Source of the DNA: Chelativorans sp. J32 | Lineage (GTDB): Bacteria; Pseudomonadota; Alphaproteobacteria; Rhizobiales; Rhizobiaceae | DNA length: 64,000 nucleotides | NCBI RefSeq assembly: GCF_000518985.1 | Contig: NZ_JAEQ01000003.1 | Location: forward strand, 248,001 to 312,000 | Reading direction: 5' to 3' | In this document: positions 1 through 64,000 of the stretch, one piece after another | Position numbering within the stretch: the stretch's first letter is position 1 | Layout: each line of letters starts with the position of its first letter | Translations under genes and position numbers: made by a program | Notes under the pieces: model-generated | Told to the model about the DNA's origin: nothing | Databases searched by the model: none | The model's input: the letters and a program-made list of their open reading frames with translations, nothing else

Positions 1-1
1 G

Positions 2-892
2 CTCGACAACGGCCTTTCGGAACCCTTTGCCGAAGCCGTCGAGATGATCGCACGTATATCCGGCCGGGTTATCGTCACCGGCGTCGGCAAGAGCGGGCAT
101 ATCGGCTCGAAAATCGCCGCCACGCTTGCATCGACCGGCACGCCTGCGTTCTTTGTCCATCCTGTGGAAGCCAATCACGGCGATCTCGGCATGATCGCGC
201 GGGACGATGCGATCATCGCGCTTTCCTGGTCCGGCGAAAGCGCAGAGCTCAAGGGCATTGTCGCCTATGCGCGCAGGTTCTCCATTCCTCTCGTCGCGGT
301 GACTTCCGGCGCCCGTTCGGCGCTTGCGCGGGAATCGAGCGTTGTGCTCTGCCTGCCCAAGGTGCAGGAAGCCTGCCCGCACGGGCTGGCACCGACGACA
401 TCAACGCTGCTGCAGCTTGCGATAGGCGACGCGCTGGCGATCGCTCTTCTGGAGGCGCGTGGCTTTACGCCCGATCATTTTCGCACTTTCCATCCGGGAG
501 GCCAGCTCGGCGCCAACCTCACACGCGTCGAGGATATCATGCACACGGGCGAGCGCATGCCGCTGGTCCCCAGCGGCACCGGAATGCGTCAGGCGATCCT
601 GGAGATCTCGCGAAAAGGCTTCGGCTGCGTGGGGATCACGGACGGCGAGGGTGCGCTGATCGGCATCGTCACGGATGGCGACCTGCGCCGTCACATGGAC
701 AGTGACATCCTTTCCATGAGCGTGGACGAGGTTATGACGCGCGGGCCCAAGACCATCAAGCCCGATACGCTCGCGGCGGCTGCGCTGCAGATGATCAATT
801 CTTCCGCAATCACGACGCTGATGGTGGTGGAGGCAGGCAAGCCGATCGGCATCATCCATCTGCACGATCTTCTGCGGATCGGGGCAGCGTAG
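2..892 (+). CDS. kdsD: KpsF/GutQ-type arabinose-5-phosphate isomerase (5' end cut by window edge)
   Basis: The frame is open from base 2, so the true start lies left of the window and about 30 N-terminal residues are missing compared with the usual 320-330. The visible part begins in the SIS sugar-isomerase domain, with VTGVGKSGHIGSKIAATLAS and the SWSGES phosphosugar-binding segment, then HPGGQLGANL. Two CBS domains follow (roughly visible residues 185-295), the second ending PIGIIHLHDLL. This family interconverts ribulose-5-phosphate and arabinose-5-phosphate, the first step toward Kdo for lipopolysaccharide. The gene converges on nfeD with one base between stop codons. Identity is by motif recognition; GutQ-like paralogues cannot be excluded. 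Confidence 0.9.
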   Translation, partial: LDNGLSEPFAEAVEMIARISGRVIVTGVGKSGHIGSKIAATLASTGTPAFFVHPVEANHGDLGMIARDDAIIALSWSGESAELKGIVAYARRFSIPLVAVTSGARSALARESSVVLCLPKVQEACPHGLAPTTSTLLQLAIGDALAIALLEARGFTPDHFRTFHPGGQLGANLTRVEDIMHTGERMPLVPSGTGMRQAILEISRKGFGCVGITDGEGALIGIVTDGDLRRHMDSDILSMSVDEVMTRGPKTIKPDTLAAAALQMINSSAITTLMVVEAGKPIGIIHLHDLLRIGAA

Positions 893-893
893 C

Positions 894-1355
894 CTACGCT
901 GCCTCGACCTGCAGTTCTCCGCCCTTGGCTGAGATCACGCGAACGCGCGTACCGGCCGGCAGGTCGGGTCCTGCGACGCGCCAGGTCGTGTCACCTAGCC
1001 GAATACGGCCATAACCATCCAGGATCGGTTCCTCGAGAACCGCGGTGCGGCCGACAAGCTGATCCGCCCGCCGGTTGAGAAGAGGTTCGTCCGTCTCCTC
1101 GTCGCGGCGCGCGTCCGTTACGCGCTTGCCCACATAGGCGGAAATGAGCGACAGGGCGAGGAAAACGAGCACCTGCACCTGCCAGGTCCAGAGGCTCACG
1201 TCCCAAAGCTGCAGCGAAAGCGCTCCCGTGAGAATTGCGGCGATGCCGATCCAGAGCAGGAAGACGCCCGGCAGAACGATCTCCAGGACGAGAAGGACGA
1301 AACCGAGGAGCATCCAGTTCCACGGTCCTAGGTCGGAGAGAATGCCCATCAGCAT
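894..1355 (-). CDS. NfeD family membrane protein
   Basis: A 153-residue protein with three or four hydrophobic segments in the first 75 residues, then a soluble C-terminal OB-like domain (about 85-150) containing LVGRTAVLEEPILDGYG and LPAGTRVRVISAKG, typical of the short NfeD family. It starts 12 bases after the stomatin gene stop, so the two form an operon. In known systems NfeD partners a stomatin/SPFH protein in membrane microdomain organisation and sometimes membrane protease control. The serine-protease domain of long NfeD proteins is absent. A second in-frame ATG two codons downstream is an alternative start. Confidence 0.85.
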   Translation of the reverse strand: MLMGILSDLGPWNWMLLGFVLLVLEIVLPGVFLLWIGIAAILTGALSLQLWDVSLWTWQVQVLVFLALSLISAYVGKRVTDARRDEETDEPLLNRRADQLVGRTAVLEEPILDGYGRIRLGDTTWRVAGPDLPAGTRVRVISAKGGELQVEAA

Positions 1356-1367
1356 GGAACCGTCAGC

Positions 1368-2330
1368 CTAGCCGCGCTCGGGGCCGGTTGCCGGCGGACG
1401 CGCGGTAGAGGCGCGGGGAGCGGCCGGTCTGGCGGCTTGCGTCCCTTCGCCTGCACCAAACACATCCCGGGCGATGGCGCCGATGCCACCCAGCGTGCCG
1501 ATCAGCGAGGAAGCTTCAAAGGGCATCAGGACGACCTTGTTGTTGTTGGCGGAGCCGATCTTGGCGAGGGCTTCCGTGTATTTCTGGGCAATGAAGTAGT
1601 TCACGGCCTGCACGTCACCCTGCGCGATCGCCTCGGAAACGACCTGCGTGGCGCGCGCTTCGGCTTCTGCCGCGCGTTCGCGGGCTTCCGCGTCGCGGAA
1701 AGCGGCTTCACGGCGGCCCTCGGCTTCCAGGATCTGCGCCTGTTTCAGGCCTTCTGCCTCGAGGATCTGGGCGCGCTTGTTGCGCTCGGCCATCATCTGC
1801 CTGGCCATCGATTCAACGAGGTTGGCGGGAGGGTTGATGTCCTTGATCTCAACGCGGGTGATCTTGATGCCCCAGGGATGGGCCGCTTCGTCGACGATGC
1901 GCAGGAGCCGTTCATTGATCGCGTCGCGGTTCGAAAGTAGCTCGTCGAGATCCATCGAGCCCATCACCGAGCGGATATTGGTCATGGTGAGATTGAGGAT
2001 GGCATTCTGCAGGCCGGCGACCTGGTAGGCGGCCTGCGGTGCGCTGAGAACCTGATAGAATGCGACGCCATCTACCGCGACGATCGCATTGTCGCGCGTG
2101 ATGATCTCCTGCGTAGGCACATCCAGGACCTGCTCCATCATGTTCATCTTCGCGCCAATGCGATCGATGAAGGGGACGATGATGTTGAGCCCGGGGGTGA
2201 GGGTACGTGTATAACGGCCGAACCGCTCGACGGTGTAGTTATAGCCCTGCGGCACCGTCTTGATGCCGGCGAAGAGAAGAAGAAGAACAAGAACGACAAG
2301 AACGGGAATGAGAATATCAAAACCAGACAT
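1368..2330 (-). CDS. SPFH domain / stomatin-like protein (QmcA type)
   Basis: A 320-residue protein with one N-terminal membrane helix ([17 protein letters not shown]), an SPFH/band-7 domain (about 30-190; [32 protein letters not shown]) and a charged coiled coil rich in EAEG and [11 protein letters not shown] repeats. The tail is Pro/Ala-rich. The start is placed at the ATG with GGAGACC seven bases upstream; an ATG five codons earlier lacks a comparable site. It is the first gene of a pair with nfeD and probably forms oligomers at the inner face of the cytoplasmic membrane. The precise function of bacterial QmcA-like proteins is poorly defined. Confidence 0.9.
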
Positions 2331-2345
2331 TGAAAAGGTCTCCAA

Positions 2346-2580
2346 TTCGAAAAGCGCCGCAGGAATGTAGCTTAGCGTTTTAGCCGCCGCGAGGTGGAAA
2401 ATGTGTGAAGCGGCGTCGGCGGTCGGTTGCCGCGTCGGGCCGAAGCGCGCTGGTCATCACATAGTCAGTCGGCAACGGCCTCAAGTTATCCTTCGAGGTT
2501 TGAGTGCACGTTTGGGAGCGCGTTCCGGCCTCGACAGGGCATGATCAAGGCCGACCAGGATGCCCGGGTGCTTGCAGACG
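2346..2580. other. Intergenic stretch, no gene seen
   Basis: 235 bases between the hemH stop and the SPFH start, both on the minus strand. No supportable gene, hairpin with T run or repeat was seen. It must carry the promoter of the SPFH/nfeD pair, but no convincing -35/-10 pair was identified. Confidence 0.5.
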
Positions 2581-3642
2581 TCACGCCCAGCCGGAAAGCT
2601 CGCGGCGGACCAGTGCCTCGATTACCGACATTCCCTCGGCGCTGTCGTTTAGGCAGGGAATATGGGTGAAATTCCGGCCGCCGGCCTCGCGGAACGTCTT
2701 GTCCGCCTCAACTGCGATCTCCTCGAGTGTCTCGAGGCAGTCGGAGACGAAGCCGGGATTGAGGACGGCGATCGACTTCACTCCCTCGCGCGCAAGCCGC
2801 TCCACGGTTTGATCTGTATAGGGCTGCAGCCATTCCTCCGGACCGAAGCGGGACTGGAAAGTGCTTATGAGCTTCTTCTCGTCCCAACCGAGACGTTGCC
2901 GTACCAATTCGGTCGTCTGCAGACACTGTTCGTAATACGGGTCGCCGCGTTTGGAGTAACTTTGCGGGATGCCGTGATAGGAAGCGATCACCACTTCCGG
3001 CTCGAAATCGATGCTTGCCAGGTGCCGCTCTATGGAATGGGCGAGGGCGTCGATATAGACGGGCTCCTGCGGGTAGGCCGGGACGGTGCGGATCGCCGGC
3101 TGAAACCGCATCTTCATCAGCGCTTCGAAGAATTTGTCGTTCACCGTGGCCGTCGTGGTGGCAGAATATTGGGGATATAGCGGGAACATCACGATGCGGT
3201 CACACCCGCGTTCGATGAGGTTTTTCGTGACCTCTTGGATCGAAGGATTGCCGTAGCGCATCGCCCAATCGACGATGACGTTCTCCTTATCCGCCAAGGC
3301 TGCTGCAAGCTTCTGCCCCTGCAGGCGCGTGAAGGTGCGCAGGGGCGACTCGTTTTGCTCCCGGTTCCAGATCTTTGCGTAGAGAGCACCGGATTTCGAA
3401 GGGCGCCGGGAAAGCACGATCCCATAGAGCACCGGGTACCATATGGCGCGCGGCCATTCGATCACCCGCCGGTCGGAAAGGAACTCGCCGAGATAGCGCC
3501 GCATCGGCCAGTAGTCCGTACCGTCCGGCGTGCCAAGGTTGACCAGGAGCACTCCAACCCTGCCGGCCCGAATTGAAGAGCTTCCCGCGGTCGAGTGCCC
3601 TGAGCCTCGCTTTTCGTGGCGGTCGGTCTTTTCAAGCGTCAT
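2581..3642 (-). CDS. hemH: Ferrochelatase
   Basis: Inserts ferrous iron into protoporphyrin IX, the last step of protohaem synthesis. The 353-residue product carries GVLLVNLGTPDGTDYWPMRRYL near the N terminus, FPLYPQYSATTTATV, the catalytic histidine in ASYHGIPQSYSKRGDPYY and the acidic ECLETLEEIAVEADKTF segment. The start is the ATG preceded by AAGGAG; an upstream in-frame start eight codons earlier is less well placed. Length fits the proteobacterial family. The gene appears to be a single transcription unit, with 195 bases separating it from the upstream membrane-protein gene. No iron-responsive operator was recognised. Confidence 0.96.
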   Translation of the reverse strand: MTLEKTDRHEKRGSGHSTAGSSSIRAGRVGVLLVNLGTPDGTDYWPMRRYLGEFLSDRRVIEWPRAIWYPVLYGIVLSRRPSKSGALYAKIWNREQNESPLRTFTRLQGQKLAAALADKENVIVDWAMRYGNPSIQEVTKNLIERGCDRIVMFPLYPQYSATTTATVNDKFFEALMKMRFQPAIRTVPAYPQEPVYIDALAHSIERHLASIDFEPEVVIASYHGIPQSYSKRGDPYYEQCLQTTELVRQRLGWDEKKLISTFQSRFGPEEWLQPYTDQTVERLAREGVKSIAVLNPGFVSDCLETLEEIAVEADKTFREAGGRNFTHIPCLNDSAEGMSVIEALVRRELSGWA

Positions 3643-3804
3643 CGCGCACTCCTTCGGATCAACCACCGGGAGGTAGATGATTTCGCCATTAAAACAATGC
3701 CACTTCTGGCCGCAGCAAGCAAAATGCTGTCGAGGGGTCCTTTCGCCGACAGCTTTGACGCTAGCGTGGGTTTTGTTGGAAGCGCAACCTTACAAAGAGC
3801 GAAA

Positions 3805-3833
3805 AAGGCAGTCTCGGTACAGGATTTACCGAG
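3805..3833 (-). terminator. Candidate rho-independent terminator after the DUF2306 gene
   Basis: On the minus strand, five bases beyond the stop of the 3838-4236 gene, a 7-bp stem (CTCGGTA/TACCGAG, 3813-3833) with a 7-base loop is followed about six bases later by a run of five T. It would separate this gene from hemH. The stem is short, so confidence is moderate. Confidence 0.45.
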
Positions 3834-3837
3834 CGCG

Positions 3838-4236
3838 TTAACTTCCAAAAACGACTTCGTGCATGATCCTACCCGGCAGGAGGGTGAACAAGCCGGTTAG
3901 GATCAGGGCGAGGCCGTAAAGCCTGATCATTCCCGTACGGTGCTCGCGGACGCGATGCTGATGCGCACTCCAGACACCGATGGGGACTGCAACAAGCACG
4001 AGGACCGAGAGGAGGTGAATTGGACTCCACTCGCCAAACAAACGCAGCTCGTGAATCCAAAAACTGCTAGCGGCGACAGTCAGCATCAGAAGGCCCCATA
4101 TATAGCCGGTCAGCCGATGAGATGCCGTGCCCTTCTTCCGAGCCAGTTGAAGTGCGCCGATAAGAATAGCGGCCATCGCGGAAAATGCGTGTATTCTAAT
4201 CGGCAGAGATGCCTCCAGCAGAGGTTCTAGCGACAT
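3838..4236 (-). CDS. DUF2306-like small membrane protein
   Basis: A 132-residue protein with four predicted membrane helices (about 13-32, 44-62, 71-92 and 108-126). Conserved-looking polar features are HAFSAMAAILIGALQL, KGTASHRLTGYIWG and HEVVFG, the pattern of DUF2306/predicted membrane proteins. GGAGGAGC stands directly upstream of the ATG. Function is unknown; some relatives are discussed as haem-binding membrane proteins because of paired His residues in helices, and its position beside hemH is suggestive only. It does not appear to be in an operon. Confidence 0.75.
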   Translation of the reverse strand: MSLEPLLEASLPIRIHAFSAMAAILIGALQLARKKGTASHRLTGYIWGLLMLTVAASSFWIHELRLFGEWSPIHLLSVLVLVAVPIGVWSAHQHRVREHRTGMIRLYGLALILTGLFTLLPGRIMHEVVFGS

Positions 4237-4313
4237 CTGCTCCTCCTCTCGCTTCTATTTCCGTTCTTTGTCCTCCGGGAAAAGGCTATGAGATAGATGG
4301 GTAGTGTCCGAAG

Positions 4314-6356
4314 CTATTCAGCCGACGGAACGTTGAGGGTGGCCCCTATGACGAGCCGCCTAGGCCGCAATTGCGGATTGGCTTCGGCGAGCTTCCGCCA
4401 TTGCATCGGGTCACCATAGAATTCCTGCGCGAGGTCCCAGAGCGTATCGCCCGCGGCGATGACATGTGTGGTGGCAGCCTCTCGGGCTTCAGCCGCGCCG
4501 GCATCCGGAGTTGCGGCCGCTGTTTGCGTGCCGGTAGGCGGATTGGCCGGGGCTTCAGCGGCAGGCGGAGTGGCGCCCGCAGCTTCGCCCGAAGCTTCTG
4601 CGCCGGCGCTGGGTGCCGTTGGCTCGGCGTTCGCACCGCTCTCGCCCGATGTAGGCGGCTGCTGAGCCGGTTCACTGGGTGCCACGGCTTCGCCCGGCGG
4701 CTGTGCCGCGGGCGCTTCGGCCGCCGGTGCTTGTGCCGCAGCTGCGGCGGAAGCCTCGGTTATGCGGCCATCTGTATAGGGCTTGTAGGGGTTGTTGGCC
4801 GCCAGATAATCGGCAAGCACCTGTTCGAGCCCGGGGCCGTAATCATAAGCGTTCTGGCCCTTTTCCTTGAAAAGGCTGTAGCCGTCGCCGCCATTGCGCA
4901 TGAAATTGTTGGTGGCGATTGTATACGTGGCGTTGGCATCGATCGGCGTCCATCCGCCATCCGCCGTCTGCACTTGAACGTCGCTGATCCGGCCTTGACC
5001 GGCAGGTGCAGACTTGTCGAGTGTGTATCGCAGGCCGGAAACTTGCGGGAAGCGGCCAGCGCCTTCCTCGATCTGGCTGACGCCGCCTTCGAGCGCTGCG
5101 ACAACATCCGACCCCTTGAGCTGGAACGTCGCAAGCGTGTTCTGGAAGGGGAGCACTTCCAGCACTTCGCCCATCGTGACCTCGCCGGCATCTATCGAGG
5201 CGCGCAGGCCCCCGCCATTGGTGATGGCGAACTGGACGCCCTGGTCCTTGGTGCGGGCGAGCATCGCATCGGCCACCAGATTGCCCATCTGGCACTCACC
5301 GGCGCGGCAGGTATCGCGGCTTCCGTCAATCGCGGCAGAGGTTTCCGACACCACCTTGGCTTTCAATTCCTCGATGGGGCCGCCAAGTTCCTTCACCCGT
5401 GCCAGGACGGCTTCGTCCGGCTTGACCTTCGCATCGAGCAGCTTCGGCTCGCCGGAAGCCTCCTTGACCACGCCGGAATCGTCGAAGACGACCTTCAGGT
5501 CGCCAAGATATTTCGAATAGGAGGCGGCCTGAACCACAGGCACCTTGTAGCCTTCGGGATTGTCCACCATCGTGGGGTAGGGTCCCTCGGCACCTTCGGC
5601 GCTGTTGGAGAGCAGGGTGTGGCTATGGCCGCCCACCACCACGTCCACGCCGGGAATCTTGGCGATGGCCTCCAGGTCGCGCGGGTAGCCGACATGGGTG
5701 AGGGCGATGATCTTGTTCACGCCCTGGTCCTGCACGGCTTTCACCGCGGCGGTGATGCCTTCGACATCCTCGATGATGGAGACGCTCTCGCCGGGGGAGG
5801 AGAGTTCGGCCGTGTCGTTCGCCACGGCGCCGACGATTCCGACCTTCTCACCACCCACGTCGAGGATCACATATTCCTTGACGCGGTCGCCAAGCTTGGA
5901 TGCTTCCGTGGCCTTCACATTGGAGCCGAGCACGGGGAACTCGACCTTTTCGAGGAAGGCGGCCAGGCCATCCTCGCCATCGTCGAACTCGTGATTGCCG
6001 ACCACCATGGCGTCGGTCTTCATCAGATTCAGGAACTCGGCTTCCACCGTGCCCTTGTAGGTGGTGTAGAAGAGAGAGCCTTGGAAATTGTCCCCGGCAT
6101 TGAGCAGGATCACATTCTGCCCCTGGAGCGCATCGCGTGCATCATTGACGGCGGTCACGAGGCGAGCCGCGCCGCCAAAGCACTTCCCCGCCGTCTCATC
6201 CTCGTCCGAACAGGTGGATTCGAATGCGTTGATGGACTGGATGCGGCTGTGCCAGTCGTTGAAGTGCAGGATATTCAGGGTGTAGTCGGCGAAAGAAGGC
6301 GCGGCGGAAAGCGCCAGGGTCGATGCACCCAGCGCAAGGACAGCAAAGCTCTTCAT
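4314..6356 (-). CDS. 5'-nucleotidase/metallophosphatase with C-terminal LysM domain
   Basis: A 680-residue exported enzyme. A signal peptide (MKSFAVLALGASTLALSAAPSFA) precedes a calcineurin-like metallophosphatase domain (about 24-290) with ILHFNDWHSR, GDNFQG, GNHEFDDG and GGHSHTLL metal-ligand motifs. A 5'-nucleotidase C-terminal domain follows (about 330-500; ITNGGGLRASID, TNNFMRNGGDGY). A linker of about 100 residues rich in Ala, Pro and Glu then leads to a terminal LysM domain (HVIAAGDTLWDLAQEFYGDP). It probably dephosphorylates nucleotides or related phosphoesters in the periplasm while LysM binds peptidoglycan. The start chosen has GGGGAG upstream; a start 20 codons earlier would spoil the signal peptide. 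The LysM tail is not usual for UshA-type enzymes. Confidence 0.92.
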   Translation of the reverse strand: MKSFAVLALGASTLALSAAPSFADYTLNILHFNDWHSRIQSINAFESTCSDEDETAGKCFGGAARLVTAVNDARDALQGQNVILLNAGDNFQGSLFYTTYKGTVEAEFLNLMKTDAMVVGNHEFDDGEDGLAAFLEKVEFPVLGSNVKATEASKLGDRVKEYVILDVGGEKVGIVGAVANDTAELSSPGESVSIIEDVEGITAAVKAVQDQGVNKIIALTHVGYPRDLEAIAKIPGVDVVVGGHSHTLLSNSAEGAEGPYPTMVDNPEGYKVPVVQAASYSKYLGDLKVVFDDSGVVKEASGEPKLLDAKVKPDEAVLARVKELGGPIEELKAKVVSETSAAIDGSRDTCRAGECQMGNLVADAMLARTKDQGVQFAITNGGGLRASIDAGEVTMGEVLEVLPFQNTLATFQLKGSDVVAALEGGVSQIEEGAGRFPQVSGLRYTLDKSAPAGQGRISDVQVQTADGGWTPIDANATYTIATNNFMRNGGDGYSLFKEKGQNAYDYGPGLEQVLADYLAANNPYKPYTDGRITEASAAAAAQAPAAEAPAAQPPGEAVAPSEPAQQPPTSGESGANAEPTAPSAGAEASGEAAGATPPAAEAPANPPTGTQTAAATPDAGAAEAREAATTHVIAAGDTLWDLAQEFYGDPMQWRKLAEANPQLRPRRLVIGATLNVPSAE

Positions 6357-6528
6357 GTTGGATCTCCCCGGACTGCCATATGGCCGCTTTACCGGTTTAT
6401 GATGTCGGTTTGGCAACAGTCATCTTGCCGGCATGTTGGCACCGGGTTCGGGGATCGCGCAAGCGAAACTTGCAGACAGGCGCTCATGGACGCACAGGTT
6501 GTTAGCCGGCGCATATGACCCTGTGCAG

Positions 6529-6548
6529 GCCCGGCGGGTGCGCCGGGC
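6529..6548 (-). terminator. GC-rich hairpin downstream of the Omp10-like gene
   Basis: A perfect 8-bp stem (GCCCGGCG/CGCCGGGC) with a GGTG loop about 20 bases beyond the stop of the lipoprotein gene. There is no T run on either strand, so it may be an mRNA-stabilising hairpin rather than a true terminator. Confidence 0.35.
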
Positions 6549-6569
6549 GCTGGTGATAGATCCTAGCGA

Positions 6570-6926
6570 TCAGGCGCGGCGGGTGAGAGCGAAGCTCTGG
6601 CCCTGAGCGTTGGTGCAGCTGAGCTGGTTCGGAGTTGTCAGCGAGCAGGTCACGTTGGTCTGCGTTTGGCGGATGAGCGAGACCATCGAAATCTCAACTG
6701 TCTGCCCGTCGCGGAAACGATAGGTGCCTTGCGACAGCCTGTTGCCAGTGTCGCTTGCTACCGTAGCGAATTGGCCGCCGGAGAAGGTGGAGATGCCGAC
6801 GCCCTGCGCGTCGACCCACTGCCCTTCAAGGGCCGACTCCGCCGAGCGGGGCATGCCGGCGCAGCCGGAAATGATGAGCGCGGAAGCCAAACCCGTGAGG
6901 GTTGCTGCTGAACGAAGTGAAATCAT
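6570..6926 (-). CDS. omp10: Omp10-like outer-membrane lipoprotein
   Basis: A 118-residue lipoprotein. The signal peptide ends in a lipobox, IISGCAG, making the cysteine the lipidated first residue. The mature part (EGQWVDAQGVGISTFSGG, QTNVTCSLTTPNQLSCTN, QSFALTRR) lines up by eye with Brucella Omp10, which has EGSWVDPNGI and KVNCALVSPTQLNCTS at the same spacing. The start is the ATG with AGGAGG upstream, not the ORF start ten codons earlier. The two mature cysteines may form a disulphide. Omp10-type proteins are surface-exposed in Brucella; the molecular function is unknown. The gene stands alone. Confidence 0.8.
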   Translation of the reverse strand: MISLRSAATLTGLASALIISGCAGMPRSAESALEGQWVDAQGVGISTFSGGQFATVASDTGNRLSQGTYRFRDGQTVEISMVSLIRQTQTNVTCSLTTPNQLSCTNAQGQSFALTRRA

Positions 6927-7005
6927 ACCCGCCTCCTGTGAAATACGCTTTTCCATTCGCCGTATTTTTGCCGGGAATGCAACCCGTCGCGTACACTGGA
7001 GAAGA

Positions 7006-8451
7006 TTACCTCACCATGATGTTGCGGAATTGCCATGGGTCGGTCTCGTCTATGTCCTCGGGGAAGAGACCGGGACGGCCTTCAAGCGGGGTCCAGTCGG
7101 TGTAGTATCCCTTGACAGGTCCGAGATAGGGAAGCTGCACTTCGAGACAGCGGCGGTAGTCGACTTCATCGGCCTCGACGATGCCTGCTTGCGGGTTTTC
7201 CAGCGCCCAGACCATGCCGGCGAGCACCGCGGAAGTCACCTGCAGGCCCGTCGCGTTCTGGTAAGGCGCAAGTTTCCGTGCCTCTTCAAGGGAAAGCTGC
7301 GAGCCGTACCAGTAGGCGTTCTTCGCGTGACCATAGAGGAGCACGCCCAGTTCATCGATTCCGTCGACCAGCTCTTTCTCATCCAGTACGTGCTGAACCG
7401 GCTGCGCCTTGCCGCCGGCGCCGAACATTTCGTGCAGCGAGAGAACGGCGTCGTTGCAGGGGTGATAGGCGTAGTTGCAGGTCGGGCGATAGATCACGTC
7501 GCCGCTCTCGTCCCGCACCGTGAAGAAGTCCGCGATCGAGATCGCCTCGTTGTGCGTGACGAGAAAGCCATATTGGGGGCCGGGTGTAGGACACCAGGAG
7601 CGTACGCGGGTGTTCGCGCCCGGTTGTTCCAGATAGATCCCAGCCTCGCACCCCGTATCGTGTCCGCGGGCATTTTCCGGTATCCATTTTTCATTGGTGC
7701 CCCAGCCAAGTTCGGCGGGCTGCAATCCCTCGGCGATGAAGCCTTCAACCGACCAGGTGTTCCAGAAGACGTTGAGCGGCTTTGGTTTCTTCGCACGCTG
7801 CGTATCCCGCTCAGCGATATGGATGCCCTTCACGCCAACCTTCTGCATGAGCCCCGCCCAGCCTTCACGGTCGTAGGGGCCGGGCTCTTCGAAATCGAGC
7901 ATCAGGTCCTGGGCCAGGTGGACGAGAGCCTGCTTGACGAACCAGGAGACCATGCCGGGATTGGCACCACAGGTGGAAACGGCGGTCGTGCCTCCCGGAT
8001 TCCTGCGCTTCTCCTCCCGGACCGTCTCTCGCAGTGCATAATTGGTGCGGGCTTCATTGCCCACGGAATTGTCGAAATAGAAGCCGAGCCACGGCTCGAC
8101 CACCGTATCGATATAGAGGACGCCGAGCTCGCGGCAGAGCTTCATCAGGTCAAGCGAGGAGGTGTCGACCGAGAGATTGACGCAGAAGCCCTGGCCTGTG
8201 CCTTCGGTGAGCAGCGGGGTGAGGAGCTCGCGATAATTCTCCTTCGTGACATGCTTCTGGATGAAGCGGATGCCGCGTTCATCCAGAAGTTTGCGGTCGG
8301 TGTCGACCGGGTCGATCACCACCATGCGGGATTTGTCGAACCGGAAATGGCGTTCAATGAGAGGCAGAGTGCCGCGGCCGATCGAGCCAAAGCCGATCAT
8401 CACAATGGGACCAGTGATCGTTCCGTGGACGGGCCACTCGCTGTCTGCCAT
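7006..8451 (-). CDS. hss: Homospermidine synthase
   Basis: NAD-dependent synthesis of the polyamine homospermidine from putrescine, characteristic of Rhizobiales. The 481-residue product has the N-terminal nucleotide-binding segment GPIVMIGFGSIGRGTLPLI, then DTVVEPWLGFYFD, TCGANPGMVSWFVKQAL and CNYAYHPCNDAVLSLHEM, all typical of the bacterial family. The start is the ATG with AAGGAG upstream; an open frame of 48 codons further upstream lacks a convincing site and overlaps the end of pabB. It lies 104 bases after pabB on the same strand. Substrate supply probably comes from the ornithine decarboxylase at 24.8 kb, making a dispersed two-step route from ornithine. Confidence 0.95.
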   Translation of the reverse strand: MADSEWPVHGTITGPIVMIGFGSIGRGTLPLIERHFRFDKSRMVVIDPVDTDRKLLDERGIRFIQKHVTKENYRELLTPLLTEGTGQGFCVNLSVDTSSLDLMKLCRELGVLYIDTVVEPWLGFYFDNSVGNEARTNYALRETVREEKRRNPGGTTAVSTCGANPGMVSWFVKQALVHLAQDLMLDFEEPGPYDREGWAGLMQKVGVKGIHIAERDTQRAKKPKPLNVFWNTWSVEGFIAEGLQPAELGWGTNEKWIPENARGHDTGCEAGIYLEQPGANTRVRSWCPTPGPQYGFLVTHNEAISIADFFTVRDESGDVIYRPTCNYAYHPCNDAVLSLHEMFGAGGKAQPVQHVLDEKELVDGIDELGVLLYGHAKNAYWYGSQLSLEEARKLAPYQNATGLQVTSAVLAGMVWALENPQAGIVEADEVDYRRCLEVQLPYLGPVKGYYTDWTPLEGRPGLFPEDIDETDPWQFRNIMVR

Positions 8452-8555
8452 TCGGTAGAACTCCTTGTTCAAGACTTGAAATCTGCTCAAAACACAGATC
8501 CGCGTCACAATAAAGAGGGCAGTGGGGGCAATAAGGGAGCAGGAAGAATTCGGCC

Positions 8556-9710
8556 TTACTGCCCTAAACCTGCAAACCGGGCCTTCAGCAGGCATTCGTC
8601 ATATTCGTCGTGGGCGTTGGAGTCGAAAACCACCCCGCCGCCGACATTGAACACGGCCTCGCCGCCGGGATAAAGCGATATCGTCCGGATCGCCACATTG
8701 AAGCGCATCCGCCCATCCGGCGCCACCCAGCCGACCGCGCCGCAATAGACGTCTCGAGAACCCGCCTCCAATTCGTGTAGGATTTTCATGGCGCTGATCT
8801 TTGGTGCGCCGGTAACCGAGCCGCAGGGAAAGAGAGCGGCAAGGATGTCTGACAGTGTCAGGCCTTCCACCAGTTTTGCCCGCACGCGGCTGATCATCTG
8901 GTGAACGGTCGGGTAGCTCTCGACATGGAAAAGCTCCGGCACGTCGAGCGTTCCTACCTCCGATATGCGCGAGATGTCGTTGCGCAGGAGGTCCACGATC
9001 ATGCGGTTTTCTGCCTGGTTTTTTGGATCGTTGCACAGCAGCTCCTTGAGAGCTTCGTCTTCGCGCGGCGTCTTTCCCCGGGGCATCGTGCCTTTCATGG
9101 GCAGGGTATCGATCCAGCCATCGGCCGAAACCTCGAAAAAGAGCTCGGGTGAACGCGAAAGCACAACGGGGCCGCCCAGATCGATGAAGGCGGCATAGCG
9201 AACCGGCTGGCGCGCCGTCAGCGATTGGAAAAGGGCGAGCGGATCGCCTTGCCAACGCGCATATACCGGAAAGGTGAGGTTGCCCTGGTAGCAATCGCCC
9301 AGGCGAAGATGGCGATGGAGCTTCTCGAAGCGTGGCCGGTAGTCATCGAAGGTCCAAAGGGGTTTGGGGTCGAACAGGCGCGGCGTGTCGCCGGGCGAGG
9401 GGGTACCCTGCCAAGCCCCTGATGGGACCTTGAACGCGCCGAGGCATAAAAGGGGCGCGCGGCGATTTTCCGGCAGGTGGGGGAGAAGGGAGGGATCCAG
9501 GAGATAGCCGGCTTCATACGAAATATAGCCCGCGAGCCATTTGCCTGCGCGGCGGAGCGTTTCCGCCCGCTCCAACATCGGGAAGAGCTCCGCAGGCTCA
9601 CGAGCCAGCAGAATCTCGTCCGGCTCCGAGAAGCACATGACCTCGTCGGTGAGGTCGTTGCGGAAGAATGCAACGGGGCGCGGCGGCTGATGCATCTCCT
9701 CCGAAACCAA
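8556..9710 (-). CDS. pabB: Aminodeoxychorismate synthase component I
   Basis: Converts chorismate and ammonia to 4-amino-4-deoxychorismate for folate synthesis, together with a PabA glutaminase not seen here. The 384-residue protein is a compact chorismate-binding domain with LPMKGTMPRG, where the lysine is diagnostic of PabB rather than the alanine of TrpE, then VDLLRNDISRIS, SYPTVHQMISRV and CGSVTGAPKISAMKIL. It has no fused lyase or PabA domain. Its start directly abuts the pepF stop, so the two are probably cotranscribed. The start ATG lacks a strong ribosome site in the part I could see. Confidence 0.93.
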   Translation of the reverse strand: MVSEEMHQPPRPVAFFRNDLTDEVMCFSEPDEILLAREPAELFPMLERAETLRRAGKWLAGYISYEAGYLLDPSLLPHLPENRRAPLLCLGAFKVPSGAWQGTPSPGDTPRLFDPKPLWTFDDYRPRFEKLHRHLRLGDCYQGNLTFPVYARWQGDPLALFQSLTARQPVRYAAFIDLGGPVVLSRSPELFFEVSADGWIDTLPMKGTMPRGKTPREDEALKELLCNDPKNQAENRMIVDLLRNDISRISEVGTLDVPELFHVESYPTVHQMISRVRAKLVEGLTLSDILAALFPCGSVTGAPKISAMKILHELEAGSRDVYCGAVGWVAPDGRMRFNVAIRTISLYPGGEAVFNVGGGVVFDSNAHDEYDECLLKARFAGLGQ

Positions 9711-11561
9711 TCAGCCTTCCTCCAGTGCTTCCAATTCGTCGATCAGACCTTCAATGACCGAGAGACCCTTGGTCCAGAAGGACGGGTCGGAGGCATCCAG
9801 GCCGAAGGGAGCCAGAAGCTCCGAATGGTGCTTCGTACCGCCCGCTTTCAGCATCTCGAAGTACTTCTTCTGAAAACCTTGCTCCGCCTGCTGATAGACC
9901 GCAAAAAGGGAGTTCACGAGGCAGTCGCCGAAAGCATAGGCGTAGACGTAGAACGGCGAATGGATGAAATGCGGGATATAGGCCCAGAAGGTTTCGTAAC
10001 CTTCGCGTAACGCGATTGCCGGCCCCAGGCTTTCAGACTGCACCTCGAGCCAGATCTCGCCAAGCCGCTCTGCCGTAAGCTCGCCTTGGCGACGCTCCGT
10101 ATGGACCCTGCGTTCGAACTCGTAAAAGGCGATCTGGCGCACGACCGTGTTGATCATGTCCTCCGCCTTCTGGGCGAGCATGGCCTTGCGCTCGCGCTTG
10201 TCCGTCGTTCGGTCAAGCAGCGAGCGGAAGGTGAGCATCTCGCCGAACACGGAGGCCGTTTCGGCCAAGGTGAGAGGGGTCGCCGCCATAAGGGAGCCCT
10301 GGCCGGCGGCGAGCACCTGATGAACGCCGTGGCCGAGTTCATGGGCAAGGGTCATGACATCGCGCGGCTTGCCCATGTAGTTGAGCATCACATAGGGATG
10401 GACGGAAGGAACCGTCGGATGCGCGAAAGCGCCCGGCGATTTTCCTGGGCGCACCGGCGCGTCGATCCAGTTGCGTTCGAAGAAGCGTCCGGCGATTTCG
10501 GCCATTTCCGGAGCAAAACCACCGTAGGCGGAAAGAACCGTCTCCTTCGCCTCCTGCCATCCGATGACCGATTGCGGCGTTTCGGGAAGGGGAGCATTAC
10601 GGTCCCAATGGTTGAGCTTGTCCATGCCCAGCCACTTCGCCTTCATCGCGTAATAGCGATGCGAGATACGTGGGAACGCCTCGTGAACGGATGTGGCTAG
10701 GGCCTCCACCACTTCGCGCTCGACACGGTTGGATAGATGGCGGGAATCCGCGACGTCGACGAAATTGCGCCAACGGTCGGAAATCTCCTTGTCTTTGGCG
10801 AGCGTGTTCGTGATGAGCGTGAACAGGCGCATATTGGCCTTGAGCGTTTCGGCAAGCGCCTCCGCCGCCTTGCGGCGCTTCTCGCCGTCAGGATCCTGCA
10901 TCAGATTGAGCGTCGGCTCGAGCGTCAGTTCCTCGCCGTCCACATTGAAGCGGAGGCTGGTCATCGTCTCGTCGAAGAGGCGGTTCCAGGCACCGCGCGC
11001 GGTGACGGATGTCTCATGGAAAAGCTGCTCGATCCGGTCTTCGAGCTGGTGCGGCTTGTCCTTGCGAAGATCGAGCACCCAAGGGCGATAGTGGCCGAAG
11101 GATGGATCTGCATTTAGCGCCGACTCGATCGCCGCATCATCGATCTTGTTGAGTTCCAGCGTGAAAAAGAGGAGGTGCGTGCTGGCATCGGTCAGCTTTT
11201 CCTGCACATCGCCGTAAAATTTCGCGCGCTTCGGATCTGAGGTATCGCCCGTGTAAAGGAGGCCCGCATAGGATCCGAGACGGCCGAAAAGCTCGTCGAG
11301 CGCCTCATATTCACGCACCGCCTCGCCGAGGCGGCCGGCAGCGCCTTTGGCGGCCTCGTCCGCCAGGCGTCCCTTCCATTTGGTCTCGAAGGCGACGGCC
11401 TCTCGCGCAGCTCGCGCAAGATCTTCGGAAAGCTCGGGGCTGTTCATTCCAGGATAGAGATCGGCCAGGTTCCACTCGGGCAGATCGCCGAGATCGACCT
11501 TCCTCGCTCCGGCTTCGGCCGTCTGGGCAACGCTTGCAGGCCCCTTCAGAGATCGAGCCAT
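9711..11561 (-). CDS. pepF: Oligoendopeptidase F (M3 family)
   Basis: A 616-residue zinc metallopeptidase cleaving short peptides in the cytoplasm. The catalytic motif HELGHGVHQ appears near residue 398 with a downstream glutamate in LTLAETASVFGEML. An N-terminal M3 oligopeptidase domain has LGSYAGLLYTGDTSDP, and YAYAFGDCLVNSLFAVY near the C terminus matches the pepF/M3 group. The start is the ATG preceded by GAGGAGGTGATT, a near-perfect ribosome site; the ORF start 17 codons earlier is not supported. It heads a probable operon with pabB and is divergent from the sigma-54 regulator. Confidence 0.95.
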   Translation of the reverse strand: MARSLKGPASVAQTAEAGARKVDLGDLPEWNLADLYPGMNSPELSEDLARAAREAVAFETKWKGRLADEAAKGAAGRLGEAVREYEALDELFGRLGSYAGLLYTGDTSDPKRAKFYGDVQEKLTDASTHLLFFTLELNKIDDAAIESALNADPSFGHYRPWVLDLRKDKPHQLEDRIEQLFHETSVTARGAWNRLFDETMTSLRFNVDGEELTLEPTLNLMQDPDGEKRRKAAEALAETLKANMRLFTLITNTLAKDKEISDRWRNFVDVADSRHLSNRVEREVVEALATSVHEAFPRISHRYYAMKAKWLGMDKLNHWDRNAPLPETPQSVIGWQEAKETVLSAYGGFAPEMAEIAGRFFERNWIDAPVRPGKSPGAFAHPTVPSVHPYVMLNYMGKPRDVMTLAHELGHGVHQVLAAGQGSLMAATPLTLAETASVFGEMLTFRSLLDRTTDKRERKAMLAQKAEDMINTVVRQIAFYEFERRVHTERRQGELTAERLGEIWLEVQSESLGPAIALREGYETFWAYIPHFIHSPFYVYAYAFGDCLVNSLFAVYQQAEQGFQKKYFEMLKAGGTKHHSELLAPFGLDASDPSFWTKGLSVIEGLIDELEALEEG

Positions 11562-11706
11562 AGAATCACCTCCTCGTCGGTTTCCGGCAGGCCGGGTCAA
11601 GAATTCGTTCACCGGGTTTCTTGAGCGCCTGTTTAGAAGCCAATGTCATATAGTTCTAGCCTGACGTCAGTCACGCATAAGAGAATTTGGTCCGGCTGTT
11701 GCATTG

Positions 11707-13188
11707 ATGCCCGATACCGTCCTGATCGTTGATGACGACCCGGTGCAGCGCCGCCTCCTTGAGGCGGCCGTTCGAAGACTGGGTTATGCGCCTCATCTGG
11801 CCGAAGGCGGTGAGATGGGGTTGCAGGCAATCAAGGAAATACGTCCCGAGGCGCTGCGGGCGATCATCCTCGATCTCATGATGCCCGGCATGAATGGAAT
11901 CGAGGTGATGGAAGCGATGCGCCGCCGCGGCATCGGCGTGCCGGTCATCGTGCAAACCGCAAAGGGCAGCGTGGAGACGGCGGTCGCGGCGATGCGCGCC
12001 GGCGCTTTCGATTTCGTGGTGAAGCCGGTCGCTCCGGAGCGGCTGGCGGTAGCTCTCAAGAACGCGCTCAAGGTTGAAGCGCTGCAAGGCCAGCAGCGCC
12101 GGGGGCACGAGAAAGCCCCCGAGAAGTTCTCCTTTCACGACATCGTCACGCGCAGCCCCGTCATGGAGAAGGTGATCCGTCTCGCCCAGAGAGCGGCGGC
12201 GTCGGACATCCCCATCCTGATCGAAGGCGAATCCGGAGTCGGCAAGGAACTCATCGCCCGCGCCATACGCAATGAGAGCGCGAGGCGAGGAAAGCCTTTC
12301 GTGACCGTCAATTGCGGCGCCATTCCGGACAACCTCGTGGAAAGCATTCTGTTCGGCCATGAAAAGGGTGCGTTCACCGGCGCGACGGAGAAGCATGCCG
12401 GCAAGTTTGTCGAAGCGAACACCGGAACGCTGTTTCTCGACGAGATCGGAGAACTGCCTCTCGACGTCCAGGTGAAGCTGTTACGTGCCGTGCAGGAGGG
12501 GGAGGTCGACCCAGTCGGCGGCCGCGGAACGATGAAGGTGGATATCCGCCTGATTTCCGCCACCAACCGTGACCTGTTGCAGCGGGTTCAGGAGGGGGCG
12601 TTCCGGGAAGATCTCTATTACCGGCTCGGCGTGTTCCCGATAACGGTGCCTCCCTTGCGCGAGCGCCGGGACGATATCCCCCTGCTCGTGCAGCATTTCA
12701 TTGCCCGTTTCGGCGCGATCGAAGGCAGCCGGAATATCTCGGGAATTTCGGCGGAGGCGCTCGACCTCCTCAAGGCATATGATTGGCCGGGCAATATACG
12801 CCAGCTCGAGAATGCCATTTTCCGAGCGGTCATCCTTTGCGATGGCGAGGTGCTCACCACGGCGGAATTCCCGCAGATTCGCGCACAGGTCGATGGAATA
12901 GACGAAGGCCTATTGAGCGAGGAAGCGGAGCCGGAAGAAACGCCACCTGCCCGGCAGGAAAGCGAGACGCGGCGAAAGGTGCAGCCGCTCCATCCTGCTC
13001 TTCTGCCGATCATCGGCGATGATGGGCATGTCCGCCGGCTGGACGAGATGGAACAGGCGGCGATCCGGTACGCGATTGACCACTATGGCGGCAGGATGAG
13101 CGAAGTCGCCCGCCGGCTCGGGATTGGCCGGTCGACCCTCTACCGCAAGCTGAAGGAAATGGGCATCGAGCCTCCGGAGAAGGAATAG
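11707..13188 (+). CDS. NtrC-family sigma-54-dependent response regulator (orphan)
   Basis: A 493-residue regulator. The N-terminal receiver domain (1-118) has the acidic triplet DDDPVQRR and phospho-acceptor Asp in ILDLMMPGMNG (residue 56 from the ATG). The AAA+ domain (about 145-375) has Walker A EGESGVGKELIAR, the sigma-54 contact loop GAFTGA and Walker B GTLFLDEIGELP. A Fis-type helix-turn-helix ends the protein (MSEVARRLGIGRSTLYRKLKEMG). A TTG one codon upstream is an alternative start; neither has a clear ribosome site. No histidine kinase lies next to it, so its signal and targets are unknown. It is divergent from pepF. Confidence 0.92.
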   Translation: MPDTVLIVDDDPVQRRLLEAAVRRLGYAPHLAEGGEMGLQAIKEIRPEALRAIILDLMMPGMNGIEVMEAMRRRGIGVPVIVQTAKGSVETAVAAMRAGAFDFVVKPVAPERLAVALKNALKVEALQGQQRRGHEKAPEKFSFHDIVTRSPVMEKVIRLAQRAAASDIPILIEGESGVGKELIARAIRNESARRGKPFVTVNCGAIPDNLVESILFGHEKGAFTGATEKHAGKFVEANTGTLFLDEIGELPLDVQVKLLRAVQEGEVDPVGGRGTMKVDIRLISATNRDLLQRVQEGAFREDLYYRLGVFPITVPPLRERRDDIPLLVQHFIARFGAIEGSRNISGISAEALDLLKAYDWPGNIRQLENAIFRAVILCDGEVLTTAEFPQIRAQVDGIDEGLLSEEAEPEETPPARQESETRRKVQPLHPALLPIIGDDGHVRRLDEMEQAAIRYAIDHYGGRMSEVARRLGIGRSTLYRKLKEMGIEPPEKE

Positions 13189-13309
13189 ATCCTCCGCAGC
13201 TGGGGAATCCGCTTCAAATCGTCGGAAAGTTTACATTAACCTAGTCTTTTAAAATGCGCGGGAGACACCTTCCTGCCATTCTCCGCGCGCAATTCTGCTT
13301 CAATAAGAT

Positions 13310-15268
13310 GTGATTAACCATTATGGTGAACACTCCGGGTGCTTCGGAGAGCCCGGAGCTTGTGGGGACAGTTCCAGCCGACAGGCCATAGTTTTGAAAA
13401 ACCACGACGTTCAAGACCCTGGATGCCGCAGCGTCAAACTTGGGCCTAAAAGGCTTTTAGCCGGCCTTCTGCTTGCGGCGGGTTTCATGCTCGCGACAGG
13501 GCAAGCTCATGCGGAAACGCGGACGCTGAAGCTCTATTTCATCCACACCAAAGAACGCGCCGAGATCACTTACAAGCGCAACGGTCGCTACATCAAAAGC
13601 GGGTTGGATCAGATCAACCGTTTCCTCCGCGATTGGCGCCGCAATGAGCCGACCAATATGGATCCGCGCCTGCTCGATCTCGTGTGGGAGGTTTACCGGG
13701 CATCGGGCTCGCGCGATTACATCCATGTGGTTTCGGCCTACCGGTCGCCGAAGACAAATGCGATGCTTCGCAGCCGCTCCAGCGGCGTGGCCGAAAAGAG
13801 CCAGCATATGCTCGGCAAGGCCATGGACTTCTATATCCCCGACGTGAAGCTTTCCACGCTGAGGGCGCTCGCCCTCCAGAAGGAGGTGGGCGGCGTTGGC
13901 TATTATCCCCGGTCAGGATCTCCTTTCGTGCATCTGGATGTCGGAAGTGTGCGCCATTGGCCGCGCATGAGCCGGAAGGAGCTTGCTTCTCTCTTCCCCG
14001 ACGGGAAGACGATCCACATCCCCTCCGACGGCAAGCCGCTGCCGGGCTACAAGCAGGCGCTCGCTTCCTACGAGGCGCGCAAGCGTAGCGGCGGCTCCAT
14101 TCAGGTGGCGGAAGAATCAGGTAATCGCGGTCGCGGCATATTGGCAGCCCTTTTCGGCGGCGGCGCCGACGAGGAGGAGGATAACGCCGACATCCAGATG
14201 GCTGCGGCTCCGCGCCAGCAGCGCGCGGCCACTCCGCCTGCACCGCAAAGGCAGGTCGCGCAGCCTCCGCAGCCGCAGCAGGTACAGCCCGCACCGGTCG
14301 CGCCGGAGACCCCCGGCACGCTGATTGCAGCTCTGCCGGCGCGAGAGGTGCCGGTGCCACGCGCCGCTCCGCGCCCGGATGCGAATGTCGGCACCAACCT
14401 TCTCGTCGCCTCCGCTCCCGAAAGCCAGGGCCAGGCTCCACTGGCGGCGCTCGCCGCTCCGATTGCCCAGCAGGAGACGCCGCCGGCATCCGCAATGCTG
14501 GCCGCCATCAACAATGTGCCGCTGCCCTCGCGCAGGCCGGATCACACGCCGCTGGAGGCTGAAACCCAGGTCGCCGATGCGGCGACGGCTCTGCCCGCCT
14601 CCGCTTATGTGATGCCGACGCGCCGTCCGGAGCCGCCGGCGACGGCGGATGCGATTGCCGCCTTGATCGCGAAAGAGAAGCAGGTGCTCAATCCGGAACA
14701 GCCGGTTGTTGCTGCAGCCTATCTTCCGGTGCCGGGCGAACGGGCCAAGGTTGGAAGTAGTGAGGCCGTCGCTGCGGCCGCTGGGGCAGAAGGCCAACAG
14801 GCTTCAGCCGCTGCTGCTCGCAACGTGCTCGCCAAAGCCGAGACACTGGATGCCGCCAGCCTTTCCGCATCGCCTGCGCCTTCCGCTCTCGATGCTCTGA
14901 AAGAAAGCAGGGGGAAACCGGTGCAGGCCTCGCCCCGCGTGGCAATGCTGGAGCAGAAGGGCGCGAGCGCGAGGGATTTCGGTGTGAGGACCACGCCCAA
15001 AGCGCCGCGGGTCGATCCAAGTCAGATAAACGAAGCGCCCGAGCCGCACGTCATGCCCGTCAAGGCGGTCTCGGCCGACCTGGCCCTGAGCAAAGAATCC
15101 GTGCTCGACAAGACGGCGGTGGCCCGTGTCCCGGCCTTCAGCAAGGAGATGGCGGAAGCGCCGACGGCGGTTTACACCGACGGTTTCAAGCAGGGCGCGC
15201 CGGTGCCGGATGCCCGCCGCTTCACCGGCAAGGCGGTGACCTTCCTGTCGCTGGCCAAATTCGAATGA
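13310..15268 (+). CDS. DUF882 / M15-like peptidase with long Ala/Pro-rich tail
   Basis: Up to 652 residues. After a hydrophobic signal segment (LLAGLLLAAGFMLATGQAHA) comes a DUF882 domain (about 70-220) with metal-ligand candidates in SQHMLGKAMDFYIP and SPFVHLDVGSVRHWPRM, the arrangement of YcbK/MepK-like murein endopeptidases. The remaining 400 residues are low-complexity Ala, Pro, Gln and Val, likely spanning the periplasm. Such enzymes act on peptidoglycan cross-links. The start is uncertain: this GTG has no evident ribosome site, and a TTG at 13394 gives a better-sized signal peptide. It is a single gene with a following bidirectional hairpin. Confidence 0.8.
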   Translation: MINHYGEHSGCFGEPGACGDSSSRQAIVLKNHDVQDPGCRSVKLGPKRLLAGLLLAAGFMLATGQAHAETRTLKLYFIHTKERAEITYKRNGRYIKSGLDQINRFLRDWRRNEPTNMDPRLLDLVWEVYRASGSRDYIHVVSAYRSPKTNAMLRSRSSGVAEKSQHMLGKAMDFYIPDVKLSTLRALALQKEVGGVGYYPRSGSPFVHLDVGSVRHWPRMSRKELASLFPDGKTIHIPSDGKPLPGYKQALASYEARKRSGGSIQVAEESGNRGRGILAALFGGGADEEEDNADIQMAAAPRQQRAATPPAPQRQVAQPPQPQQVQPAPVAPETPGTLIAALPAREVPVPRAAPRPDANVGTNLLVASAPESQGQAPLAALAAPIAQQETPPASAMLAAINNVPLPSRRPDHTPLEAETQVADAATALPASAYVMPTRRPEPPATADAIAALIAKEKQVLNPEQPVVAAAYLPVPGERAKVGSSEAVAAAAGAEGQQASAAAARNVLAKAETLDAASLSASPAPSALDALKESRGKPVQASPRVAMLEQKGASARDFGVRTTPKAPRVDPSQINEAPEPHVMPVKAVSADLALSKESVLDKTAVARVPAFSKEMAEAPTAVYTDGFKQGAPVPDARRFTGKAVTFLSLAKFE

Positions 15269-15273
15269 GCGCC

Positions 15274-15300
15274 GGAGCCGTTCCCAATGGGGACGGCTCC
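15274..15300. terminator. Bidirectional terminator-like hairpin
   Basis: A 12-bp stem (GGAGCCGTTCCC pairing with GGGGACGGCTCC, one G-U pair) and a 3-base loop lie between the convergent DUF882 and eda genes. There is no long T run on either side, but the position between two convergent stops supports termination or 3' end protection for both. Confidence 0.55.
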
Positions 15301-15320
15301 AGTTCGCTGCAAAGCGAGTG

Positions 15321-15962
15321 CTACGCCTGACGTAGGCCTGTCGCCTGACGCGAGAGTTCCTCTATGGCGGCCCAATTGCCGGCCTTCAGTTCCGCATCCG
15401 GCGCGATCCATGATCCGCCTACGCAAACGATGTTGGGCAGGGAGAGATAATCGCCGGCGTTTTGGGGCGAGATCCCGCCTGTAGGACAGAAGCGCATGTC
15501 GGCCAAGGGCGAGGCGAGGGATTTAAGGAATGCCGCGCCGCCCGCCTGCTCAGCCGGAAAGAATTTCAGAACGCGGTAGCCTTCTTCCCTCAGCGCCATG
15601 ATTTCGCTCGGCGTCACTGCGCCCGGCAGGAAGGGGACATGGGAATCTTCGGCTGCGTCGAGCAAATCCTCCGTCGTGCCCGGGGAAACGATAAAACTCG
15701 CGCCCGCTTCTTCCGCCTTTGTAAAATCCTTCTTGGTGAGGATGGTGCCTGCTCCGACGATCGCCTCCGGCACCTCGTCCACGACCAGGCGGATCGCGTC
15801 GATCGCGTCTGGTGTGCGCAGGGTGATCTCGATCGCCGGCAGGCCCCCTTTGGCAAGAGCCCGAGCAAGCGGCACTGCATCCGAGAGCCGGTCGATCTTC
15901 AGCACCGGAATGACCGGCTGTGCCGTGAGAATTTCCAAAAGCTTTTCGGTCTTCTTCTTCAT
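15321..15962 (-). CDS. eda: 2-dehydro-3-deoxyphosphogluconate (KDPG) aldolase
   Basis: Cleaves KDPG to pyruvate and glyceraldehyde-3-phosphate in the Entner-Doudoroff pathway. The 213-residue protein shows the class I aldolase pattern: active-site Glu in LPAIEITLRTPDA, the Schiff-base lysine in YRVLKFFPAEQAGG, and phosphate-binding CPTGGISPQNAGDYL. AGGAG is suitably placed before the ATG. No edd or glucokinase gene is adjacent, so the rest of the pathway lies elsewhere. A 4-hydroxy-2-oxoglutarate aldolase side activity is common in this family. It is convergent with the DUF882 gene. Confidence 0.93.
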   Translation of the reverse strand: MKKKTEKLLEILTAQPVIPVLKIDRLSDAVPLARALAKGGLPAIEITLRTPDAIDAIRLVVDEVPEAIVGAGTILTKKDFTKAEEAGASFIVSPGTTEDLLDAAEDSHVPFLPGAVTPSEIMALREEGYRVLKFFPAEQAGGAAFLKSLASPLADMRFCPTGGISPQNAGDYLSLPNIVCVGGSWIAPDAELKAGNWAAIEELSRQATGLRQA

Positions 15963-16124
15963 CGCCGGCTCCTGTGAACGCTGCTGTTCTCTTAGCTCAT
16001 TTCAAGTGGATACTTCAAACCTGGGCGCTCGCCTGTAGATAGAGCGCCTTTGCCGCCGGCCACGGCTGAGGCTATATGCAGGCGCTTTGTGCTGCGGCTG
16101 GCCGCTGCTCATCTGGATGATCGT

Positions 16125-17015
16125 ATGAAATCTCTCTGGCACTCCGCCCTTGCCCTGCTGATCGTGAACGGCGCCCTTCTCGGGCTTACGCCGCCGCTCG
16201 GCAAGCTCGCGACGGAGGCGGGGGTGCCGGCGGCGATATGGTCCTTCGTCATCTCCTTCGGGGCGGGGGCTGTCCTTCTCTGCGCGGCCTTCCTGTCGGA
16301 GCGACGGTTCAAGCTGACCGCGCGAAGATTGCGCTATTTCGCCGTCGTCGGCGCGGTGTCCTTCGCCTTCCCCAATGTTCTCCTGTTCCTCGCCGTGCCG
16401 CATCTGGGGGCTGGCTACACCGGAATCATGTTCACGCTGACCCCGGTAATGACGCTGATCCTCTCGCTCCTCCTGGGCGTGCGCAGGCCGAATCGGCTGG
16501 GAATGCTTGGCATCGCCATCGGCTTCGTCGGCGCGCTGACGGTCGCCACCACGCGCGGCGAGGTGGGGCGGCCCGCGGAAATCCTCTGGGTGCTCGTCGG
16601 TCTTTCCATGCCGGTCTGTCTTGCCATCGGAAATGTCTATCGCACTCTCGACTGGCCGGAGGGCGCGGGGCCGATCGAGCTTGCGGCGGGCAGTCATCTG
16701 GCGGCCGCCGCCATGTTGCTGGTCGCCGCCCTTCTTCAAGGACAGGCGGGATCTTTTGCCTTGCTTGCGGACGTGCCTCTCCTTGCCCTGGGCCAAGCCG
16801 TTGCTGCTTCAGTGATGTACACGTTCTTCTTCCGTCTGCAGGCGGTCGGCGGACCCGTCTATCTCAGCCAGATCGGCTATGTGGCGGCGGCCGTTGGGCT
16901 TGCCATCGGCGTGATCTTCCTCGGCGAGCGCTATTCAGCGCTCACCTGGATTGGCGCAGCGATCCTAGCGGTAGGAGTCCTGACGACCACGAAGGCGCAG
17001 AGCAGGCCCGGCTGA
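16125..17015 (+). CDS. EamA/DMT family transporter
   Basis: A 296-residue integral membrane protein with ten predicted helices arranged as two EamA repeats (about 10-135 and 150-290). Typical segments are VNGALLGLTPPLGKLATEAG, FPNVLLFLAVPHLGAGYTG and AVGLAIGVIFLGERYSALTWIGAAILAVGV. The start at the internal ATG places the first helix immediately after MKSLWHSA; the longer frame adds 25 hydrophilic residues with no ribosome site. The family includes amino-acid and metabolite exporters; the substrate cannot be predicted. It is monocistronic and divergent from eda. Confidence 0.85.
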   Translation: MKSLWHSALALLIVNGALLGLTPPLGKLATEAGVPAAIWSFVISFGAGAVLLCAAFLSERRFKLTARRLRYFAVVGAVSFAFPNVLLFLAVPHLGAGYTGIMFTLTPVMTLILSLLLGVRRPNRLGMLGIAIGFVGALTVATTRGEVGRPAEILWVLVGLSMPVCLAIGNVYRTLDWPEGAGPIELAAGSHLAAAAMLLVAALLQGQAGSFALLADVPLLALGQAVAASVMYTFFFRLQAVGGPVYLSQIGYVAAAVGLAIGVIFLGERYSALTWIGAAILAVGVLTTTKAQSRPG

Positions 17016-17023
17016 TTGGCGGG

Positions 17024-17917
17024 TCAGCCGCTGAACGCCTTGGCGAAACGGCGGGCCAAGCCGACAACCCGTGCCCACAAGGATGGAGATGAGCCGAAAG
17101 GTAAAGCGTGTTCGAGCGCGGAAATCGTCGCAGGGCCGGCAATGCCATCCGCGTCGAGCCCATGATGACGCTGGAAGGCGAGCACAACTTTCAGGGTCTC
17201 TGGCCCAAAAACGCCATCGATCTCGATCGGATAGCCAGCGGCGGCAAGCAGGCTCTGCAGATGTGCGACGGCACTCCCTCGACTGCCTCTGCGCAACAGA
17301 GGCTCCGTGTCGCCGGAAATGGCAGGACCGGGGGTGCGCGCATGACGCCGGTAGGCCAAAGACAGCCGTAGATGGTAACTGTTGCGGGTATAGGCCGGCC
17401 CGTTATAGCCGCGGGCAAAAGCTGCCCAATCGTGCCGGCGCAACGGATCCAACAAACCAGCCTTCTCGATATAGCGCAGCATCAGCCGAGCCTGCCCCTC
17501 AACACCGCCGCGTGCTTCTTCCACCAATGCTTCCACGCTGGCATAGCCGAGCCAGGCCCAATGGGCGCCCATGACCTGACCGATACCCCAGGACGTGGCC
17601 TCATAGGCGGCTTTGCGATCAATGGCGGCGGCCCGCTCCAGCATGCGCCAGCGTGCCGCTTGGGAGGGCGGGTTCTTCACTGCGCCGGCCGTTGGAGAAG
17701 CAAGCCCTTCGCGGCGGGCAATCTCCTGCTTCTCGGCCGGCAGGCGGCGGTCGAAATAATGACCCTCGAACCGGATCAAAGGCTCCTGACGTCCGTTGAT
17801 CATGGTACCGGCGCGGCCTTCCGATTCGACCTCGATCACCGCCATGAGCGCGGCCGGGTCCAAGGCGACCTCTTTTGCGAGCCTGGCGACGAGATCGAGC
17901 GTTTGGGCAGTAGACAT
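17024..17917 (-). CDS. N-acetylmuramidase-domain peptidoglycan hydrolase with PG-binding domain
   Basis: A 297-residue protein. The N-terminal part (about 10-185) resembles the N-acetylmuramidase/DUF3380 fold of phage endolysins: the candidate catalytic Glu lies in AVIEVESEGRAG, followed by RFEGHYFDRRLP and ATSWGIGQVMGAHWAWLGY. A PG_binding_1 domain follows (about 205-270; LLRRGSRGSAVAHLQSLL, DGVFGPETLKVVLAFQRHHG). No signal peptide is visible and no holin or phage gene is near, so export or context is unclear. GGAGG precedes the chosen ATG. It may be a domesticated phage lysin or a wall-remodelling enzyme. Confidence 0.8.
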   Translation of the reverse strand: MSTAQTLDLVARLAKEVALDPAALMAVIEVESEGRAGTMINGRQEPLIRFEGHYFDRRLPAEKQEIARREGLASPTAGAVKNPPSQAARWRMLERAAAIDRKAAYEATSWGIGQVMGAHWAWLGYASVEALVEEARGGVEGQARLMLRYIEKAGLLDPLRRHDWAAFARGYNGPAYTRNSYHLRLSLAYRRHARTPGPAISGDTEPLLRRGSRGSAVAHLQSLLAAAGYPIEIDGVFGPETLKVVLAFQRHHGLDADGIAGPATISALEHALPFGSSPSLWARVVGLARRFAKAFSG

Positions 17918-18176
17918 AAAGCTGGCCTCCGATTTGTTGTCCGCATTGTTGCCGTGCCGAAACAAGAGGGGATAAATCCCTCTCTCTTTTTTGGCCTTCT
18001 CCGCCGGCCGCCCCGCTAAGCTGTGGCGGGAACAGGAGAATCACGGTCGCTCTTCAGCCAGCGGTCGTCCCCCGCAGATCAATTTATCCTCTTCCGCGAA
18101 TTCTCTTTAGCTGCAGCACTTCTCATTGAACGTAGCGCTGCCTAACTGTTTAGGGACATTCATATGGAGAGCGCCG

Positions 18177-18875
18177 ATGATCGATCCGAAGAAGCTGCTG
18201 GAAGGTTTCCTGGGTTCCCGCTCCTCGGGAACAGGTTCGACGCTTGGAGGCCATGCGGAGCGCGTGACCCAATTCGCCAAGGACAACCCGATCGCCACCG
18301 GAGCGATCGTCGCCGCGCTCCTTGGAACGGGTACCGGACGCAAGCTTGCAAAGAATGCCCTGAAGCTGGGCGGGATGGGTGCCATCGCAGGCCTGGCCTA
18401 TAAGGCCTATCAGGACTACCAGGCCGGCAACAAACCAGGCGAGGGGGTGAAGGGGGGCAATCTCCTGCCGCCGCCGCAGGATACCGGCTTTCATCCCGCA
18501 CTTGCGCCGCAGGGAGAGGACCAGTTCGCCTTGGCGCTGGTGCGCGCCATGATCGCAGCCGCACGTGCGGATGGGCATATTGATGAGGCGGAGCGGCGCA
18601 AGATCTCGGAGCGTCTCAAGGCGAGCGGGATCGACGGGGAAGTCGAAACATTCCTGATCGAGGAACTGGAGCGGCCGGTGGATGTCGATGCGCTCATCGC
18701 TGCTGCCCAGACGGAGGAGCAGAAGGTCGAGCTCTACACCGCATCCCGCCTTGCCATAGAGCCTCAGACCCGGGCCGAGCGCGGCTATCTCGACATGCTT
18801 GCCGGCCGCCTGAACCTGCCCGACCCGCTCATCGATCATATCGAGGCTACTGTGGCCGAGACCGTCTCGGTCTGA
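18177..18875 (+). CDS. TerB-like / DUF533 protein
   Basis: A 232-residue protein. The N-terminal half is Gly/Ala-rich with a hydrophobic stretch (NPIATGAIVAALLGTGTG...GGMGAIAGLAYKAYQDY), possibly membrane-associated. The C-terminal half (about 110-230) is an all-helical TerB/DUF533 domain with RAMIAAARADGHIDEAERRKI, an acidic helix pattern seen in the tellurite-resistance TerB family. The start is the ATG 13 bases after GGAG, removing 17 residues of the open frame. Function in Rhizobiales is unknown; no other ter genes are present, so tellurite resistance should not be assumed. Confidence 0.75.
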   Translation: MIDPKKLLEGFLGSRSSGTGSTLGGHAERVTQFAKDNPIATGAIVAALLGTGTGRKLAKNALKLGGMGAIAGLAYKAYQDYQAGNKPGEGVKGGNLLPPPQDTGFHPALAPQGEDQFALALVRAMIAAARADGHIDEAERRKISERLKASGIDGEVETFLIEELERPVDVDALIAAAQTEEQKVELYTASRLAIEPQTRAERGYLDMLAGRLNLPDPLIDHIEATVAETVSV

Positions 18876-19069
18876 TCGGGTTCTTGCCAACAACGGCCGG
18901 TCAGGCATAAGGTGCAGGCCTCATCGCCATCGGCGGTGCGGGTGGCAGTGATCGGCCGCCTCTGTGTCAAGGAGTTGGCGGCATCCGGGGCGCGGATGCC
19001 GATATCCCCTCCACCATCACGTCCTGTCTCGAAACCCGCGCATTCGCGCGGCCGTCTTTGGAGGATGTG

Positions 19070-19816
19070 TTGCTTAAGATCTTCTTCGCATTTGCTCTCG
19101 CGCTTACGGCGTTTCTGCCTCGAAATGCCGTCGCACAAGAGAACATCACCGTCTTTGCCGCCGCCAGCCTGAAGGAGGCAATGGATCGCGCCAGTGCCGC
19201 TTTCAAGGAAAAAAGCGGGGCCGATATTGCCGTTTCGCTCGCATCGAGTTCGGTGCTTGCGCGGCAGATCGAGGCCGGCGCGCCGGCCGATATCTTCATC
19301 TCCGCCGACCAGGAATGGATGGACTGGGTGGCTGCCCGCGATTTGATCCGCAATGAAAGCCGCCGGCTTGTCGCCGGTAATGAGCTTGTCATCGTCGCCG
19401 CAAAGCCGGTCGCCGACGGCACAGGGCCGGACCAAATCCTTTCGCAAGGGCGCTTTGCCATGGGAGACCCGACCCATGTGCCTGCCGGCCTATATGCGAA
19501 AGCGGCGCTGACGTCCCTCGGGTTGTGGGATGAGGTAGAGGATAATGCGGTTTTCGGCGAGAATGTGCGCGTGGCGCTGGAACTCGCCCGACGCGGCGAG
19601 GTGAATGCCGCAATCGTCTACGGTTCGGACCAACTTGCGGCAAGGGAGCTTTTGCGCATCTACACCTTCCCCGCCGAAAGCCATCCGCCTGTGGTCTATC
19701 CGGCTGCAGCCACAACCAACGCAAAACCCGAGGCTGAGGCCTTCCTCGATTTCCTTTCGGGGGACGAGGGGCAGAAGATCTTCCGGGATCTCGGTTTCGC
19801 ACAGCCGCCGCTTTAG
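19070..19816 (+). CDS. modA: Molybdate ABC transporter substrate-binding protein
   Basis: A 248-residue periplasmic binding protein. A signal peptide (MLKIFFAFALALTAFLPRNAVA, reading the TTG as Met) precedes the mature sequence with VFAAASLKEAMDRASAAF, SSSVLARQIEAGAPADIF and a distal YTFPAESHPPVVYPAA, all typical of ModA. The TTG start is favoured because GGAGG stands five bases upstream; GTG one codon before is too close. It captures molybdate for delivery to ModB/ModC encoded next. A 174-base gap with a 7-bp hairpin (19893-19912) separates it from modB, perhaps setting higher modA expression. I found no ModE box or Moco riboswitch upstream. Confidence 0.93.
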   Translation: MLKIFFAFALALTAFLPRNAVAQENITVFAAASLKEAMDRASAAFKEKSGADIAVSLASSSVLARQIEAGAPADIFISADQEWMDWVAARDLIRNESRRLVAGNELVIVAAKPVADGTGPDQILSQGRFAMGDPTHVPAGLYAKAALTSLGLWDEVEDNAVFGENVRVALELARRGEVNAAIVYGSDQLAARELLRIYTFPAESHPPVVYPAAATTNAKPEAEAFLDFLSGDEGQKIFRDLGFAQPPL

Positions 19817-19990
19817 CCGTTTCGCTTTATCATCCGAGATGCAGAGTTCTTCGACAATGGCTGGCAGGACCAGACGGGGCGCAAAAAAGGGTAGCGCGGA
19901 AGCAGCCGCGCTGTACCTTGCTGGCTCCCTATTCCGGCGTTGGACGTCAAATCCTCCTCATCTTGCGGCAGGTGCAAGGAAGGTGGTGTG

Positions 19991-20683
19991 ATGAGCGAGG
20001 CGGAAGTCGAAATACTCCTGCTTTCGGCCAAGGTGGCGCTGGCTGCCATGGCCTTCTCCATCGTTCCTGCCTTCGTCGTCGCCTGGCTGCTCGCGCGAGG
20101 GCGGTTTTCCGGCAAATCCCTTCTGCAGGCTGTGGTGACGCTGCCCCTCGTGCTGCCTCCGGTCGTCACCGGCTATGGACTGCTTGTCCTTTTCGGTTCG
20201 CGCGGGCCGCTGGGCCGCCTGCTGGAGGAGATGTTCGGCGTCAGTTTCGCTTTCCGCTGGTCGGGCGCGGCGCTTGCTGCGGGGGTGATGGCCTTTCCGC
20301 TGCTTGTGCGGCCCATCCGGCTTTCGCTTGAATCCGTCGACCGGGGGCTCGAAGAAGCGGCCTCGACGCTTGGCGCCTGGTCGCCCGTCGTCTTCCTCAC
20401 GGTCACCTTGCCGCTCGCCCTGCCGGGGTTGCTTGCCGGCCTCGTGCTCGGCTTTGCCAAGGCACTTGGCGAATTCGGCGCCACCATCACCTTCGTGTCG
20501 AACATCCCTGGACAGACACAGACGCTGTCGCTTGCGATTTATGCGCTGATGCAGAGCCCGGAAGGCGATGCTGCGGCGCTGAGGCTGATCGGGCTTTCCA
20601 TCATCCTTGCCATTGGGGCCGTGATCCTTTCGGAATGGATCGCCAAGCGTTTGCAAAAGAGGGGCGGGAATGGAAGAGCTTGA
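19991..20683 (+). CDS. modB: Molybdate ABC transporter permease
   Basis: A 230-residue inner-membrane permease with about five helices. The ABC-permease coupling loop is visible as EEAASTLGAWSPVVFLTVTLPLALPGL, followed by GFAKALGEFGATITFVSNIPGQTQTL, a diagnostic ModB segment. AAGGAAGG stands upstream of the chosen ATG; the open frame 17 codons further upstream is unlikely. Its end overlaps the start of modC by 14 bases, so translation is probably coupled. Confidence 0.94.
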   Translation: MSEAEVEILLLSAKVALAAMAFSIVPAFVVAWLLARGRFSGKSLLQAVVTLPLVLPPVVTGYGLLVLFGSRGPLGRLLEEMFGVSFAFRWSGAALAAGVMAFPLLVRPIRLSLESVDRGLEEAASTLGAWSPVVFLTVTLPLALPGLLAGLVLGFAKALGEFGATITFVSNIPGQTQTLSLAIYALMQSPEGDAAALRLIGLSIILAIGAVILSEWIAKRLQKRGGNGRA

Positions 20684-21752
20684 GGTGGATATCACGGGAA
20701 AGGCCGGCACCTTCCGGATCTCCGTCCGGTTCACCGCCGAACCGGGTGTAACGGCCCTCTTCGGGCGCTCCGGCGCCGGAAAGAGCACGGTCCTCAAAAT
20801 GATCGCCGGCACTGCCAGGCCCAAAGAGGGGCGGATCACCGCGGGCGGGCGCGTGTTCTACGATGGCGCAGCAGGTATCGACCTGCCGCCGCGGGCGCGC
20901 GGGATCGGCTTCGTGTTTCAGGAGGGTAGGCTGTTCCCGCATCTCTCCGTACGCCGAAATCTGACCTATGCGCGTTGGGCCGGGCGACGCGCAGGACGAC
21001 GAAGTCTCGACGAGGTGGTGGCGCTCCTCGGCCTCGAAGCTCATCTCGAACGGCATCCGGGAACGCTTTCGGGGGGCGAGCGCCAGCGTGTAGCGATCGG
21101 CCGAGCCTTGCTGGCGGACCCACAGATCCTCCTCATGGATGAGCCGCTCTCTTCACTCGATCGGGAAAGGCGGGCGGAAATTCTTCCCTATCTTGAGGCG
21201 GTCGCGAACGAAACGCACATCCCGGTGCTCTATGTCAGTCATGATACAGACGAGGTTGCTCGGCTCGCCGATCGGGTGGTGGCGATCGAGGAAGGGCGGG
21301 TGCGAGCGATCGGCACGGCGGCGGAAATTCTTGGGCATTCCTCGGAGACGGGCCAGGAGGTCGTCTCCATCCTGGAGGGAAAGGTCATCGACGTCGATGC
21401 CGATTACGGGACAGCAACGGTCCGGGTGGGTGACGAGAAGATCGAGCTTTCCGCGGGCAATCTGATGCAAGGAAGCAAGGTGCGGTTGCGGGTGAGGGCG
21501 GCGGACATTGCCATTGCCACGGTCCAGCATGAGGGTCTTTCGATCCGCAACCAGCTCTGGTGCGAGGTCAAGTCGGTGGAGCGGCGCGGCAATTCCGCCG
21601 ATGTGATGCTCGCCTTCAGCAGCGAGAACCTCTTCGCGCGAATCACCGCCAAATCCGCCGACCTGCTGCGGCTCAGGGCTGGGACGCAAGTGGTCGCCCT
21701 CATCAAGGCCGTGTCGGTGGAAAGGGCGAGAATACTACCTGTGATTGCTTAG
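20670..21752 (+). CDS. modC: Molybdate ABC transporter ATP-binding protein
   Basis: A 360-residue ATPase powering molybdate import. Walker A is GRSGAGKST, the Q-loop lies in FVFQEGRLFPHLSVRRNL, the signature is LSGGERQRVAIGRALL and Walker B ILLMDEPLSSLD. A C-terminal MOP/TOBE domain (about 290-360; LSIRNQLWCEVKSVERRG) is the molybdate-sensing regulatory part found in ModC. It overlaps modB by 14 bases and completes modABC. Downstream, a convergent aminotransferase gene follows after 159 bases. Confidence 0.95.
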   Translation: MEELEVDITGKAGTFRISVRFTAEPGVTALFGRSGAGKSTVLKMIAGTARPKEGRITAGGRVFYDGAAGIDLPPRARGIGFVFQEGRLFPHLSVRRNLTYARWAGRRAGRRSLDEVVALLGLEAHLERHPGTLSGGERQRVAIGRALLADPQILLMDEPLSSLDRERRAEILPYLEAVANETHIPVLYVSHDTDEVARLADRVVAIEEGRVRAIGTAAEILGHSSETGQEVVSILEGKVIDVDADYGTATVRVGDEKIELSAGNLMQGSKVRLRVRAADIAIATVQHEGLSIRNQLWCEVKSVERRGNSADVMLAFSSENLFARITAKSADLLRLRAGTQVVALIKAVSVERARILPVIA

Positions 21753-21871
21753 GGAGGAAACGGCTTCGCCTGCTTCCCTCGAAAGTTGTTCCTGTTAACC
21801 TTTCATTAATAAAATCGCGGCATTCTGCCTCATGTCGAATCGGCTTTCCTCCTCCCAAGCAGGTTCGCATC

Positions 21872-21893
21872 GGGGCGGCCCAAGTGCCGCCCC
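21872..21893. terminator. GC-rich hairpin between convergent modC and aminotransferase genes
   Basis: A perfect 8-bp stem (GGGGCGGC/GCCGCCCC) with a 6-base loop lies 18 bases beyond the aminotransferase stop. There is no clear T run on the minus strand. It probably protects or ends the minus-strand transcript. Confidence 0.4.
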
Positions 21894-21911
21894 AACCGTT
21901 TCTGGAGGTGT

Positions 21912-23090
21912 TCAGCGAGGATTCTTCGCCAGGAAATCTCCGACGCGATCGATGGCGCGCAGGATGTTCTCTTCCGAATTGGCGTAGGAGAGGCGGATAT
22001 AGCCTTCGCCGAGGACGCCGAAATCCGGGCCGCCAATCAGCGCGACGCCAGCTTCTTCCAGAAGAGCGGAGGCAAGCTCCTTCGCCTTCCAGCCTGTCTT
22101 CCGGATGTTCGGGAAGGCGTAGAAGGCGCCCTTGGGCGTAAGGCAGGAGATACCAGGCAGCCCGTTCAACCCTTCAACGACCAGTCTCCGCCTCGAGTCG
22201 AAGGCGCGCATCATCTTCTCGACATCGTCCTGCGGGCCATCGATGGCGGCGATGCCGGCGTATTGGGCGGGCGCGTTGACGCAGGACCAGCAGTTGACCG
22301 CGAGCTTGCGCACGAGGCCATAAAGGCGATCGGGCCAGATGGACCAGCCGAGGCGCCACCCGGTCATGGCCCAGGTCTTCGACCAGCCGTTGAGCACGAT
22401 CAGACGGTCACGGATCTCGGGGAAGGTGAGGAGCGAGGTAGCCTTCTCGCCATCATAGGTCATGACGTCGTAGATCTCGTCGGAGAGGATCGCGACCTGC
22501 GGGTGCGCCTCCAGCCCCTTCACCAGTTTCGCGATCTCCTCGCTCGGCGCGACGCCGCCGGTCGGATTCGCAGGCGAGTTCAGGATCAGGAGGCGTGTCT
22601 TCGGCGTGATAAGGGACAGGGTTTCCTCTGCCGAAAAGGCAAACCCGTTCTCTTCGCGGATTGGCACCGGCACGGGCTTCGCGCCGGTGAACTCGATCAT
22701 GGAGCGATAGATGGGGAAACCCGGATCGGGATAGAGGATCTCGGCGCCCGGCTCGCCGAACATCAAAATCGCGGCGAACATGGTCGGCTTGCCCCCCGGG
22801 AGAATCATGATGTTGTCCGGAGAAACCTCCACGCCCGTGGTAGCCAGCGTCCGACGCGCTACGGCCTCGCGGGCCGGCAATATACCTGTTGCCGGCGTAT
22901 AGCCGTGTTGGCCGTCGCGCAGCGCCTTCACCGCAGCTTCCGCGATATGCTCGGGCGTGTGGAAATCAGGTTGGCCGATGCCGAGATTGATGATGTCACG
23001 GCCTTGATGGGCAAGGTCTGTCGCCCGCGCCAATACGGCGAAGGCGTTTTCCTCGCCTATTCGATCGAAGGCGGCTACGGTCTGGAGCAT
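21912..23090 (-). CDS. Class I/II PLP-dependent aminotransferase
   Basis: A 392-residue fold-type I enzyme. The PLP lysine is in NGWSKTWAMTGWRLGW, the substrate-carboxylate arginine region in EGYIRLSYANSEENI, and the N-terminal substrate motif is IINLGIGQPDFHTPEHI. NSPANPTGGVAPSEEI is the usual Asn-Pro-Thr-Gly cofactor segment. It resembles aspartate/aromatic aminotransferases of subgroup I-gamma; the amino donor cannot be assigned. It is divergent from the GNAT gene with only 51 bases between starts, so the two promoters must be tightly packed. Confidence 0.88.
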   Translation of the reverse strand: MLQTVAAFDRIGEENAFAVLARATDLAHQGRDIINLGIGQPDFHTPEHIAEAAVKALRDGQHGYTPATGILPAREAVARRTLATTGVEVSPDNIMILPGGKPTMFAAILMFGEPGAEILYPDPGFPIYRSMIEFTGAKPVPVPIREENGFAFSAEETLSLITPKTRLLILNSPANPTGGVAPSEEIAKLVKGLEAHPQVAILSDEIYDVMTYDGEKATSLLTFPEIRDRLIVLNGWSKTWAMTGWRLGWSIWPDRLYGLVRKLAVNCWSCVNAPAQYAGIAAIDGPQDDVEKMMRAFDSRRRLVVEGLNGLPGISCLTPKGAFYAFPNIRKTGWKAKELASALLEEAGVALIGGPDFGVLGEGYIRLSYANSEENILRAIDRVGDFLAKNPR

Positions 23091-23141
23091 TGGGCGTTTC
23101 CGTCTGGTCCTGTTGTTTTACGGGCGCTTTTGTGAGGCTTT

Positions 23142-23864
23142 ATGCCGGAAACGTCAATCAAGAGGCCGATCTTGAAGGATTTGCAGAATTGGACCGCCCG
23201 GCCGATGCCAGTCCGGGCGGCATTGGAGGGAAATTATGTGCGGCTGGAGCCGCTCGATCCGGCCGCGCATGGCGAAGGACTTTTCGCGGTGTCAAGCGTT
23301 CCGGATGCGGCGGAGCGCTTTCGCTGGCTGGGCGACTACGCTCCCCAGAGCCGCGAGGCTTTCGAGGCATGGCTTGGGAAGGCTTCGGAGAGCATCGATC
23401 CCCTCTTTTTTGTCGTGATCGATGCGGCGTCAGGCAAGATCGGCGGCCGACAGGCACTCATGCGCATGGATAGGGCCAACGGCGTGGCCGAGATCGGCAA
23501 CATCTATTGGGGCCCCGCGGTGGCGAGAACGCGGCTGGCGACAGAAGCCCTCTTTCTTTTCGCCCGGCATATCTTCGATGATCTCGGCTACCGCCGCTTC
23601 GAGTGGAAGTGCAACGACAGCAACGAACCCTCGAAACGTGCCGCGCTCCGCTTCGGGTTCCAGTTCGAAGGCATTTTCCGTCAGCATATGGTGGTCAAGG
23701 GCGAGAACCGCGACACGGCATGGTTCGCGATGCTCGATCACGAATGGCCGGCGATACGCCGCAGCATGGAACTCTGGCTTGCGCCGGAAAATTTCGATAG
23801 CAACGGACAGCAGATGGAGCGGCTCGAGATTTTCAGGGAAAGAGCGCGTGGCGAGCAATCTTAG
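23142..23864 (+). CDS. RimJ/RimL-type GNAT acetyltransferase
   Basis: A 240-residue protein with the Acetyltransf_3 layout: VRLEPLDPAAHGEGLF at the N terminus, then MDRANGVAEIGNIYWGP and FDDLGYRRFEWKCNDSNEPSKRAALRFGFQFEGIFRQH, the acetyl-CoA-binding and C-terminal hallmarks of the RimJ/RimL group. These enzymes acetylate N-terminal or side-chain amines of proteins or small molecules; the substrate is unknown. Length slightly exceeds the usual 180-200 because of N- and C-terminal extensions. Confidence 0.85.
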   Translation: MPETSIKRPILKDLQNWTARPMPVRAALEGNYVRLEPLDPAAHGEGLFAVSSVPDAAERFRWLGDYAPQSREAFEAWLGKASESIDPLFFVVIDAASGKIGGRQALMRMDRANGVAEIGNIYWGPAVARTRLATEALFLFARHIFDDLGYRRFEWKCNDSNEPSKRAALRFGFQFEGIFRQHMVVKGENRDTAWFAMLDHEWPAIRRSMELWLAPENFDSNGQQMERLEIFRERARGEQS

Positions 23865-23918
23865 GCAGAGCAGGGTGATCGGGCGAAACGGCGAGAGCCC
23901 GTCCATGGGCAGGCGTAT

Positions 23919-24122
23919 ATGAAAGAGAACAGCGGGCCGATCATTGCGGCCGCCGTGATCCTGATCGGGTTCGGCATTATCGGCTTTCTGATGCCGCGGA
24001 TCATGGTCTGGGTGGGGGACTACTCGACGGTCGCCGCCGGCCTGGTAGCAGCGCTGTTCGTGGCGGCGTTCTTTCTCGTTTTCTGGTTCAGAGCGCGCAG
24101 CCAGAGGCGAAAGGAAAAATAA
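23919..24122 (+). CDS. Small two-helix membrane protein
   Basis: A 67-residue protein with two hydrophobic helices (SGPIIAAAVILIGFGIIGFLM and VAAGLVAALFVAAFFLVFWF) separated by a short hydrophilic turn and ending in a basic tail, RARSQRRKEK, suggesting both termini are cytoplasmic. It lies 54 bases after the GNAT gene on the same strand. I do not recognise a family. Its codon pattern and membrane character favour a real gene over a chance frame. Confidence 0.6.
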   Translation: MKENSGPIIAAAVILIGFGIIGFLMPRIMVWVGDYSTVAAGLVAALFVAAFFLVFWFRARSQRRKEK

Positions 24123-24126
24123 CGCC

Positions 24127-24146
24127 GCCGGGTGTTTCCACCCGGC
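24127..24146. terminator. Bidirectional terminator-like hairpin
   Basis: An 8-bp stem (GCCGGGTG/CACCCGGC) with a TTTC loop lies between the convergent small membrane protein and GNAT genes. It sits five bases beyond one stop and eleven from the other. Confidence 0.55.
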
Positions 24147-24156
24147 TGACCGATGC

Positions 24157-24750
24157 TTAAGCGGCGATCGACACTTTTCGCCCCGCGGGCTGGATCACTC
24201 CCTTCGCTCCGTCGAGCGCCCCTTCCACGAGTTCCAGGGCGAGGAAGCGATCTTTCTCGTAGGGTCCCGGCATCGCGAGCCGATCGGTTTTGGCCGCCGA
24301 GAAGCCGAAACGCGCGTAATAGGGAGCATCGCCAACGAGCAGGATCGCCCGGTGACCCATCTTGGCGGCCTCCGAGACCGCATGCTGCATAAGGGCCGAT
24401 CCGATGCCTGCGCCCTTCAGGTCAGGGGCGACGGCAAGCGGTCCGAGCAGCAGCGCGGGTGCACCGCCATGGCCCAAGCGTATGTCCCAAAGACGGACGG
24501 TCCCGGCGAGTGCCCCGTCGGCTGTACGGGCGATGAAGGCCAGGCCCTCCGCCGGCACCCGCCCGCGCCGCAGTTTCTCGGAGGACTTTCGCCTCCTCTT
24601 CGGGCCCATTGCATGGTCGAGAAGCGCCTCGCGGGCCGGAATGTCCGCAGCCGTTTCCTGTGTGATCGAGAAGACAGGATCGAACGCCTTTCCGAACCCG
24701 GAGAAGACGCTATCCTGGGATTGGGCGGCCTTCATGGCGTGCTGGGACAT
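24157..24750 (-). CDS. YhbS-like GNAT acetyltransferase
   Basis: A 197-residue GNAT protein. The acetyl-CoA-binding loop is ALLLGPLAVAPDLKGAGIGSALMQ, followed by AILLVGDAPYYARFGFSAAKTDRLAMPGPYEKDRFLALEL, which is diagnostic of the YhbS/YjhQ subgroup. It lies 84 bases downstream of the ornithine decarboxylase gene on the same strand, a pairing I take to be non-random: it may acetylate a polyamine or an amine derived from it, but this is inference. The hairpin at 24791-24809 in the gap could reduce read-through. Confidence 0.85.
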   Translation of the reverse strand: MSQHAMKAAQSQDSVFSGFGKAFDPVFSITQETAADIPAREALLDHAMGPKRRRKSSEKLRRGRVPAEGLAFIARTADGALAGTVRLWDIRLGHGGAPALLLGPLAVAPDLKGAGIGSALMQHAVSEAAKMGHRAILLVGDAPYYARFGFSAAKTDRLAMPGPYEKDRFLALELVEGALDGAKGVIQPAGRKVSIAA

Positions 24751-24790
24751 GTCCCCGTTCCTTCGAAAAGGGTGTTCTACGAAAGATGGA

Positions 24791-24809
24791 CGCGGGCGAA
24801 ACGCCCGCG
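24791..24809 (-). terminator. Hairpin between decarboxylase and GNAT genes
   Basis: A perfect 8-bp stem (CGCGGGCG/CGCCCGCG) with an AAA loop, 26 bases after the decarboxylase stop. On the minus strand it is followed by a pyrimidine-rich stretch with CTTTC but no long T run, so it could attenuate rather than stop transcription into the GNAT gene. Confidence 0.45.
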
Positions 24810-24834
24810 CAGGCTGGATCCGAGAGCGGCGCTC

Positions 24835-25968
24835 TCAGATCACATAGGCTCGAAGAGGCTCGAAGCCGTTGAAGGCGACCGACGCGTAGGTCGTCGTGTA
24901 GGCCCCCGTGCCCTCGATCAGGATCTCGTCGCCGATCGTAAGCGAGACCGGCAGAGGATAGGGGGTCTTCTCATAGAGCACGTCCGCCGAATCGCAGGTC
25001 GGGCCGGCGAGCACGCAAGGCGCGGTCTCGCTGCCATCGTGTCGGGTCACCAGCGGGTAGCGGATCGCCTCGTCCATCGTTTCGGCGAGGCCGCCGAACT
25101 TGCCGATGTCGAGATAGACCCAACGCACATTGTCGTTGTCGGCCTTCTTCGAGATGAGCACGACTTCCGACTTGATGACTCCTGCATTGCCGACCATGCC
25201 GCGGCCAGGCTCGATGATCGTCTCGGGAATGCGGTTGCCGAAATGCTTCCGCAATGCCGAGAAGATGGCTTGGCCATAGGCCTGGGCTTCCGGCACGTCA
25301 CGCAGGTAACGCGTCGGAAAACCGCCGCCCATATTGACCATCCTGAGCACGATCCCTTCGTCGGCCAAGGCCTTGAAGACCATCCGTGCATCGCCCAGCG
25401 CGCGGTCCCAGGCGGCAAGATCCGTCTGCTGGGAACCCACGTGGAACGAAACCCCGTAGGCATCCAGGCCGATTTGCTTGGCGCGGCGCAGAACGTCCAC
25501 AGCCATGGCCGGGACGCAGCCGAATTTGCGCGAGAGTGGCCATTCGGCTCCGGCGCCGTCCGTCAGAACGCGGCAGAAGACCTTGCTGCCGGGCGCCGCG
25601 CGCGAGACCTTCTCGACTTCTTCGATGCTGTCCACAGCGAAGAGGCGGATGCCGAGCGCGTATGCGCGCGCAATATCGCGCTCCTTCTTGATCGTGTTGC
25701 CATAGGAGATGCGGTCGGCCGAGGCGCCGGCATCGAGCGCCATTTCGATTTCGGCGACGGAAGCCGTGTCGAAGGATGAGCCCAACGAGGCAAGCAGCCG
25801 AAGGATCTCTGGCGCGGGATTGGCCTTCACCGCGTAGTAGATCTTGGAATCGGGCAGGGCCCGCTCGAAGGCGAGATAGTTTTCGCGCACGACGTCGAGA
25901 TCGACCACGAGGCAGGGGCCATCGGGTCGTCGGGTGGCGAGAAAATCGAGGATGCGCTGGGTGGCCAT
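24835..25968 (-). CDS. Ornithine/lysine decarboxylase (fold type III)
   Basis: A 377-residue PLP enzyme making putrescine or cadaverine. The cofactor lysine is in YYAVKANPAPEIL, with SFDTASVAEIE, FHVGSQQTD, the glycine-rich GGGFPTRYL, EPGRGMVGNAG and the active-site cysteine in GPTCDSADVL. This is the eukaryotic-like ornithine decarboxylase type used by Alphaproteobacteria. Two adjacent ATGs exist; the second, five bases after GGAGGG, is preferred over the first at two bases. A long structured leader (25972 to about 26300) precedes it. With homospermidine synthase at 7 kb it supplies the characteristic rhizobial polyamine. Confidence 0.9.
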   Translation of the reverse strand: MATQRILDFLATRRPDGPCLVVDLDVVRENYLAFERALPDSKIYYAVKANPAPEILRLLASLGSSFDTASVAEIEMALDAGASADRISYGNTIKKERDIARAYALGIRLFAVDSIEEVEKVSRAAPGSKVFCRVLTDGAGAEWPLSRKFGCVPAMAVDVLRRAKQIGLDAYGVSFHVGSQQTDLAAWDRALGDARMVFKALADEGIVLRMVNMGGGFPTRYLRDVPEAQAYGQAIFSALRKHFGNRIPETIIEPGRGMVGNAGVIKSEVVLISKKADNDNVRWVYLDIGKFGGLAETMDEAIRYPLVTRHDGSETAPCVLAGPTCDSADVLYEKTPYPLPVSLTIGDEILIEGTGAYTTTYASVAFNGFEPLRAYVI

Positions 25969-25971
25969 CAT

Positions 25972-26300
25972 TTCCCTCCGTCGGCGGCTGAAGCCGCCAG
26001 AAAGCTCAAGGTCTGCAAGCCTTGCGGCCCGCGGTGGACAAAGGATGCGCCTTTGCGTTACCGCGACCGGAGGGTGGAGATCACCGGCCGTTGACGCATC
26101 TGCGCATTGCGATGAGCTTCCGCCGCAAGGCGAAGGCTCGCTTTGTCTGCCTCAGCTTTGGATGGGAAAACCCTCCGCACTGCCGGCAATGAAGGTGTGC
26201 CTCTTCAGTAACCCCGGTTTTTGGACAACCGGCAGACACCAGAAAGGCCCGCACCGTCGTTGCTTCAAGATGTCCTCGATCCTCGGTTGGCCGTAAGATC
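25972..26300 (-). ncRNA. Structured leader of the decarboxylase gene, candidate speF RNA motif
   Basis: The 531 bases between the decarboxylase and amidase genes hold no gene. On the minus strand the part next to the decarboxylase is rich in structure. A GGCGGC/GCCGCC hairpin (25983-25998) sits just before the ribosome site. Further up, a CCGGTT/AACCGG hairpin (26214-26232) competes for the same bases with a 7-bp pairing of 26180-26186 with 26229-26235. The Rfam speF motif is known from leaders of alphaproteobacterial speF genes, so the position fits. I have not matched its consensus base by base; boundaries are approximate. Confidence 0.5.
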
Positions 26301-26503
26301 GACTGGAGCGGTTAGGTCCAGGTACCGTACCGGTTTCCTCGCCATTTCGAGGCCCGGCGGACACCCACAGGCACGTGCGACTTTGGGCAAGGCGCGATAT
26401 AGGTAAGTTCGCTGTCACAATCAATGCAAAATTGGACTGCGCTTGAAAAATCCCCGGCACGCGCCGATTGTCTGCCGGCCTGCCATAAAAGGAGCTTCCA
26501 AAA
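26301..26503 (+). other. Remainder of intergenic region, amidase upstream sequence
   Basis: About 200 bases upstream of the amidase start. AAAAGGAGCT gives a good ribosome site just before the ATG. The stretch around 26415-26440 is AT-richer than its surroundings and may hold the promoter. LysR regulators often bind upstream of the genes they control, so the operator for the 27688 regulator may be here, but no T-N11-A site was chosen with confidence. Confidence 0.35.
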
Positions 26504-27685
26504 ATGACCGGGACGCGGGACAGCTTGAACGCCTTCGTGGACTATCCGGATGTCGGGGTGCCATCGTCACCCACGGGGCGATTGCGCGCACTCACCTTCG
26601 GGGTGAAGGACATCTTTGACGTTGCCGGTTATCCGACAGGCTGTGGAAATCCGCAGAAGGAGGACGCACGGGCAGCCGCAACCGCTCCTACGATCCAGGC
26701 TCTCCTCGACGCCGGCGCCGTGTTCGCGGGCAAGACCCAGACGGACGAACTTGCGTTTTCCATGATGGGGATGAACGCGCATTTCGCTTCGCCGATAAAT
26801 TCCAGAGCGCTGGAGCGCGTGACCGGCGGTTCCTCTTCCGGGTCGGCGGCTGCCGTGGCGGGGGGGATCGTCGATTTCGCCATCGGCTCGGACACGAACG
26901 GGTCGGTGCGGATCCCGGCATCCTTCTGCGGCCTCATCGGTCTGCGGACCACCCACGGCCGAATCACCATGCAAGGCGCCATGCCGCTTGCTCCCTCCTT
27001 CGATACGCTTGGCTGGTTTGCACGCGATGCCGGCATTTATGAAGCTGTCGGCGAGGTCCTTCTGGGCGAGGATTCCCATCGCGATACTCTGCGCACGCCC
27101 GTTCGGATCTCCGAATTCGAGGCGCGGTTCTTCGGCGGGGCCGAGGAGGATGCCTATGGCGAGATGCTTGGCCGGGTGCTGGATCATTTCGGCAGATCCG
27201 CCGGCTTCATGGCACTTCCGGGGGAAATCGAGGAACTCTACGAGGTCTTCCGGCAGATACAGGCCTACGAAGCCTGGGCTTCCCACGCAGATTTTCTTTC
27301 CGGGCGTGACCGGGAACTCGGGCCAGGCGTCAAGGAGCGCTTCGCCTATGGCCGCTCGATCAGCGAATCAGCCGTTGAGCAGGCGAGGCGGAAACGGCGG
27401 GATTTCCAGGCCGATTTCGCAGCGCTGATGCGTCCGGACATGGTTGTGGTGATGCCGACGCAGCCCTCGGCCGCGCCGCTGAAAATCTCCACGTTGGAGG
27501 AACAGGAAAGCTACAGGCACAAGGGTCTGGCCTTGACCTCGATGGCAGGTCTCCTCGGTTGGCCACAAATCTCGATACCTTTGGGTGAGGTTCATGGCGC
27601 GCCTTTCGGCATCTCCCTTCTCGGGCCGGCCGGCAGCGACCGCCAGCTCATCCGGCTCGCCACAGAAATTCTCGCTGGCGTGTAA
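26504..27685 (+). CDS. Amidase (amidase-signature family)
   Basis: A 393-residue hydrolase with the Ser-cisSer-Lys triad visible: lysine in FGVKDIFDVAGYPTGCG, the cis-serine and neighbours in TGGSSSGSAAAVAGGIVDF and the nucleophile in GSDTNGSVRIPASFCGLIG. Members hydrolyse aliphatic or aromatic amides, indole-acetamide or allophanate; length near 390 fits small amidases. The substrate is not predictable. A LysR-type regulator starts two bases after its stop and probably responds to the substrate or product. Confidence 0.9.
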   Translation: MTGTRDSLNAFVDYPDVGVPSSPTGRLRALTFGVKDIFDVAGYPTGCGNPQKEDARAAATAPTIQALLDAGAVFAGKTQTDELAFSMMGMNAHFASPINSRALERVTGGSSSGSAAAVAGGIVDFAIGSDTNGSVRIPASFCGLIGLRTTHGRITMQGAMPLAPSFDTLGWFARDAGIYEAVGEVLLGEDSHRDTLRTPVRISEFEARFFGGAEEDAYGEMLGRVLDHFGRSAGFMALPGEIEELYEVFRQIQAYEAWASHADFLSGRDRELGPGVKERFAYGRSISESAVEQARRKRRDFQADFAALMRPDMVVVMPTQPSAAPLKISTLEEQESYRHKGLALTSMAGLLGWPQISIPLGEVHGAPFGISLLGPAGSDRQLIRLATEILAGV

Positions 27686-27687
27686 AT

Positions 27688-28596
27688 ATGGATACGCTCA
27701 CGCGCATGCGCGCTTTCATCCAAGTCGCGGAAGCGGAAGGATTTTCAGCCGCTGCGCGGAGGTCCGGCCGGTCGAAGGCGCTGCTTTCCAAATATGTGCG
27801 GGAACTCGAAGACGAATTGGGCGCGCTGCTGCTCAATCGCACGACGCGGAAGTTTTCGCTCACCGAGGCGGGCCAGCTCTATTACCAGCGTGCGCTGGAA
27901 CTCGTGCGTGAGATCGACACGCTTTCGGAAACGGTTCGGGAATCGGCGAGCGGGGTCAGTGGTCGCATAAAATTGTCTGCGCCGCGCACCTTCGCGGACG
28001 CGCCGATCGGGCAGTCGCTGATCGATTTCGCCATCGCCCATCCTGAGATCACTCTCGATATTGATCTGAACGACCGTATTGTGGACCTGGTCGAAGAGGG
28101 GTTCGACCTTGCCATACGAATCACGAAGCTGAATGATTCTTCGCTCATTGCGCGGCGGCTCGCGCCGTTCCGTATGCCTGTCTGCGCCTCGCCGGCGCTG
28201 ATCGAAAGATATGGACTGCCGACGCATCCGCGCGATCTGCAGAAGCTGCCCTGCATCATCGATACGAACGGCCGCTTTCGCCATAACTGGCCGTTTCAGG
28301 CGGACGGTGTGCCAATTACCGTGCCCGTTTCCGGCCGCATCGAGGCCAACAGCCCCTTGGCAGTTCGTGCGGCAGCAGTGGCGGGCATCGGCTTTGCCTT
28401 CGTACCGGATTTCATTGCCCTGCCGGAGCTTAGGGCTGGCAGGCTTGTTACCGTTCTGGATGATTTCATCACCGATGGGGCGGGCATTTTCGCTGTCTAT
28501 CCGCACCGGCGCTATCTGCCGGCCAAAGTGCGAGCGCTGGTCGATTTTCTCGCGCAATGGCTCAAGGAGAATTGCGGTCCCGAGACGGAGCTTTAA
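27688..28596 (+). CDS. LysR-type transcriptional regulator
   Basis: A 302-residue regulator. The N-terminal winged helix-turn-helix has MRAFIQVAEAEGFSAAARRSGRSKALLSKYVRELEDELGALLLNRTTRKFSLTEAG in pieces matching the LysR pattern; the substrate-binding domain follows (about 90-295) with SGRIKLSAPRTF and RIEANSPLAVRAAAVAGIGFAFVPDF. This is the CrgA/PA2206-like subgroup by overall look. It starts two bases after the amidase stop and is probably cotranscribed with it, unlike the more common divergent arrangement. Confidence 0.9.
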   Translation: MDTLTRMRAFIQVAEAEGFSAAARRSGRSKALLSKYVRELEDELGALLLNRTTRKFSLTEAGQLYYQRALELVREIDTLSETVRESASGVSGRIKLSAPRTFADAPIGQSLIDFAIAHPEITLDIDLNDRIVDLVEEGFDLAIRITKLNDSSLIARRLAPFRMPVCASPALIERYGLPTHPRDLQKLPCIIDTNGRFRHNWPFQADGVPITVPVSGRIEANSPLAVRAAAVAGIGFAFVPDFIALPELRAGRLVTVLDDFITDGAGIFAVYPHRRYLPAKVRALVDFLAQWLKENCGPETEL

Positions 28597-28652
28597 TAAG
28601 TCCCAATTTCGCCGGGATCATTTGCACAAATCTGGATACAAAGAAGCGAGGG

Positions 28653-29318
28653 ATGTCCAGCATGCGGGGTAGGACGAGGAAAGCGGCGCTGGCCGGGGCC
28701 GCCGGACTGTTTATTTGCGCCTCACAAGCATCGGCTCATCCGCATGTTTTCGCGGAGGCGCGGCTGGACGTGGCCATCGGGCCGGATCGCAAGGTGGAAG
28801 CCTTGCGCCATGTTTGGCGTTTCGACGATCTCTTTTCCAGCACAGTTCTCGTCGAGTTCGACAAGAACAAGGATCTGCAGCTCGATGAAGAGGAGCTGAA
28901 AGACGTGGCGAGCGTGGTTCATGACTCGCTCGCCGATTACAATTACTTTCAGGTCGTCAGCGCCAATGGCCGCGATGTGGCCATGGAGGCTCCGGCCGAG
29001 ATGATAGCGGATTTCACCGACAACCAGCTGATCCTTCTCTTCGAATCGAAGCCCAAGGACCCGCTGGAACTCAAAGGGAAGGTAGATTTTGGCGTCTACG
29101 ATCCGACCTTCTACACCGCGATCGACTTCACCGAGGACGAATATCTTGCGGTCGAGAACCTGCCGCAGGACTGCAAGAGCACCGTTGTCCGGCCTGATCC
29201 GGATGACGCTATCGCGCAGAACCAGGCGACGCTGACGGAAGCCTTTTTCAACGACCCGACCGGCAACGATCTCAGCAAGATCTTCGCGACCAAGCTCGAG
29301 CTCACGTGCAACGGTTAG
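28653..29318 (+). CDS. DUF1007 family exported protein
   Basis: A 221-residue protein with a signal peptide ending ASQASAHP. The mature N terminus HPHVFAEARLDV starts with a metal-binding-like His-x-His, as in other DUF1007 proteins, and DKNKDLQLDEEELKDV resembles an EF-hand-like acidic loop. Family members are found beside NicO/RcnA-type nickel-cobalt permeases and are thought to be periplasmic metal-handling partners. The following nicO-like gene starts two bases after its stop. Two ATGs (28653 and 28662) compete; the second has the better distance from GAGGG. The open frame upstream overlaps lysR and is ignored. Confidence 0.82.
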   Translation: MSSMRGRTRKAALAGAAGLFICASQASAHPHVFAEARLDVAIGPDRKVEALRHVWRFDDLFSSTVLVEFDKNKDLQLDEEELKDVASVVHDSLADYNYFQVVSANGRDVAMEAPAEMIADFTDNQLILLFESKPKDPLELKGKVDFGVYDPTFYTAIDFTEDEYLAVENLPQDCKSTVVRPDPDDAIAQNQATLTEAFFNDPTGNDLSKIFATKLELTCNG

Positions 29319-29320
29319 CC

Positions 29321-30379
29321 ATGACGAAGCACTTGGATATCACCGCAAAAATTTTCTTCATCATAACCGCATTCGCTATCCTCCTTGCGCCCGCTTATGC
29401 GCAAAGTTCGCTCGGCATCGGTACGGCAGAACCTTCGATCGCGCCCGTCGGGCCCTTTGCGGGCCTTCTGCAGTGGGTAAATGCCGAGCAGCAGAGTTTC
29501 TACCGCTCGCTGACGGGCGCCTTGAAGGCGATGAGAGACGACGGCTCGCAGCTTTGGGTCCTCGTCGGCCTGTCCTTCGCCTATGGCGTCTTCCACGCGG
29601 CGGGCCCGGGCCATGGCAAGGCGGTGATCTCTTCCTACATGCTGGCCAACGAAGTGGCGCTGAGACGCGGGGTGGTCCTTTCTTTTGCCTCTGCCATTCT
29701 CCAGGCCGTTACCGCGATTGTCCTGATGGCCGCCGTGTTCCTGCTTCTCAGAGGCACGTCAATCTCCATGACGGATGCCACATGGTTTCTGGAGACGGTC
29801 AGCTTTGCCCTGATCGCCGCCTTCGGCGCCTGGCTCCTGTGGCGCAAGCTTAGTCCGCTCGTCCAGCGCAGGAGGGGTCGGCCCATGCACAGCCTTTCCG
29901 CCGCGCATGCGGGCGAGCATCACCATCATGACCATGACCATGGGCATCACCATTGCCATGGTCACGATCACGGGCATCATCATCACCACGCCGCAGGCGA
30001 GGTCTGCTCTTCCTGCGGCCATTCGCACGCGCCCGATCCTTCCCGCCTTGCGGGCGACCGGCTTGACTGGCGCAGCGCCTGGTCGGCGGTGGCGGCTGTG
30101 GGCATGCGGCCCTGTTCGGGAGCACTGATCGTGCTCACCTTTTCCTTCCTCAACGCGCTCTGGCTGGGTGGGATTGTTTCCGTCTTCGCGATGGCACTCG
30201 GCACCGCGATCACCGTGTCGCTACTGGCGACGCTGGCGGTCTCCGCGAAAAATTGGGCCGTGGCTCTCTCCGGCGGTGGTGCTTGGAGCACCCGCATTCA
30301 CAACGGGATCGAAATCGCCGGTGCGCTGATGGTGCTTGTCCTCGGCCTGGTGCTGTTGGCGGCAAGCCTCTCGGCCTGA
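29321..30379 (+). CDS. NicO/RcnA-family nickel/cobalt transporter
   Basis: A 352-residue membrane protein with six to eight helices. Diagnostic segments are FHAAGPGHGKAVISSYMLA in the first half and GMRPCSGALIVLTFSFLNALWLGGI in the second. Between them is a strongly His-rich cytoplasmic or periplasmic loop (about residues 195-245, with many HxH and HDH repeats and paired cysteines in VCSSCGHSH), expected to bind Ni, Co or Zn. Relatives either export Ni/Co (RcnA) or import them. With the upstream DUF1007 gene it forms a two-gene operon. Direction of transport is not predictable from sequence. Confidence 0.88.
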   Translation: MTKHLDITAKIFFIITAFAILLAPAYAQSSLGIGTAEPSIAPVGPFAGLLQWVNAEQQSFYRSLTGALKAMRDDGSQLWVLVGLSFAYGVFHAAGPGHGKAVISSYMLANEVALRRGVVLSFASAILQAVTAIVLMAAVFLLLRGTSISMTDATWFLETVSFALIAAFGAWLLWRKLSPLVQRRRGRPMHSLSAAHAGEHHHHDHDHGHHHCHGHDHGHHHHHAAGEVCSSCGHSHAPDPSRLAGDRLDWRSAWSAVAAVGMRPCSGALIVLTFSFLNALWLGGIVSVFAMALGTAITVSLLATLAVSAKNWAVALSGGGAWSTRIHNGIEIAGALMVLVLGLVLLAASLSA

Positions 30380-30383
30380 GCGT

Positions 30384-30665
30384 TCAGATCACCTGGCTCA
30401 ATTGCATGGCAACCATCATGTCGCCATCGACCTTGAGCTTTCCCTGCATGAAGGCGGACGTCGGGTCGAGCTCGCCGGCAATCATCGCTGCCAGGTCATC
30501 CTTGCTGACGCTGATCACACAGTCGGCCGGGCCATCGCTTGTGGAGACGGTGCTGTCCTGGATCAGGACCACCCCGTCCGCCCCGCAGTCGAACTTGACC
30601 GAACTGTCAAAGCCAGATCCAGAGAAGCGTTCGCGGATTTTACCGGCGATTTCATCCATCGTCAT
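30384..30665 (-). CDS. SCP2 sterol-binding domain protein
   Basis: A 93-residue stand-alone SCP2 domain: MTMDEIAGKIRERFSGSGFD, DCVISVSKDDLAAMIAGELDP and the closing FMQGKLKVDGDMMVAMQLSQ. Such proteins bind lipids or acyl chains in a hydrophobic tunnel. AAGGAG precedes the chosen ATG. A palindromic TTACGTTTACGTCAA about 70 bases upstream resembles the operator of LiuR/FadR-like regulators of branched-chain and fatty-acid catabolism. It converges on the NicO gene with four bases between stops. Confidence 0.85.
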   Translation of the reverse strand: MTMDEIAGKIRERFSGSGFDSSVKFDCGADGVVLIQDSTVSTSDGPADCVISVSKDDLAAMIAGELDPTSAFMQGKLKVDGDMMVAMQLSQVI

Positions 30666-30734
30666 GAACTGCTCCTTGGCAATGGCTGGCTGTCGTGACG
30701 GCGACAATCCTATGCGTCAACTGTTACGGATGAA

Positions 30735-30749
30735 TTACGTTTACGTCAA
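30735..30749. promoter_or_regulatory. LiuR-like operator upstream of the SCP2 gene
   Basis: TTACGTTTACGTCAA is a near palindrome close to the TTTACGTwAACGTAAA consensus known for the MerR-family regulator LiuR, which controls branched-chain amino-acid and acyl-CoA degradation in Proteobacteria. It lies 70 bases before the SCP2 start. Recognition is from memory of the motif; no LiuR gene is in the window. Confidence 0.45.
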
Positions 30750-30787
30750 CGTTGCTAGGTGGCAAGCCGGTACACACCCAAATAATT

Positions 30788-31789
30788 TCAGGCCACCACT
30801 TTCCCCTCCGAATCGAAGCGATAGATGCGCTGGCGCTGGGGTGTGGCAAAGAGGATGTCGTCCGGTGCGAACTGATGCTCGCCGAAAAGCCGCGCGGTGA
30901 TAAGTCCGGCCTTCTCGGTATCGAGATAGAGGATCGTGTCCGCGCCCAGATGCTCCACATGCAGGACGATGCCTTTCCAGTCGCCCGAGGCGGGATCGAC
31001 GGTTATGTGCTCTGGCCGCACGCCAAGGGTGCTCGCCCCTGACTCCCCTAGCCGTTCCGCTTCGATGAAGTTCATTTTGGGCGATCCGATGAACCCTGCC
31101 ACAAAGAGATTTGCCGGGCGGTTGTAGAGGTCCATTGGCGTGCCGATCTGCTCGACGCGGCCGGCGTTCAGGATCACGATGCGGTTGGCAAGCGTCATCG
31201 CTTCGACCTGGTCGTGCGTGACATAGATCATCGTGGCCTTTAGTTCGCGATGAAGTTTTGCGATTTCCAGGCGCGTGTTCACGCGAAGCGCCGCGTCGAG
31301 ATTGGAAAGCGGCTCGTCGAAGAGGAAGAGCTTCGGATTGCGCACGATGGCGCGCCCGATGGCAACGCGCTGGCGCTGGCCGCCTGAGAGCTCGGCAGGG
31401 CGGCGATCCAGATATTCGTCAAGGCCGAGCATCTTGGATGCGGTGGCCACACGCGCTTTGATCTCTTCTCTTGGGCGGCCGGCCTGCTTCAAGCCAAGGC
31501 CCATATTGTCGCGTGCGTTGAGGTGGGGATAAAGGGCGTAGCTCTGGAAAACCATGGCGATGCCGCGTTTGGCAGGCGGCACGTTGTCCACCGGCTGTCC
31601 GTCGATCAGCACTTTGCCGGAGGTGGCGTCTTCAAGCCCTGCGATGACGCGGAGCAGGGTTGATTTCCCGCAGCCTGAGGGACCGACGAAGATGACGAAT
31701 TCGCCATCCCGGACGTCGAGATCGATGCCCTTCAGCACCTCGACGCTGCCGAAAGATTTGCGGATGTTTTCGAGCGTCAGCGAACCCAA
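30788..31789 (-). CDS. Sugar ABC transporter ATP-binding protein (UgpC/MsmK type)
   Basis: A 333-residue ATPase. Walker A is GPSGCGKSTLL, signature LSGGQRQRVAIGRAIV, Walker B LFLFDEPLSNLDA, with the CUT1-type C-terminal regulatory domain (about 235-330; LGVRPEHITVDPASGDWKG). The start is a TTG preceded by GAGG at seven bases; no ATG fits. It is the last gene of a five-gene operon with one binding protein, two permeases and a dehydrogenase, seven bases after the dehydrogenase stop. It energises uptake of an unidentified carbohydrate. Confidence 0.93.
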   Translation of the reverse strand: MGSLTLENIRKSFGSVEVLKGIDLDVRDGEFVIFVGPSGCGKSTLLRVIAGLEDATSGKVLIDGQPVDNVPPAKRGIAMVFQSYALYPHLNARDNMGLGLKQAGRPREEIKARVATASKMLGLDEYLDRRPAELSGGQRQRVAIGRAIVRNPKLFLFDEPLSNLDAALRVNTRLEIAKLHRELKATMIYVTHDQVEAMTLANRIVILNAGRVEQIGTPMDLYNRPANLFVAGFIGSPKMNFIEAERLGESGASTLGVRPEHITVDPASGDWKGIVLHVEHLGADTILYLDTEKAGLITARLFGEHQFAPDDILFATPQRQRIYRFDSEGKVVA

Positions 31790-31796
31790 AGTGTCC

Positions 31797-32855
31797 TCAC
31801 AATTTCACGGCGCGCCCGGTGCGCACGCTTTCGTCGGCGGCAAGGCAGATCTTCAGCGACTGCACCGCATCTTCCATGTGGCGGGTAAGGTCCAGGTCCT
31901 CCCGGATCGCCTTTAAGAGAAAAGCCTGCTCGCGCTCGCAAAGCTCCTGGTGGCCAGGCTCACCTTCCATTCGCAGGATCTCGTCGGGTGCGGCGAAGCG
32001 GCCGTCCGCTCCACGCTGCGCGCGATGCACGCGAATGGTGGCGGTCTTGGTGTGCGTGTCGATGTCGTCGGACTTGGCGCCCTCGTCCATGACGATGGAA
32101 ACGCTGCCCTTGGGCGACATGATGTCTTTCACGAAGAAGGCCGTCTCCGAGATCATTGGCCCCCAGGCTGCCTCGTACCAGCCGACCGAGCCGTCATCGA
32201 ACAGAACCTGCAGGTGGCCGTAATTGTACATATCGGCCGCGATCTCGTCGGAGAGCCGCAGGCCCATGCCGCGCACCTCAACGGGCTTGGCGTCGGTGAT
32301 TTGGCACATGACATCCACATAGTGCACGCCGCAGTCGACGATGGGGGAGGTGGTCTGCATGAGCTGCTTGTGCGTCTCCCAGGTCGGGCCGCTAGACTGC
32401 TGGTTCAGGTTCATGCGGAAGACATAGGGGCCGCCCAGCGCGCGGGCCTCGGCGATCAGCTTCTGCCAGGAAGGGTGGTGGCGCAGGATGTAGCCCACAA
32501 CGAGCTTCCGGCCGTTCGCCTTCGCCGCCGCCACGACGCGCTCGGCATCCTTCACCGTGGTCGCCAGAGGCTTCTCCACGAAGACATGCGCGCCCGCCTC
32601 CAGTGCCATCACGGCATAATCGGCGTGGCTGTCGGAATAGGTATTGATGGAAACAGCATCAGGCAGCTCGCGTTTCAACGCCCCCTCGAAGGAGCGTTCG
32701 ACCGTGTAGCCGGAAAGCTCGCCATCGAGATCCACGGCTGAACGGTTGACGAGGGCCGCGATCTCGAAACCGGGATTGCGGTGATAGGCGAGCGCATGGC
32801 TGCGTCCCATATTGCCGAGGCCGGCAACGACCACGCGCAGCTGCTTTTCGCTCAT
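31797..32855 (-). CDS. Gfo/Idh/MocA-family oxidoreductase
   Basis: A 352-residue NAD(P)-dependent sugar dehydrogenase-like protein. The Rossmann motif is VVAGLGNMGRSHALAYHRNPGF, the conserved EKPLATTVKDAERV contains the catalytic-region lysine of the family, and DCGVHYVDVMCQI is the usual aspartate-histidine segment. It sits inside the ABC importer operon, overlapping the upstream permease by four bases, so it probably oxidises or epimerises the imported sugar. Substrate is not predictable; inositols, amino sugars and oligosaccharides are all known for the family. Confidence 0.9.
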   Translation of the reverse strand: MSEKQLRVVVAGLGNMGRSHALAYHRNPGFEIAALVNRSAVDLDGELSGYTVERSFEGALKRELPDAVSINTYSDSHADYAVMALEAGAHVFVEKPLATTVKDAERVVAAAKANGRKLVVGYILRHHPSWQKLIAEARALGGPYVFRMNLNQQSSGPTWETHKQLMQTTSPIVDCGVHYVDVMCQITDAKPVEVRGMGLRLSDEIAADMYNYGHLQVLFDDGSVGWYEAAWGPMISETAFFVKDIMSPKGSVSIVMDEGAKSDDIDTHTKTATIRVHRAQRGADGRFAAPDEILRMEGEPGHQELCEREQAFLLKAIREDLDLTRHMEDAVQSLKICLAADESVRTGRAVKL

Positions 32856-33691
32856 TTGACGGCTCCTGCTGTGATCCCGCGGATGAGCTGGCGGGAGAAG
32901 ATGAGGTAGAGGATGAGGACGGGCAGTATCGCCAGCGAAAGCGCGGCGAGGACCGCATTCCAGTTGGTGACGAACTGACCCAGGAAGATCTGCGCCCCGA
33001 GCGTGATGGTCTTCGTGGATTCTGCGGGGGCCAGGATCAGCGGGAACCAGAGATCGTTCCAGATCGGGATCATCGTGAAGACTGCGACCGTAGCCATGGC
33101 CGGGCGAACCAGCGGCAGAACGAGGCGGAAGAAGATGCGGTATTCCGAAAGGCCGTCGATGCGACCGGCATTCTTCAGGTCGTCGGAGACCTGTTTCATG
33201 AATTCGGAGAGGATGAAGACGGCAAGCGGAAGCCCTTGCGCCGTATAGACCAGAATCAGTGCGGTAAGGGTGTTGACGAGGCCGCTTGCCACCATGAGTT
33301 GGAGGATAGCGACCGTGCCCAGCCGGATCGGGATCATGATACCCAGCGCAAGGTAAAGACCCATGAGCGTGTTGCCGCGAAAGCGATATTCGGCCAGCGC
33401 GAAGGCGGCCATGGCGCCGAACAGGAGAACGAAGAAGAGCGAGGCAACCGTGACGATCAGGCTGTTCTGGAAATAGAGGAAGAAATCGCCCTGGGCGAGC
33501 ACGGTCTGATAGCCGATCAGGCTGAAGCTCTTTTCGTCGGGGAAGGCGAGGGGAGAGCGGAAGATCGCCTGGCGCGTCTTGAACGAGTTGATAATGATGA
33601 CGATGACCGGGAACAGTGCGATCGCCGTATAGGTGATGAGCGCTGCATGGGCCGCAACGCTGCGCCAGGGGGAATGGCGGGCCTTGCTCAT
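32852..33691 (-). CDS. Carbohydrate ABC transporter permease (MalG type)
   Basis: A 279-residue permease with six helices and the EAA coupling loop as NAGRIDGLSEYRIFFRLVLPLVRPAM, then IPIWNDLWFPLILAP, diagnostic for CUT1 MalG-like subunits. GAGGCG precedes the ATG. It is seven bases from the upstream permease gene and overlaps the dehydrogenase start, consistent with one mRNA. Confidence 0.93.
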   Translation of the reverse strand: MSKARHSPWRSVAAHAALITYTAIALFPVIVIIINSFKTRQAIFRSPLAFPDEKSFSLIGYQTVLAQGDFFLYFQNSLIVTVASLFFVLLFGAMAAFALAEYRFRGNTLMGLYLALGIMIPIRLGTVAILQLMVASGLVNTLTALILVYTAQGLPLAVFILSEFMKQVSDDLKNAGRIDGLSEYRIFFRLVLPLVRPAMATVAVFTMIPIWNDLWFPLILAPAESTKTITLGAQIFLGQFVTNWNAVLAALSLAILPVLILYLIFSRQLIRGITAGAVK

Positions 33692-33698
33692 CTTCGCC

Positions 33699-34619
33699 TC
33701 AAAACTGATAGCGGCGCAGCCGCGTCTGGATGGCGAAGAGATAGAGGCAGACGCCTGCCAGGATGATGAAGAACATCATGGAGGCGATTGTCGCCCCCAT
33801 ATTCGGATCGCCGATCTGCAGCTGGAAACCGAAAAAGGTGCGGTAAAGGAACGTGCCCAAAATGTCCGTCGAGAAATTCGGGCCCGCAAGTGCGCCCTGG
33901 CTCGAATAGATCAGGTCGAAGGCGTTGAAGTTGCCGACGAAAGTGAGCACCGAAATAATGCCGATCGAGGGCAGGATAAGCGGCAGCTTGATCTTCCAGA
34001 ACTGCGCCATTCCGGTGATGCCGTCGCATTCGGCCGCTTCCAGGATCTCGTCGGGTATGGAAAGCAGCGCTGCGTAGATCAGCATCATGGGAATGCCCAC
34101 GAACTGCCAGACGGAAATAAGCCCGAGCGTCGTCAGCGCATATTCCTCCTTGCCAAGCCAGGGAGCAAACAGGCTCTTCAAGCCGACAAGATCGAGCAGG
34201 CCCGGCGCGACGCCCCAAATGGGACTGAGGAGCAGTTTCCATACGAAGCCGACTATGACGAAGGAGAGAATGGTCGGCACGAAGATCGCCGTGCGGTAGA
34301 AGCCGCGCAGGCGCAGGCGCGGATTGGACAGGAGGGCGGCGAGCAGGATGCCAATAGGGTTCTGCACCAGCATGTGGATGATAAAGAACCAGACATTGTT
34401 CCACAGTGCGTTCCAGAAGCTCGAAGACCAGCGGGGATCGCCGAGAAGTGTCCGGAAATTCTCCAGCCCGACGAAAACCTGTCCCCCCGAGGTACCGCGG
34501 AACAGCGAAAGCTGAAGCGTGCCGAAAAGCGGCAGGATCATCACGATGGTATAAACGAGAAGCGCCGGCGCCAGGAACACGGCGATGTGCCAGCGGATCG
34601 GCCTTTTGTGCGCTAGCAT
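33699..34619 (-). CDS. Carbohydrate ABC transporter permease (MalF type)
   Basis: A 306-residue permease with six to seven helices and the EAA loop as EAAECDGITGMAQFWKIKLPLILPSI. The N-terminal VFLAPALLVYTIVMILPLFGTLQLSLF is typical of MalF-like CUT1 subunits. It pairs with the downstream MalG-type subunit. A 290-base gap with a palindromic repeat separates it from the binding-protein gene upstream, a common site for mRNA processing that leaves the binding protein more abundant. Confidence 0.93.
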   Translation of the reverse strand: MLAHKRPIRWHIAVFLAPALLVYTIVMILPLFGTLQLSLFRGTSGGQVFVGLENFRTLLGDPRWSSSFWNALWNNVWFFIIHMLVQNPIGILLAALLSNPRLRLRGFYRTAIFVPTILSFVIVGFVWKLLLSPIWGVAPGLLDLVGLKSLFAPWLGKEEYALTTLGLISVWQFVGIPMMLIYAALLSIPDEILEAAECDGITGMAQFWKIKLPLILPSIGIISVLTFVGNFNAFDLIYSSQGALAGPNFSTDILGTFLYRTFFGFQLQIGDPNMGATIASMMFFIILAGVCLYLFAIQTRLRRYQF

Positions 34620-34680
34620 GAGTTACGCCCGGTTAAGCCCAACTGGTTGTCCCATCCGCGTTCACCACCCCTCTCTTACA

Positions 34681-34869
34681 TTCCAAGGACTTAGCTTTGC
34701 TAAGCCCAGGAATTGTTTCTCCCGGCCAAGGGGAGATAAGGCGCGCCGCGCGGTCGCTACTGCAAATCGCCAACATTGGTGATTGTCGGCAAAAGCCCGA
34801 TGCGGCGCATCTCCCCCTGACGGGGGAGAAAGAGATCACAACGCCCTAGCCGAAAGCTAAGTGTTGGAA
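34681..34869. repeat. Palindromic intergenic repeat with terminal inverted repeats
   Basis: A 189-base element inside the sugar-importer operon. Its ends are inverted copies, TTCCAAGGACTTAGCTTT (34681-34698) and, on the other strand, TTCCAACACTTAGCTTT (34853-34869). A second inner inverted pair begins TTTCTCCC and ends GGAGAT (34716-34737 and 34809-34831). The layout is that of a non-coding rhizobial palindromic repeat or MITE. On RNA it would fold into one long hairpin, probably modulating read-through from the binding-protein gene. No target-site duplication was established. Confidence 0.6.
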
Positions 34870-34909
34870 ATCGCAAGAGAGGGACTGATTGGCTCCCGAT
34901 CGCGAATTC

Positions 34910-36178
34910 TCAATTCCCCTGCTGCGGCTTGTACCAGCTCGCCAGTCCCTCCTGCAGCCGCTCTGCCGCTGCCTCCGGCGTCTCTGTTCCATTGATCACG
35001 TTAGCCGACGCCGTCCAGGTCTCGTTTTCGAGATTGGGCGTGCCACGGGACAGGATCTGATAGGTAGAACGGATCGTAGGCTGGCACTTCTCGCGCCAGG
35101 AGACGAATTCCCGCGCCAGCGGATCTTCCATTTCGACGGGTTTCGAGGAAAGGCTGAAAAACCCGGGGAGCGCGTTGGCGTAAATCTTCGCGAATTCGTC
35201 GGAAGCCACCCATGTCAGGAATTTCTTTGCCGCCTCTGCATTCGGGCTCTTCGCGTTGAGGCCGATGCCGATATCCGTGTGATCGGAGATATAGCAGGTG
35301 TCACCGGCATTTTTGACCGGCGGCGGGAACGCACCCATCTCGAATTCGGCCTGGGTGTTGAAGACGGAGATCTCCCAGGAGCCGGCGGGATAGATCGCAG
35401 CGCGGCCAAGCGTAAAGAGGTTCTGGCTATCCGGATAGGTCTGCGCCTCGAATCCGTCGCCCAGATAGTCCTTCCAGCGCGCCAAGGTCCTGAACGGGTC
35501 GACCCACTGCGGGTCCGTCAGCTTTTGCTCGCCCTTTATGAGCGCCAGCCGGCCTTCCTCGCCCTTCCAATAATTCGGACCGATGTTCTGGTAGCCCATG
35601 GTTGCGGCTTCCCAGAGATCCTTGGTTCCCATGGCCATGGGAATGTAGTTGCCGTCTTCCTTGATCTTGTCGAGCAGGGCGAAGAACTCGTCCTCCGTCT
35701 GAGGCACCTGCAGCCCCAGCTCGTCAAAAGCGTCCTTGTTGTAGATGAAGCCATGGATGACGGAGGCCATGGGCACGCAGAAGGTCGCCGAACCGTCATC
35801 GGTCTGCCAGGCGGCCTTGGCCACATTGGAGAAGTTCTCCATGCCGGGAAGCTCGGTGAGATTCGCGAGCTGGCCCTTGTTAAAAAGTTCCAGAGAGGCA
35901 TCGAAGGGGCGGCATGTGATCAAGTCTCCCGCCGACCCCGCATCCAGCTTGGCGTTCAACGCCGCGTTGTACTCGGTCGGTGCGGAAGGAGAGAAGACGA
36001 CCTTGATGCCCGGATTCTGCGCCTCGAATGCAGGAATGAGCTGTTCCTGCCAGATGGCGAGATCGTCGTTGCGCCAGCTCTCGATGGTCAGCGTCACATC
36101 CTGTGCCGCGGCGATGCCTGCCGTCCCAACGAGCATGCTTGATGCCGCCAGAAACATCATCACCCTGTTCTGCTTCAT
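34910..36178 (-). CDS. Carbohydrate ABC transporter substrate-binding protein
   Basis: A 422-residue exported protein. The signal peptide MKQNRVMMFLAASSMLVGTAGIAAAQ is followed by VTLTIESWRNDDLAIWQEQLIPAFEAQNPGI in the usual family-1 binding-protein pattern, ending SWREKCQPTIRSTYQILSRG. GGGAGGAAG precedes the chosen ATG; an open frame 28 codons longer includes no better start. It is the first gene of the importer operon and is divergent from the kinase-like gene, so one regulatory region of about 315 bases serves both. Confidence 0.92.
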   Translation of the reverse strand: MKQNRVMMFLAASSMLVGTAGIAAAQDVTLTIESWRNDDLAIWQEQLIPAFEAQNPGIKVVFSPSAPTEYNAALNAKLDAGSAGDLITCRPFDASLELFNKGQLANLTELPGMENFSNVAKAAWQTDDGSATFCVPMASVIHGFIYNKDAFDELGLQVPQTEDEFFALLDKIKEDGNYIPMAMGTKDLWEAATMGYQNIGPNYWKGEEGRLALIKGEQKLTDPQWVDPFRTLARWKDYLGDGFEAQTYPDSQNLFTLGRAAIYPAGSWEISVFNTQAEFEMGAFPPPVKNAGDTCYISDHTDIGIGLNAKSPNAEAAKKFLTWVASDEFAKIYANALPGFFSLSSKPVEMEDPLAREFVSWREKCQPTIRSTYQILSRGTPNLENETWTASANVINGTETPEAAAERLQEGLASWYKPQQGN

Positions 36179-36493
36179 AACTTCCTCCCTCATGGCTTGG
36201 ACGCCTCTGTTCCTTCCTCCCGGGGGCGCCTCCAGAAACGCCGCATAAGCCAGCGATTGCATTCGTGGTCGGGCGGGATGGCCGTAAGTTCCTCAATATC
36301 ATTGGGAAAACGGCTACCCCAGCCCCGCCGCCTTCTACGCCTCTTACTTCCGGTTGCGGACATGTTAAGAACATTCCGCTGCGCTTTTCCAGCACCAAAA
36401 TTAAAGGATTGAGCAATATTGGCAGTTGGAGAATGCACGCGCGGGCCGGACGCGCACGCGCGCGCGTCATGGCTCAACGGTTGGGTGTGCACG
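36179..36493. promoter_or_regulatory. Divergent regulatory region between importer operon and kinase gene
   Basis: 315 bases without a gene, holding both promoters. Near the kinase side is an alternating purine/pyrimidine tract of 18 bases (36450-36467, mostly CG), which can adopt Z-DNA under supercoiling. No regulator gene is adjacent, and I could not assign an operator palindrome. Confidence 0.5.
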
Positions 36494-37354
36494 ATGAATC
36501 TCGTAGCTGTGGACGGCGGTGGGACCGGGTGCCGGGCGATCGTTGCCAATGCCGAGGGCGCGGTGCTTGGACGGGGCGAGAGCGGCCCTGCCAATGTGAT
36601 GACCGATCTCGACGGCTCCCTCACGCATATCCTAGAGGCCGTCGAAAGGGCGGGCAGGCAGGCGGGTATCGAACCGGAGTTCTCCACGTCCAAAGCCGCC
36701 CTGGCATTGGCCGGCGCCAATGTCGGGCGTTTCGGCGAGGAGTTGTTGCAGAAGCTGCCCTTCGCTGAAAGCATCGTGGAATCGGATGCAACAGCCGCGG
36801 TCCGCGGCGCTCTGGGCCCGCATGACGGGGCGGCCGGCATTCTCGGCACCGGTTCCGTGTTCGGGGCAAAGTCGGGTGGAGAAATCCGAATCATCGGCGG
36901 CTGGGGCTTTCTGCTGGGCGACCAGGCAAGCGGAGCAAGACTCGGCCGCGCTCTGCTTGAAGAGACCCTGCTTGCACATGACGGTATCGTTTTGGGTTCC
37001 GCGCTGACGGAAGCTATCCTTGCGCGTTTCCAGGAAGATCCTCGCGAGATCGTGGTGTTCGGAAAGCGCGCGCGCCCCGCGGATTTCGGCGCATTCGCGC
37101 CGGAGGTCTTCGCTTATGCCGAAAAGGGTGACGCGGTTGCCGGGAGAATTCTAGCCGACGCAGTGGGCTGGATCGAGGCTTCCCTCGATGCGGTGATGCC
37201 GGAGGGCTGCGATCGCGTTTGTCTACTCGGCGGACTCGGGCAGCCATACGCGCCTTATCTCAGCGAGCCTTTTAGGAACCTGCTTCGGCCACCGCTTGGG
37301 AATGCGCTCGACGGAGCGCTGGCGCTGGCAGTGGAAAAATTCGGGCAATCCTGA
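36494..37354 (+). CDS. BadF/BadG-family ATPase, N-acetylglucosamine-kinase-like
   Basis: A 286-residue ASKHA-fold kinase. The phosphate-1 motif is AVDGGGTGCRAIVANAEG, phosphate-2 GILGTGSVFGA and the adenosine-binding C-terminal segment VCLLGGLGQPYAPYL; ESDATAAVRGAL carries the catalytic aspartate. The family includes eukaryotic-type GlcNAc kinases and bacterial amino-sugar kinases. The start ATG at 36494 removes 25 residues of poorly conserved upstream frame. Being divergent from the sugar importer it probably phosphorylates the imported sugar, perhaps GlcNAc or a related amino sugar; this is inference from context. Confidence 0.82.
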   Translation: MNLVAVDGGGTGCRAIVANAEGAVLGRGESGPANVMTDLDGSLTHILEAVERAGRQAGIEPEFSTSKAALALAGANVGRFGEELLQKLPFAESIVESDATAAVRGALGPHDGAAGILGTGSVFGAKSGGEIRIIGGWGFLLGDQASGARLGRALLEETLLAHDGIVLGSALTEAILARFQEDPREIVVFGKRARPADFGAFAPEVFAYAEKGDAVAGRILADAVGWIEASLDAVMPEGCDRVCLLGGLGQPYAPYLSEPFRNLLRPPLGNALDGALALAVEKFGQS

Positions 37355-37427
37355 ATATCCCCATGGCCGAACCCCGAGGCTTCCTGAGTCAAGCCCTTCA
37401 CTCGAAAATTTTGCGAAGCACCAGCCG

Positions 37428-37458
37428 TTGACATGACTCCTGCTTGGGCTACTAGATA
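37428..37458 (+). promoter_or_regulatory. Candidate promoter of the riboswitch-nrdAB transcript
   Basis: TTGACA (37428-37433) matches a sigma-70 -35 box exactly. A weak -10, TAGATA, follows 19 bases later (37453-37458), which is longer than ideal; TACTAG at 16 bases is an alternative. It lies just upstream of the cobalamin riboswitch. Confidence 0.35.
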
Positions 37459-37465
37459 TAGCCAT

Positions 37466-37640
37466 CACGGTGCTGTCGAGTCCTAGGGTCGAGAGCTTAA
37501 GAGGGAAGCCGGTGAGAGGCCGGCGCTGCCCCCGCAACTGTAAGCAGCGAGTTGCCGTCGCGTAATGCCACTGGTGCTTTAAGGCGCTGGGAAGGCCTGA
37601 CGGCAGCGATGACCTGCGAGCCAGGAGACCTGCCGTGATC
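37466..37640 (+). ncRNA. Cobalamin (B12) riboswitch upstream of nrdA
   Basis: Contains the hallmark segments in order: GGGAAGCCGGTGAGAG, GCTGCCCCCGCAACTGTAAG (the conserved core, near 37527-37547) and the B12 box GCCAGGAGACCTGCC (near 37620-37634). The aptamer ends about 120 bases before the nrdA ATG. Known riboswitches of this class lower expression when adenosyl- or methyl-cobalamin is bound. The gene controlled here encodes a B12-independent ribonucleotide reductase, so the logic would be to make it when B12 is scarce. Confidence 0.93.
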
Positions 37641-37652
37641 GAGCTTTTGAAC

Positions 37653-37757
37653 GTCCACGGGCGGGGTGTCCCGGCGGTGCGCTTGATCGCGGCGGTTCAT
37701 ACCTGCTGCTGTCCGGCATGCTTCGCGAAACCCCGTCAACAACCACGGGGGTTTTTC
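37653..37757 (+). promoter_or_regulatory. Expression platform of the nrdA riboswitch with terminator-like/SD-sequestering hairpin
   Basis: Downstream of the aptamer, a 22-base segment (37653-37674) is identical to one after the metE riboswitch (42309-42330). Next to the start codon, CCCCGT (37731-37736) can pair with ACGGGG (37745-37750), and a run of five T follows; the G-rich 3' arm is also the only possible ribosome site for the ATG at 37758. It could therefore act as an intrinsic terminator or as a ribosome-site block. Which mechanism applies is inference. Confidence 0.55.
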
Positions 37758-40616
37758 ATGTCGGCGAGTGCCGCTCACTTTTCCAACGGAACGGCCGCGA
37801 TGCCGGTCCTTGCTCATCCGGCCGAAGTCCGAATGGAGTCCGCGTATCGCGTCATCCGTCGCAACGCTTCGGTCACGCCGTTCGATCCGGGCAAGATCAC
37901 CATCGCCTTGACCAAGGCTTTCCTTGCCGTCGAAGGTTCGGTGGCTGCCGGTAGCCGCCGTGTGCACGAGGTCGTGGAGGAACTGACGGAGCAAGTCGTT
38001 TCCGCGCTCACTCGCCGCGGCGAGGCGGGCCGTACCTTCCACATCGAGGAAATCCAGGATCAGGTGGAACTCGCCCTCATGCGCGGCGGCCATCACAAGG
38101 TGGCGCGTGCCTACGTGCTCTACCGCGAGGAGCGGGCGCGCGAGCGGCAGGCAAGCAGCGTCGCCGAGATCCCTCAGCCATCTTTGCACGTGACGCTGCA
38201 AGACGGCAGCAGGGCGCTCCTCGATGAGGCGCGGCTTGCCGCGATCGTGGTGGAGGCTTGCCACGGGCTGGAAGCGGTCTCGGCCGAGGCCATCCTCACC
38301 GAAGCGCGGCGCAACCTCTATGACGGCATCACGCTTGACGAGCTCTCGCTGGCGCCGATCCTTGCCGCGCGCACCTTGGTAGAGACCGAGCCGAATTATG
38401 CGCAGGTGAGCGCGCGGCTGCTTCTCGACAAGCTGCGCCGCGAAGCGTTGAGCTTCGTGGAAGGCAGGCCCGCACAGGCCACGCAGACGGAGATGGCCGA
38501 TCGCTATCCCGCCTATTTCGAAGCCTTCATCAAGGCAGGCATAGAGGCCGAGATGATCGACCCGGAGCTTGGGCGCTTCGATCTCAATAAGCTTGGAGCC
38601 TCGCTTCAGCCCGAGCGCGACCTACAGTTCCAGTATCTCGGTCTGCAAACGCTCTACGACCGCTATTTCCTGCACAAGGACGAGGTTCGTTTCGAACTGC
38701 CGCAGGCCTTCTTTATGCGCGTGGCGATGGGACTTGCGGTGCGCGAGATCGACCGGGAGGCTCGGGCGATCGAGTTCTACCAGCTCCTCTCCTCCTTCGA
38801 TTTCATGTGCTCGACGCCGACCCTCTTCAATGCCGGCACGCTGCGGCCGCAGCTTTCGTCCTGCTTTTTGACGACCGTTTCCGACGACCTCGACGGCATC
38901 TTTAAGGCCATCAAGGACAACGCGCTTCTGGCGAAATATTCCGGCGGGCTCGGCAATGACTGGACTCCGGTGCGGGGCCTGGGCGCGCGCATCAAGGGCA
39001 CCAACGGCAAGAGCCAAGGCATCGTGCCTTTCCTGAAGGTGGCAAACGATACGGCGATCGCAGTCAACCAGGGCGGCAAGCGCAAGGGCGCGGTCTGCGC
39101 CTATCTGGAAACCTGGCATATCGACATCGAGGAATTCCTGGACCTCAGGAAGAACACCGGCGACGACCGCCGCCGCACTCATGACATGAACACGGCCAAC
39201 TGGGTGCCGGATCTCTTCATGGAGAGGGTGGAAGCGGATGGCGAGTGGACTCTATTCTCGCCCGACGAGGCACCTGATCTGCATAACCTCTATGGCCCGG
39301 CTTTCAAGACCGCCTATGAGGCCTATGAAGCAAAGGCGGCGCGTGGAGAGATCCGTGTCTTCAAAAAGGTCCGTGCGGTGGAGCTGTGGCGGCGCATGCT
39401 CACCATGCTCTTCGAGACCGGCCATCCGTGGATCACTTTCAAGGACCCGTGCAACCTGCGCTCGCCGCAACAGCATGTGGGCGTGGTGCATTCGTCGAAC
39501 CTGTGCACCGAGATAACGCTGAACACGTCCAGCGATGAAGTCGCTGTGTGCAATCTCGGCTCCGTCAACCTTGCCGCTCATGTGAGCGAGAGTGGGCTCG
39601 ACCTGGAAAAGCTGGCACGTACGGTTTCCACCGCGATGCGCATGCTGGACAATGTCATCGACATCAATTTCTACACCATCCCCGAGGCGCGGCGCTCAAA
39701 CCTGCGCCACCGGCCGGTGGGCCTCGGCCTGATGGGCTTTCAGGACGCGCTGCAGGCGCTGAAGCTGCCTTATGCTTCGGAAGGAGCGGTGGAATTCGCC
39801 GACCGCAGCATGGAAGCTATCGCCTATCATGCCATCTCTGCCTCGGTGGAACTGGCAAAGGAGCGTGGAGCCTATGCAAGCTTCCAGGGCTCGCTCTGGT
39901 CGAAGGGCGTGCTGCCGATCGATTCCATTGGCTTCGTGGCCGAATCCCGCGGCGTCGAAGGCATGGATCGCAGCCAGACGCTCGATTGGGAGAGCCTGCG
40001 CAATCGCGTCATGGAGCATGGCATGCGCAATTCCAACACCATGGCGATCGCGCCGACGGCGACTATCTCCAATATCTGCGGCGTTTCGCAGTCGATCGAG
40101 CCCAGCTACCAGAACCTGTTCGTGAAATCGAACATGTCGGGCGACTTCACCGTGGTGAACGCCGCACTCGTGCGCGATCTCAAGGCGCGCGGTCTCTGGG
40201 ACGAGGTCATGGTTTCGGACCTCAAATATTATGATGGTTCTCTCGGTCAGATCGACCGTGTTCCGGATGACCTGAAGGCACTCTATGCGACCGCGTTCGA
40301 GATCGATCCGGCGTGGCTGATCGAGGCAGCCTCGCGCCGGCAGAAATGGATCGACCAGGCGCAGTCCCTCAATCTCTACATTGCCAATCCCTCCGGCAAG
40401 AAGCTCGATGAACTCTACCGGTTGGCCTGGAGGAAGGCGCTGAAGACCACTTACTACCTGCGCTCGCGCTCGGCGACCCATGTGGAGAAATCGACGCTGA
40501 AACGCTCGGACGGGAAACTCAATGCCGTGGCGGTGACACCGCAGCCGACTGCTTTCGAGTTGGATGGCGTGAAGGCTTGCGCCATCGACGATCCCGAATG
40601 CGAGGCTTGCCAGTAG
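37758..40616 (+). CDS. nrdA: Class I ribonucleotide reductase alpha subunit (class Ic-like partner)
   Basis: A 952-residue catalytic subunit reducing ribonucleoside diphosphates for DNA synthesis. Two ATP-cone-like domains occupy the N terminus (about 28-115, YRVIRRNASVTPFDPGKI; and about 137-235). The catalytic barrel carries QLSSCFLTTVSDD, the Asn-x-Cys-x-Glu active site SSNLCTEITLN, AVCNLGSVNLAAH and APTATISNICGVSQSIEPSYQN. The redox cysteines close the protein (DPECEACQ). The ATG after the riboswitch is chosen; the open frame runs back into the aptamer and is not translated. The extended N terminus resembles the Chlamydia-type alpha subunit, in keeping with nrdB next door. Confidence 0.95.
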   Translation: MSASAAHFSNGTAAMPVLAHPAEVRMESAYRVIRRNASVTPFDPGKITIALTKAFLAVEGSVAAGSRRVHEVVEELTEQVVSALTRRGEAGRTFHIEEIQDQVELALMRGGHHKVARAYVLYREERARERQASSVAEIPQPSLHVTLQDGSRALLDEARLAAIVVEACHGLEAVSAEAILTEARRNLYDGITLDELSLAPILAARTLVETEPNYAQVSARLLLDKLRREALSFVEGRPAQATQTEMADRYPAYFEAFIKAGIEAEMIDPELGRFDLNKLGASLQPERDLQFQYLGLQTLYDRYFLHKDEVRFELPQAFFMRVAMGLAVREIDREARAIEFYQLLSSFDFMCSTPTLFNAGTLRPQLSSCFLTTVSDDLDGIFKAIKDNALLAKYSGGLGNDWTPVRGLGARIKGTNGKSQGIVPFLKVANDTAIAVNQGGKRKGAVCAYLETWHIDIEEFLDLRKNTGDDRRRTHDMNTANWVPDLFMERVEADGEWTLFSPDEAPDLHNLYGPAFKTAYEAYEAKAARGEIRVFKKVRAVELWRRMLTMLFETGHPWITFKDPCNLRSPQQHVGVVHSSNLCTEITLNTSSDEVAVCNLGSVNLAAHVSESGLDLEKLARTVSTAMRMLDNVIDINFYTIPEARRSNLRHRPVGLGLMGFQDALQALKLPYASEGAVEFADRSMEAIAYHAISASVELAKERGAYASFQGSLWSKGVLPIDSIGFVAESRGVEGMDRSQTLDWESLRNRVMEHGMRNSNTMAIAPTATISNICGVSQSIEPSYQNLFVKSNMSGDFTVVNAALVRDLKARGLWDEVMVSDLKYYDGSLGQIDRVPDDLKALYATAFEIDPAWLIEAASRRQKWIDQAQSLNLYIANPSGKKLDELYRLAWRKALKTTYYLRSRSATHVEKSTLKRSDGKLNAVAVTPQPTAFELDGVKACAIDDPECEACQ

Positions 40617-40698
40617 GCGCGGCGGAGACCCTTACCGTCTCGGGCTCTGCCCGATTCACCTCTCCCATTTGAGACCGGAGCCGAGCTTTGCGGCTAAT

Positions 40699-40725
40699 CC
40701 CTCTCCCCAGCATAGCGGGAGAGGG
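40699..40725 (+). repeat. Intercistronic hairpin, rhizobial repeat-like
   Basis: A perfect 9-bp stem (CCCTCTCCC/GGGAGAGGG) with a 9-base loop lies in the 167-base gap between nrdA and nrdB. Similar CTCTCCCC...GGGAGAGG palindromes are widespread in rhizobial intergenic DNA. It may tune nrdB levels within the transcript. Confidence 0.5.
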
Positions 40726-40783
40726 TGCTGGGCATCAGCAAGGCGGCAACCGGATTATAAACCTATGATATCTGGAGAATGGC

Positions 40784-41896
40784 ATGCTGAACTGGAACGA
40801 GCCGAGCGCCAATCCTTCTCAAGCAGCACCCGCCGGCGAGGTTGATGCTACCGGCCTTGGTACCATCGACCGGGGTGCGGCGCGCGTATCGGTTGACGAC
40901 AAGCGCATGATCAATGCGCGGGCCGACGTGAACCAACTCCTGCCGCTGAAATATCGTTGGGCCTGGGAAAAATATCTGTCGGGCTGCAACAATCACTGGA
41001 TGCCGACGGAAGTTTCCATGCAGGCCGATATCGCGCTCTGGAAGTCCCCCGACGGGCTTACGGACGACGAACGGCGCATGGTGAAGCGCAATCTCGGCTT
41101 TTTCGCCGCCTCTGAGTCCTTGGTAGCGAACAATATCGTGCTCGCGATCTACCGCCATCTCACCAATCCGGAGTGCCGGCAGTATCTCCTGCGCCAGGCT
41201 TTCGAGGAGGCGGTGCACACGCACACTTTCCAATACATCGTGGAAAGCCTCGGCCTCGACGAGGGCGAGCTGTTCAACATGTATCGTGAGGTCCCGTCCA
41301 TCACCGACAAGGCGGCCTGGGCACTGGAATATACGCGCCATCTGGACGACCCGAATTTTTGCACCGGCACGCCGGAAGCAGACCGTGCTTTCCTGCGCGA
41401 CCTTGTCGCCTTCTACGTCGTCTTCGAGGGCATGTGGTTCTATACCGGCTTCGCGCAGATCCTGTCGCTCGGGCGGCGCAACAAGATGGTGGGGATCGCC
41501 GAGCAATACCAATACATCCTGCGCGACGAGTCGATTCATTTGAATTTCGGCATCGACGTCATCAACCAGATCAAGCATGAGAACCCGCATCTATGGACGC
41601 CCGCCTTCCAGGAAGAGGTGCGGGGCATGCTCCGGGATGCCGCGGAGCTGGAGGCAGCCTACGGCCACGACACGATGCCTCGCGGCTTCCTCGGCCTCAA
41701 TGCGGGGCTCTGCGAGAAATACATGCACTTCATCGCCAACCGTCGCTGTGCGCAGCTTGGCCTTGCGCCCGTGTTCGCCGAGACGGAGAACCCGTTCCCC
41801 TGGATGTCCGAGGCGATGGACCTGAAGAAGGAGAAGAACTTCTTCGAAACGCGCGTGATCGAATACCAGAATGGCGGCGCGCTCAGCTGGGATTGA
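40784..41896 (+). CDS. nrdB: Ribonucleotide reductase beta subunit, class Ic-like (Phe at radical site)
   Basis: A 370-residue metal-cofactor subunit. Candidate ligands are Glu111 (FFAASESL), Glu142 and His145 (EEAVHTHTF), Glu215 (VVFEGMW), Glu249 and His252 ([10 protein letters not shown]). The residue at the tyrosyl-radical position is Phe149, not Tyr. Every one of these positions is exactly 22 higher than the Chlamydia trachomatis class Ic ligands and Phe127, which hold a Mn/Fe cofactor instead of a diiron-tyrosyl radical. The sequence VHTHTF itself is Chlamydia-like. Cofactor use is inferred. The ATG follows TCTGGAGA. It shares the B12-controlled transcript with nrdA. Confidence 0.93.
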
Positions 41897-41907
41897 GTCG
41901 CCAAGTT

Positions 41908-41933
41908 CCTCGCCTCAATGATTTGGGGCGAGG
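41908..41933 (+). terminator. Hairpin after nrdB
   Basis: An 11-bp stem (CCTCGCCTCAA/TTGGGGCGAGG, one G-U pair) with a TGAT loop begins 11 bases after the nrdB stop. The 3' side is not U-rich, so efficiency is uncertain. Confidence 0.45.
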
Positions 41934-41975
41934 GAAACCTCCCTGCCTCTGGGCAGCATTTCGGATCACTTAAAG

Positions 41976-41995
41976 ATATAAACATTTCTTTATAT
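41976..41995. promoter_or_regulatory. AT-rich palindrome upstream of the metE riboswitch, candidate SahR-type operator
   Basis: ATATAAA, six bases, TTTATAT: a perfect 7-bp inverted repeat, conspicuous in high-GC DNA. ArsR-family SahR/SamR regulators of methionine-cycle genes are known to use AT-rich ATATAAA-like palindromes in Proteobacteria. It lies about 100 bases upstream of the riboswitch, so it would control transcription start while the riboswitch controls elongation or translation. The regulator assignment is inference. Confidence 0.45.
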
Positions 41996-42094
41996 GGTCT
42001 CTTGACTCCTGATCCCGCTTGAGGGACTTTGCCCATGTCGTGGTTCCCCGACGTTCGCGCGTCGGGGCGAAGAGGGAATTCGGTGCGCCGCTAC

Positions 42095-42305
42095 AGCGGT
42101 GCGTTCTTCGAGACGCACAACTGTGGGGCTTATGTAATCGCGCTACCTGAAACCGATTCCGGTTTTCAGGAGCGGATGCACTGGCAATGCCGAAGCTGCC
42201 CCCGCAACTGTAAGCGGCGAGCCTTTCTCCAACATGCCACTGGGACATCCCGGGAAGGCGGAGAGGGCGATGACCCGCGAGCCAGGAGACCTGCCACGGC
42301 ATGAG
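42095..42305 (+). ncRNA. Cobalamin (B12) riboswitch upstream of metE
   Basis: The conserved core GCTGCCCCCGCAACTGTAAG lies near 42194-42214, followed by GCCACTGGGACATCCCGGGAAGGC in pieces typical of the peripheral stem, and the B12 box GCCAGGAGACCTGCC near 42281-42296. The 5' boundary is set at the GGTGC motif. B12 riboswitches ahead of metE are well known: with B12 present, cells use MetH and shut metE off. Confidence 0.93.
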
Positions 42306-42308
42306 AAT

Positions 42309-42400
42309 GTCCACGGGCGGGGTGTCCCGGTGGCTGCTGGGCGAGCCTGTCTCGCCCAAGCGTCCGCGTGCCCATGCCCCCAATCCAAGGGGTCAGATCC
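42309..42400 (+). promoter_or_regulatory. Expression platform of the metE riboswitch
   Basis: The first 22 bases (42309-42330) are identical to 37653-37674 after the nrdA riboswitch and can fold into a short hairpin. Near the start codon, a C-run (42377-42381) can pair with the AAGGGG ribosome site (42387-42392), suggesting translational control. No T run is present, in contrast to the nrdA leader. Confidence 0.5.
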
Positions 42401-44716
42401 ATGTTCCAAATACCTGTTGCTACGCTCGGTTTGCCGCGCATCGGCCGGCGACGCGAACTCAAATTCGCGCTGGAGGACTACTGGGCCGGTAAGAGCTCGG
42501 AGGCGGAGCTTCTTGCCACAGCCGCGAAGATACGCGCCGAGAACTGGAGCCTGCAAAAGGCAGCAGGCGCCAGTGTCATTCCGTCCAACGACTTTTCTCT
42601 TTACGACCACGTGCTTGACATGGCGGTGACCGTCGGGGCGATTCCCGAAATCTACGGCTGGGATGGCGGCGCCGTGCCGCTTGAGCTTTATTTCGCCATG
42701 GCGCGCGGCAGTCAGGGCAGCGAAGACGAATGCTGTCATTTGCACAACGGCGGAACCGGGGTGCCGGCGCTGGAAATGACGAAATGGTTCGACACCAATT
42801 ATCATTACATGGTGCCTGAATTCTCAGCCGATCAGCAGTTCCGGCTGGCGTCTACAAAGGCGGTTGACGAATTCAGGGAGGCAAGGGAGCAGGGTTTCCA
42901 TACGCGGCCGGTGCTGCTTGGGCCCGTTTCCTTTCTGAAGCTCGGCAAGCGCAAGGACGGCGGTGATCCGCTTTCGCTGCTGCCGCGGCTGGTTCCGGTC
43001 TATGCCGATCTGCTCAAGCGGCTGGCCCAAGCCGGAGCCGACTGGGTGCAGATGGACGAGCCTTGCCTCGTGCTCGATCTTACGGAAGAGGAGCAGCAGG
43101 CCTATAGGTTCGCCTATGACGCCTTGGCTGCGGCGCGTGCGCCGAAACTGATGCTTGCTACCTATTTCGGGGCGCTCGGGGACAATCTGCCGACCGTGGC
43201 GGCCCTCCCCGTAGCAGGGATCCACGTGGATCTCGTTCGCGCGCCTGAACAAATCGGCAGCCTGGTGGGTGCGATACCGGAGGATCGGATCCTCTCGCTC
43301 GGTGTGGTGGATGGGCGCAACGTCTGGCGCACGGATATCGCCCCGCTTCTCGACCGGCTGGAGCTTTTGGCAAAGGACAATCCCGGACGGTTTCAACTCG
43401 CGCCATCCTGCTCGCTGCTTCATGTGCCCTTCGATCTGGGCCTCGAAACCGGCCTTGATCCGGAACTGAAGAGTTGGCTTGCCTTCGCGGTCCAACGAAT
43501 TGAAGAACTCGCGGTTATCTCGCACGCGCTTTCGGTCGATCGCGCGAATGTCAGCTCCTTCATCGCGGCGGCTTCGCGGGCGCTTTCGGTGCGTGCTTCC
43601 TCTCCCCGCGTGCACGACGCCCGCGTTGCTGGCCGGCTTGCCGAGGTCTCACCGACGATGACGCGGCGCTCCCTGCCATTTGCCGAGCGCCGAAGGTTGC
43701 AGCAGGAAAAGCTGGCGTTGCCCGCCTTCCCGACGACGACCATCGGCTCCTTCCCCCAGACGGCGGAGGTGCGCAGGGCGCGTGCAGCCTATTCCAGGGG
43801 AGAACTGAAGCCAGCCGATTACGACACCTTCCTCAAGAGCGAGACGGACAAAGCCATCCGGTGGCAGGAGGAAATCGGGCTCGACGTGCTCGTGCACGGC
43901 GAGTTCGAGCGGAACGATATGGTGCAGTATTTCGGCGAGCAGCTGACGGGTTTTGCCTTCACCAAGCAGAGCTGGGTGCAAAGCTATGGCTCGCGCTGTG
44001 TCCGCCCGCCCATCATCTTCGGCGATGTCCACAGACCACAGGCGATGACAGTCGAGTGGGCTAGCTATGCTCAGTCGCTCACGGATAAGCCGGTGAAGGG
44101 CATGCTCACCGGGCCGATCACGATGCTCCAATGGTCTTTCGTGCGTGATGATGCGCCGCGTGAAACGGTCTGCCGGCAGATCGCGCTCGCGCTCCGCGAT
44201 GAGGTCCAAGATTTGGAGGAGGCCGGCATAGGCATCATCCAGATCGACGAGCCCGCCTTGCGTGAGGGATTGCCGCTGCGCAAAGCCGACAGGTCTGCCT
44301 ATCTCGACTGGGCGGTGGAGTGTTTTCGCCTTGCTTCGGCCGGCGTGAAGCCGGAAACGCAGATCCACACCCATATGTGTTACGCCGAGTTCAATGAGAT
44401 CATCGATGCGATCGCGGCAATGGACGCCGATGTCATCTCTATCGAAACATCGCGATCCAGAATGGAGCTTCTGCAGGCGTTCCGCGCTTTTCGTTATCCC
44501 AACGACATCGGGCCAGGCGTTTTCGACATCCATTCGCCTCGCGTGCCGCCTGCGGAGGAGATGACAAACCTGTTGCGCAAGGCAGGTGAAGGGCTCCGCT
44601 CCAGCCAGATCTGGGTCAATCCCGATTGCGGCCTAAAGACCCGCAAATGGGAGGAGGTGCGCCCCGCACTCGCCAATATGGTGGCAGCGGCGCGCCAGAT
44701 GCGAGTGGTGCAATAG
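42401..44716 (+). CDS. metE: Cobalamin-independent methionine synthase
   Basis: A 771-residue enzyme transferring the methyl group of 5-methyltetrahydropteroyl-triglutamate to homocysteine. The N-terminal barrel begins VATLGLPRIGRRRELKFALEDYW; the C-terminal barrel has TTTIGSFPQTAEVRRAR and the zinc site: His and Cys in IHTHMCYAEFNEI and the distal Cys in NPDCGLKTRKW. AAGGGG precedes the chosen ATG; eleven codons of open frame upstream are ignored. Regulation by the cobalamin riboswitch directly upstream is expected, and possibly by a SahR-type palindrome. Confidence 0.96.
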   Translation: MFQIPVATLGLPRIGRRRELKFALEDYWAGKSSEAELLATAAKIRAENWSLQKAAGASVIPSNDFSLYDHVLDMAVTVGAIPEIYGWDGGAVPLELYFAMARGSQGSEDECCHLHNGGTGVPALEMTKWFDTNYHYMVPEFSADQQFRLASTKAVDEFREAREQGFHTRPVLLGPVSFLKLGKRKDGGDPLSLLPRLVPVYADLLKRLAQAGADWVQMDEPCLVLDLTEEEQQAYRFAYDALAAARAPKLMLATYFGALGDNLPTVAALPVAGIHVDLVRAPEQIGSLVGAIPEDRILSLGVVDGRNVWRTDIAPLLDRLELLAKDNPGRFQLAPSCSLLHVPFDLGLETGLDPELKSWLAFAVQRIEELAVISHALSVDRANVSSFIAAASRALSVRASSPRVHDARVAGRLAEVSPTMTRRSLPFAERRRLQQEKLALPAFPTTTIGSFPQTAEVRRARAAYSRGELKPADYDTFLKSETDKAIRWQEEIGLDVLVHGEFERNDMVQYFGEQLTGFAFTKQSWVQSYGSRCVRPPIIFGDVHRPQAMTVEWASYAQSLTDKPVKGMLTGPITMLQWSFVRDDAPRETVCRQIALALRDEVQDLEEAGIGIIQIDEPALREGLPLRKADRSAYLDWAVECFRLASAGVKPETQIHTHMCYAEFNEIIDAIAAMDADVISIETSRSRMELLQAFRAFRYPNDIGPGVFDIHSPRVPPAEEMTNLLRKAGEGLRSSQIWVNPDCGLKTRKWEEVRPALANMVAAARQMRVVQ

Positions 44717-44737
44717 GCGCTGAACGTCCTGGTATGG

Positions 44738-44762
44738 GAACGCCGCCCGGGTGGCGGCGTTC
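44738..44762 (+). terminator. Terminator after metE
   Basis: A perfect 10-bp stem (GAACGCCGCC/GGCGGCGTTC) with a 5-base loop starts 22 bases after the metE stop and is followed by a T-rich TGCCTGTTCT. Confidence 0.65.
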
Positions 44763-44786
44763 TGCCTGTTCTAAGCAGGACGTGTC

Positions 44787-45863
44787 ATGGCCGCTCGTGC
44801 ACCGGGAACATCCACAGCTGGAAATAGGGACCGACCGGCAATCGGGCCGGTTCCGCCGATGGAAGCCAAACTGGTGGAAAGCTTGCCGGACGGGGCAGGC
44901 TGGGAATTCGAGCCGAAATGGGATGGTTTTCGCTGCCTCGCTCACCGCAGCGGCGATGAGATCGAGCTTTATGCGAAATCCGGCAAGCCGCTGGGCCGCT
45001 ACTTCCCCGAAGTGATCGAGATTGTGCGGGCGCTGCCGGGCGGCCAATTCATCCTGGATGGGGAGCTCGTCATTCCCGTCGGTGAGACCCTTTCCTTCGA
45101 TGCCCTGCAATTGCGGCTCCATCCGGCAGAAAGCCGCATCCGCAAACTGGCCCGCGAAACGCCGGCCATTCTTATCCTCTTCGACATGCTGCTGACGCCG
45201 GATGGCGAAGATCTCACGGGAGCGCCGCTCACGGAACGGCGCGCTGCCTTGGAGCGATTCCTTGCCAAGGCTGAGGTTCCCGGTATCCGGCTCTCGCCCT
45301 ACACGCGCGATCGCAAAGAGGCCGAAGCCTGGCTCGAGCGCGCCGGCGGCGCGCTCGACGGCGTCATCGCCAAGCAGCTCGACGGGCCGTATGAGAGCGG
45401 CGAGCGTGCGATGCTCAAGGTGAAGCGGATTCGCTCGGCCGACTGCGTTGTCGGCGGCTTTCGCTACGGCAAGGACAGCAATCTCGTTGGCTCGCTCTTG
45501 CTTGGCCTCTTCGACGATGCCGGAAAGCTGCATCATGTCGGCTTCACCTCCATGATCAGCAATGAGGAGCGGCCGGCACTGACGCGAAGGCTGGAAAAGT
45601 TGAAGGGCCCGCCGGGTTTTACGGGGCGTGCGCCAGGCGGCCCCAGCCGATGGGCGACGGAGCGCAGCGGCGAATGGGAGCCGCTGAAGCATGAACTGGT
45701 GGTGGAAGTTACCTATGACCAGGTGACAGGCGACCGCTTCCGGCATGGAACGCGGCTCCTGCGATGGCGCCCCGACAAGGATCCACGCCAATGCACGTTC
45801 GAGCAGCTCGAACAGGAGGCGCGGCCCGGCAAGCTGATCGAGGACGTTATCCGGAAGACCTGA
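44787..45863 (+). CDS. ATP-dependent DNA ligase (LigC-like)
   Basis: A 358-residue ATP-dependent ligase. The adenylated lysine is in motif I FEPKWDGFRCLAHR; motif III/IV segments are FILDGELVIPVG and DGVIAKQLDGPYESGERAMLKVK, and the C-terminal OB domain ends FRHGTRLLRWRPDKDPRQC. Such ligases act in DNA repair, often with Ku in end joining or alone in base-excision repair. No ku or polymerase-domain gene is adjacent. An internal Met at residue 25 is an alternative start. The gene is isolated and convergent with the TauE-like gene. Confidence 0.9.
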   Translation: MAARAPGTSTAGNRDRPAIGPVPPMEAKLVESLPDGAGWEFEPKWDGFRCLAHRSGDEIELYAKSGKPLGRYFPEVIEIVRALPGGQFILDGELVIPVGETLSFDALQLRLHPAESRIRKLARETPAILILFDMLLTPDGEDLTGAPLTERRAALERFLAKAEVPGIRLSPYTRDRKEAEAWLERAGGALDGVIAKQLDGPYESGERAMLKVKRIRSADCVVGGFRYGKDSNLVGSLLLGLFDDAGKLHHVGFTSMISNEERPALTRRLEKLKGPPGFTGRAPGGPSRWATERSGEWEPLKHELVVEVTYDQVTGDRFRHGTRLLRWRPDKDPRQCTFEQLEQEARPGKLIEDVIRKT

Positions 45864-45870
45864 GACGGGT

Positions 45871-46620
45871 TCAGGTCAAAAGCGCGTCGTAGATGAGCTT
45901 GGCGGCAACGAACCCTAGCAGGATCAAGATCATGCGATCGAAGTTTTCCCGCGACAGCCTGCGCGCCAGCGCGGCGCCCACCGGCATGAAGGCGAGGATC
46001 GGAAGCATTGCGAGCAGGCTGATCAGCGCGCCATGGACCGAGAAGATACCGAGGAAGCTGAGTGAGAGGACCTGAAGCGACGTCACGGCTACGAAGAGAA
46101 ACGAAATCGTCGCGATGAATATCTGCCGGTCGAGGCGCATGGCATTTAGGAAGGTGATGGAGGCCGGAGCGGAAAGCCCCGCTGCGCCTTGCAACATGCC
46201 AGCTAGAAAGCCCGCCGGCATGCTCAACCGGGAGGCTAGCGGAAAAGCTATCTTCCAGTCGGGCCGGGCAAGGCGAAGCGCGATGTAGCCTACGACAGCG
46301 CCGGCCACGATGAGCGAGAGCGCCTTTTGCGAAAAATGGGTGAGCATCAGCGTGCCTAGGAGAACACCCAATATACCTGCACCGGCGAAGCGCAGAAGGA
46401 ACGAACCCGGCAACAGATGCCGGCGGAAACGCCACCCCTGCCACACATTGGTGAGCAGGTTAGGCATCAGCATCACGACCACGGCGAATTTCACGTCAAA
46501 GATCATCGCCAGCGCCGGCACGGCGAGGATGGGTGCGCCTGCGCCGGTCGCACCCTTGAGAACCCCGCCGGCGGCGAGACAGATGAAGATGATGGCAAGT
46601 TCTGCCGGCTGCAAAGTCAC
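45871..46620 (-). CDS. TauE/SafE-family sulfite exporter-like permease
   Basis: A 249-residue membrane protein with seven or eight helices. LAAGGVLKGATGAGAPILAVPALAMIFDVK is the first repeat of the TauE/SafE fold and GFLAGMLQGAAGLSAPASITFLNAM the second. Family members move sulfonates, sulfite or sulfoacetate-like anions; substrate here is unknown. It is convergent with the ligase gene and divergent from the one-carbon module. Confidence 0.85.
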   Translation of the reverse strand: MTLQPAELAIIFICLAAGGVLKGATGAGAPILAVPALAMIFDVKFAVVVMLMPNLLTNVWQGWRFRRHLLPGSFLLRFAGAGILGVLLGTLMLTHFSQKALSLIVAGAVVGYIALRLARPDWKIAFPLASRLSMPAGFLAGMLQGAAGLSAPASITFLNAMRLDRQIFIATISFLFVAVTSLQVLSLSFLGIFSVHGALISLLAMLPILAFMPVGAALARRLSRENFDRMILILLGFVAAKLIYDALLT

Positions 46621-47021
46621 GGGAAGGTCTCTTTGAGATGACTCGGGCCGGAAGCCGCCCGACGTAATGGAAGCATCTATCAGCAGGTGCTTCTATCCCC
46701 CGACGAGGGTGGAATCAATCTTGAACGCATCGGTTAGGTTGAAGCAGGCGAATTTCAGTATACATTTCGGGTGAGGATGGCTGGATCAACGGTGCTCTCT
46801 AGGAGGAGCTGTTCGTTTCATATCCCTGGCTTCGCCTCGCTCGCCATAGAACGGCGAATGCAGCGGAACAGCGGGATCTCTCTTCCTCTAGGCCCGGGGA
46901 CCAAATTCGCTCGGGCCTCTGGATATTTCCATCGGAGTGCCCACAGCGCGATTGACAGGCGGCATTCGGAATTGCAAATTGTATACCGACGGAATGCACA
47001 AATGAGTGCTGGGAGGAACCG
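46621..47021 (+). promoter_or_regulatory. Upstream region of the metF-like/O-demethylase module
   Basis: 401 bases without a gene. A TTGACA-like -35 box lies at 46952-46957, but the -10 is poor (CAAATT at 17 bases). TTGTATAC (46979-46986) overlaps the expected start region and resembles half of the TTGTATACAA-type operators used by FCD-group GntR regulators, one of which is encoded at 49.5 kb. A good ribosome site, GGAGGAACCG, precedes the reductase ATG. Confidence 0.4.
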
Positions 47022-49380
<2,359 letters not shown>

Positions 49381-49395
49381 GACTGCCAAAAGTTG

Positions 49396-49428
49396 GGGGC
49401 GGTTCTGGTGCACGGCCGGAATCGCCCC
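49396..49428 (+). terminator. Hairpin after the O-demethylase gene
   Basis: A 10-bp stem (GGGGCGGTTC/GAATCGCCCC, one G-U pair) with a 13-base loop begins 16 bases after the stop. There is no T run, so partial termination or mRNA protection is more likely. Confidence 0.4.
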
Positions 49429-49536
49429 TGTGACGGTTAGACAGATGCTTGAAGAACTGTACACACGAGATACTCTGCGCTTTCGGGGTGGGCCCGAAAG
49501 CGGGCGGTATGCAAAGGGGTTCGAGGCGCCAGGCCG

Positions 49537-50280
49537 ATGAGACGGGCGGCGGACGGAAAACGGGACAGTCAGACCTTCAAGGCGCTTCTCGGCGTGCGCG
49601 ATCTCGTGCTCGGCGGCCGGGTCGCGCCGGGTGAACGGCTTTCGGAAGCTGCGCTTGCAGAGCGGCTCGGCATTTCGCGGACACCCCTGCGGGCTGCCCT
49701 CGCGCGGCTTGAGCAGGAGGGGTTGCTTGAGCAGATTCCTTCCGGCGGATATTCGGTGCGAAGCTTCTCGATGGCGGACGTGTTCGACGCCATAGAGCTG
49801 CGCGGCGTCATGGAAGGAACGGCGGCCCGCCTTGCCGCCGAGCGCGGCGTGATGCCGGCCAAGATGAAGGCGATCAAGCAGCTCGTGGCGGATCTCGACA
49901 AGTGCTTCCGGGACAGGCCGGAAGACATGCTGTTCGACCAGTATGTGGAGCTCAATGCGGAGTTCCATGCCGCCCTGGCCGAGCTTCCTGGAAGCGAGAT
50001 GATGCGCCGCGAGGTGGAGCGGGCCGGCCGGCTGCCCTTCGCCTCGCCCAGCGCCTTCCTGGAAAAACAGGAGGATGTGCTGGCATTCCGGCTTTCGCTC
50101 GTGCGGGCGCAATGGCAGCATAGGGAGATCGTTGCCGCCATAGAAATGCGCGAAGGAAGCAGGGCGGAGGCGCTTGCACGCGAGCACGCACGGCTCGCGC
50201 GCCAGAACATGGAATTCGTGTTGGGCGAAGACCGCAGCCTGATCCCCCGTGTTCCGGGGCTGGCGCTGGTCTCCGCCTAG
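49537..50280 (+). CDS. GntR-family regulator, FCD subgroup
   Basis: A 247-residue regulator. The winged helix-turn-helix (about 15-80) reads RLGISRTPLRAALARLEQEGLLEQIPSGGYSVRSF. The FCD ligand domain (about 95-230) has ELRGVMEGTAARLAA, LNAEFHAALAEL and HREIVAAIEMREGSRAEALAREHARLARQN, where the histidines would bind metal and an organic acid. FCD regulators such as VanR control aromatic-acid and organic-acid catabolism. Placed between the demethylase and the importer, it most likely controls both, with the methoxylated acid or its product as effector. Confidence 0.9.
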   Translation: MRRAADGKRDSQTFKALLGVRDLVLGGRVAPGERLSEAALAERLGISRTPLRAALARLEQEGLLEQIPSGGYSVRSFSMADVFDAIELRGVMEGTAARLAAERGVMPAKMKAIKQLVADLDKCFRDRPEDMLFDQYVELNAEFHAALAELPGSEMMRREVERAGRLPFASPSAFLEKQEDVLAFRLSLVRAQWQHREIVAAIEMREGSRAEALAREHARLARQNMEFVLGEDRSLIPRVPGLALVSA

Positions 50281-50364
50281 AACCTTTTCCCTTCCGGTCC
50301 GTGCCGGAATCAGACAAAGGCGGTGCAGGATTTCACCGCTGACAAAAACCGAGTGGAGGAAGCG

Positions 50365-51543
50365 ATGATCACAAGAAGAATGTTGATTGCAGCGGCAGGC
50401 CTTGCCGCTTCGGCGCTGGCAGGCGCGCCCACTTTCGCGCAGGAGACCGTCAAGGTCGGGCTGATCGTGCCCATGACGGGGCCCTTCGCCTCGACAGGGC
50501 GCCAGGTGGAAGCCGGCGCGCGGACCTATATGGCGATGCACGGCGACACGGTTGCCGGCAAGAAGATCGAGCTCATCCTGCGTGACGATGCGGGCACTGC
50601 CGACCAGACCCGCCGCATTGCACAGGAACTCGTCGTCAATGATGGAGTGAGCGTGCTTGCCGGCTTCGGTCTGACGCCGCTTGCGCTCGCGGTCGCGCCC
50701 GTGATCGGCCAGGCGAAGATCCCTGCCATCATCACATCGGCCGCTACATCCTCGATCACCGAGCAGTCCGACTACTATGTCCGCTCGAGCTTCACGCTGC
50801 CGCAGGCGGCGGTGCCGGTGGCGACCTGGGCCACCGAAAACGACATCAAGCGCGTTGTCACGCTCGTTTCGGACTACGGTCCGGGGATCGACGCGGAAAC
50901 CTGGTTCACGAAGGAGTTTACCGCCAAGGGCGGCGAGATCGTCGAAGCAGTCCGCGTGCCGCTGCAGAATCCGGACTTCGCGCCCTACCTGCAACGGGTA
51001 CGCGACGCGGATCCGGACGCCATCTTCGTGTTCCTTCCTTCCGGTGTCGGCTCGTTGTTCATGAAGCAGTTCGCTGATCGTGGCCTGGCGGACGCGGGCA
51101 TCAAGCTCATCGCGACGGGTGACGTGACCGACGATGATATCCTGAACGACATGGGCAAGCCGGCGCTCGGCGCCATCACCGGCCAGCATTATTCGACGGC
51201 ACATGATAGCCCGGAAAACAAGGCTTATGTCGAAGCTTACAAGGCTGCCTATCCGGATATGCGCCCCAATTTCATGTCGGTCGGCGGGTATGACGCCATG
51301 CATCTCGTCTATGCGGCGCTTGAGAAGACCGGGGGCGACGCTACCGGCGATGCCCTGATCGAAGCGATGAAGGGCCTTTCCTGGACGAGCCCGCGCGGCC
51401 CGGTCTCCATCGATCCCGAAACGCGTGAGATTATCCAGAACATCTATATGCGCGAGGTCAAGGAAGTCGACGGAGAGCTCTACAATGTGGAGTTCGCGAC
51501 CTATGAGGCTGTGAAGGATCCGGCCAAGACTTCCGACCAATAG
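50365..51543 (+). CDS. Branched-chain-type ABC transporter substrate-binding protein
   Basis: A 392-residue periplasmic protein. A signal peptide (MITRRMLIAAAGLAASALAGAPTFAQ) precedes the LivK-like Peripla_BP_6 domain with VKVGLIVPMTGPFASTGRQVEAGA, RDDAGTADQTRRIAQELV and PNFMSVGGYDAMHLVYAAL. GGAGGAAG stands before the ATG. Although related to leucine-binding proteins, many paralogues bind aromatic acids; the neighbouring demethylase makes that plausible. It is the first of five importer genes and is followed by a strong hairpin. Confidence 0.93.
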   Translation: MITRRMLIAAAGLAASALAGAPTFAQETVKVGLIVPMTGPFASTGRQVEAGARTYMAMHGDTVAGKKIELILRDDAGTADQTRRIAQELVVNDGVSVLAGFGLTPLALAVAPVIGQAKIPAIITSAATSSITEQSDYYVRSSFTLPQAAVPVATWATENDIKRVVTLVSDYGPGIDAETWFTKEFTAKGGEIVEAVRVPLQNPDFAPYLQRVRDADPDAIFVFLPSGVGSLFMKQFADRGLADAGIKLIATGDVTDDDILNDMGKPALGAITGQHYSTAHDSPENKAYVEAYKAAYPDMRPNFMSVGGYDAMHLVYAALEKTGGDATGDALIEAMKGLSWTSPRGPVSIDPETREIIQNIYMREVKEVDGELYNVEFATYEAVKDPAKTSDQ

Positions 51544-51562
51544 GAAACCGTGTCATCTATTG

Positions 51563-51592
51563 CGGCGGGGAGAAAGCTCCCCGCCGTTTCTT
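51563..51592 (+). terminator. Attenuating terminator between binding-protein and permease genes
   Basis: A perfect 10-bp stem (CGGCGGGGAG/CTCCCCGCCG) with an AAAG loop is followed by TTTCTT. Its position after the binding-protein gene fits partial termination that keeps that protein in excess over the permeases. Confidence 0.65.
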
Positions 51593-51611
51593 GTGAACGC
51601 CGGGCGGTATT

Positions 51612-52472
51612 ATGCTGACCATCCTGTTCGACGGCATTGCTTATGGAATGCTGCTCTTCATCATCGCCGTGGGGCTTGCCATCACGCTGGGGCTGATGAA
51701 CTTCATCAACCTGGCGCATGGCGCATTCGCGATGGCCGGCGGATACATCACCGTCGTATTGATGAACCGCTACGGCGTCTCCTTCTATCTCTGCCTGCCC
51801 ATTGCGTTCCTCGCCATGGCGGTCGTGGGCGTCGTGCTGGAGCGGACGCTCTACCGCCGTCTCTATTCGGCTTCCCACCTCGATCAGGTGTTGTTCTCGG
51901 TGGGCCTCGTTTTCATGTCGGTGGCTGCCGTGCAATATTTCATGGGCGGCCAGCAGCAACTCATCCATTTGCCGCCGGAATTGAGCGGACGCACGGAGAT
52001 CTTCGGCATCGGCGTTGGCCGGTATCGGCTCTTCATAACCATCGTCTGCGCCGTGCTGGTCGTCGCCCTGCAACTCGCTCTGACGAAGACACGATTCGGC
52101 AGCCAACTCCGCGCCGCTGTCGATGACGGTCGCGTCGCGCGTGGACTTGGCATCAATGTCTCGACGGTCTTTGCGCTCACCTTTGCCGCTGGTTCCGGCC
52201 TCGCGGGCCTTGGCGGTGCGATGGGAGCGGAAATCCTTGGGCTCGACCCCAATTTTCCGCTTAAGTTCATGGTCTATTTCCTCATCGTGGTGACCGTCGG
52301 CGGCACGTCGACCATTACCGGCCCCTTCCTCGCCGCATTGCTCCTGGGCATCGCCGATGTGGCAGGCAAGTATTACGTGCCCGAGATCGGCGCATTTGTC
52401 ATTTATGCGGTGATGGTCATTATGCTTGTGCTCAGGCCCCATGGCCTCTTCGCGCGTGAGGGCGGTCGATGA
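51612..52472 (+). CDS. Branched-chain-type ABC permease (LivH-like)
   Basis: A 286-residue inner-membrane permease with about eight helices. LGLMNFINLAHGAFAMAGGYITV is the family's Asn-rich signature, and ALGINVSTVFALTFAAGSGLAGLGGAMGAE is the coupling-loop region in near form. Its last codons overlap the next permease by four bases. Confidence 0.93.
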   Translation: MLTILFDGIAYGMLLFIIAVGLAITLGLMNFINLAHGAFAMAGGYITVVLMNRYGVSFYLCLPIAFLAMAVVGVVLERTLYRRLYSASHLDQVLFSVGLVFMSVAAVQYFMGGQQQLIHLPPELSGRTEIFGIGVGRYRLFITIVCAVLVVALQLALTKTRFGSQLRAAVDDGRVARGLGINVSTVFALTFAAGSGLAGLGGAMGAEILGLDPNFPLKFMVYFLIVVTVGGTSTITGPFLAALLLGIADVAGKYYVPEIGAFVIYAVMVIMLVLRPHGLFAREGGR

Positions 52473-53539
52473 CAGTGATCGGGGAAACCACGGCGGCCGT
52501 TTCCAGCACCGGCCCCGAGCATGTGGCTGCAACGCAACTGCGCCGGCGCAACGCTTGGCGGGCCTACGAGATCGTGCTTTGGCTCGTCGCCATCGCGCTC
52601 ATTTTCATGCTGCCTTCCAAGGCCTTGCTTCTCACCGAGATTGCAATTCTCGCTCTTTTTGCGGTGTCGCTGGATCTGGTGCTCGGTTATGCGGGCATCG
52701 TTTCGCTGGGCCATGGCGCCTTCTTCGGGCTCGGCGCCTATGTGGCCGGGCTCTTCGCGATGCACTTCTTTCCCGAACCGGTCACCGGATTGCTGGTGGC
52801 AGGGCTTGTAAGCGGGCTCCTCGGCTTCGTCACGAGTTTCCTCGTGCTGCGCGGCTCCGATCTTACGCGGCTTATGACCACGCTGGGCATCGCACTCATG
52901 CTTGCCGAGCTTGCAAACCAGATGGCGTGGCTGACCGGAGGCGCAGACGGGCTTTCAGGTTTCACGGTGGGGCCGATCCTCGGGCTCTTCGAATTCGATC
53001 TTTGGGGGCGCACCGGTTACATCTATTCGCTCGTCGTGCTCTTCCTCGCCACCTGGGCGGCCCGGAGGATCGTCAACTCACCGTTCGGCCTGTCGTTGAA
53101 GGCCGTCCAGGGCAACCGCGTCCGTGCGGCGATGGTGGGTGTGCCGGCCAAGAGCCGGATCGTCGTGATCTATACGATCGCTGCGGTCTATGCGGGATTT
53201 GCCGGCGCCCTTCTCACGCAGACGACCAGTTTCGTCTCGCCGGACGTGCTTGCATTCCACCGGTCGGCAGATGTGCTCCTGGTGCTGGTGCTGGGCGGCG
53301 TGGGATACCTCTATGGCGGGATCATCGGCGCGATCATCTTCACTCTGCTGCGCGATTGGTTTTCCGTCATCACGCCTCAATACTGGATGTTCTGGATAGG
53401 CTTGGTTCTGGTGATCATCGTCATGGTCGGCCGTGAGAACATCACCCGCTGGCACACGTTCCTGCCGGCACCGATCCAGCGGGCTCTCGCCCGCGCCGCC
53501 AATTGGCGCCCGGGACCGAAGATTGGAGGCGGCCAATGA
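52469..53539 (+). CDS. Branched-chain-type ABC permease (LivM-like)
   Basis: A 356-residue permease with about ten helices. LDLVLGYAGIVSLGHGAFFGLGAYVAG is the LivM counterpart of the LivH signature, and GVPAKSRIVVIYTIAAVYAGFAGALL follows near the coupling loop. It overlaps livH-like and the following ATPase gene by four bases each, so the importer genes are translationally coupled. Confidence 0.93.
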   Translation: MTVIGETTAAVSSTGPEHVAATQLRRRNAWRAYEIVLWLVAIALIFMLPSKALLLTEIAILALFAVSLDLVLGYAGIVSLGHGAFFGLGAYVAGLFAMHFFPEPVTGLLVAGLVSGLLGFVTSFLVLRGSDLTRLMTTLGIALMLAELANQMAWLTGGADGLSGFTVGPILGLFEFDLWGRTGYIYSLVVLFLATWAARRIVNSPFGLSLKAVQGNRVRAAMVGVPAKSRIVVIYTIAAVYAGFAGALLTQTTSFVSPDVLAFHRSADVLLVLVLGGVGYLYGGIIGAIIFTLLRDWFSVITPQYWMFWIGLVLVIIVMVGRENITRWHTFLPAPIQRALARAANWRPGPKIGGGQ

Positions 53540-54282
53540 GCGCCGTGCTCCAAACCCGCAATCTGATGAAGCGCTTCGGCGGCTTTGTCGCAACCAACGA
53601 CGTCTCGCTCTCGGTGGAGCAGGGCGCCCGGCATGCTCTGATAGGCCCGAATGGTGCAGGCAAGACCACGCTCATCAACTTGCTGACCGGAGCGCTGAAA
53701 CCCACATCGGGACGCGTTATCCTGCAGGGAGAGGACATTACCGACCTTCCTCCGCACCAGCGCGTGCGCCGGGGCTTGGCGCGCACATTCCAGGTCAATC
53801 AGCTCTTTCCGGAATTCACGCCGCTTGAAGCAGTGGTATTGGCCATCAACGAGCGGGAACAGCTGGGCGCTTCCGCCTGGAAACCCCTCGTCCGATATCC
53901 GCAGGTGGTTGACGAGGCTGCCGCGCTTCTGGAGCGGTTCGGCCTTTCCGACGTGATGGGAGAGCGCACATCCCGCCTGCCTTACGGGAAGCAGCGGCTG
54001 CTGGAGATGGCGCTTGCCTTTGCCGCCAAGCCGCGCGTGCTTCTTCTGGACGAGCCCGCGGCCGGTGTGCCGGAGGAAGAGCGTCATGAGGTGCTTGCGA
54101 TCGTGCGCGCACTGCCATCGGATGTGACCGTCGTTCTGATCGAGCACGACATGGATCTCGTCTTTTCCTTTGCAGACCGGATCTCCGTTCTGGTTTCCGG
54201 CGCGCTCTTTACCGAAGGCACGGTGGCTGAGATCGCTGCCGATCCGCGCGTGAAGGCCATCTATCTTGGAGAGGATGCCTGA
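53536..54282 (+). CDS. Branched-chain-type ABC ATPase (LivG-like)
   Basis: A 248-residue ATPase. Walker A is GPNGAGKTTLINLLTG; ARTFQVNQLFPEFTPLEAV is the Q-loop. The signature is divergent, RLPYGKQRLLEMALAFA, as in many LivG proteins, and Walker B is VLLLDEPAAGVPEEE. The D-loop region reads AAGVPEEE rather than the common AAGLNP. Start chosen at the ATG overlapping the permease stop. Confidence 0.93.
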   Translation: MSAVLQTRNLMKRFGGFVATNDVSLSVEQGARHALIGPNGAGKTTLINLLTGALKPTSGRVILQGEDITDLPPHQRVRRGLARTFQVNQLFPEFTPLEAVVLAINEREQLGASAWKPLVRYPQVVDEAAALLERFGLSDVMGERTSRLPYGKQRLLEMALAFAAKPRVLLLDEPAAGVPEEERHEVLAIVRALPSDVTVVLIEHDMDLVFSFADRISVLVSGALFTEGTVAEIAADPRVKAIYLGEDA

Positions 54283-55007
54283 TGGCCGAGCTTCTGCGCA
54301 TCGAAAAGCTTGTTGCCGGCTACGGCGAAGCGCGCGTTCTTTCCGAGATCGATCTTACGCTTGGAGAAGGCGAATCGCTGGCGCTGCTGGGCCGCAACGG
54401 TACCGGCAAGACCACCCTCGTGGACACAATCGCCGGTGTTACGACGCTCCATTCCGGCAGGATCCATTTCGCGGGGGCCGACATCACGCGCATGAAGCCC
54501 GAGAAGCGCGCCGCGGCGGGAATCGGCTGGGTGCCCCAGGAACGCAATATTTTCCGTTCGCTGACGGTTGAGGAGAATCTGACGGCCATAGCCCGGCCGG
54601 GTCCATGGAACATGGAACGCGCTTACACGATGTTTCCGCGCCTCAAGGAACGGAGAGGCAATCTTGGCAATCACCTTTCCGGCGGCGAACAGCAAATGCT
54701 GGCGATTGCTCGCGCATTGATGCTGAATCCGAAATTGCTGCTTCTCGATGAGCCGCTTGAAGGCCTGGCTCCCGTCATCGTCGACGAATTGCTCGCGGCG
54801 TTGCGCAAGATCATTTCGGGCGAGGGGATGTCGGCGATCATCATCGAGCAGAAGGCTCGCAAGGTCCTGCCGCTCACCGATCATGCGGTGGTGCTGGAGC
54901 GCGGTGCGATCGCCTGGAAAGGCGACAGCGCGTCGCTTCTCGCGGATGCTTCCGCCATGGACCGGCACCTCGGGGTAGCCAGCGGCAAGATCGCGCGGGC
55001 CGGATGA
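54282..55007 (+). CDS. Branched-chain-type ABC ATPase (LivF-like)
   Basis: A 241-residue ATPase. Walker A GRNGTGKTTLVDTIAG, WVPQERNIFRSLTVEENL with the Q-loop, signature LSGGEQQMLAIARALM and Walker B LLLLDEPLEGLAPVIV. Its ATG overlaps the upstream stop by one base. It completes the five-component importer. A small hairpin (55039-55057) lies just beyond its stop. Confidence 0.94.
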   Translation: MAELLRIEKLVAGYGEARVLSEIDLTLGEGESLALLGRNGTGKTTLVDTIAGVTTLHSGRIHFAGADITRMKPEKRAAAGIGWVPQERNIFRSLTVEENLTAIARPGPWNMERAYTMFPRLKERRGNLGNHLSGGEQQMLAIARALMLNPKLLLLDEPLEGLAPVIVDELLAALRKIISGEGMSAIIIEQKARKVLPLTDHAVVLERGAIAWKGDSASLLADASAMDRHLGVASGKIARAG

Positions 55008-55463
55008 CCGCATCCGACTGAAGAAGCGTTCCTCAGCAACCGCCCCGTGGAGGCGGTACGCGGCTTTCCCTGCCGGCGCCAGACGGTCGGCATGGGTGCG
55101 GGGCATTTGTCGCCTCAAGCTGCAAGCCTCCATTCAGGGAAGGCGCCGACGCAGCAGAGATTTGGTAACCGGAAGGGCTAAACAAGAGCAACTGCTGGCA
55201 AATTCGCGCGCCTCACAAACGTCCATAAGCGATGCACGCTGCCTGTGCTGTTCCATCTGCGATATAGCGATGGATAAGGATATCGCCTTCGTCACCGTGA
55301 TATGATGCGGTCGATGGAAGCCTAACCAGGCGCTTATAATTTTTCCTCAGACATACATATGCGACTATCGCAGGATACCGTTTGTAAAGTATACGGTCCC
55401 CCGCGGATGCCGAATGGGGTCCGATGGTTATGCAAAATCAATTTGTTATCGGAGATACGCACT
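55008..55463 (+). other. Intergenic stretch upstream of the broken symporter gene
   Basis: 456 bases with no supportable gene. A 6-bp hairpin (ACCGCC/GGCGGT, 55039-55057) may end the importer transcript. From about 55280 the sequence becomes clearly more AT-rich than the window average, with runs such as TTATAATTTTTCC, consistent with a promoter or with a horizontally acquired segment. No glycine riboswitch core was recognised. Confidence 0.45.
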
Positions 55464-56907
55464 GTGAACTTAATTGTGAAGTTCTTCGAGCTCATCGAAA
55501 GTTTGACCTGGGGTTGGTCGCTTGTCCCCATTCTGGTGGTGTTCGGCCTGTTCATCACCGTGGCGAGCGGCTTCGTCCAGCTGGCATATTTCGGCCGGAT
55601 GTTTCGGGTTCTGTCGTCGAAAGTTCAAAGTGCCGACCCGAACGCTATCAGCGCCCGCGAGGCACTGTTGATGTCGGTTGGCGGGCGTGTTGGGGGAGGC
55701 AATATAGCCGGCGTGGCCGTAGCGATAACGGGGTGGCCCTGGCGCGGTGTTCTGGATGTGGGCGATAGCGGTCGTGGGAATGGCCACCAGCCTTGTCGAG
55801 GCATCCCTGGCGCAGCTCTTCAAACGCTCCGTCGGGGATGGGACCTTTCGCGGCGGGCCGGCAGGATATATCATATACGGCCTCGGGGAGCAGTATCGTT
55901 GGCTCGCCATTCTATACGCAGTCTGCCTGATCGCCGCCTTCGGGCTGGGATTCAATGCATTTCAGGGCAACACCTTTGCCGGCGCGGTCGAGGATAGCCT
56001 TGGAATCGAGCGGCTATGGACCGCCCTTCTGCTGGCCGCCATCACGGGGTTCATCGTTTATGGCGGCATCAGGCGAATTGCCAAGGCGGCCGATATCGTC
56101 GTTCCCGTTATGGCGCTTGGTTACATCGCGATGACATTGGTGATCATCCTGCTCAATATCACCGAGTTGCCGCATGTTCTGTGGACGATCGTAACCAATG
56201 CCTTCGGCTTCGAGCAGGCTGTAAGCGGCGGCATGGGAGCCGCGATCGCTCAGGGTTTGCGGCGCGGGCTTTTCTCGAATGAGGCAGGGCTCGGTTCCGC
56301 GCCCAATGTGGCGGCGACGGCGGATGTGCGCCACCCGATCAGCCAGGGCATCACCCAGTCGTTCTCGGTGTTCATCGATACGATCATCGTGTGCTCGTGC
56401 ACGGCCTTCATCATTCTGCTCAGCGACGTCTACGTGCCCGGGGCTGCGCATATCGACGGCGTGGTGCTGACGCAGCAATCCCTCGTATCCCATGTCGGGG
56501 AATGGTCGAAATATTTCCTGACCTTCTCGATCCTGCTCTTCTCCTTCAGTTCCATCATGTACAACTACTATCTGGGCGAGAACGCGCTGACCGTCATGAC
56601 CTCGCACCCGGTCATGATCCATGCGCTGCGATTAGCAGTGGTCGTGCTTGTGTTTCTGGGCGCCACCGCGCCGGGAGCAACGGCGGTCTTCTTCTTCTCC
56701 GACCCGCTGATGGGGCTCCTGGCTTTGGTGAACCTGCTTGCGATCATGATGCTCTTTCCTGTCGCCATGCGCATCCTGCGGGATTTTCGCGAGCAGCTGA
56801 AAGCCGGTGTGGACCGCCCGGTGCTGGTGCCGGAAAAGTTCAAGGACCTCAATCTTGATCCGACGGCCTGGCACAATGCCGCGCCGAGTGCCCACCCGAA
56901 CGCATAG
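55464..56907 (+). pseudogene. Alanine/glycine:cation symporter (AGCS family), frameshifted
   Basis: Two overlapping frames encode consecutive parts of one symporter. The first (GTG at 55464, GGAGA upstream) reads through ISAREALLMSVGGRVGGGNIAGVAVAIT, then goes out of frame. The second resumes with GGPGAVFWMWAIAVVGMATSLVEASLAQLF and runs to the stop with about ten further helices and GLFSNEAGLGSAPNVAA, all AGCS hallmarks. The family consensus AxALGGPGAVFWMW implies two bases are missing near 55730 (a Leu codon reduced to G). Restored, the protein would be about 481 residues. It is either a recent pseudogene, a programmed shift or a sequencing error; the rest of the frame is intact. Confidence 0.85.
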
Positions 56908-57030
56908 GGTGCTACGCTGCATCGAGCGCTCGATCGTTGTCCGATCGCCGTGCCGATGCAGCAGCAGGAACAGTGCCGGCGGCCCGGCGTTAGTCGGCTT
57001 CGTTTGTGCGTTGTCCCCAAACAAGGACCA

Positions 57031-57061
57031 ACAAAAAGCCGGGCAGCATGCTGCCCGGCTT
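57031..57061 (-). terminator. Strong rho-independent terminator of the core-MetE-like gene
   Basis: On the minus strand, an 11-bp perfect stem (AAGCCGGGCAG/CTGCCCGGCTT) with a CATG loop is followed directly by TTT after the stem's own TT, giving a five-T run. It lies 46 bases beyond the stop at 57108. This is the most classical terminator in the window. Confidence 0.8.
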
Positions 57062-57107
57062 ATGAATTGAACCTGGGCGCGGCTCTTCTCGCGCTGCGCC
57101 CTTTTGC

Positions 57108-58229
57108 TTACACTTCTCCCCAGATTGCTTCCGCGGTCTTGATCACCAGTTCCAGCTTCCGCTTCTGGTCATCCTCGGTGATCTTGTTGCCCTCTTCGGT
57201 CGAAGAGAAGCCGCATTGCGGTGCGATGCCGAGCTGGTCGAGATCGGCATATTTGCTCGCGGCGTCGAACTTGCGCTTAAGATCGTCCAGGGACTCAAGC
57301 TCCGGCACCTTGGTGCTGATGAAGCCCGGCAGAACGCGCTTTTTGCCCTTGGGCAGAAGGCGCAGCGGCTCAAGCCCACCCGCACGCTCGGTGTCGTATT
57401 CCATGAAATAGATGTCGACGCCGGTCTTGTTGAAAATGGCATCGGCTGCCGGATCGTAGGCGCCCTCGGCCACCCAGGTGGAGCGGAAATTGCCGCGGCA
57501 CATATGCATGCCGATCACCATGTCCGCCGGCCGGTCCTTGATCGCCTCATGCATCATCCAGGCGTATCTGTCGATCAGCCAATCGGGATCGAGGCCGTCG
57601 GCCTTTTTCTCCTCGCGAATCTTCGGATCGCAGAGATAGGCGAAATAGATGTCATCCGTCTGCAGATACCGGCAGCCGGCTTCGTAGAACTTCTGCACCG
57701 CCTTGGCATAGGTGCGGGCGAGATCCGCGAAGAGTACCTCCAGATCCTGGTATTCCTTGGGCAGGATGTCGGCCTTGGCCACGCGGAAATGGCAGCAGCT
57801 CGGGCCGGGGATGGAGATCTTCGGCGTGACCTTCGTCACCGAAGCAAGATACTTGAAGTGATCGAGCATCGGGTGGTCGTCAGGGAAGTCCAGCCGGCTG
57901 GTAATGGTCGGGAACACCGGACGCACGCTGGCGCCGTGGAACTGGAGTCCCTGCTGTCCCTCGCGCTCCACCAGATCCAGGCCTTCGAGATCGCCCATGA
58001 AGTCATAGTGCCAAAAGGAGCGGCGCAGTTCACCATCGGTCACGACCTGAAAGCCGATGTTCTGCTGCATCTTCACGATGTCGGTAACGGCGGCATCTTC
58101 CACATTCTTGAGCTCTTCCGCCGAAATGGACTTGTCCTCGTAAAATTTCTTCCGCGCTTCCTTCACGGCTGCCGGGCGCAGGAGAGAACCGACATGATCG
58201 GCGCGATAGGGAGGTGTGTGAGTCGTCAT
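57108..58229 (-). CDS. Core-MetE-like (YxjG/YxjH) methyltransferase
   Basis: A 373-residue protein equal to only the C-terminal barrel of MetE. ADHVGSLLRPAAVKEAR opens it, and the zinc ligands can be seen as His and Cys in IGMHMCRGNFRST, Glu in YFMEYDTERAG and Cys in IAPQCGFSSTEEGNK. Relatives transfer methyl groups to thiols, or in the epoxyalkane:CoM transferase branch act on CoM; some short MetE forms need a separate methyl donor protein. A full MetE is encoded at 42.4 kb, so this one likely has a different methyl donor or thiol acceptor. It is divergent from the FAH-family gene. Confidence 0.85.
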   Translation of the reverse strand: MTTHTPPYRADHVGSLLRPAAVKEARKKFYEDKSISAEELKNVEDAAVTDIVKMQQNIGFQVVTDGELRRSFWHYDFMGDLEGLDLVEREGQQGLQFHGASVRPVFPTITSRLDFPDDHPMLDHFKYLASVTKVTPKISIPGPSCCHFRVAKADILPKEYQDLEVLFADLARTYAKAVQKFYEAGCRYLQTDDIYFAYLCDPKIREEKKADGLDPDWLIDRYAWMMHEAIKDRPADMVIGMHMCRGNFRSTWVAEGAYDPAADAIFNKTGVDIYFMEYDTERAGGLEPLRLLPKGKKRVLPGFISTKVPELESLDDLKRKFDAASKYADLDQLGIAPQCGFSSTEEGNKITEDDQKRKLELVIKTAEAIWGEV

Positions 58230-58406
58230 CGTATCCTCGATTTCGGCTGATGGCGGACGTGGTCCGCGGCGAATGGAGTCTGTTTAGACCTTTGGGCGGG
58301 CGCTGCAAAGCTTTCCCTGCGGAACTTGCGCCAAAATCAGCCAGTCTTTCGAAGCGAGTCTTGTAAGTGTAGGGTCGCTGGCGGGAGACTGTTGGGAGGT
58401 AGCGCG

Positions 58407-59558
58407 ATGACCTTGCAAACCGAGGAAATGAACTGCGGACATTTCGTCGGGCGCGTATGGCGCCCGGATGTCCTTGGGCCTTCGATCGTGACGCTGCGTG
58501 AGGGGCGTCTTCTCGACATCACATCCCGCCAGGCACCGACGATGCGCGATCTCCTCGAGATGGAGGATCCTGTCTCCTTCCTTGAAGGCGCAGACGGGAG
58601 GGATCTCGGTTCGGTCGAGGAAATCGCCGCCAACTCGCTCGAAGGAGGAGCCGACGCACTTCACCTGCTCGCGCCTTGTGATCTGCAGGCGGTAAAGGCA
58701 TGCGGCGTGACTTTCGCCCGCTCTATGATCGAGCGGGTGATCGAGGAGAGGGCAGCGGGCGACCCGGCAAGGGCAGCGGCCATTCGTATGCGCGTGGGGG
58801 AGATTATTGGCGCTTCCTTGCACAACCTCGTGCCCGGGTCACCAGAGGCCGCGCGCGTGAAGCAGGCGCTGATCGAAGAAGGTGTCTGGTCTCAGTATCT
58901 CGAAGTCGGAATCGGGCCGGATGCGGAGGTTTTCACCAAGGGTCAACCCATGTCTTCGGTGGGGTGGGGAGCGGCCGTAGGCCTCCATCCTGTATCCCGA
59001 TGGAACAATCCCGAGCCCGAGGTGGTGCTGGCGGTCGACAGTCGTGGCCGGGTGAAGGGGGCGGCGCTCGGCAATGATGTCAATCTGCGCGACGTGGAGG
59101 GCCGGTCCGCTCTGCTGCTGGGCAAGGCTAAGGACAACAACGCCTCCTGCGCGATCGGGCCGTTCATCCGCCTGTTCGATGATGCTTATGGCATCGAGGA
59201 TGTGCGCAGCGCCGAACTCCGGCTTCTGGTCGAGGGGAAGGACGGTTTCGTCCTCAAGGGTCGTAGCTCGATGAAGGAGATCAGCCGCGATCCGCTCGAT
59301 CTCGTCTCGCAGACCATCGGACGGCATCACCAGTATCCCGATGGACTGGTGCTGTTTCTCGGAACGCTGTTTGCGCCCATAGAGGATCGCGATGTGCCGG
59401 GTCAGGGCTTCACGCACAAGATCGGAGATGTGGTGAGCATCTCGAACGAGAAGCTGGGAGTTCTCAGGAATACGGTGCGTCTTTCGACCGAATGCGCGGA
59501 ATGGACCTTTGGAGCCGCTGCACTCATGCGCAATCTCGCCGCGCGCGACCTTCTCTGA
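58407..59558 (+). CDS. Fumarylacetoacetate hydrolase family protein
   Basis: A 383-residue FAH-superfamily enzyme. The metal-binding region reads NNPEPEVVLAVDSRGRVKGAALGNDVNLRDVEG, with Glu, Glu and Asp ligands, then LLLGKAKDNNASCAIGPFIRL. Its length and pattern resemble 2-keto-3-deoxy-sugar-acid dehydratases of the superfamily as well as acylpyruvate hydrolases, so the reaction is either dehydration of a keto-deoxy acid or hydrolysis of a C-C bond. GGGAGG precedes the ATG; 27 codons of open frame upstream are ignored. It is divergent from the methyltransferase gene. Confidence 0.82.
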   Translation: MTLQTEEMNCGHFVGRVWRPDVLGPSIVTLREGRLLDITSRQAPTMRDLLEMEDPVSFLEGADGRDLGSVEEIAANSLEGGADALHLLAPCDLQAVKACGVTFARSMIERVIEERAAGDPARAAAIRMRVGEIIGASLHNLVPGSPEAARVKQALIEEGVWSQYLEVGIGPDAEVFTKGQPMSSVGWGAAVGLHPVSRWNNPEPEVVLAVDSRGRVKGAALGNDVNLRDVEGRSALLLGKAKDNNASCAIGPFIRLFDDAYGIEDVRSAELRLLVEGKDGFVLKGRSSMKEISRDPLDLVSQTIGRHHQYPDGLVLFLGTLFAPIEDRDVPGQGFTHKIGDVVSISNEKLGVLRNTVRLSTECAEWTFGAAALMRNLAARDLL

Positions 59559-59615
59559 CCTGTTTAGCGGCATACCGGGGATTGCTCGTTAGCCGTCTAG
59601 CTCGCTTGCGGTAGC

Positions 59616-59640
59616 GGAACATTCTCATGGCTGGGAAGTT
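59616..59640 (+). promoter_or_regulatory. EcfG-like promoter upstream of the methyltransferase cluster
   Basis: GGAAC (59616-59620), 16 bases, AGTT (59637-59640). The general stress sigma factor EcfG of Alphaproteobacteria recognises GGAAC-N16/17-cGTT. It lies 132 bases upstream of the methyltransferase ATG and in its orientation. One base of the -10 deviates from consensus. Confidence 0.45.
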
Positions 59641-59772
59641 TTTCTGCGCGGGCAGCAAAGACTTAGCTGAATCCTTGCGCAGCCGGAGAGGCGGGCACGA
59701 CCGCGCCGTCTCTCCGTGTTCGCCGCCTCCGGATTGAGGGGAGACAGCCCTGGATGAGGAACACAGCATAAG

Positions 59773-60519
59773 ATGAACACGGCATTTCAGAACGATATTG
59801 CGCGGCGGATCGCCGAACTCGGTCCGTGGTTCCAGAACATGACCATCGGAGGCATCGAAACAGCTCCTGACCACTTCCTGGGAGACTATCCAAATTTCAA
59901 ATGGCAGAGCTTCGCGCATATCATTCCGGAGGACTTGGAAGGACGCTCCGTTCTCGATATCGGCTGCAATGCTGGGTTCTACGCGATCGAGATGAAGCGG
60001 AGGAATGCCGGCCGCGTGCTCGGCATCGACAGCGATCCTCATTACCTGCGGCAGGCAGAATTCGCCGCTGAACAGTTGGGTGCGGATGTCGAGTTCCAGC
60101 AGATGTCCGTCTACGAGATCGGGCGGCTGAAGGAGAAGTTCGACCTGGTGATCTTCATGGGCGTCCTCTATCATTTGCGGCACCCGTTGCTGGCGCTTGA
60201 CCTCATCTACGAACATGTCGCGAAGGATCAGATGCTCTTCCAGTGCCTTCAAAGAGGATCCGACGCGATAGCGGATATTGAGGAGGATTATCCCTTTTCG
60301 GAGGAGAATCTATTCTATCGGCCCGACGTTCCGAAGCTCCATTTCATCGAACATCGCTACACGGGTGACCCGACGAACTGGTTTTTTCCAAACCGTGCGG
60401 CGGTCGAGGCGATGCTGCGCAACAGCGGCTTCGAGATCGTCGAGCATCCGGAGCGCGAGGTTTATCTCTGCCGCAGGGCAGAGCGCGGCTTCGCGGTCGA
60501 TCCGCCGCCGATCGGCTGA
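59773..60519 (+). CDS. Class I SAM-dependent methyltransferase (CmoB-like fold, TIGR04290-type)
   Basis: A 248-residue methyltransferase. A SAM-binding motif I, SVLDIGCNAGFYAIEMKRR, is followed by VLGIDSDPHYLRQAEFAAEQLG (motif II acidic residue) and LVIFMGVLYHLRHPLLALD, the arrangement of tRNA mo5U34/CmoB-like enzymes. FFPNRAAVEAMLRNSGFEIVEHP is typical of the same group. I recall a family TIGR04290 with this look, found in sugar/lipid clusters, but this was not checked. It is the first gene of the right-end cluster. Acceptor substrate unknown. Confidence 0.85.
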   Translation: MNTAFQNDIARRIAELGPWFQNMTIGGIETAPDHFLGDYPNFKWQSFAHIIPEDLEGRSVLDIGCNAGFYAIEMKRRNAGRVLGIDSDPHYLRQAEFAAEQLGADVEFQQMSVYEIGRLKEKFDLVIFMGVLYHLRHPLLALDLIYEHVAKDQMLFQCLQRGSDAIADIEEDYPFSEENLFYRPDVPKLHFIEHRYTGDPTNWFFPNRAAVEAMLRNSGFEIVEHPEREVYLCRRAERGFAVDPPPIG

Positions 60520-60560
60520 GCATCCGCTTTCGCACAGACCTGAAAGGATCCATAGCGGAC

Positions 60561-61523
60561 TTGGGCCTGACGACGCTGGATTTGGCCATGCAGTTGGACA
60601 CATTAACCGAAGCCGCTTCCCTGGCTGACGAATGGTGGGAGCTATGGCACCGCGATCCGCAGGCAACCCCGTTCCAGAGCCCTGCATGGCTGCTTCCTTG
60701 GCGTAGACATTTCGAGGATGGCGAGAACGTCATCCTGACGTTGCGACAAGATGGGCGGCTTGTCGGGCTTTTTCCGTTCATGCGCCTGGACGGCAGGCTG
60801 CTCCTATGGGGCGCCGGAACGTCCGACTGGCTGGGCGGGGTGTTCGATCCGGGCCTCGAGCCGGGAACATTGGCCGATGCGCTTACCGAAATGGAAGCGG
60901 CGCTCGACCTCTTTCAGCTCCCGGAGAACTCCCCATTGCTGCGGGTGCCTGCGCCCGGCGGGTGGGAGGACCGCTTGGCCTTTTCGGAAAGCTGCGCCCT
61001 GCTTTCGCTGCCGGCCGAACTCAGTCCGAACATGCGCCAGAACCTGCGCTATTACGGGAAGCGCGCCGCACGCGCCGGCATCGCAGGGCCAGAACGGGCG
61101 AGCGCAGCAAACGTGGAGCGCTTGGCCGAATTGCACACGCGTCGCTGGGAGAAGCGTGAAGAGGCCGGTATCTTCGCAGATCGCCGCATCCTCGCCTGGC
61201 TCAGGGAGGCGGCACCGCTGATGGAGAGAGCGGGGCTCCTTCGCCTTTATGCGATGAGACTGCGAGGAGATATCGTTGCTGCGATGTGCGTACTGCATGG
61301 AAAGGGGCGGGCCTTCTACTACATTGGCGGCTTCGAGCCGGAATATGCGAAACTCGGGCTCGGCACGGTTCTCATCGGACACGCCGTCGCCGAGGCGGAG
61401 GGCGAGAACTTTCGCAGTTTCGATTTCCTGCGCGGACAGGAGGATTACAAGTATCGCTGGGGTGCGAAGGACTGCCCGACTTATGCACGCCGCCTCGCTC
61501 CAGCAGCAAAAAGGGCAGCCTGA
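60561..61523 (+). CDS. FemAB/BcsL-like GNAT acetyltransferase
   Basis: A 320-residue double-GNAT protein. ATPFQSPAWLLPWRRHF near the N terminus, LSPNMRQNLRYYGKRAARAG in the middle and YYIGGFEPEYAKLGLGTVLIGHAVAEAE in the C-terminal half are typical of the Acetyltransf_6 group, which includes enzymes acylating polysaccharides or cell-wall precursors. RSFDFLRGQEDYKYRWGAKDC ends it in the usual way. The TTG start is uncertain; an ATG at 60588 is possible. Its stop overlaps the next start (TGATG), so the pair is coupled. Confidence 0.82.
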   Translation: MGLTTLDLAMQLDTLTEAASLADEWWELWHRDPQATPFQSPAWLLPWRRHFEDGENVILTLRQDGRLVGLFPFMRLDGRLLLWGAGTSDWLGGVFDPGLEPGTLADALTEMEAALDLFQLPENSPLLRVPAPGGWEDRLAFSESCALLSLPAELSPNMRQNLRYYGKRAARAGIAGPERASAANVERLAELHTRRWEKREEAGIFADRRILAWLREAAPLMERAGLLRLYAMRLRGDIVAAMCVLHGKGRAFYYIGGFEPEYAKLGLGTVLIGHAVAEAEGENFRSFDFLRGQEDYKYRWGAKDCPTYARRLAPAAKRAA

Positions 61524-62326
61524 TGAAGATGCTCGGCATCCGCTGGACAATTGGCGATGTATCTCCTCGCGGTTTCGAGGCGCTGCGCCTTTCGATGTGG
61601 GGCGCGCTCCGCGCCTTCGGCGAGGAGATCGGAATGGCGGTGGTCGTCAATTCCCTGTCGCCGGAGGAGGCGAAGGAGAGGACAGGCAAGGTGCCGAAGC
61701 GTGTGGAGTGGCTGCCTGCCGGCAGGCCTCCTGGCGTTCTTCTGAACTTTCTCGACCGGGACATGGCCGAGGGCGTGGCATGGAAGCTGGCACCGCTGAG
61801 GATCTTTCCCGATATCTACGAGCTTTCGCTCGACAACGATTGCATACTGTGGAGCGTGCCTCCGGCGGTCTTCGCCTGGATGGAGGAAGAAGATCCCCGC
61901 TGTCTGATCGCGGCGGATGTAAAGCTTGCCCTCGGTGCATTCGCTGAGCTCACGCGGCCAGAGCCGCGCAATACAGGCATCAGGGGCCTGCCGCCGCATT
62001 ATGATCCCGCCACCGCATTTGCGCGGGTACTCCAGGAGCATCCGGTGAAGCTGCGCTCGGAGCTCGATGAGCAGGGCTTACAGGCGGTTGCCTTCGATCT
62101 CGACCGGCCTGCTCATATCGTTTCCACCGCCGATGTCTCGATCTGCTCTCCCTTTTGGCCGCACCAGCCGGATCTCGGGCGTCATGGGGCGCATTTCGTG
62201 GGCCTTAACGCGCGCTCGCTGCCATGGAATTATTATGATCGGCCTGCAAGCGAATGCATTGCCGATCATTGGGAAAAGCACCGCCTCGAACTCTATCGGC
62301 GCGTGGGGTTGGGGGAGCCGGGCTAA
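61523..62326 (+). CDS. Unrecognised protein of the methyltransferase/GNAT cluster
   Basis: A 267-residue protein that I do not recognise. It begins MKMLGIRWTIGDVSPRGFEAL, overlapping the upstream stop by one base. The middle segment FPDIYELSLDNDCILWSVPPAVFAWM has a hydrophobic strand ending in Asp-Asn-Asp, reminiscent of the DxD motif of GT-A glycosyltransferases, and the C-terminal part has FVGLNARSLPWNYYDRPA with Trp/Tyr typical of sugar sites. No membrane segment is visible. A glycosyltransferase-like fold is a guess. The overlap with the GNAT gene ties its function to that enzyme. Confidence 0.7.
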   Translation: MKMLGIRWTIGDVSPRGFEALRLSMWGALRAFGEEIGMAVVVNSLSPEEAKERTGKVPKRVEWLPAGRPPGVLLNFLDRDMAEGVAWKLAPLRIFPDIYELSLDNDCILWSVPPAVFAWMEEEDPRCLIAADVKLALGAFAELTRPEPRNTGIRGLPPHYDPATAFARVLQEHPVKLRSELDEQGLQAVAFDLDRPAHIVSTADVSICSPFWPHQPDLGRHGAHFVGLNARSLPWNYYDRPASECIADHWEKHRLELYRRVGLGEPG

Positions 62327-62458
62327 GTTGAAGCTTTGCCGGCTTCCAAAAGAAGGCGTTACGCGGACCGTCCCCGGAAACCGAGCGATTTCAGTTGTTT
62401 GTCGACGTAGCCGGCTCGCGTGGCCCAGGCGCTCTACCGCGCTCCAAGCTTCAACTCT

Positions 62459-62483
62459 GGAACAAAATCGGGGCATGCCTGTT
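62459..62483 (+). promoter_or_regulatory. EcfG-like promoter upstream of MIPS
   Basis: GGAAC (62459-62463), 16 bases, TGTT (62480-62483), again near GGAAC-N16-cGTT and in the sense orientation, 82 bases before the MIPS ATG. Its spacing is the same as in the site at 59616. Confidence 0.5.
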
Positions 62484-62565
62484 TCCCTTCGGCCCGGAGG
62501 GAGCAGCGCGGTGCCAGGGCCTACACCGCTGATCTCAGCTTCCTTGCCAGAACGGAGACGAGACT

Positions 62566-63669
62566 ATGCATGGTGCTCAAGTGCGCGTGGGTATTGTCGG
62601 CGTTGGCAACTGCGCATCTTCATTTGTGCAGGGGCTCGCCTATTACCGTGGCGTGCGCTCCAACAACCCCATCCCCGGGATCATGAATGCTGATATCGGC
62701 GGCTACCACATCGACGATATTGTCGTCAGCTCCGCTTTCGACGTGAACGCCTCGAAGGTGGGGCGCGACGTTTCAGAGGCGATCTTTGCCGAACCGAACA
62801 ATACGATCCGGTTTGCGGATGTGGAGCCAATGGGCGTTCCCGTCTCGCGGGGAAGAACTCTCGACGGCATCGGTAAATATCTGCGCGACGAGATTCAGGA
62901 ATCGGAAGAGCCCGAGGTCGATGTCGCCGGCGTGTTGATGGAGAGCAAGACGGAAGTGCTCGTCTCCTATCTTCCGGTCGGGTCGGAGCAGGCCGCACGC
63001 TTTTACGCGGAAGAAGCCTTGAAGGCCGGCTGCGCCTTCGTGAACTGCATGCCTGTTTTCATCGCTTCGCGGCCGGAATGGCGCAAGAAGTTCGAGGAAC
63101 GCGGCCTGCCCATCATAGGCGACGACATCAAGAGCCAGGTCGGAGCGACCATCGTTCACCGGGTGCTCACAAATCTTTTTCGCGAGCGTGGTATCAGGCT
63201 CGATCGTACCTACCAGCTCAATTTCGGCGGCAACACCGATTTCCAGAACATGCTGGAGCGGGAGCGGCTGGAATCGAAGAAGATCTCCAAAACCCAAGCG
63301 GTGACGAGCCAGCTCGGGGTGCCGATGGAACCGGAGAACATCCATGTCGGCCCGAGCGATCACGTGCCGTGGCTCTCGGACCGCAAATGGGCCTATATCC
63401 GCATGGAGGGCACCACCTTCGGCGGCGTGCCAATCAACTGCGAGCTGAAGCTTGAAGTCTGGGATTCCCCCAACAGCGCAGGCGTGGTGATCGATGCCGT
63501 GCGCTGCGCCAAGCTCGCGATGGATCGCGGCGAGGCAGGCGCGCTGGTCGGACCTTCCAGCTATTTTATGAAATCGCCGCCCGAGCAGTTCACGGACGCG
63601 GAAGCGAGACTCCGCACGTTGCAGTTTATTTCCGGCGAGGACGAGATAACGACCGGTCTCAAGCAGTGA
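62566..63669 (+). CDS. ino1: myo-Inositol-1-phosphate synthase
   Basis: A 367-residue NAD-dependent enzyme converting glucose-6-phosphate to 1D-myo-inositol-3-phosphate. The Rossmann start is [20 protein letters not shown], and catalytic-region segments are [31 protein letters not shown] and the lysine-rich [12 protein letters not shown]. Length and sequence fit the short actinobacterial/archaeal type, 367 residues as in mycobacteria, which is not a housekeeping enzyme in rhizobia. GGAG stands eight bases before the ATG. It overlaps the following phosphatase by four bases, suggesting inositol-phosphate dephosphorylation or a downstream step. Confidence 0.92.
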
Positions 63670-64000
63670 ACACGGTATTCCACCTATTGCGTCATGCCTC
63701 GCACGGTCATGTCGGTGCGGTCTTGACCGGGCGGCTTGCCGGCGCGCCACTTACGCCATTCGGAAGTGAGCAGGCTTTGGCGATCGGTCGCCATCTCATG
63801 GGGAAGAAGCTGGATGCCGTTTACACCAGCCCCCGGCTGCGCGCGCAGCAAACGGCGGAAATCCTTGCTCGTGAGACAGGGGTCGAGAGCGAGATCGCTC
63901 CGGAACTGGACGAGATCGATTTCGGGAGCTGGTCCGGCCGCAGTTTCGAGGAGCTCGAACGGGATCCTGCCTGGAAGCTGTGGAACGAGGAGCGCGACAC
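63666..64000 (+). CDS. Histidine phosphatase family protein (cut by right edge)
   Basis: The first 111 codons of a branch-1 histidine phosphatase. The active-site pattern is [13 protein letters not shown], with Ala replacing the Gly of the RHG motif, as in a minority of the family. [15 protein letters not shown] and [19 protein letters not shown] follow as in cobC/phosphoglycerate-mutase-like enzymes. The GTG start overlaps the MIPS stop (GTGA). It probably acts on the inositol phosphate made upstream; cobalamin-pathway CobC is less likely given the context. The 3' end lies outside the window. Confidence 0.82.

Follow-up and report, generated by a model that had tools for sequence, protein, structure and literature searches.

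The window analysed here, a stretch of 64,000 nucleotides from Chelativorans sp. J32, carries on its forward strand a cobalamin riboswitch aptamer (37451–37651), followed by nrdA (37758–40616), which encodes a class I ribonucleotide reductase large subunit, and nrdB (40784–41896), which encodes a class Ic-type R2. These genes are directly adjoined, on the same strand, by a second cobalamin aptamer (42024–42312) and by metE (42368–44716), the gene for cobalamin-independent methionine synthase. Just upstream of the nrdA riboswitch, within positions 33699–37354, lie a GlcNAc-kinase-like gene (171 bits against a cut-off of 370), a frame that looks by eye like a permease (33699–34619) and a gene for a carbohydrate ABC binding protein (34910–36262), whose matches to binders of the GlcNAc/diacetylchitobiose type are weak. 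Elsewhere in the window, two minus-strand neighbours, a speF leader (RF00518, 26088–26234, 82.4 bits) and the sRNA ar45 (RF02347, 26243–26388, 163.3 bits), lie eight bases apart.

The aptamer of nrdAB was matched to RF00174 by Rfam cmscan with a score of 131.1 bits (E = 1.1e-32; gathering score 31.5) over model positions 1–189, which correspond to the full length, its sequence and structure together exceeding the curated score. A covariance model made in the present analysis, R1, scored 137.8 bits at 37499–37634, this value being in-sample. The end of the aptamer is separated from nrdA by 106 bases. A previous sequence-only reading of this DNA had placed a cobalamin aptamer directly upstream of nrdA-nrdB, and the Rfam match bears this out; the start that it gave, 37466, falls 15 bases within the aptamer. 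The RF00174 score and the conservation of the element among relatives rule out a chance aptamer or pseudo-riboswitch.

NrdA matched PRK07207 (NCBIfam, 1717 bits) and contains the Pfam domains PF02867, PF00317 and PF03477, with one ATP-cone detected; its coordinates assume an ATG start, and the listed open reading frame opens at GTG 37635. NrdB matched PRK07209 (NCBIfam, 679 bits) and was aligned to PDB 1syy which, like 4d8f, we take to be the class Ic R2 of Chlamydia trachomatis. Residues E111, E142, H145, F149, E215, E249 and H252, read directly from the translation, align to E89, E120, H123, F127, E193, E227 and H230 of the chlamydial protein. The protein thus carries six metal ligands with Glu as the first, and Phe instead of Tyr at the radical position (codon 41228–41230, forward strand, hand-computed from the start of the reading frame), a signature that we abbreviate as EEHFEEH. 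The sequence-only reading had named Phe149 and proposed a constant offset of 22 residues for the six ligands and this Phe; both statements hold, the latter at all seven positions, and the alignment check that it called for returned Phe and not Tyr at the radical site. Residues W72, Y244, D248 and Y361 match the radical-transfer residues W51, Y222, D226 and Y338 of C. trachomatis, the offset being 21 at W51 and 23 at Y338 because of single-residue indels. Judged from these residues, the cofactor of NrdAB is most likely Mn/Fe.

We considered as close relatives the best 80 of 585 confirmed NrdB matches in genome contigs, which are 85–94% identical to the window NrdB in their best segment. All 80 carry the complete EEHFEEH set; together with the tree described below, in which EEHFEEH sequences form one group, this rules out that Phe149 is an isolated substitution in an otherwise class Ia protein.

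Of the 47 Phe-type rows in a first tree, 38 went into the careful tree, alongside 41 Tyr-type PRK07209 rows and 6 outgroup rows. With the two diagnostic columns removed, the 38 Phe-type rows, which include the window, C. trachomatis, Saccharopolyspora erythraea, haloarchaea, alphaproteobacteria and the proteobacterial locus L138, fell on one side of one branch, so that EEHFEEH needs a single state change. This group was recovered in 88% of 200 bootstrap trees, with a branch support of 90/59, short of the customary 95/80; its SH-aLRT value was 99 in a quick tree from which the diagnostic columns had not been removed. Common descent of the window NrdB with the C. trachomatis R2 is thus moderately supported by the sequences. 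The careful tree agrees with a sequence network in which, according to PMC8463856, Ic-like metal-binding motifs and Ia-like homologues occur in one cluster.

These data also bear on a rival view in which NrdB, although Phe-type in its sequence, employs another cofactor in vivo (Fe/Fe or Mn/Mn), class Ic then denoting ancestry and not chemistry. The chlamydial R2 is only 59% identical to the window NrdB, and it is the protein to which the class Ic cofactor work refers in the literature searched, as far as the accessible text of PMC8463856 goes. In addition, a search of the genome for an Nramp-type Mn importer, limited to Nramp, gave no match, which we count against the Mn/Fe mechanism. Given, however, that NrdB agrees with the C. 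trachomatis protein in all six ligands, Glu at the first position included, in the Phe and in the W/Y/D/Y transfer residues, and that the signature requires one change on the tree, we regard another cofactor as quite unlikely and retain Mn/Fe as the preferred assignment.

We then turned to the association between the switch and the cofactor type. Six of the 80 closest relatives end inside nrdA and were excluded; among the 74 that reach past it, a cobalamin element lies just upstream of nrdA in 73, as detected with a fuzzy motif and the covariance model. The exception, Pseudochelatococcus lubricantis (L083), carries an RF00174 element at another place in the locus. The same locus carries a Mn2+ riboswitch (RF00080, 52.2 bits, 20342–20508, minus strand) about 9 kb past nrdB. 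The pairing of riboswitch and class Ic-type enzyme, which the sequence-only reading had considered unusual, is therefore routine in the closest relatives of the window NrdB within these best 80 of 585 matches. The claim of rarity is further undercut by a second sample of 120 R2 loci, hand-chosen and not random, from two Pseudomonadota searches. Here 7 loci are EEHFEEH, 111 DEHYEEH and 2 EEHYEEH, Asp being the first ligand in 111 of the 113 non-Phe loci. The element lies upstream of nrdA in six of the seven Phe-type loci (L138 being without it) and in no fewer than 14 of the 113 Tyr-type loci (L140, L141, L142, L144, L145, L146, L190, L191, L193, L194, L195, L196, L198 and L199), whose R2 proteins are 21–39% identical to the window NrdB. 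The Tyr-type counts are lower bounds, since R1 missed L140 and L141, both found by Rfam, which was run on 26 fetched loci besides the window; it detected no element in eight other Tyr-type loci (L093, L104, L109, L127, L139, L148, L149 and L197). Sixteen of the 120 loci have no NrdA frame, and an element before nrdA could thus not be judged there. The cobalamin switch therefore occurs with quite different class I reductases, and a class Ic-specific riboswitch was rejected, as Tyr-type loci bear the same aptamer family.

Phe-type genes on plasmids were seen both with the element, in alphaproteobacteria (L208, L209 and L217), and without it, as judged by motif search and model R1 alone, in haloarchaea (L212, L213 and L214). 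The proteobacterial loci L138 and L083, both Phe-type, have no element before nrdAB either. Riboswitch and cofactor type are thus separable traits. One could nevertheless suppose that a dedicated functional connection, wiring the status of B12 to that of Mn, and not shared descent, joins the two: both occur in 73 of 74 close relatives and in 6 of 7 Phe-type loci of the chosen sample. This we consider very unlikely, in view of the five Phe-type loci that have no element before nrdAB and of the Tyr-type loci that do; moreover, the element-bearing Phe-type rows all belong to one 32-row subgroup of the tree (100/94), so that their number is not independent evidence. Shared descent is hence the reading that we keep for the pairing, whose breadth, as predicted from sequence, is new in the present work.

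Several loci deserve a separate mention. A contig filed as viral (L218; IMG/VR IMGVR_UViG_3300017645_000005) has a Phe-type nrdB (5001–6107) 89% identical to that of the window and a riboswitch (1793–1996, 131.2 bits) about 3 kb upstream, at the expected start of nrdA; it could be host DNA. On plasmid pREC2 of Acaryochloris marina (L211), a cobalamin riboswitch (515–659, 57.4 bits) precedes a Tyr-type nrdAB by some 900 bases; a hypothetical gene lies between the two, and DUF1636 and cobW genes come after nrdAB. The alphaproteobacterial loci L148 and L149 combine Glu as the first ligand with Tyr at the radical site (EEHYEEH) and fall outside the Phe-type group. Lastly, seven loci from four genomes (L087–L092 and L100) have no NrdA frame within about 6 kb upstream of their PRK07209 nrdB, and three of these genomes have two such nrdB genes each.

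The leader between aptamer and nrdA was analyzed in 74 sequences including the window, of which 71 were usable (L008 and L082, with no Shine-Dalgarno-like start, and L086, which was mis-placed, were left out) and 63 were left once near-copies had been removed. Just 3' of the aptamer lies a conserved G-rich element, GGGCGGGGTGTCC (37659–37671, forward strand), present with at most one mismatch in 69 of the 71 leaders and a candidate, by its inferred role, for an anti-sequester or regulatory-hairpin element. Further on, a candidate hairpin, ACCCCGT...ACGGGGGT (37730–37752, forward strand), would pair away the G-rich Shine-Dalgarno sequence of nrdA. Base pairing between the G-rich element and the 5' C-rich arm of this start-codon hairpin is possible, the duplex amounting to -15.0 kcal/mol in the window, which suggests a simple model with an anti-sequester state in the absence of B12 and a sequester state in its presence.

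A Shine-Dalgarno stem of at least 5 bp was found in all 63 non-redundant leaders (shuffles: mean 52.1, maximum 58) and one at 6 bp in 45 (mean 34.7, maximum 44); the 28 leaders with 7 bp or more fall within the shuffles (mean 18.7, maximum 29). The excess above shuffles is therefore modest. In a subset of 16 leaders, hand-picked for the CCCCGT/ACGGGG type, the share of cells that pair is 90.2%, a value equally high in 4 of 500 shuffles, and the covariation score exceeds all 500 shuffles; of the five measures by which covariation in this subset was judged, two, namely pairs changed on both sides and further pair types, were not above shuffles (123 and 87 of 500, respectively). RNAalifold over all 63 leaders gave no consensus pair, and the fold of the window leader (37640–37790) is not more stable than that of shuffles (z 0.05). 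We count these last results, the loss of the excess at 7 bp or more and the two null covariation measures against the hairpin model. An earlier stem statistic based on poorly chosen start codons had given a real mean of 16.8 versus 15.8 for shuffles, 33% of which reached the real mean.

In the window, the hairpin is directly followed by a run of five T (37752–37756), as would be expected if the riboswitch acted by Rho-independent termination and not by sequestration of the Shine-Dalgarno sequence. A run of four or more T is nonetheless present in only 4 of the 63 leaders, window included, and all 63 share the stem of 5 bp or longer that covers the Shine-Dalgarno sequence, which makes termination unlikely. 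We thus favour control of translation, with the G-rich element and the hairpin as a shared candidate expression platform, a new element of the present work.

A similar arrangement precedes metE. The second aptamer (RF00174, 135.9 bits), which was absent from the sequence-only reading, is followed by an exact match to GGGCGGGGTGTCC (42315–42327, forward strand) and by a CCCCC/GGGG hairpin (42377–42392) ahead of an ATG at 42401, both hairpin and start having been read by eye; this ATG is a more likely start for metE than the listed GTG at 42368. The metE product matched NF003556 (1150 bits) and TIGR01371 (1105.9 bits).

The genome to which the window belongs (4.70 Mb in 45 contigs, rated 100% complete) encodes a single class I large subunit, a single R2 (one PF00268 match) and one class II NrdJ (NF005736, 2371.9 bits, cut-off 1737), as well as MetH (1749.5 bits), whereas a search for NrdD gave no match. 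The class II enzyme that the sequence-only reading had presumed to lie elsewhere was thus found, and both B12-independent isozymes, NrdAB and MetE, have their B12-dependent partner in the same genome. Scoring of 150 of the 375 first-look candidates in the genome yielded three RF00174 elements, before nrdAB, metE and a gene for a TonB-dependent receptor. The best NCBIfam match of the latter is a B12 receptor (246.4 bits, below the cut-off of 599.7), and it is followed by ABC-import genes, one of them best matching BtuC, all below curated cut-offs. Judging by these genes, the three switches would constitute one coherent regulon comprising two B12-independent isozymes and an importer. Of the markers of B12 synthesis, CobN had no match in the genome and CobM none above cut-off, the best candidate being a 546-residue frame (158.6 bits versus 259.65) that we take, provisionally, for a putative siroheme-synthase-type methyltransferase. 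Since neither marker was found, Chelativorans sp. J32 is probably a B12 auxotroph that imports the vitamin.

Among the relatives, NrdJ scored above cut-off in 38 of the 39 genomes searched, out of the 80 loci. The exception, Erythrobacter tepidarius (L018), has kept the riboswitch and a Phe-type nrdAB, which counts against the backup mechanism; its B12-dependent partner may have been lost, or nrdAB recently gained. A second NrdA-like frame is present in this organism. NrdJ alone does not predict which genomes carry nrdAB, as it is also above cut-off in 23 of 24 genomes of family- or order-level relatives that were selected because they showed no PRK07209 match above cut-off. CobM, in turn, is above cut-off in 26 of 46 genomes with Phe-type nrdAB versus 22 of these 24 without (Fisher p 0.0027, uncorrected for kinship and selection). 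The 46 genomes were picked through the window NrdB and share ancestry, so that this contrast is a lead and not a test. In three nrdAB-bearing genomes (G335, G428 and G431) CobN is above cut-off but CobM is not, indicating that single markers of B12 synthesis are imperfect.

From the parts observed at the locus, their conservation and the partner genes, we infer the ligand response, the direction of control, the anti-sequester pairing and the identity of the metals. When adenosylcobalamin is plentiful, the riboswitch would repress nrdAB, and NrdJ would make the deoxyribonucleotides. When cobalamin is scarce, the aptamer would be empty and the Shine-Dalgarno hairpin by the nrdA start would be opened, the G-rich element after the aptamer taking up the C-rich arm of the hairpin. 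The opened leader would then allow synthesis of an oxygen-dependent class I reductase, an enzyme that works independently of B12 and, to judge by its residues, most likely employs a Mn/Fe cofactor. The same low-cobalamin signal would also derepress MetE, as a backup for MetH, and the B12-import cluster. That low B12 derepresses a B12-independent reductase standing behind NrdJ had already been proposed in the sequence-only reading, and remains likely in the light of the aptamer, the class Ic-type NrdB, NrdJ, the single R2 and the lack of an NrdD match; it is the supposed rarity of the combination that did not survive the comparison with 74 relatives. As a whole, a B12-riboswitch-repressed Mn/Fe NrdAB that backs up NrdJ is the best explanation of the data, and one that we hold with considerable confidence.

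We put forward more tentatively, as a possibility, that the riboswitch-controlled NrdAB enzymes found in these alphaproteobacteria, and perhaps also the prototype from Streptomyces, are of the class Ic Mn/Fe kind. If so, B12 limitation would commonly swap a cobalt-based for a manganese/iron-based ribonucleotide reductase, and bacteria unable to make B12 would depend on this exchange. Class Ic reductases, as predicted from sequence, are not confined to Chlamydia, and among the nearest relatives of this NrdB they would be routine backups linked to B12 riboswitches. Culturable genera among these relatives (Ancylobacter, Xanthobacter and Nitratireductor) could serve as easy systems for the study of a Mn/Fe reductase in vivo, and are suited to asking whether cells exchange cobalt for manganese/iron chemistry at B12 exhaustion. 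It also seems advisable to re-read, at the radical residue, the class Ia labels of riboswitch-controlled nrdAB, that of Streptomyces included.

The kind of system described here is known. Rodionov and colleagues reportedly predicted, in 2003, B12 elements before B12-independent isozymes in many bacteria. NrdB proteins of the gammaproteobacterial type belong to the same NCBIfam family, PRK07209, and are 60–68% identical to that of the window (46 sampled loci), but all 46 carry Asp and Tyr in the two diagnostic columns; no cobalamin element was found by R1, which misses some, in these 46 loci, or by Rfam in the five that were run. Pseudomonas and Acinetobacter are among the plasmid matches to PRK07209 NrdB. 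The R2 of C. trachomatis shares all ligands, the Phe and the radical-transfer residues with the window NrdB and lies on the same side of the tree, the difference being one of overall identity, as given above. Closer in sequence is the R2 of S. erythraea (PDB 6y2n, which we take to be this protein), which is Phe-type, carries EEHFEEH and is 86% identical to the window NrdB although the organism belongs to the Actinomycetota, a figure that hints at inter-phylum transfer of the Phe-type R2. The organism is named as an R2 source in PMC7467353.

In the open-access literature searched, within the accessible portions of PMC9936198, PMC4428469, PMC6754362, PMC2667541, PMC6759758, PMC4465626 and PMC8123684, among others, no paper joins a riboswitch with a class Ic enzyme, and the cofactor class of the enzyme in this clade seems not to be spelled out there. 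The nearest counterpart is the nrdABS operon of Streptomyces, which PMC4991794, citing Borovok 2006, describes as controlled by a B12 riboswitch with NrdJ as partner; NrdAB is called class Ia there, and a backup role when AdoCbl is lacking is suggested. S. coelicolor likewise has a cobalamin riboswitch before nrdAB and NrdJ in the same genome, but its operon includes nrdS and the enzyme is printed as class Ia, whereas in the window a riboswitch-bearing metE comes next. By analogy, the logic of the locus in Chelativorans would be that of Streptomyces nrdABS.
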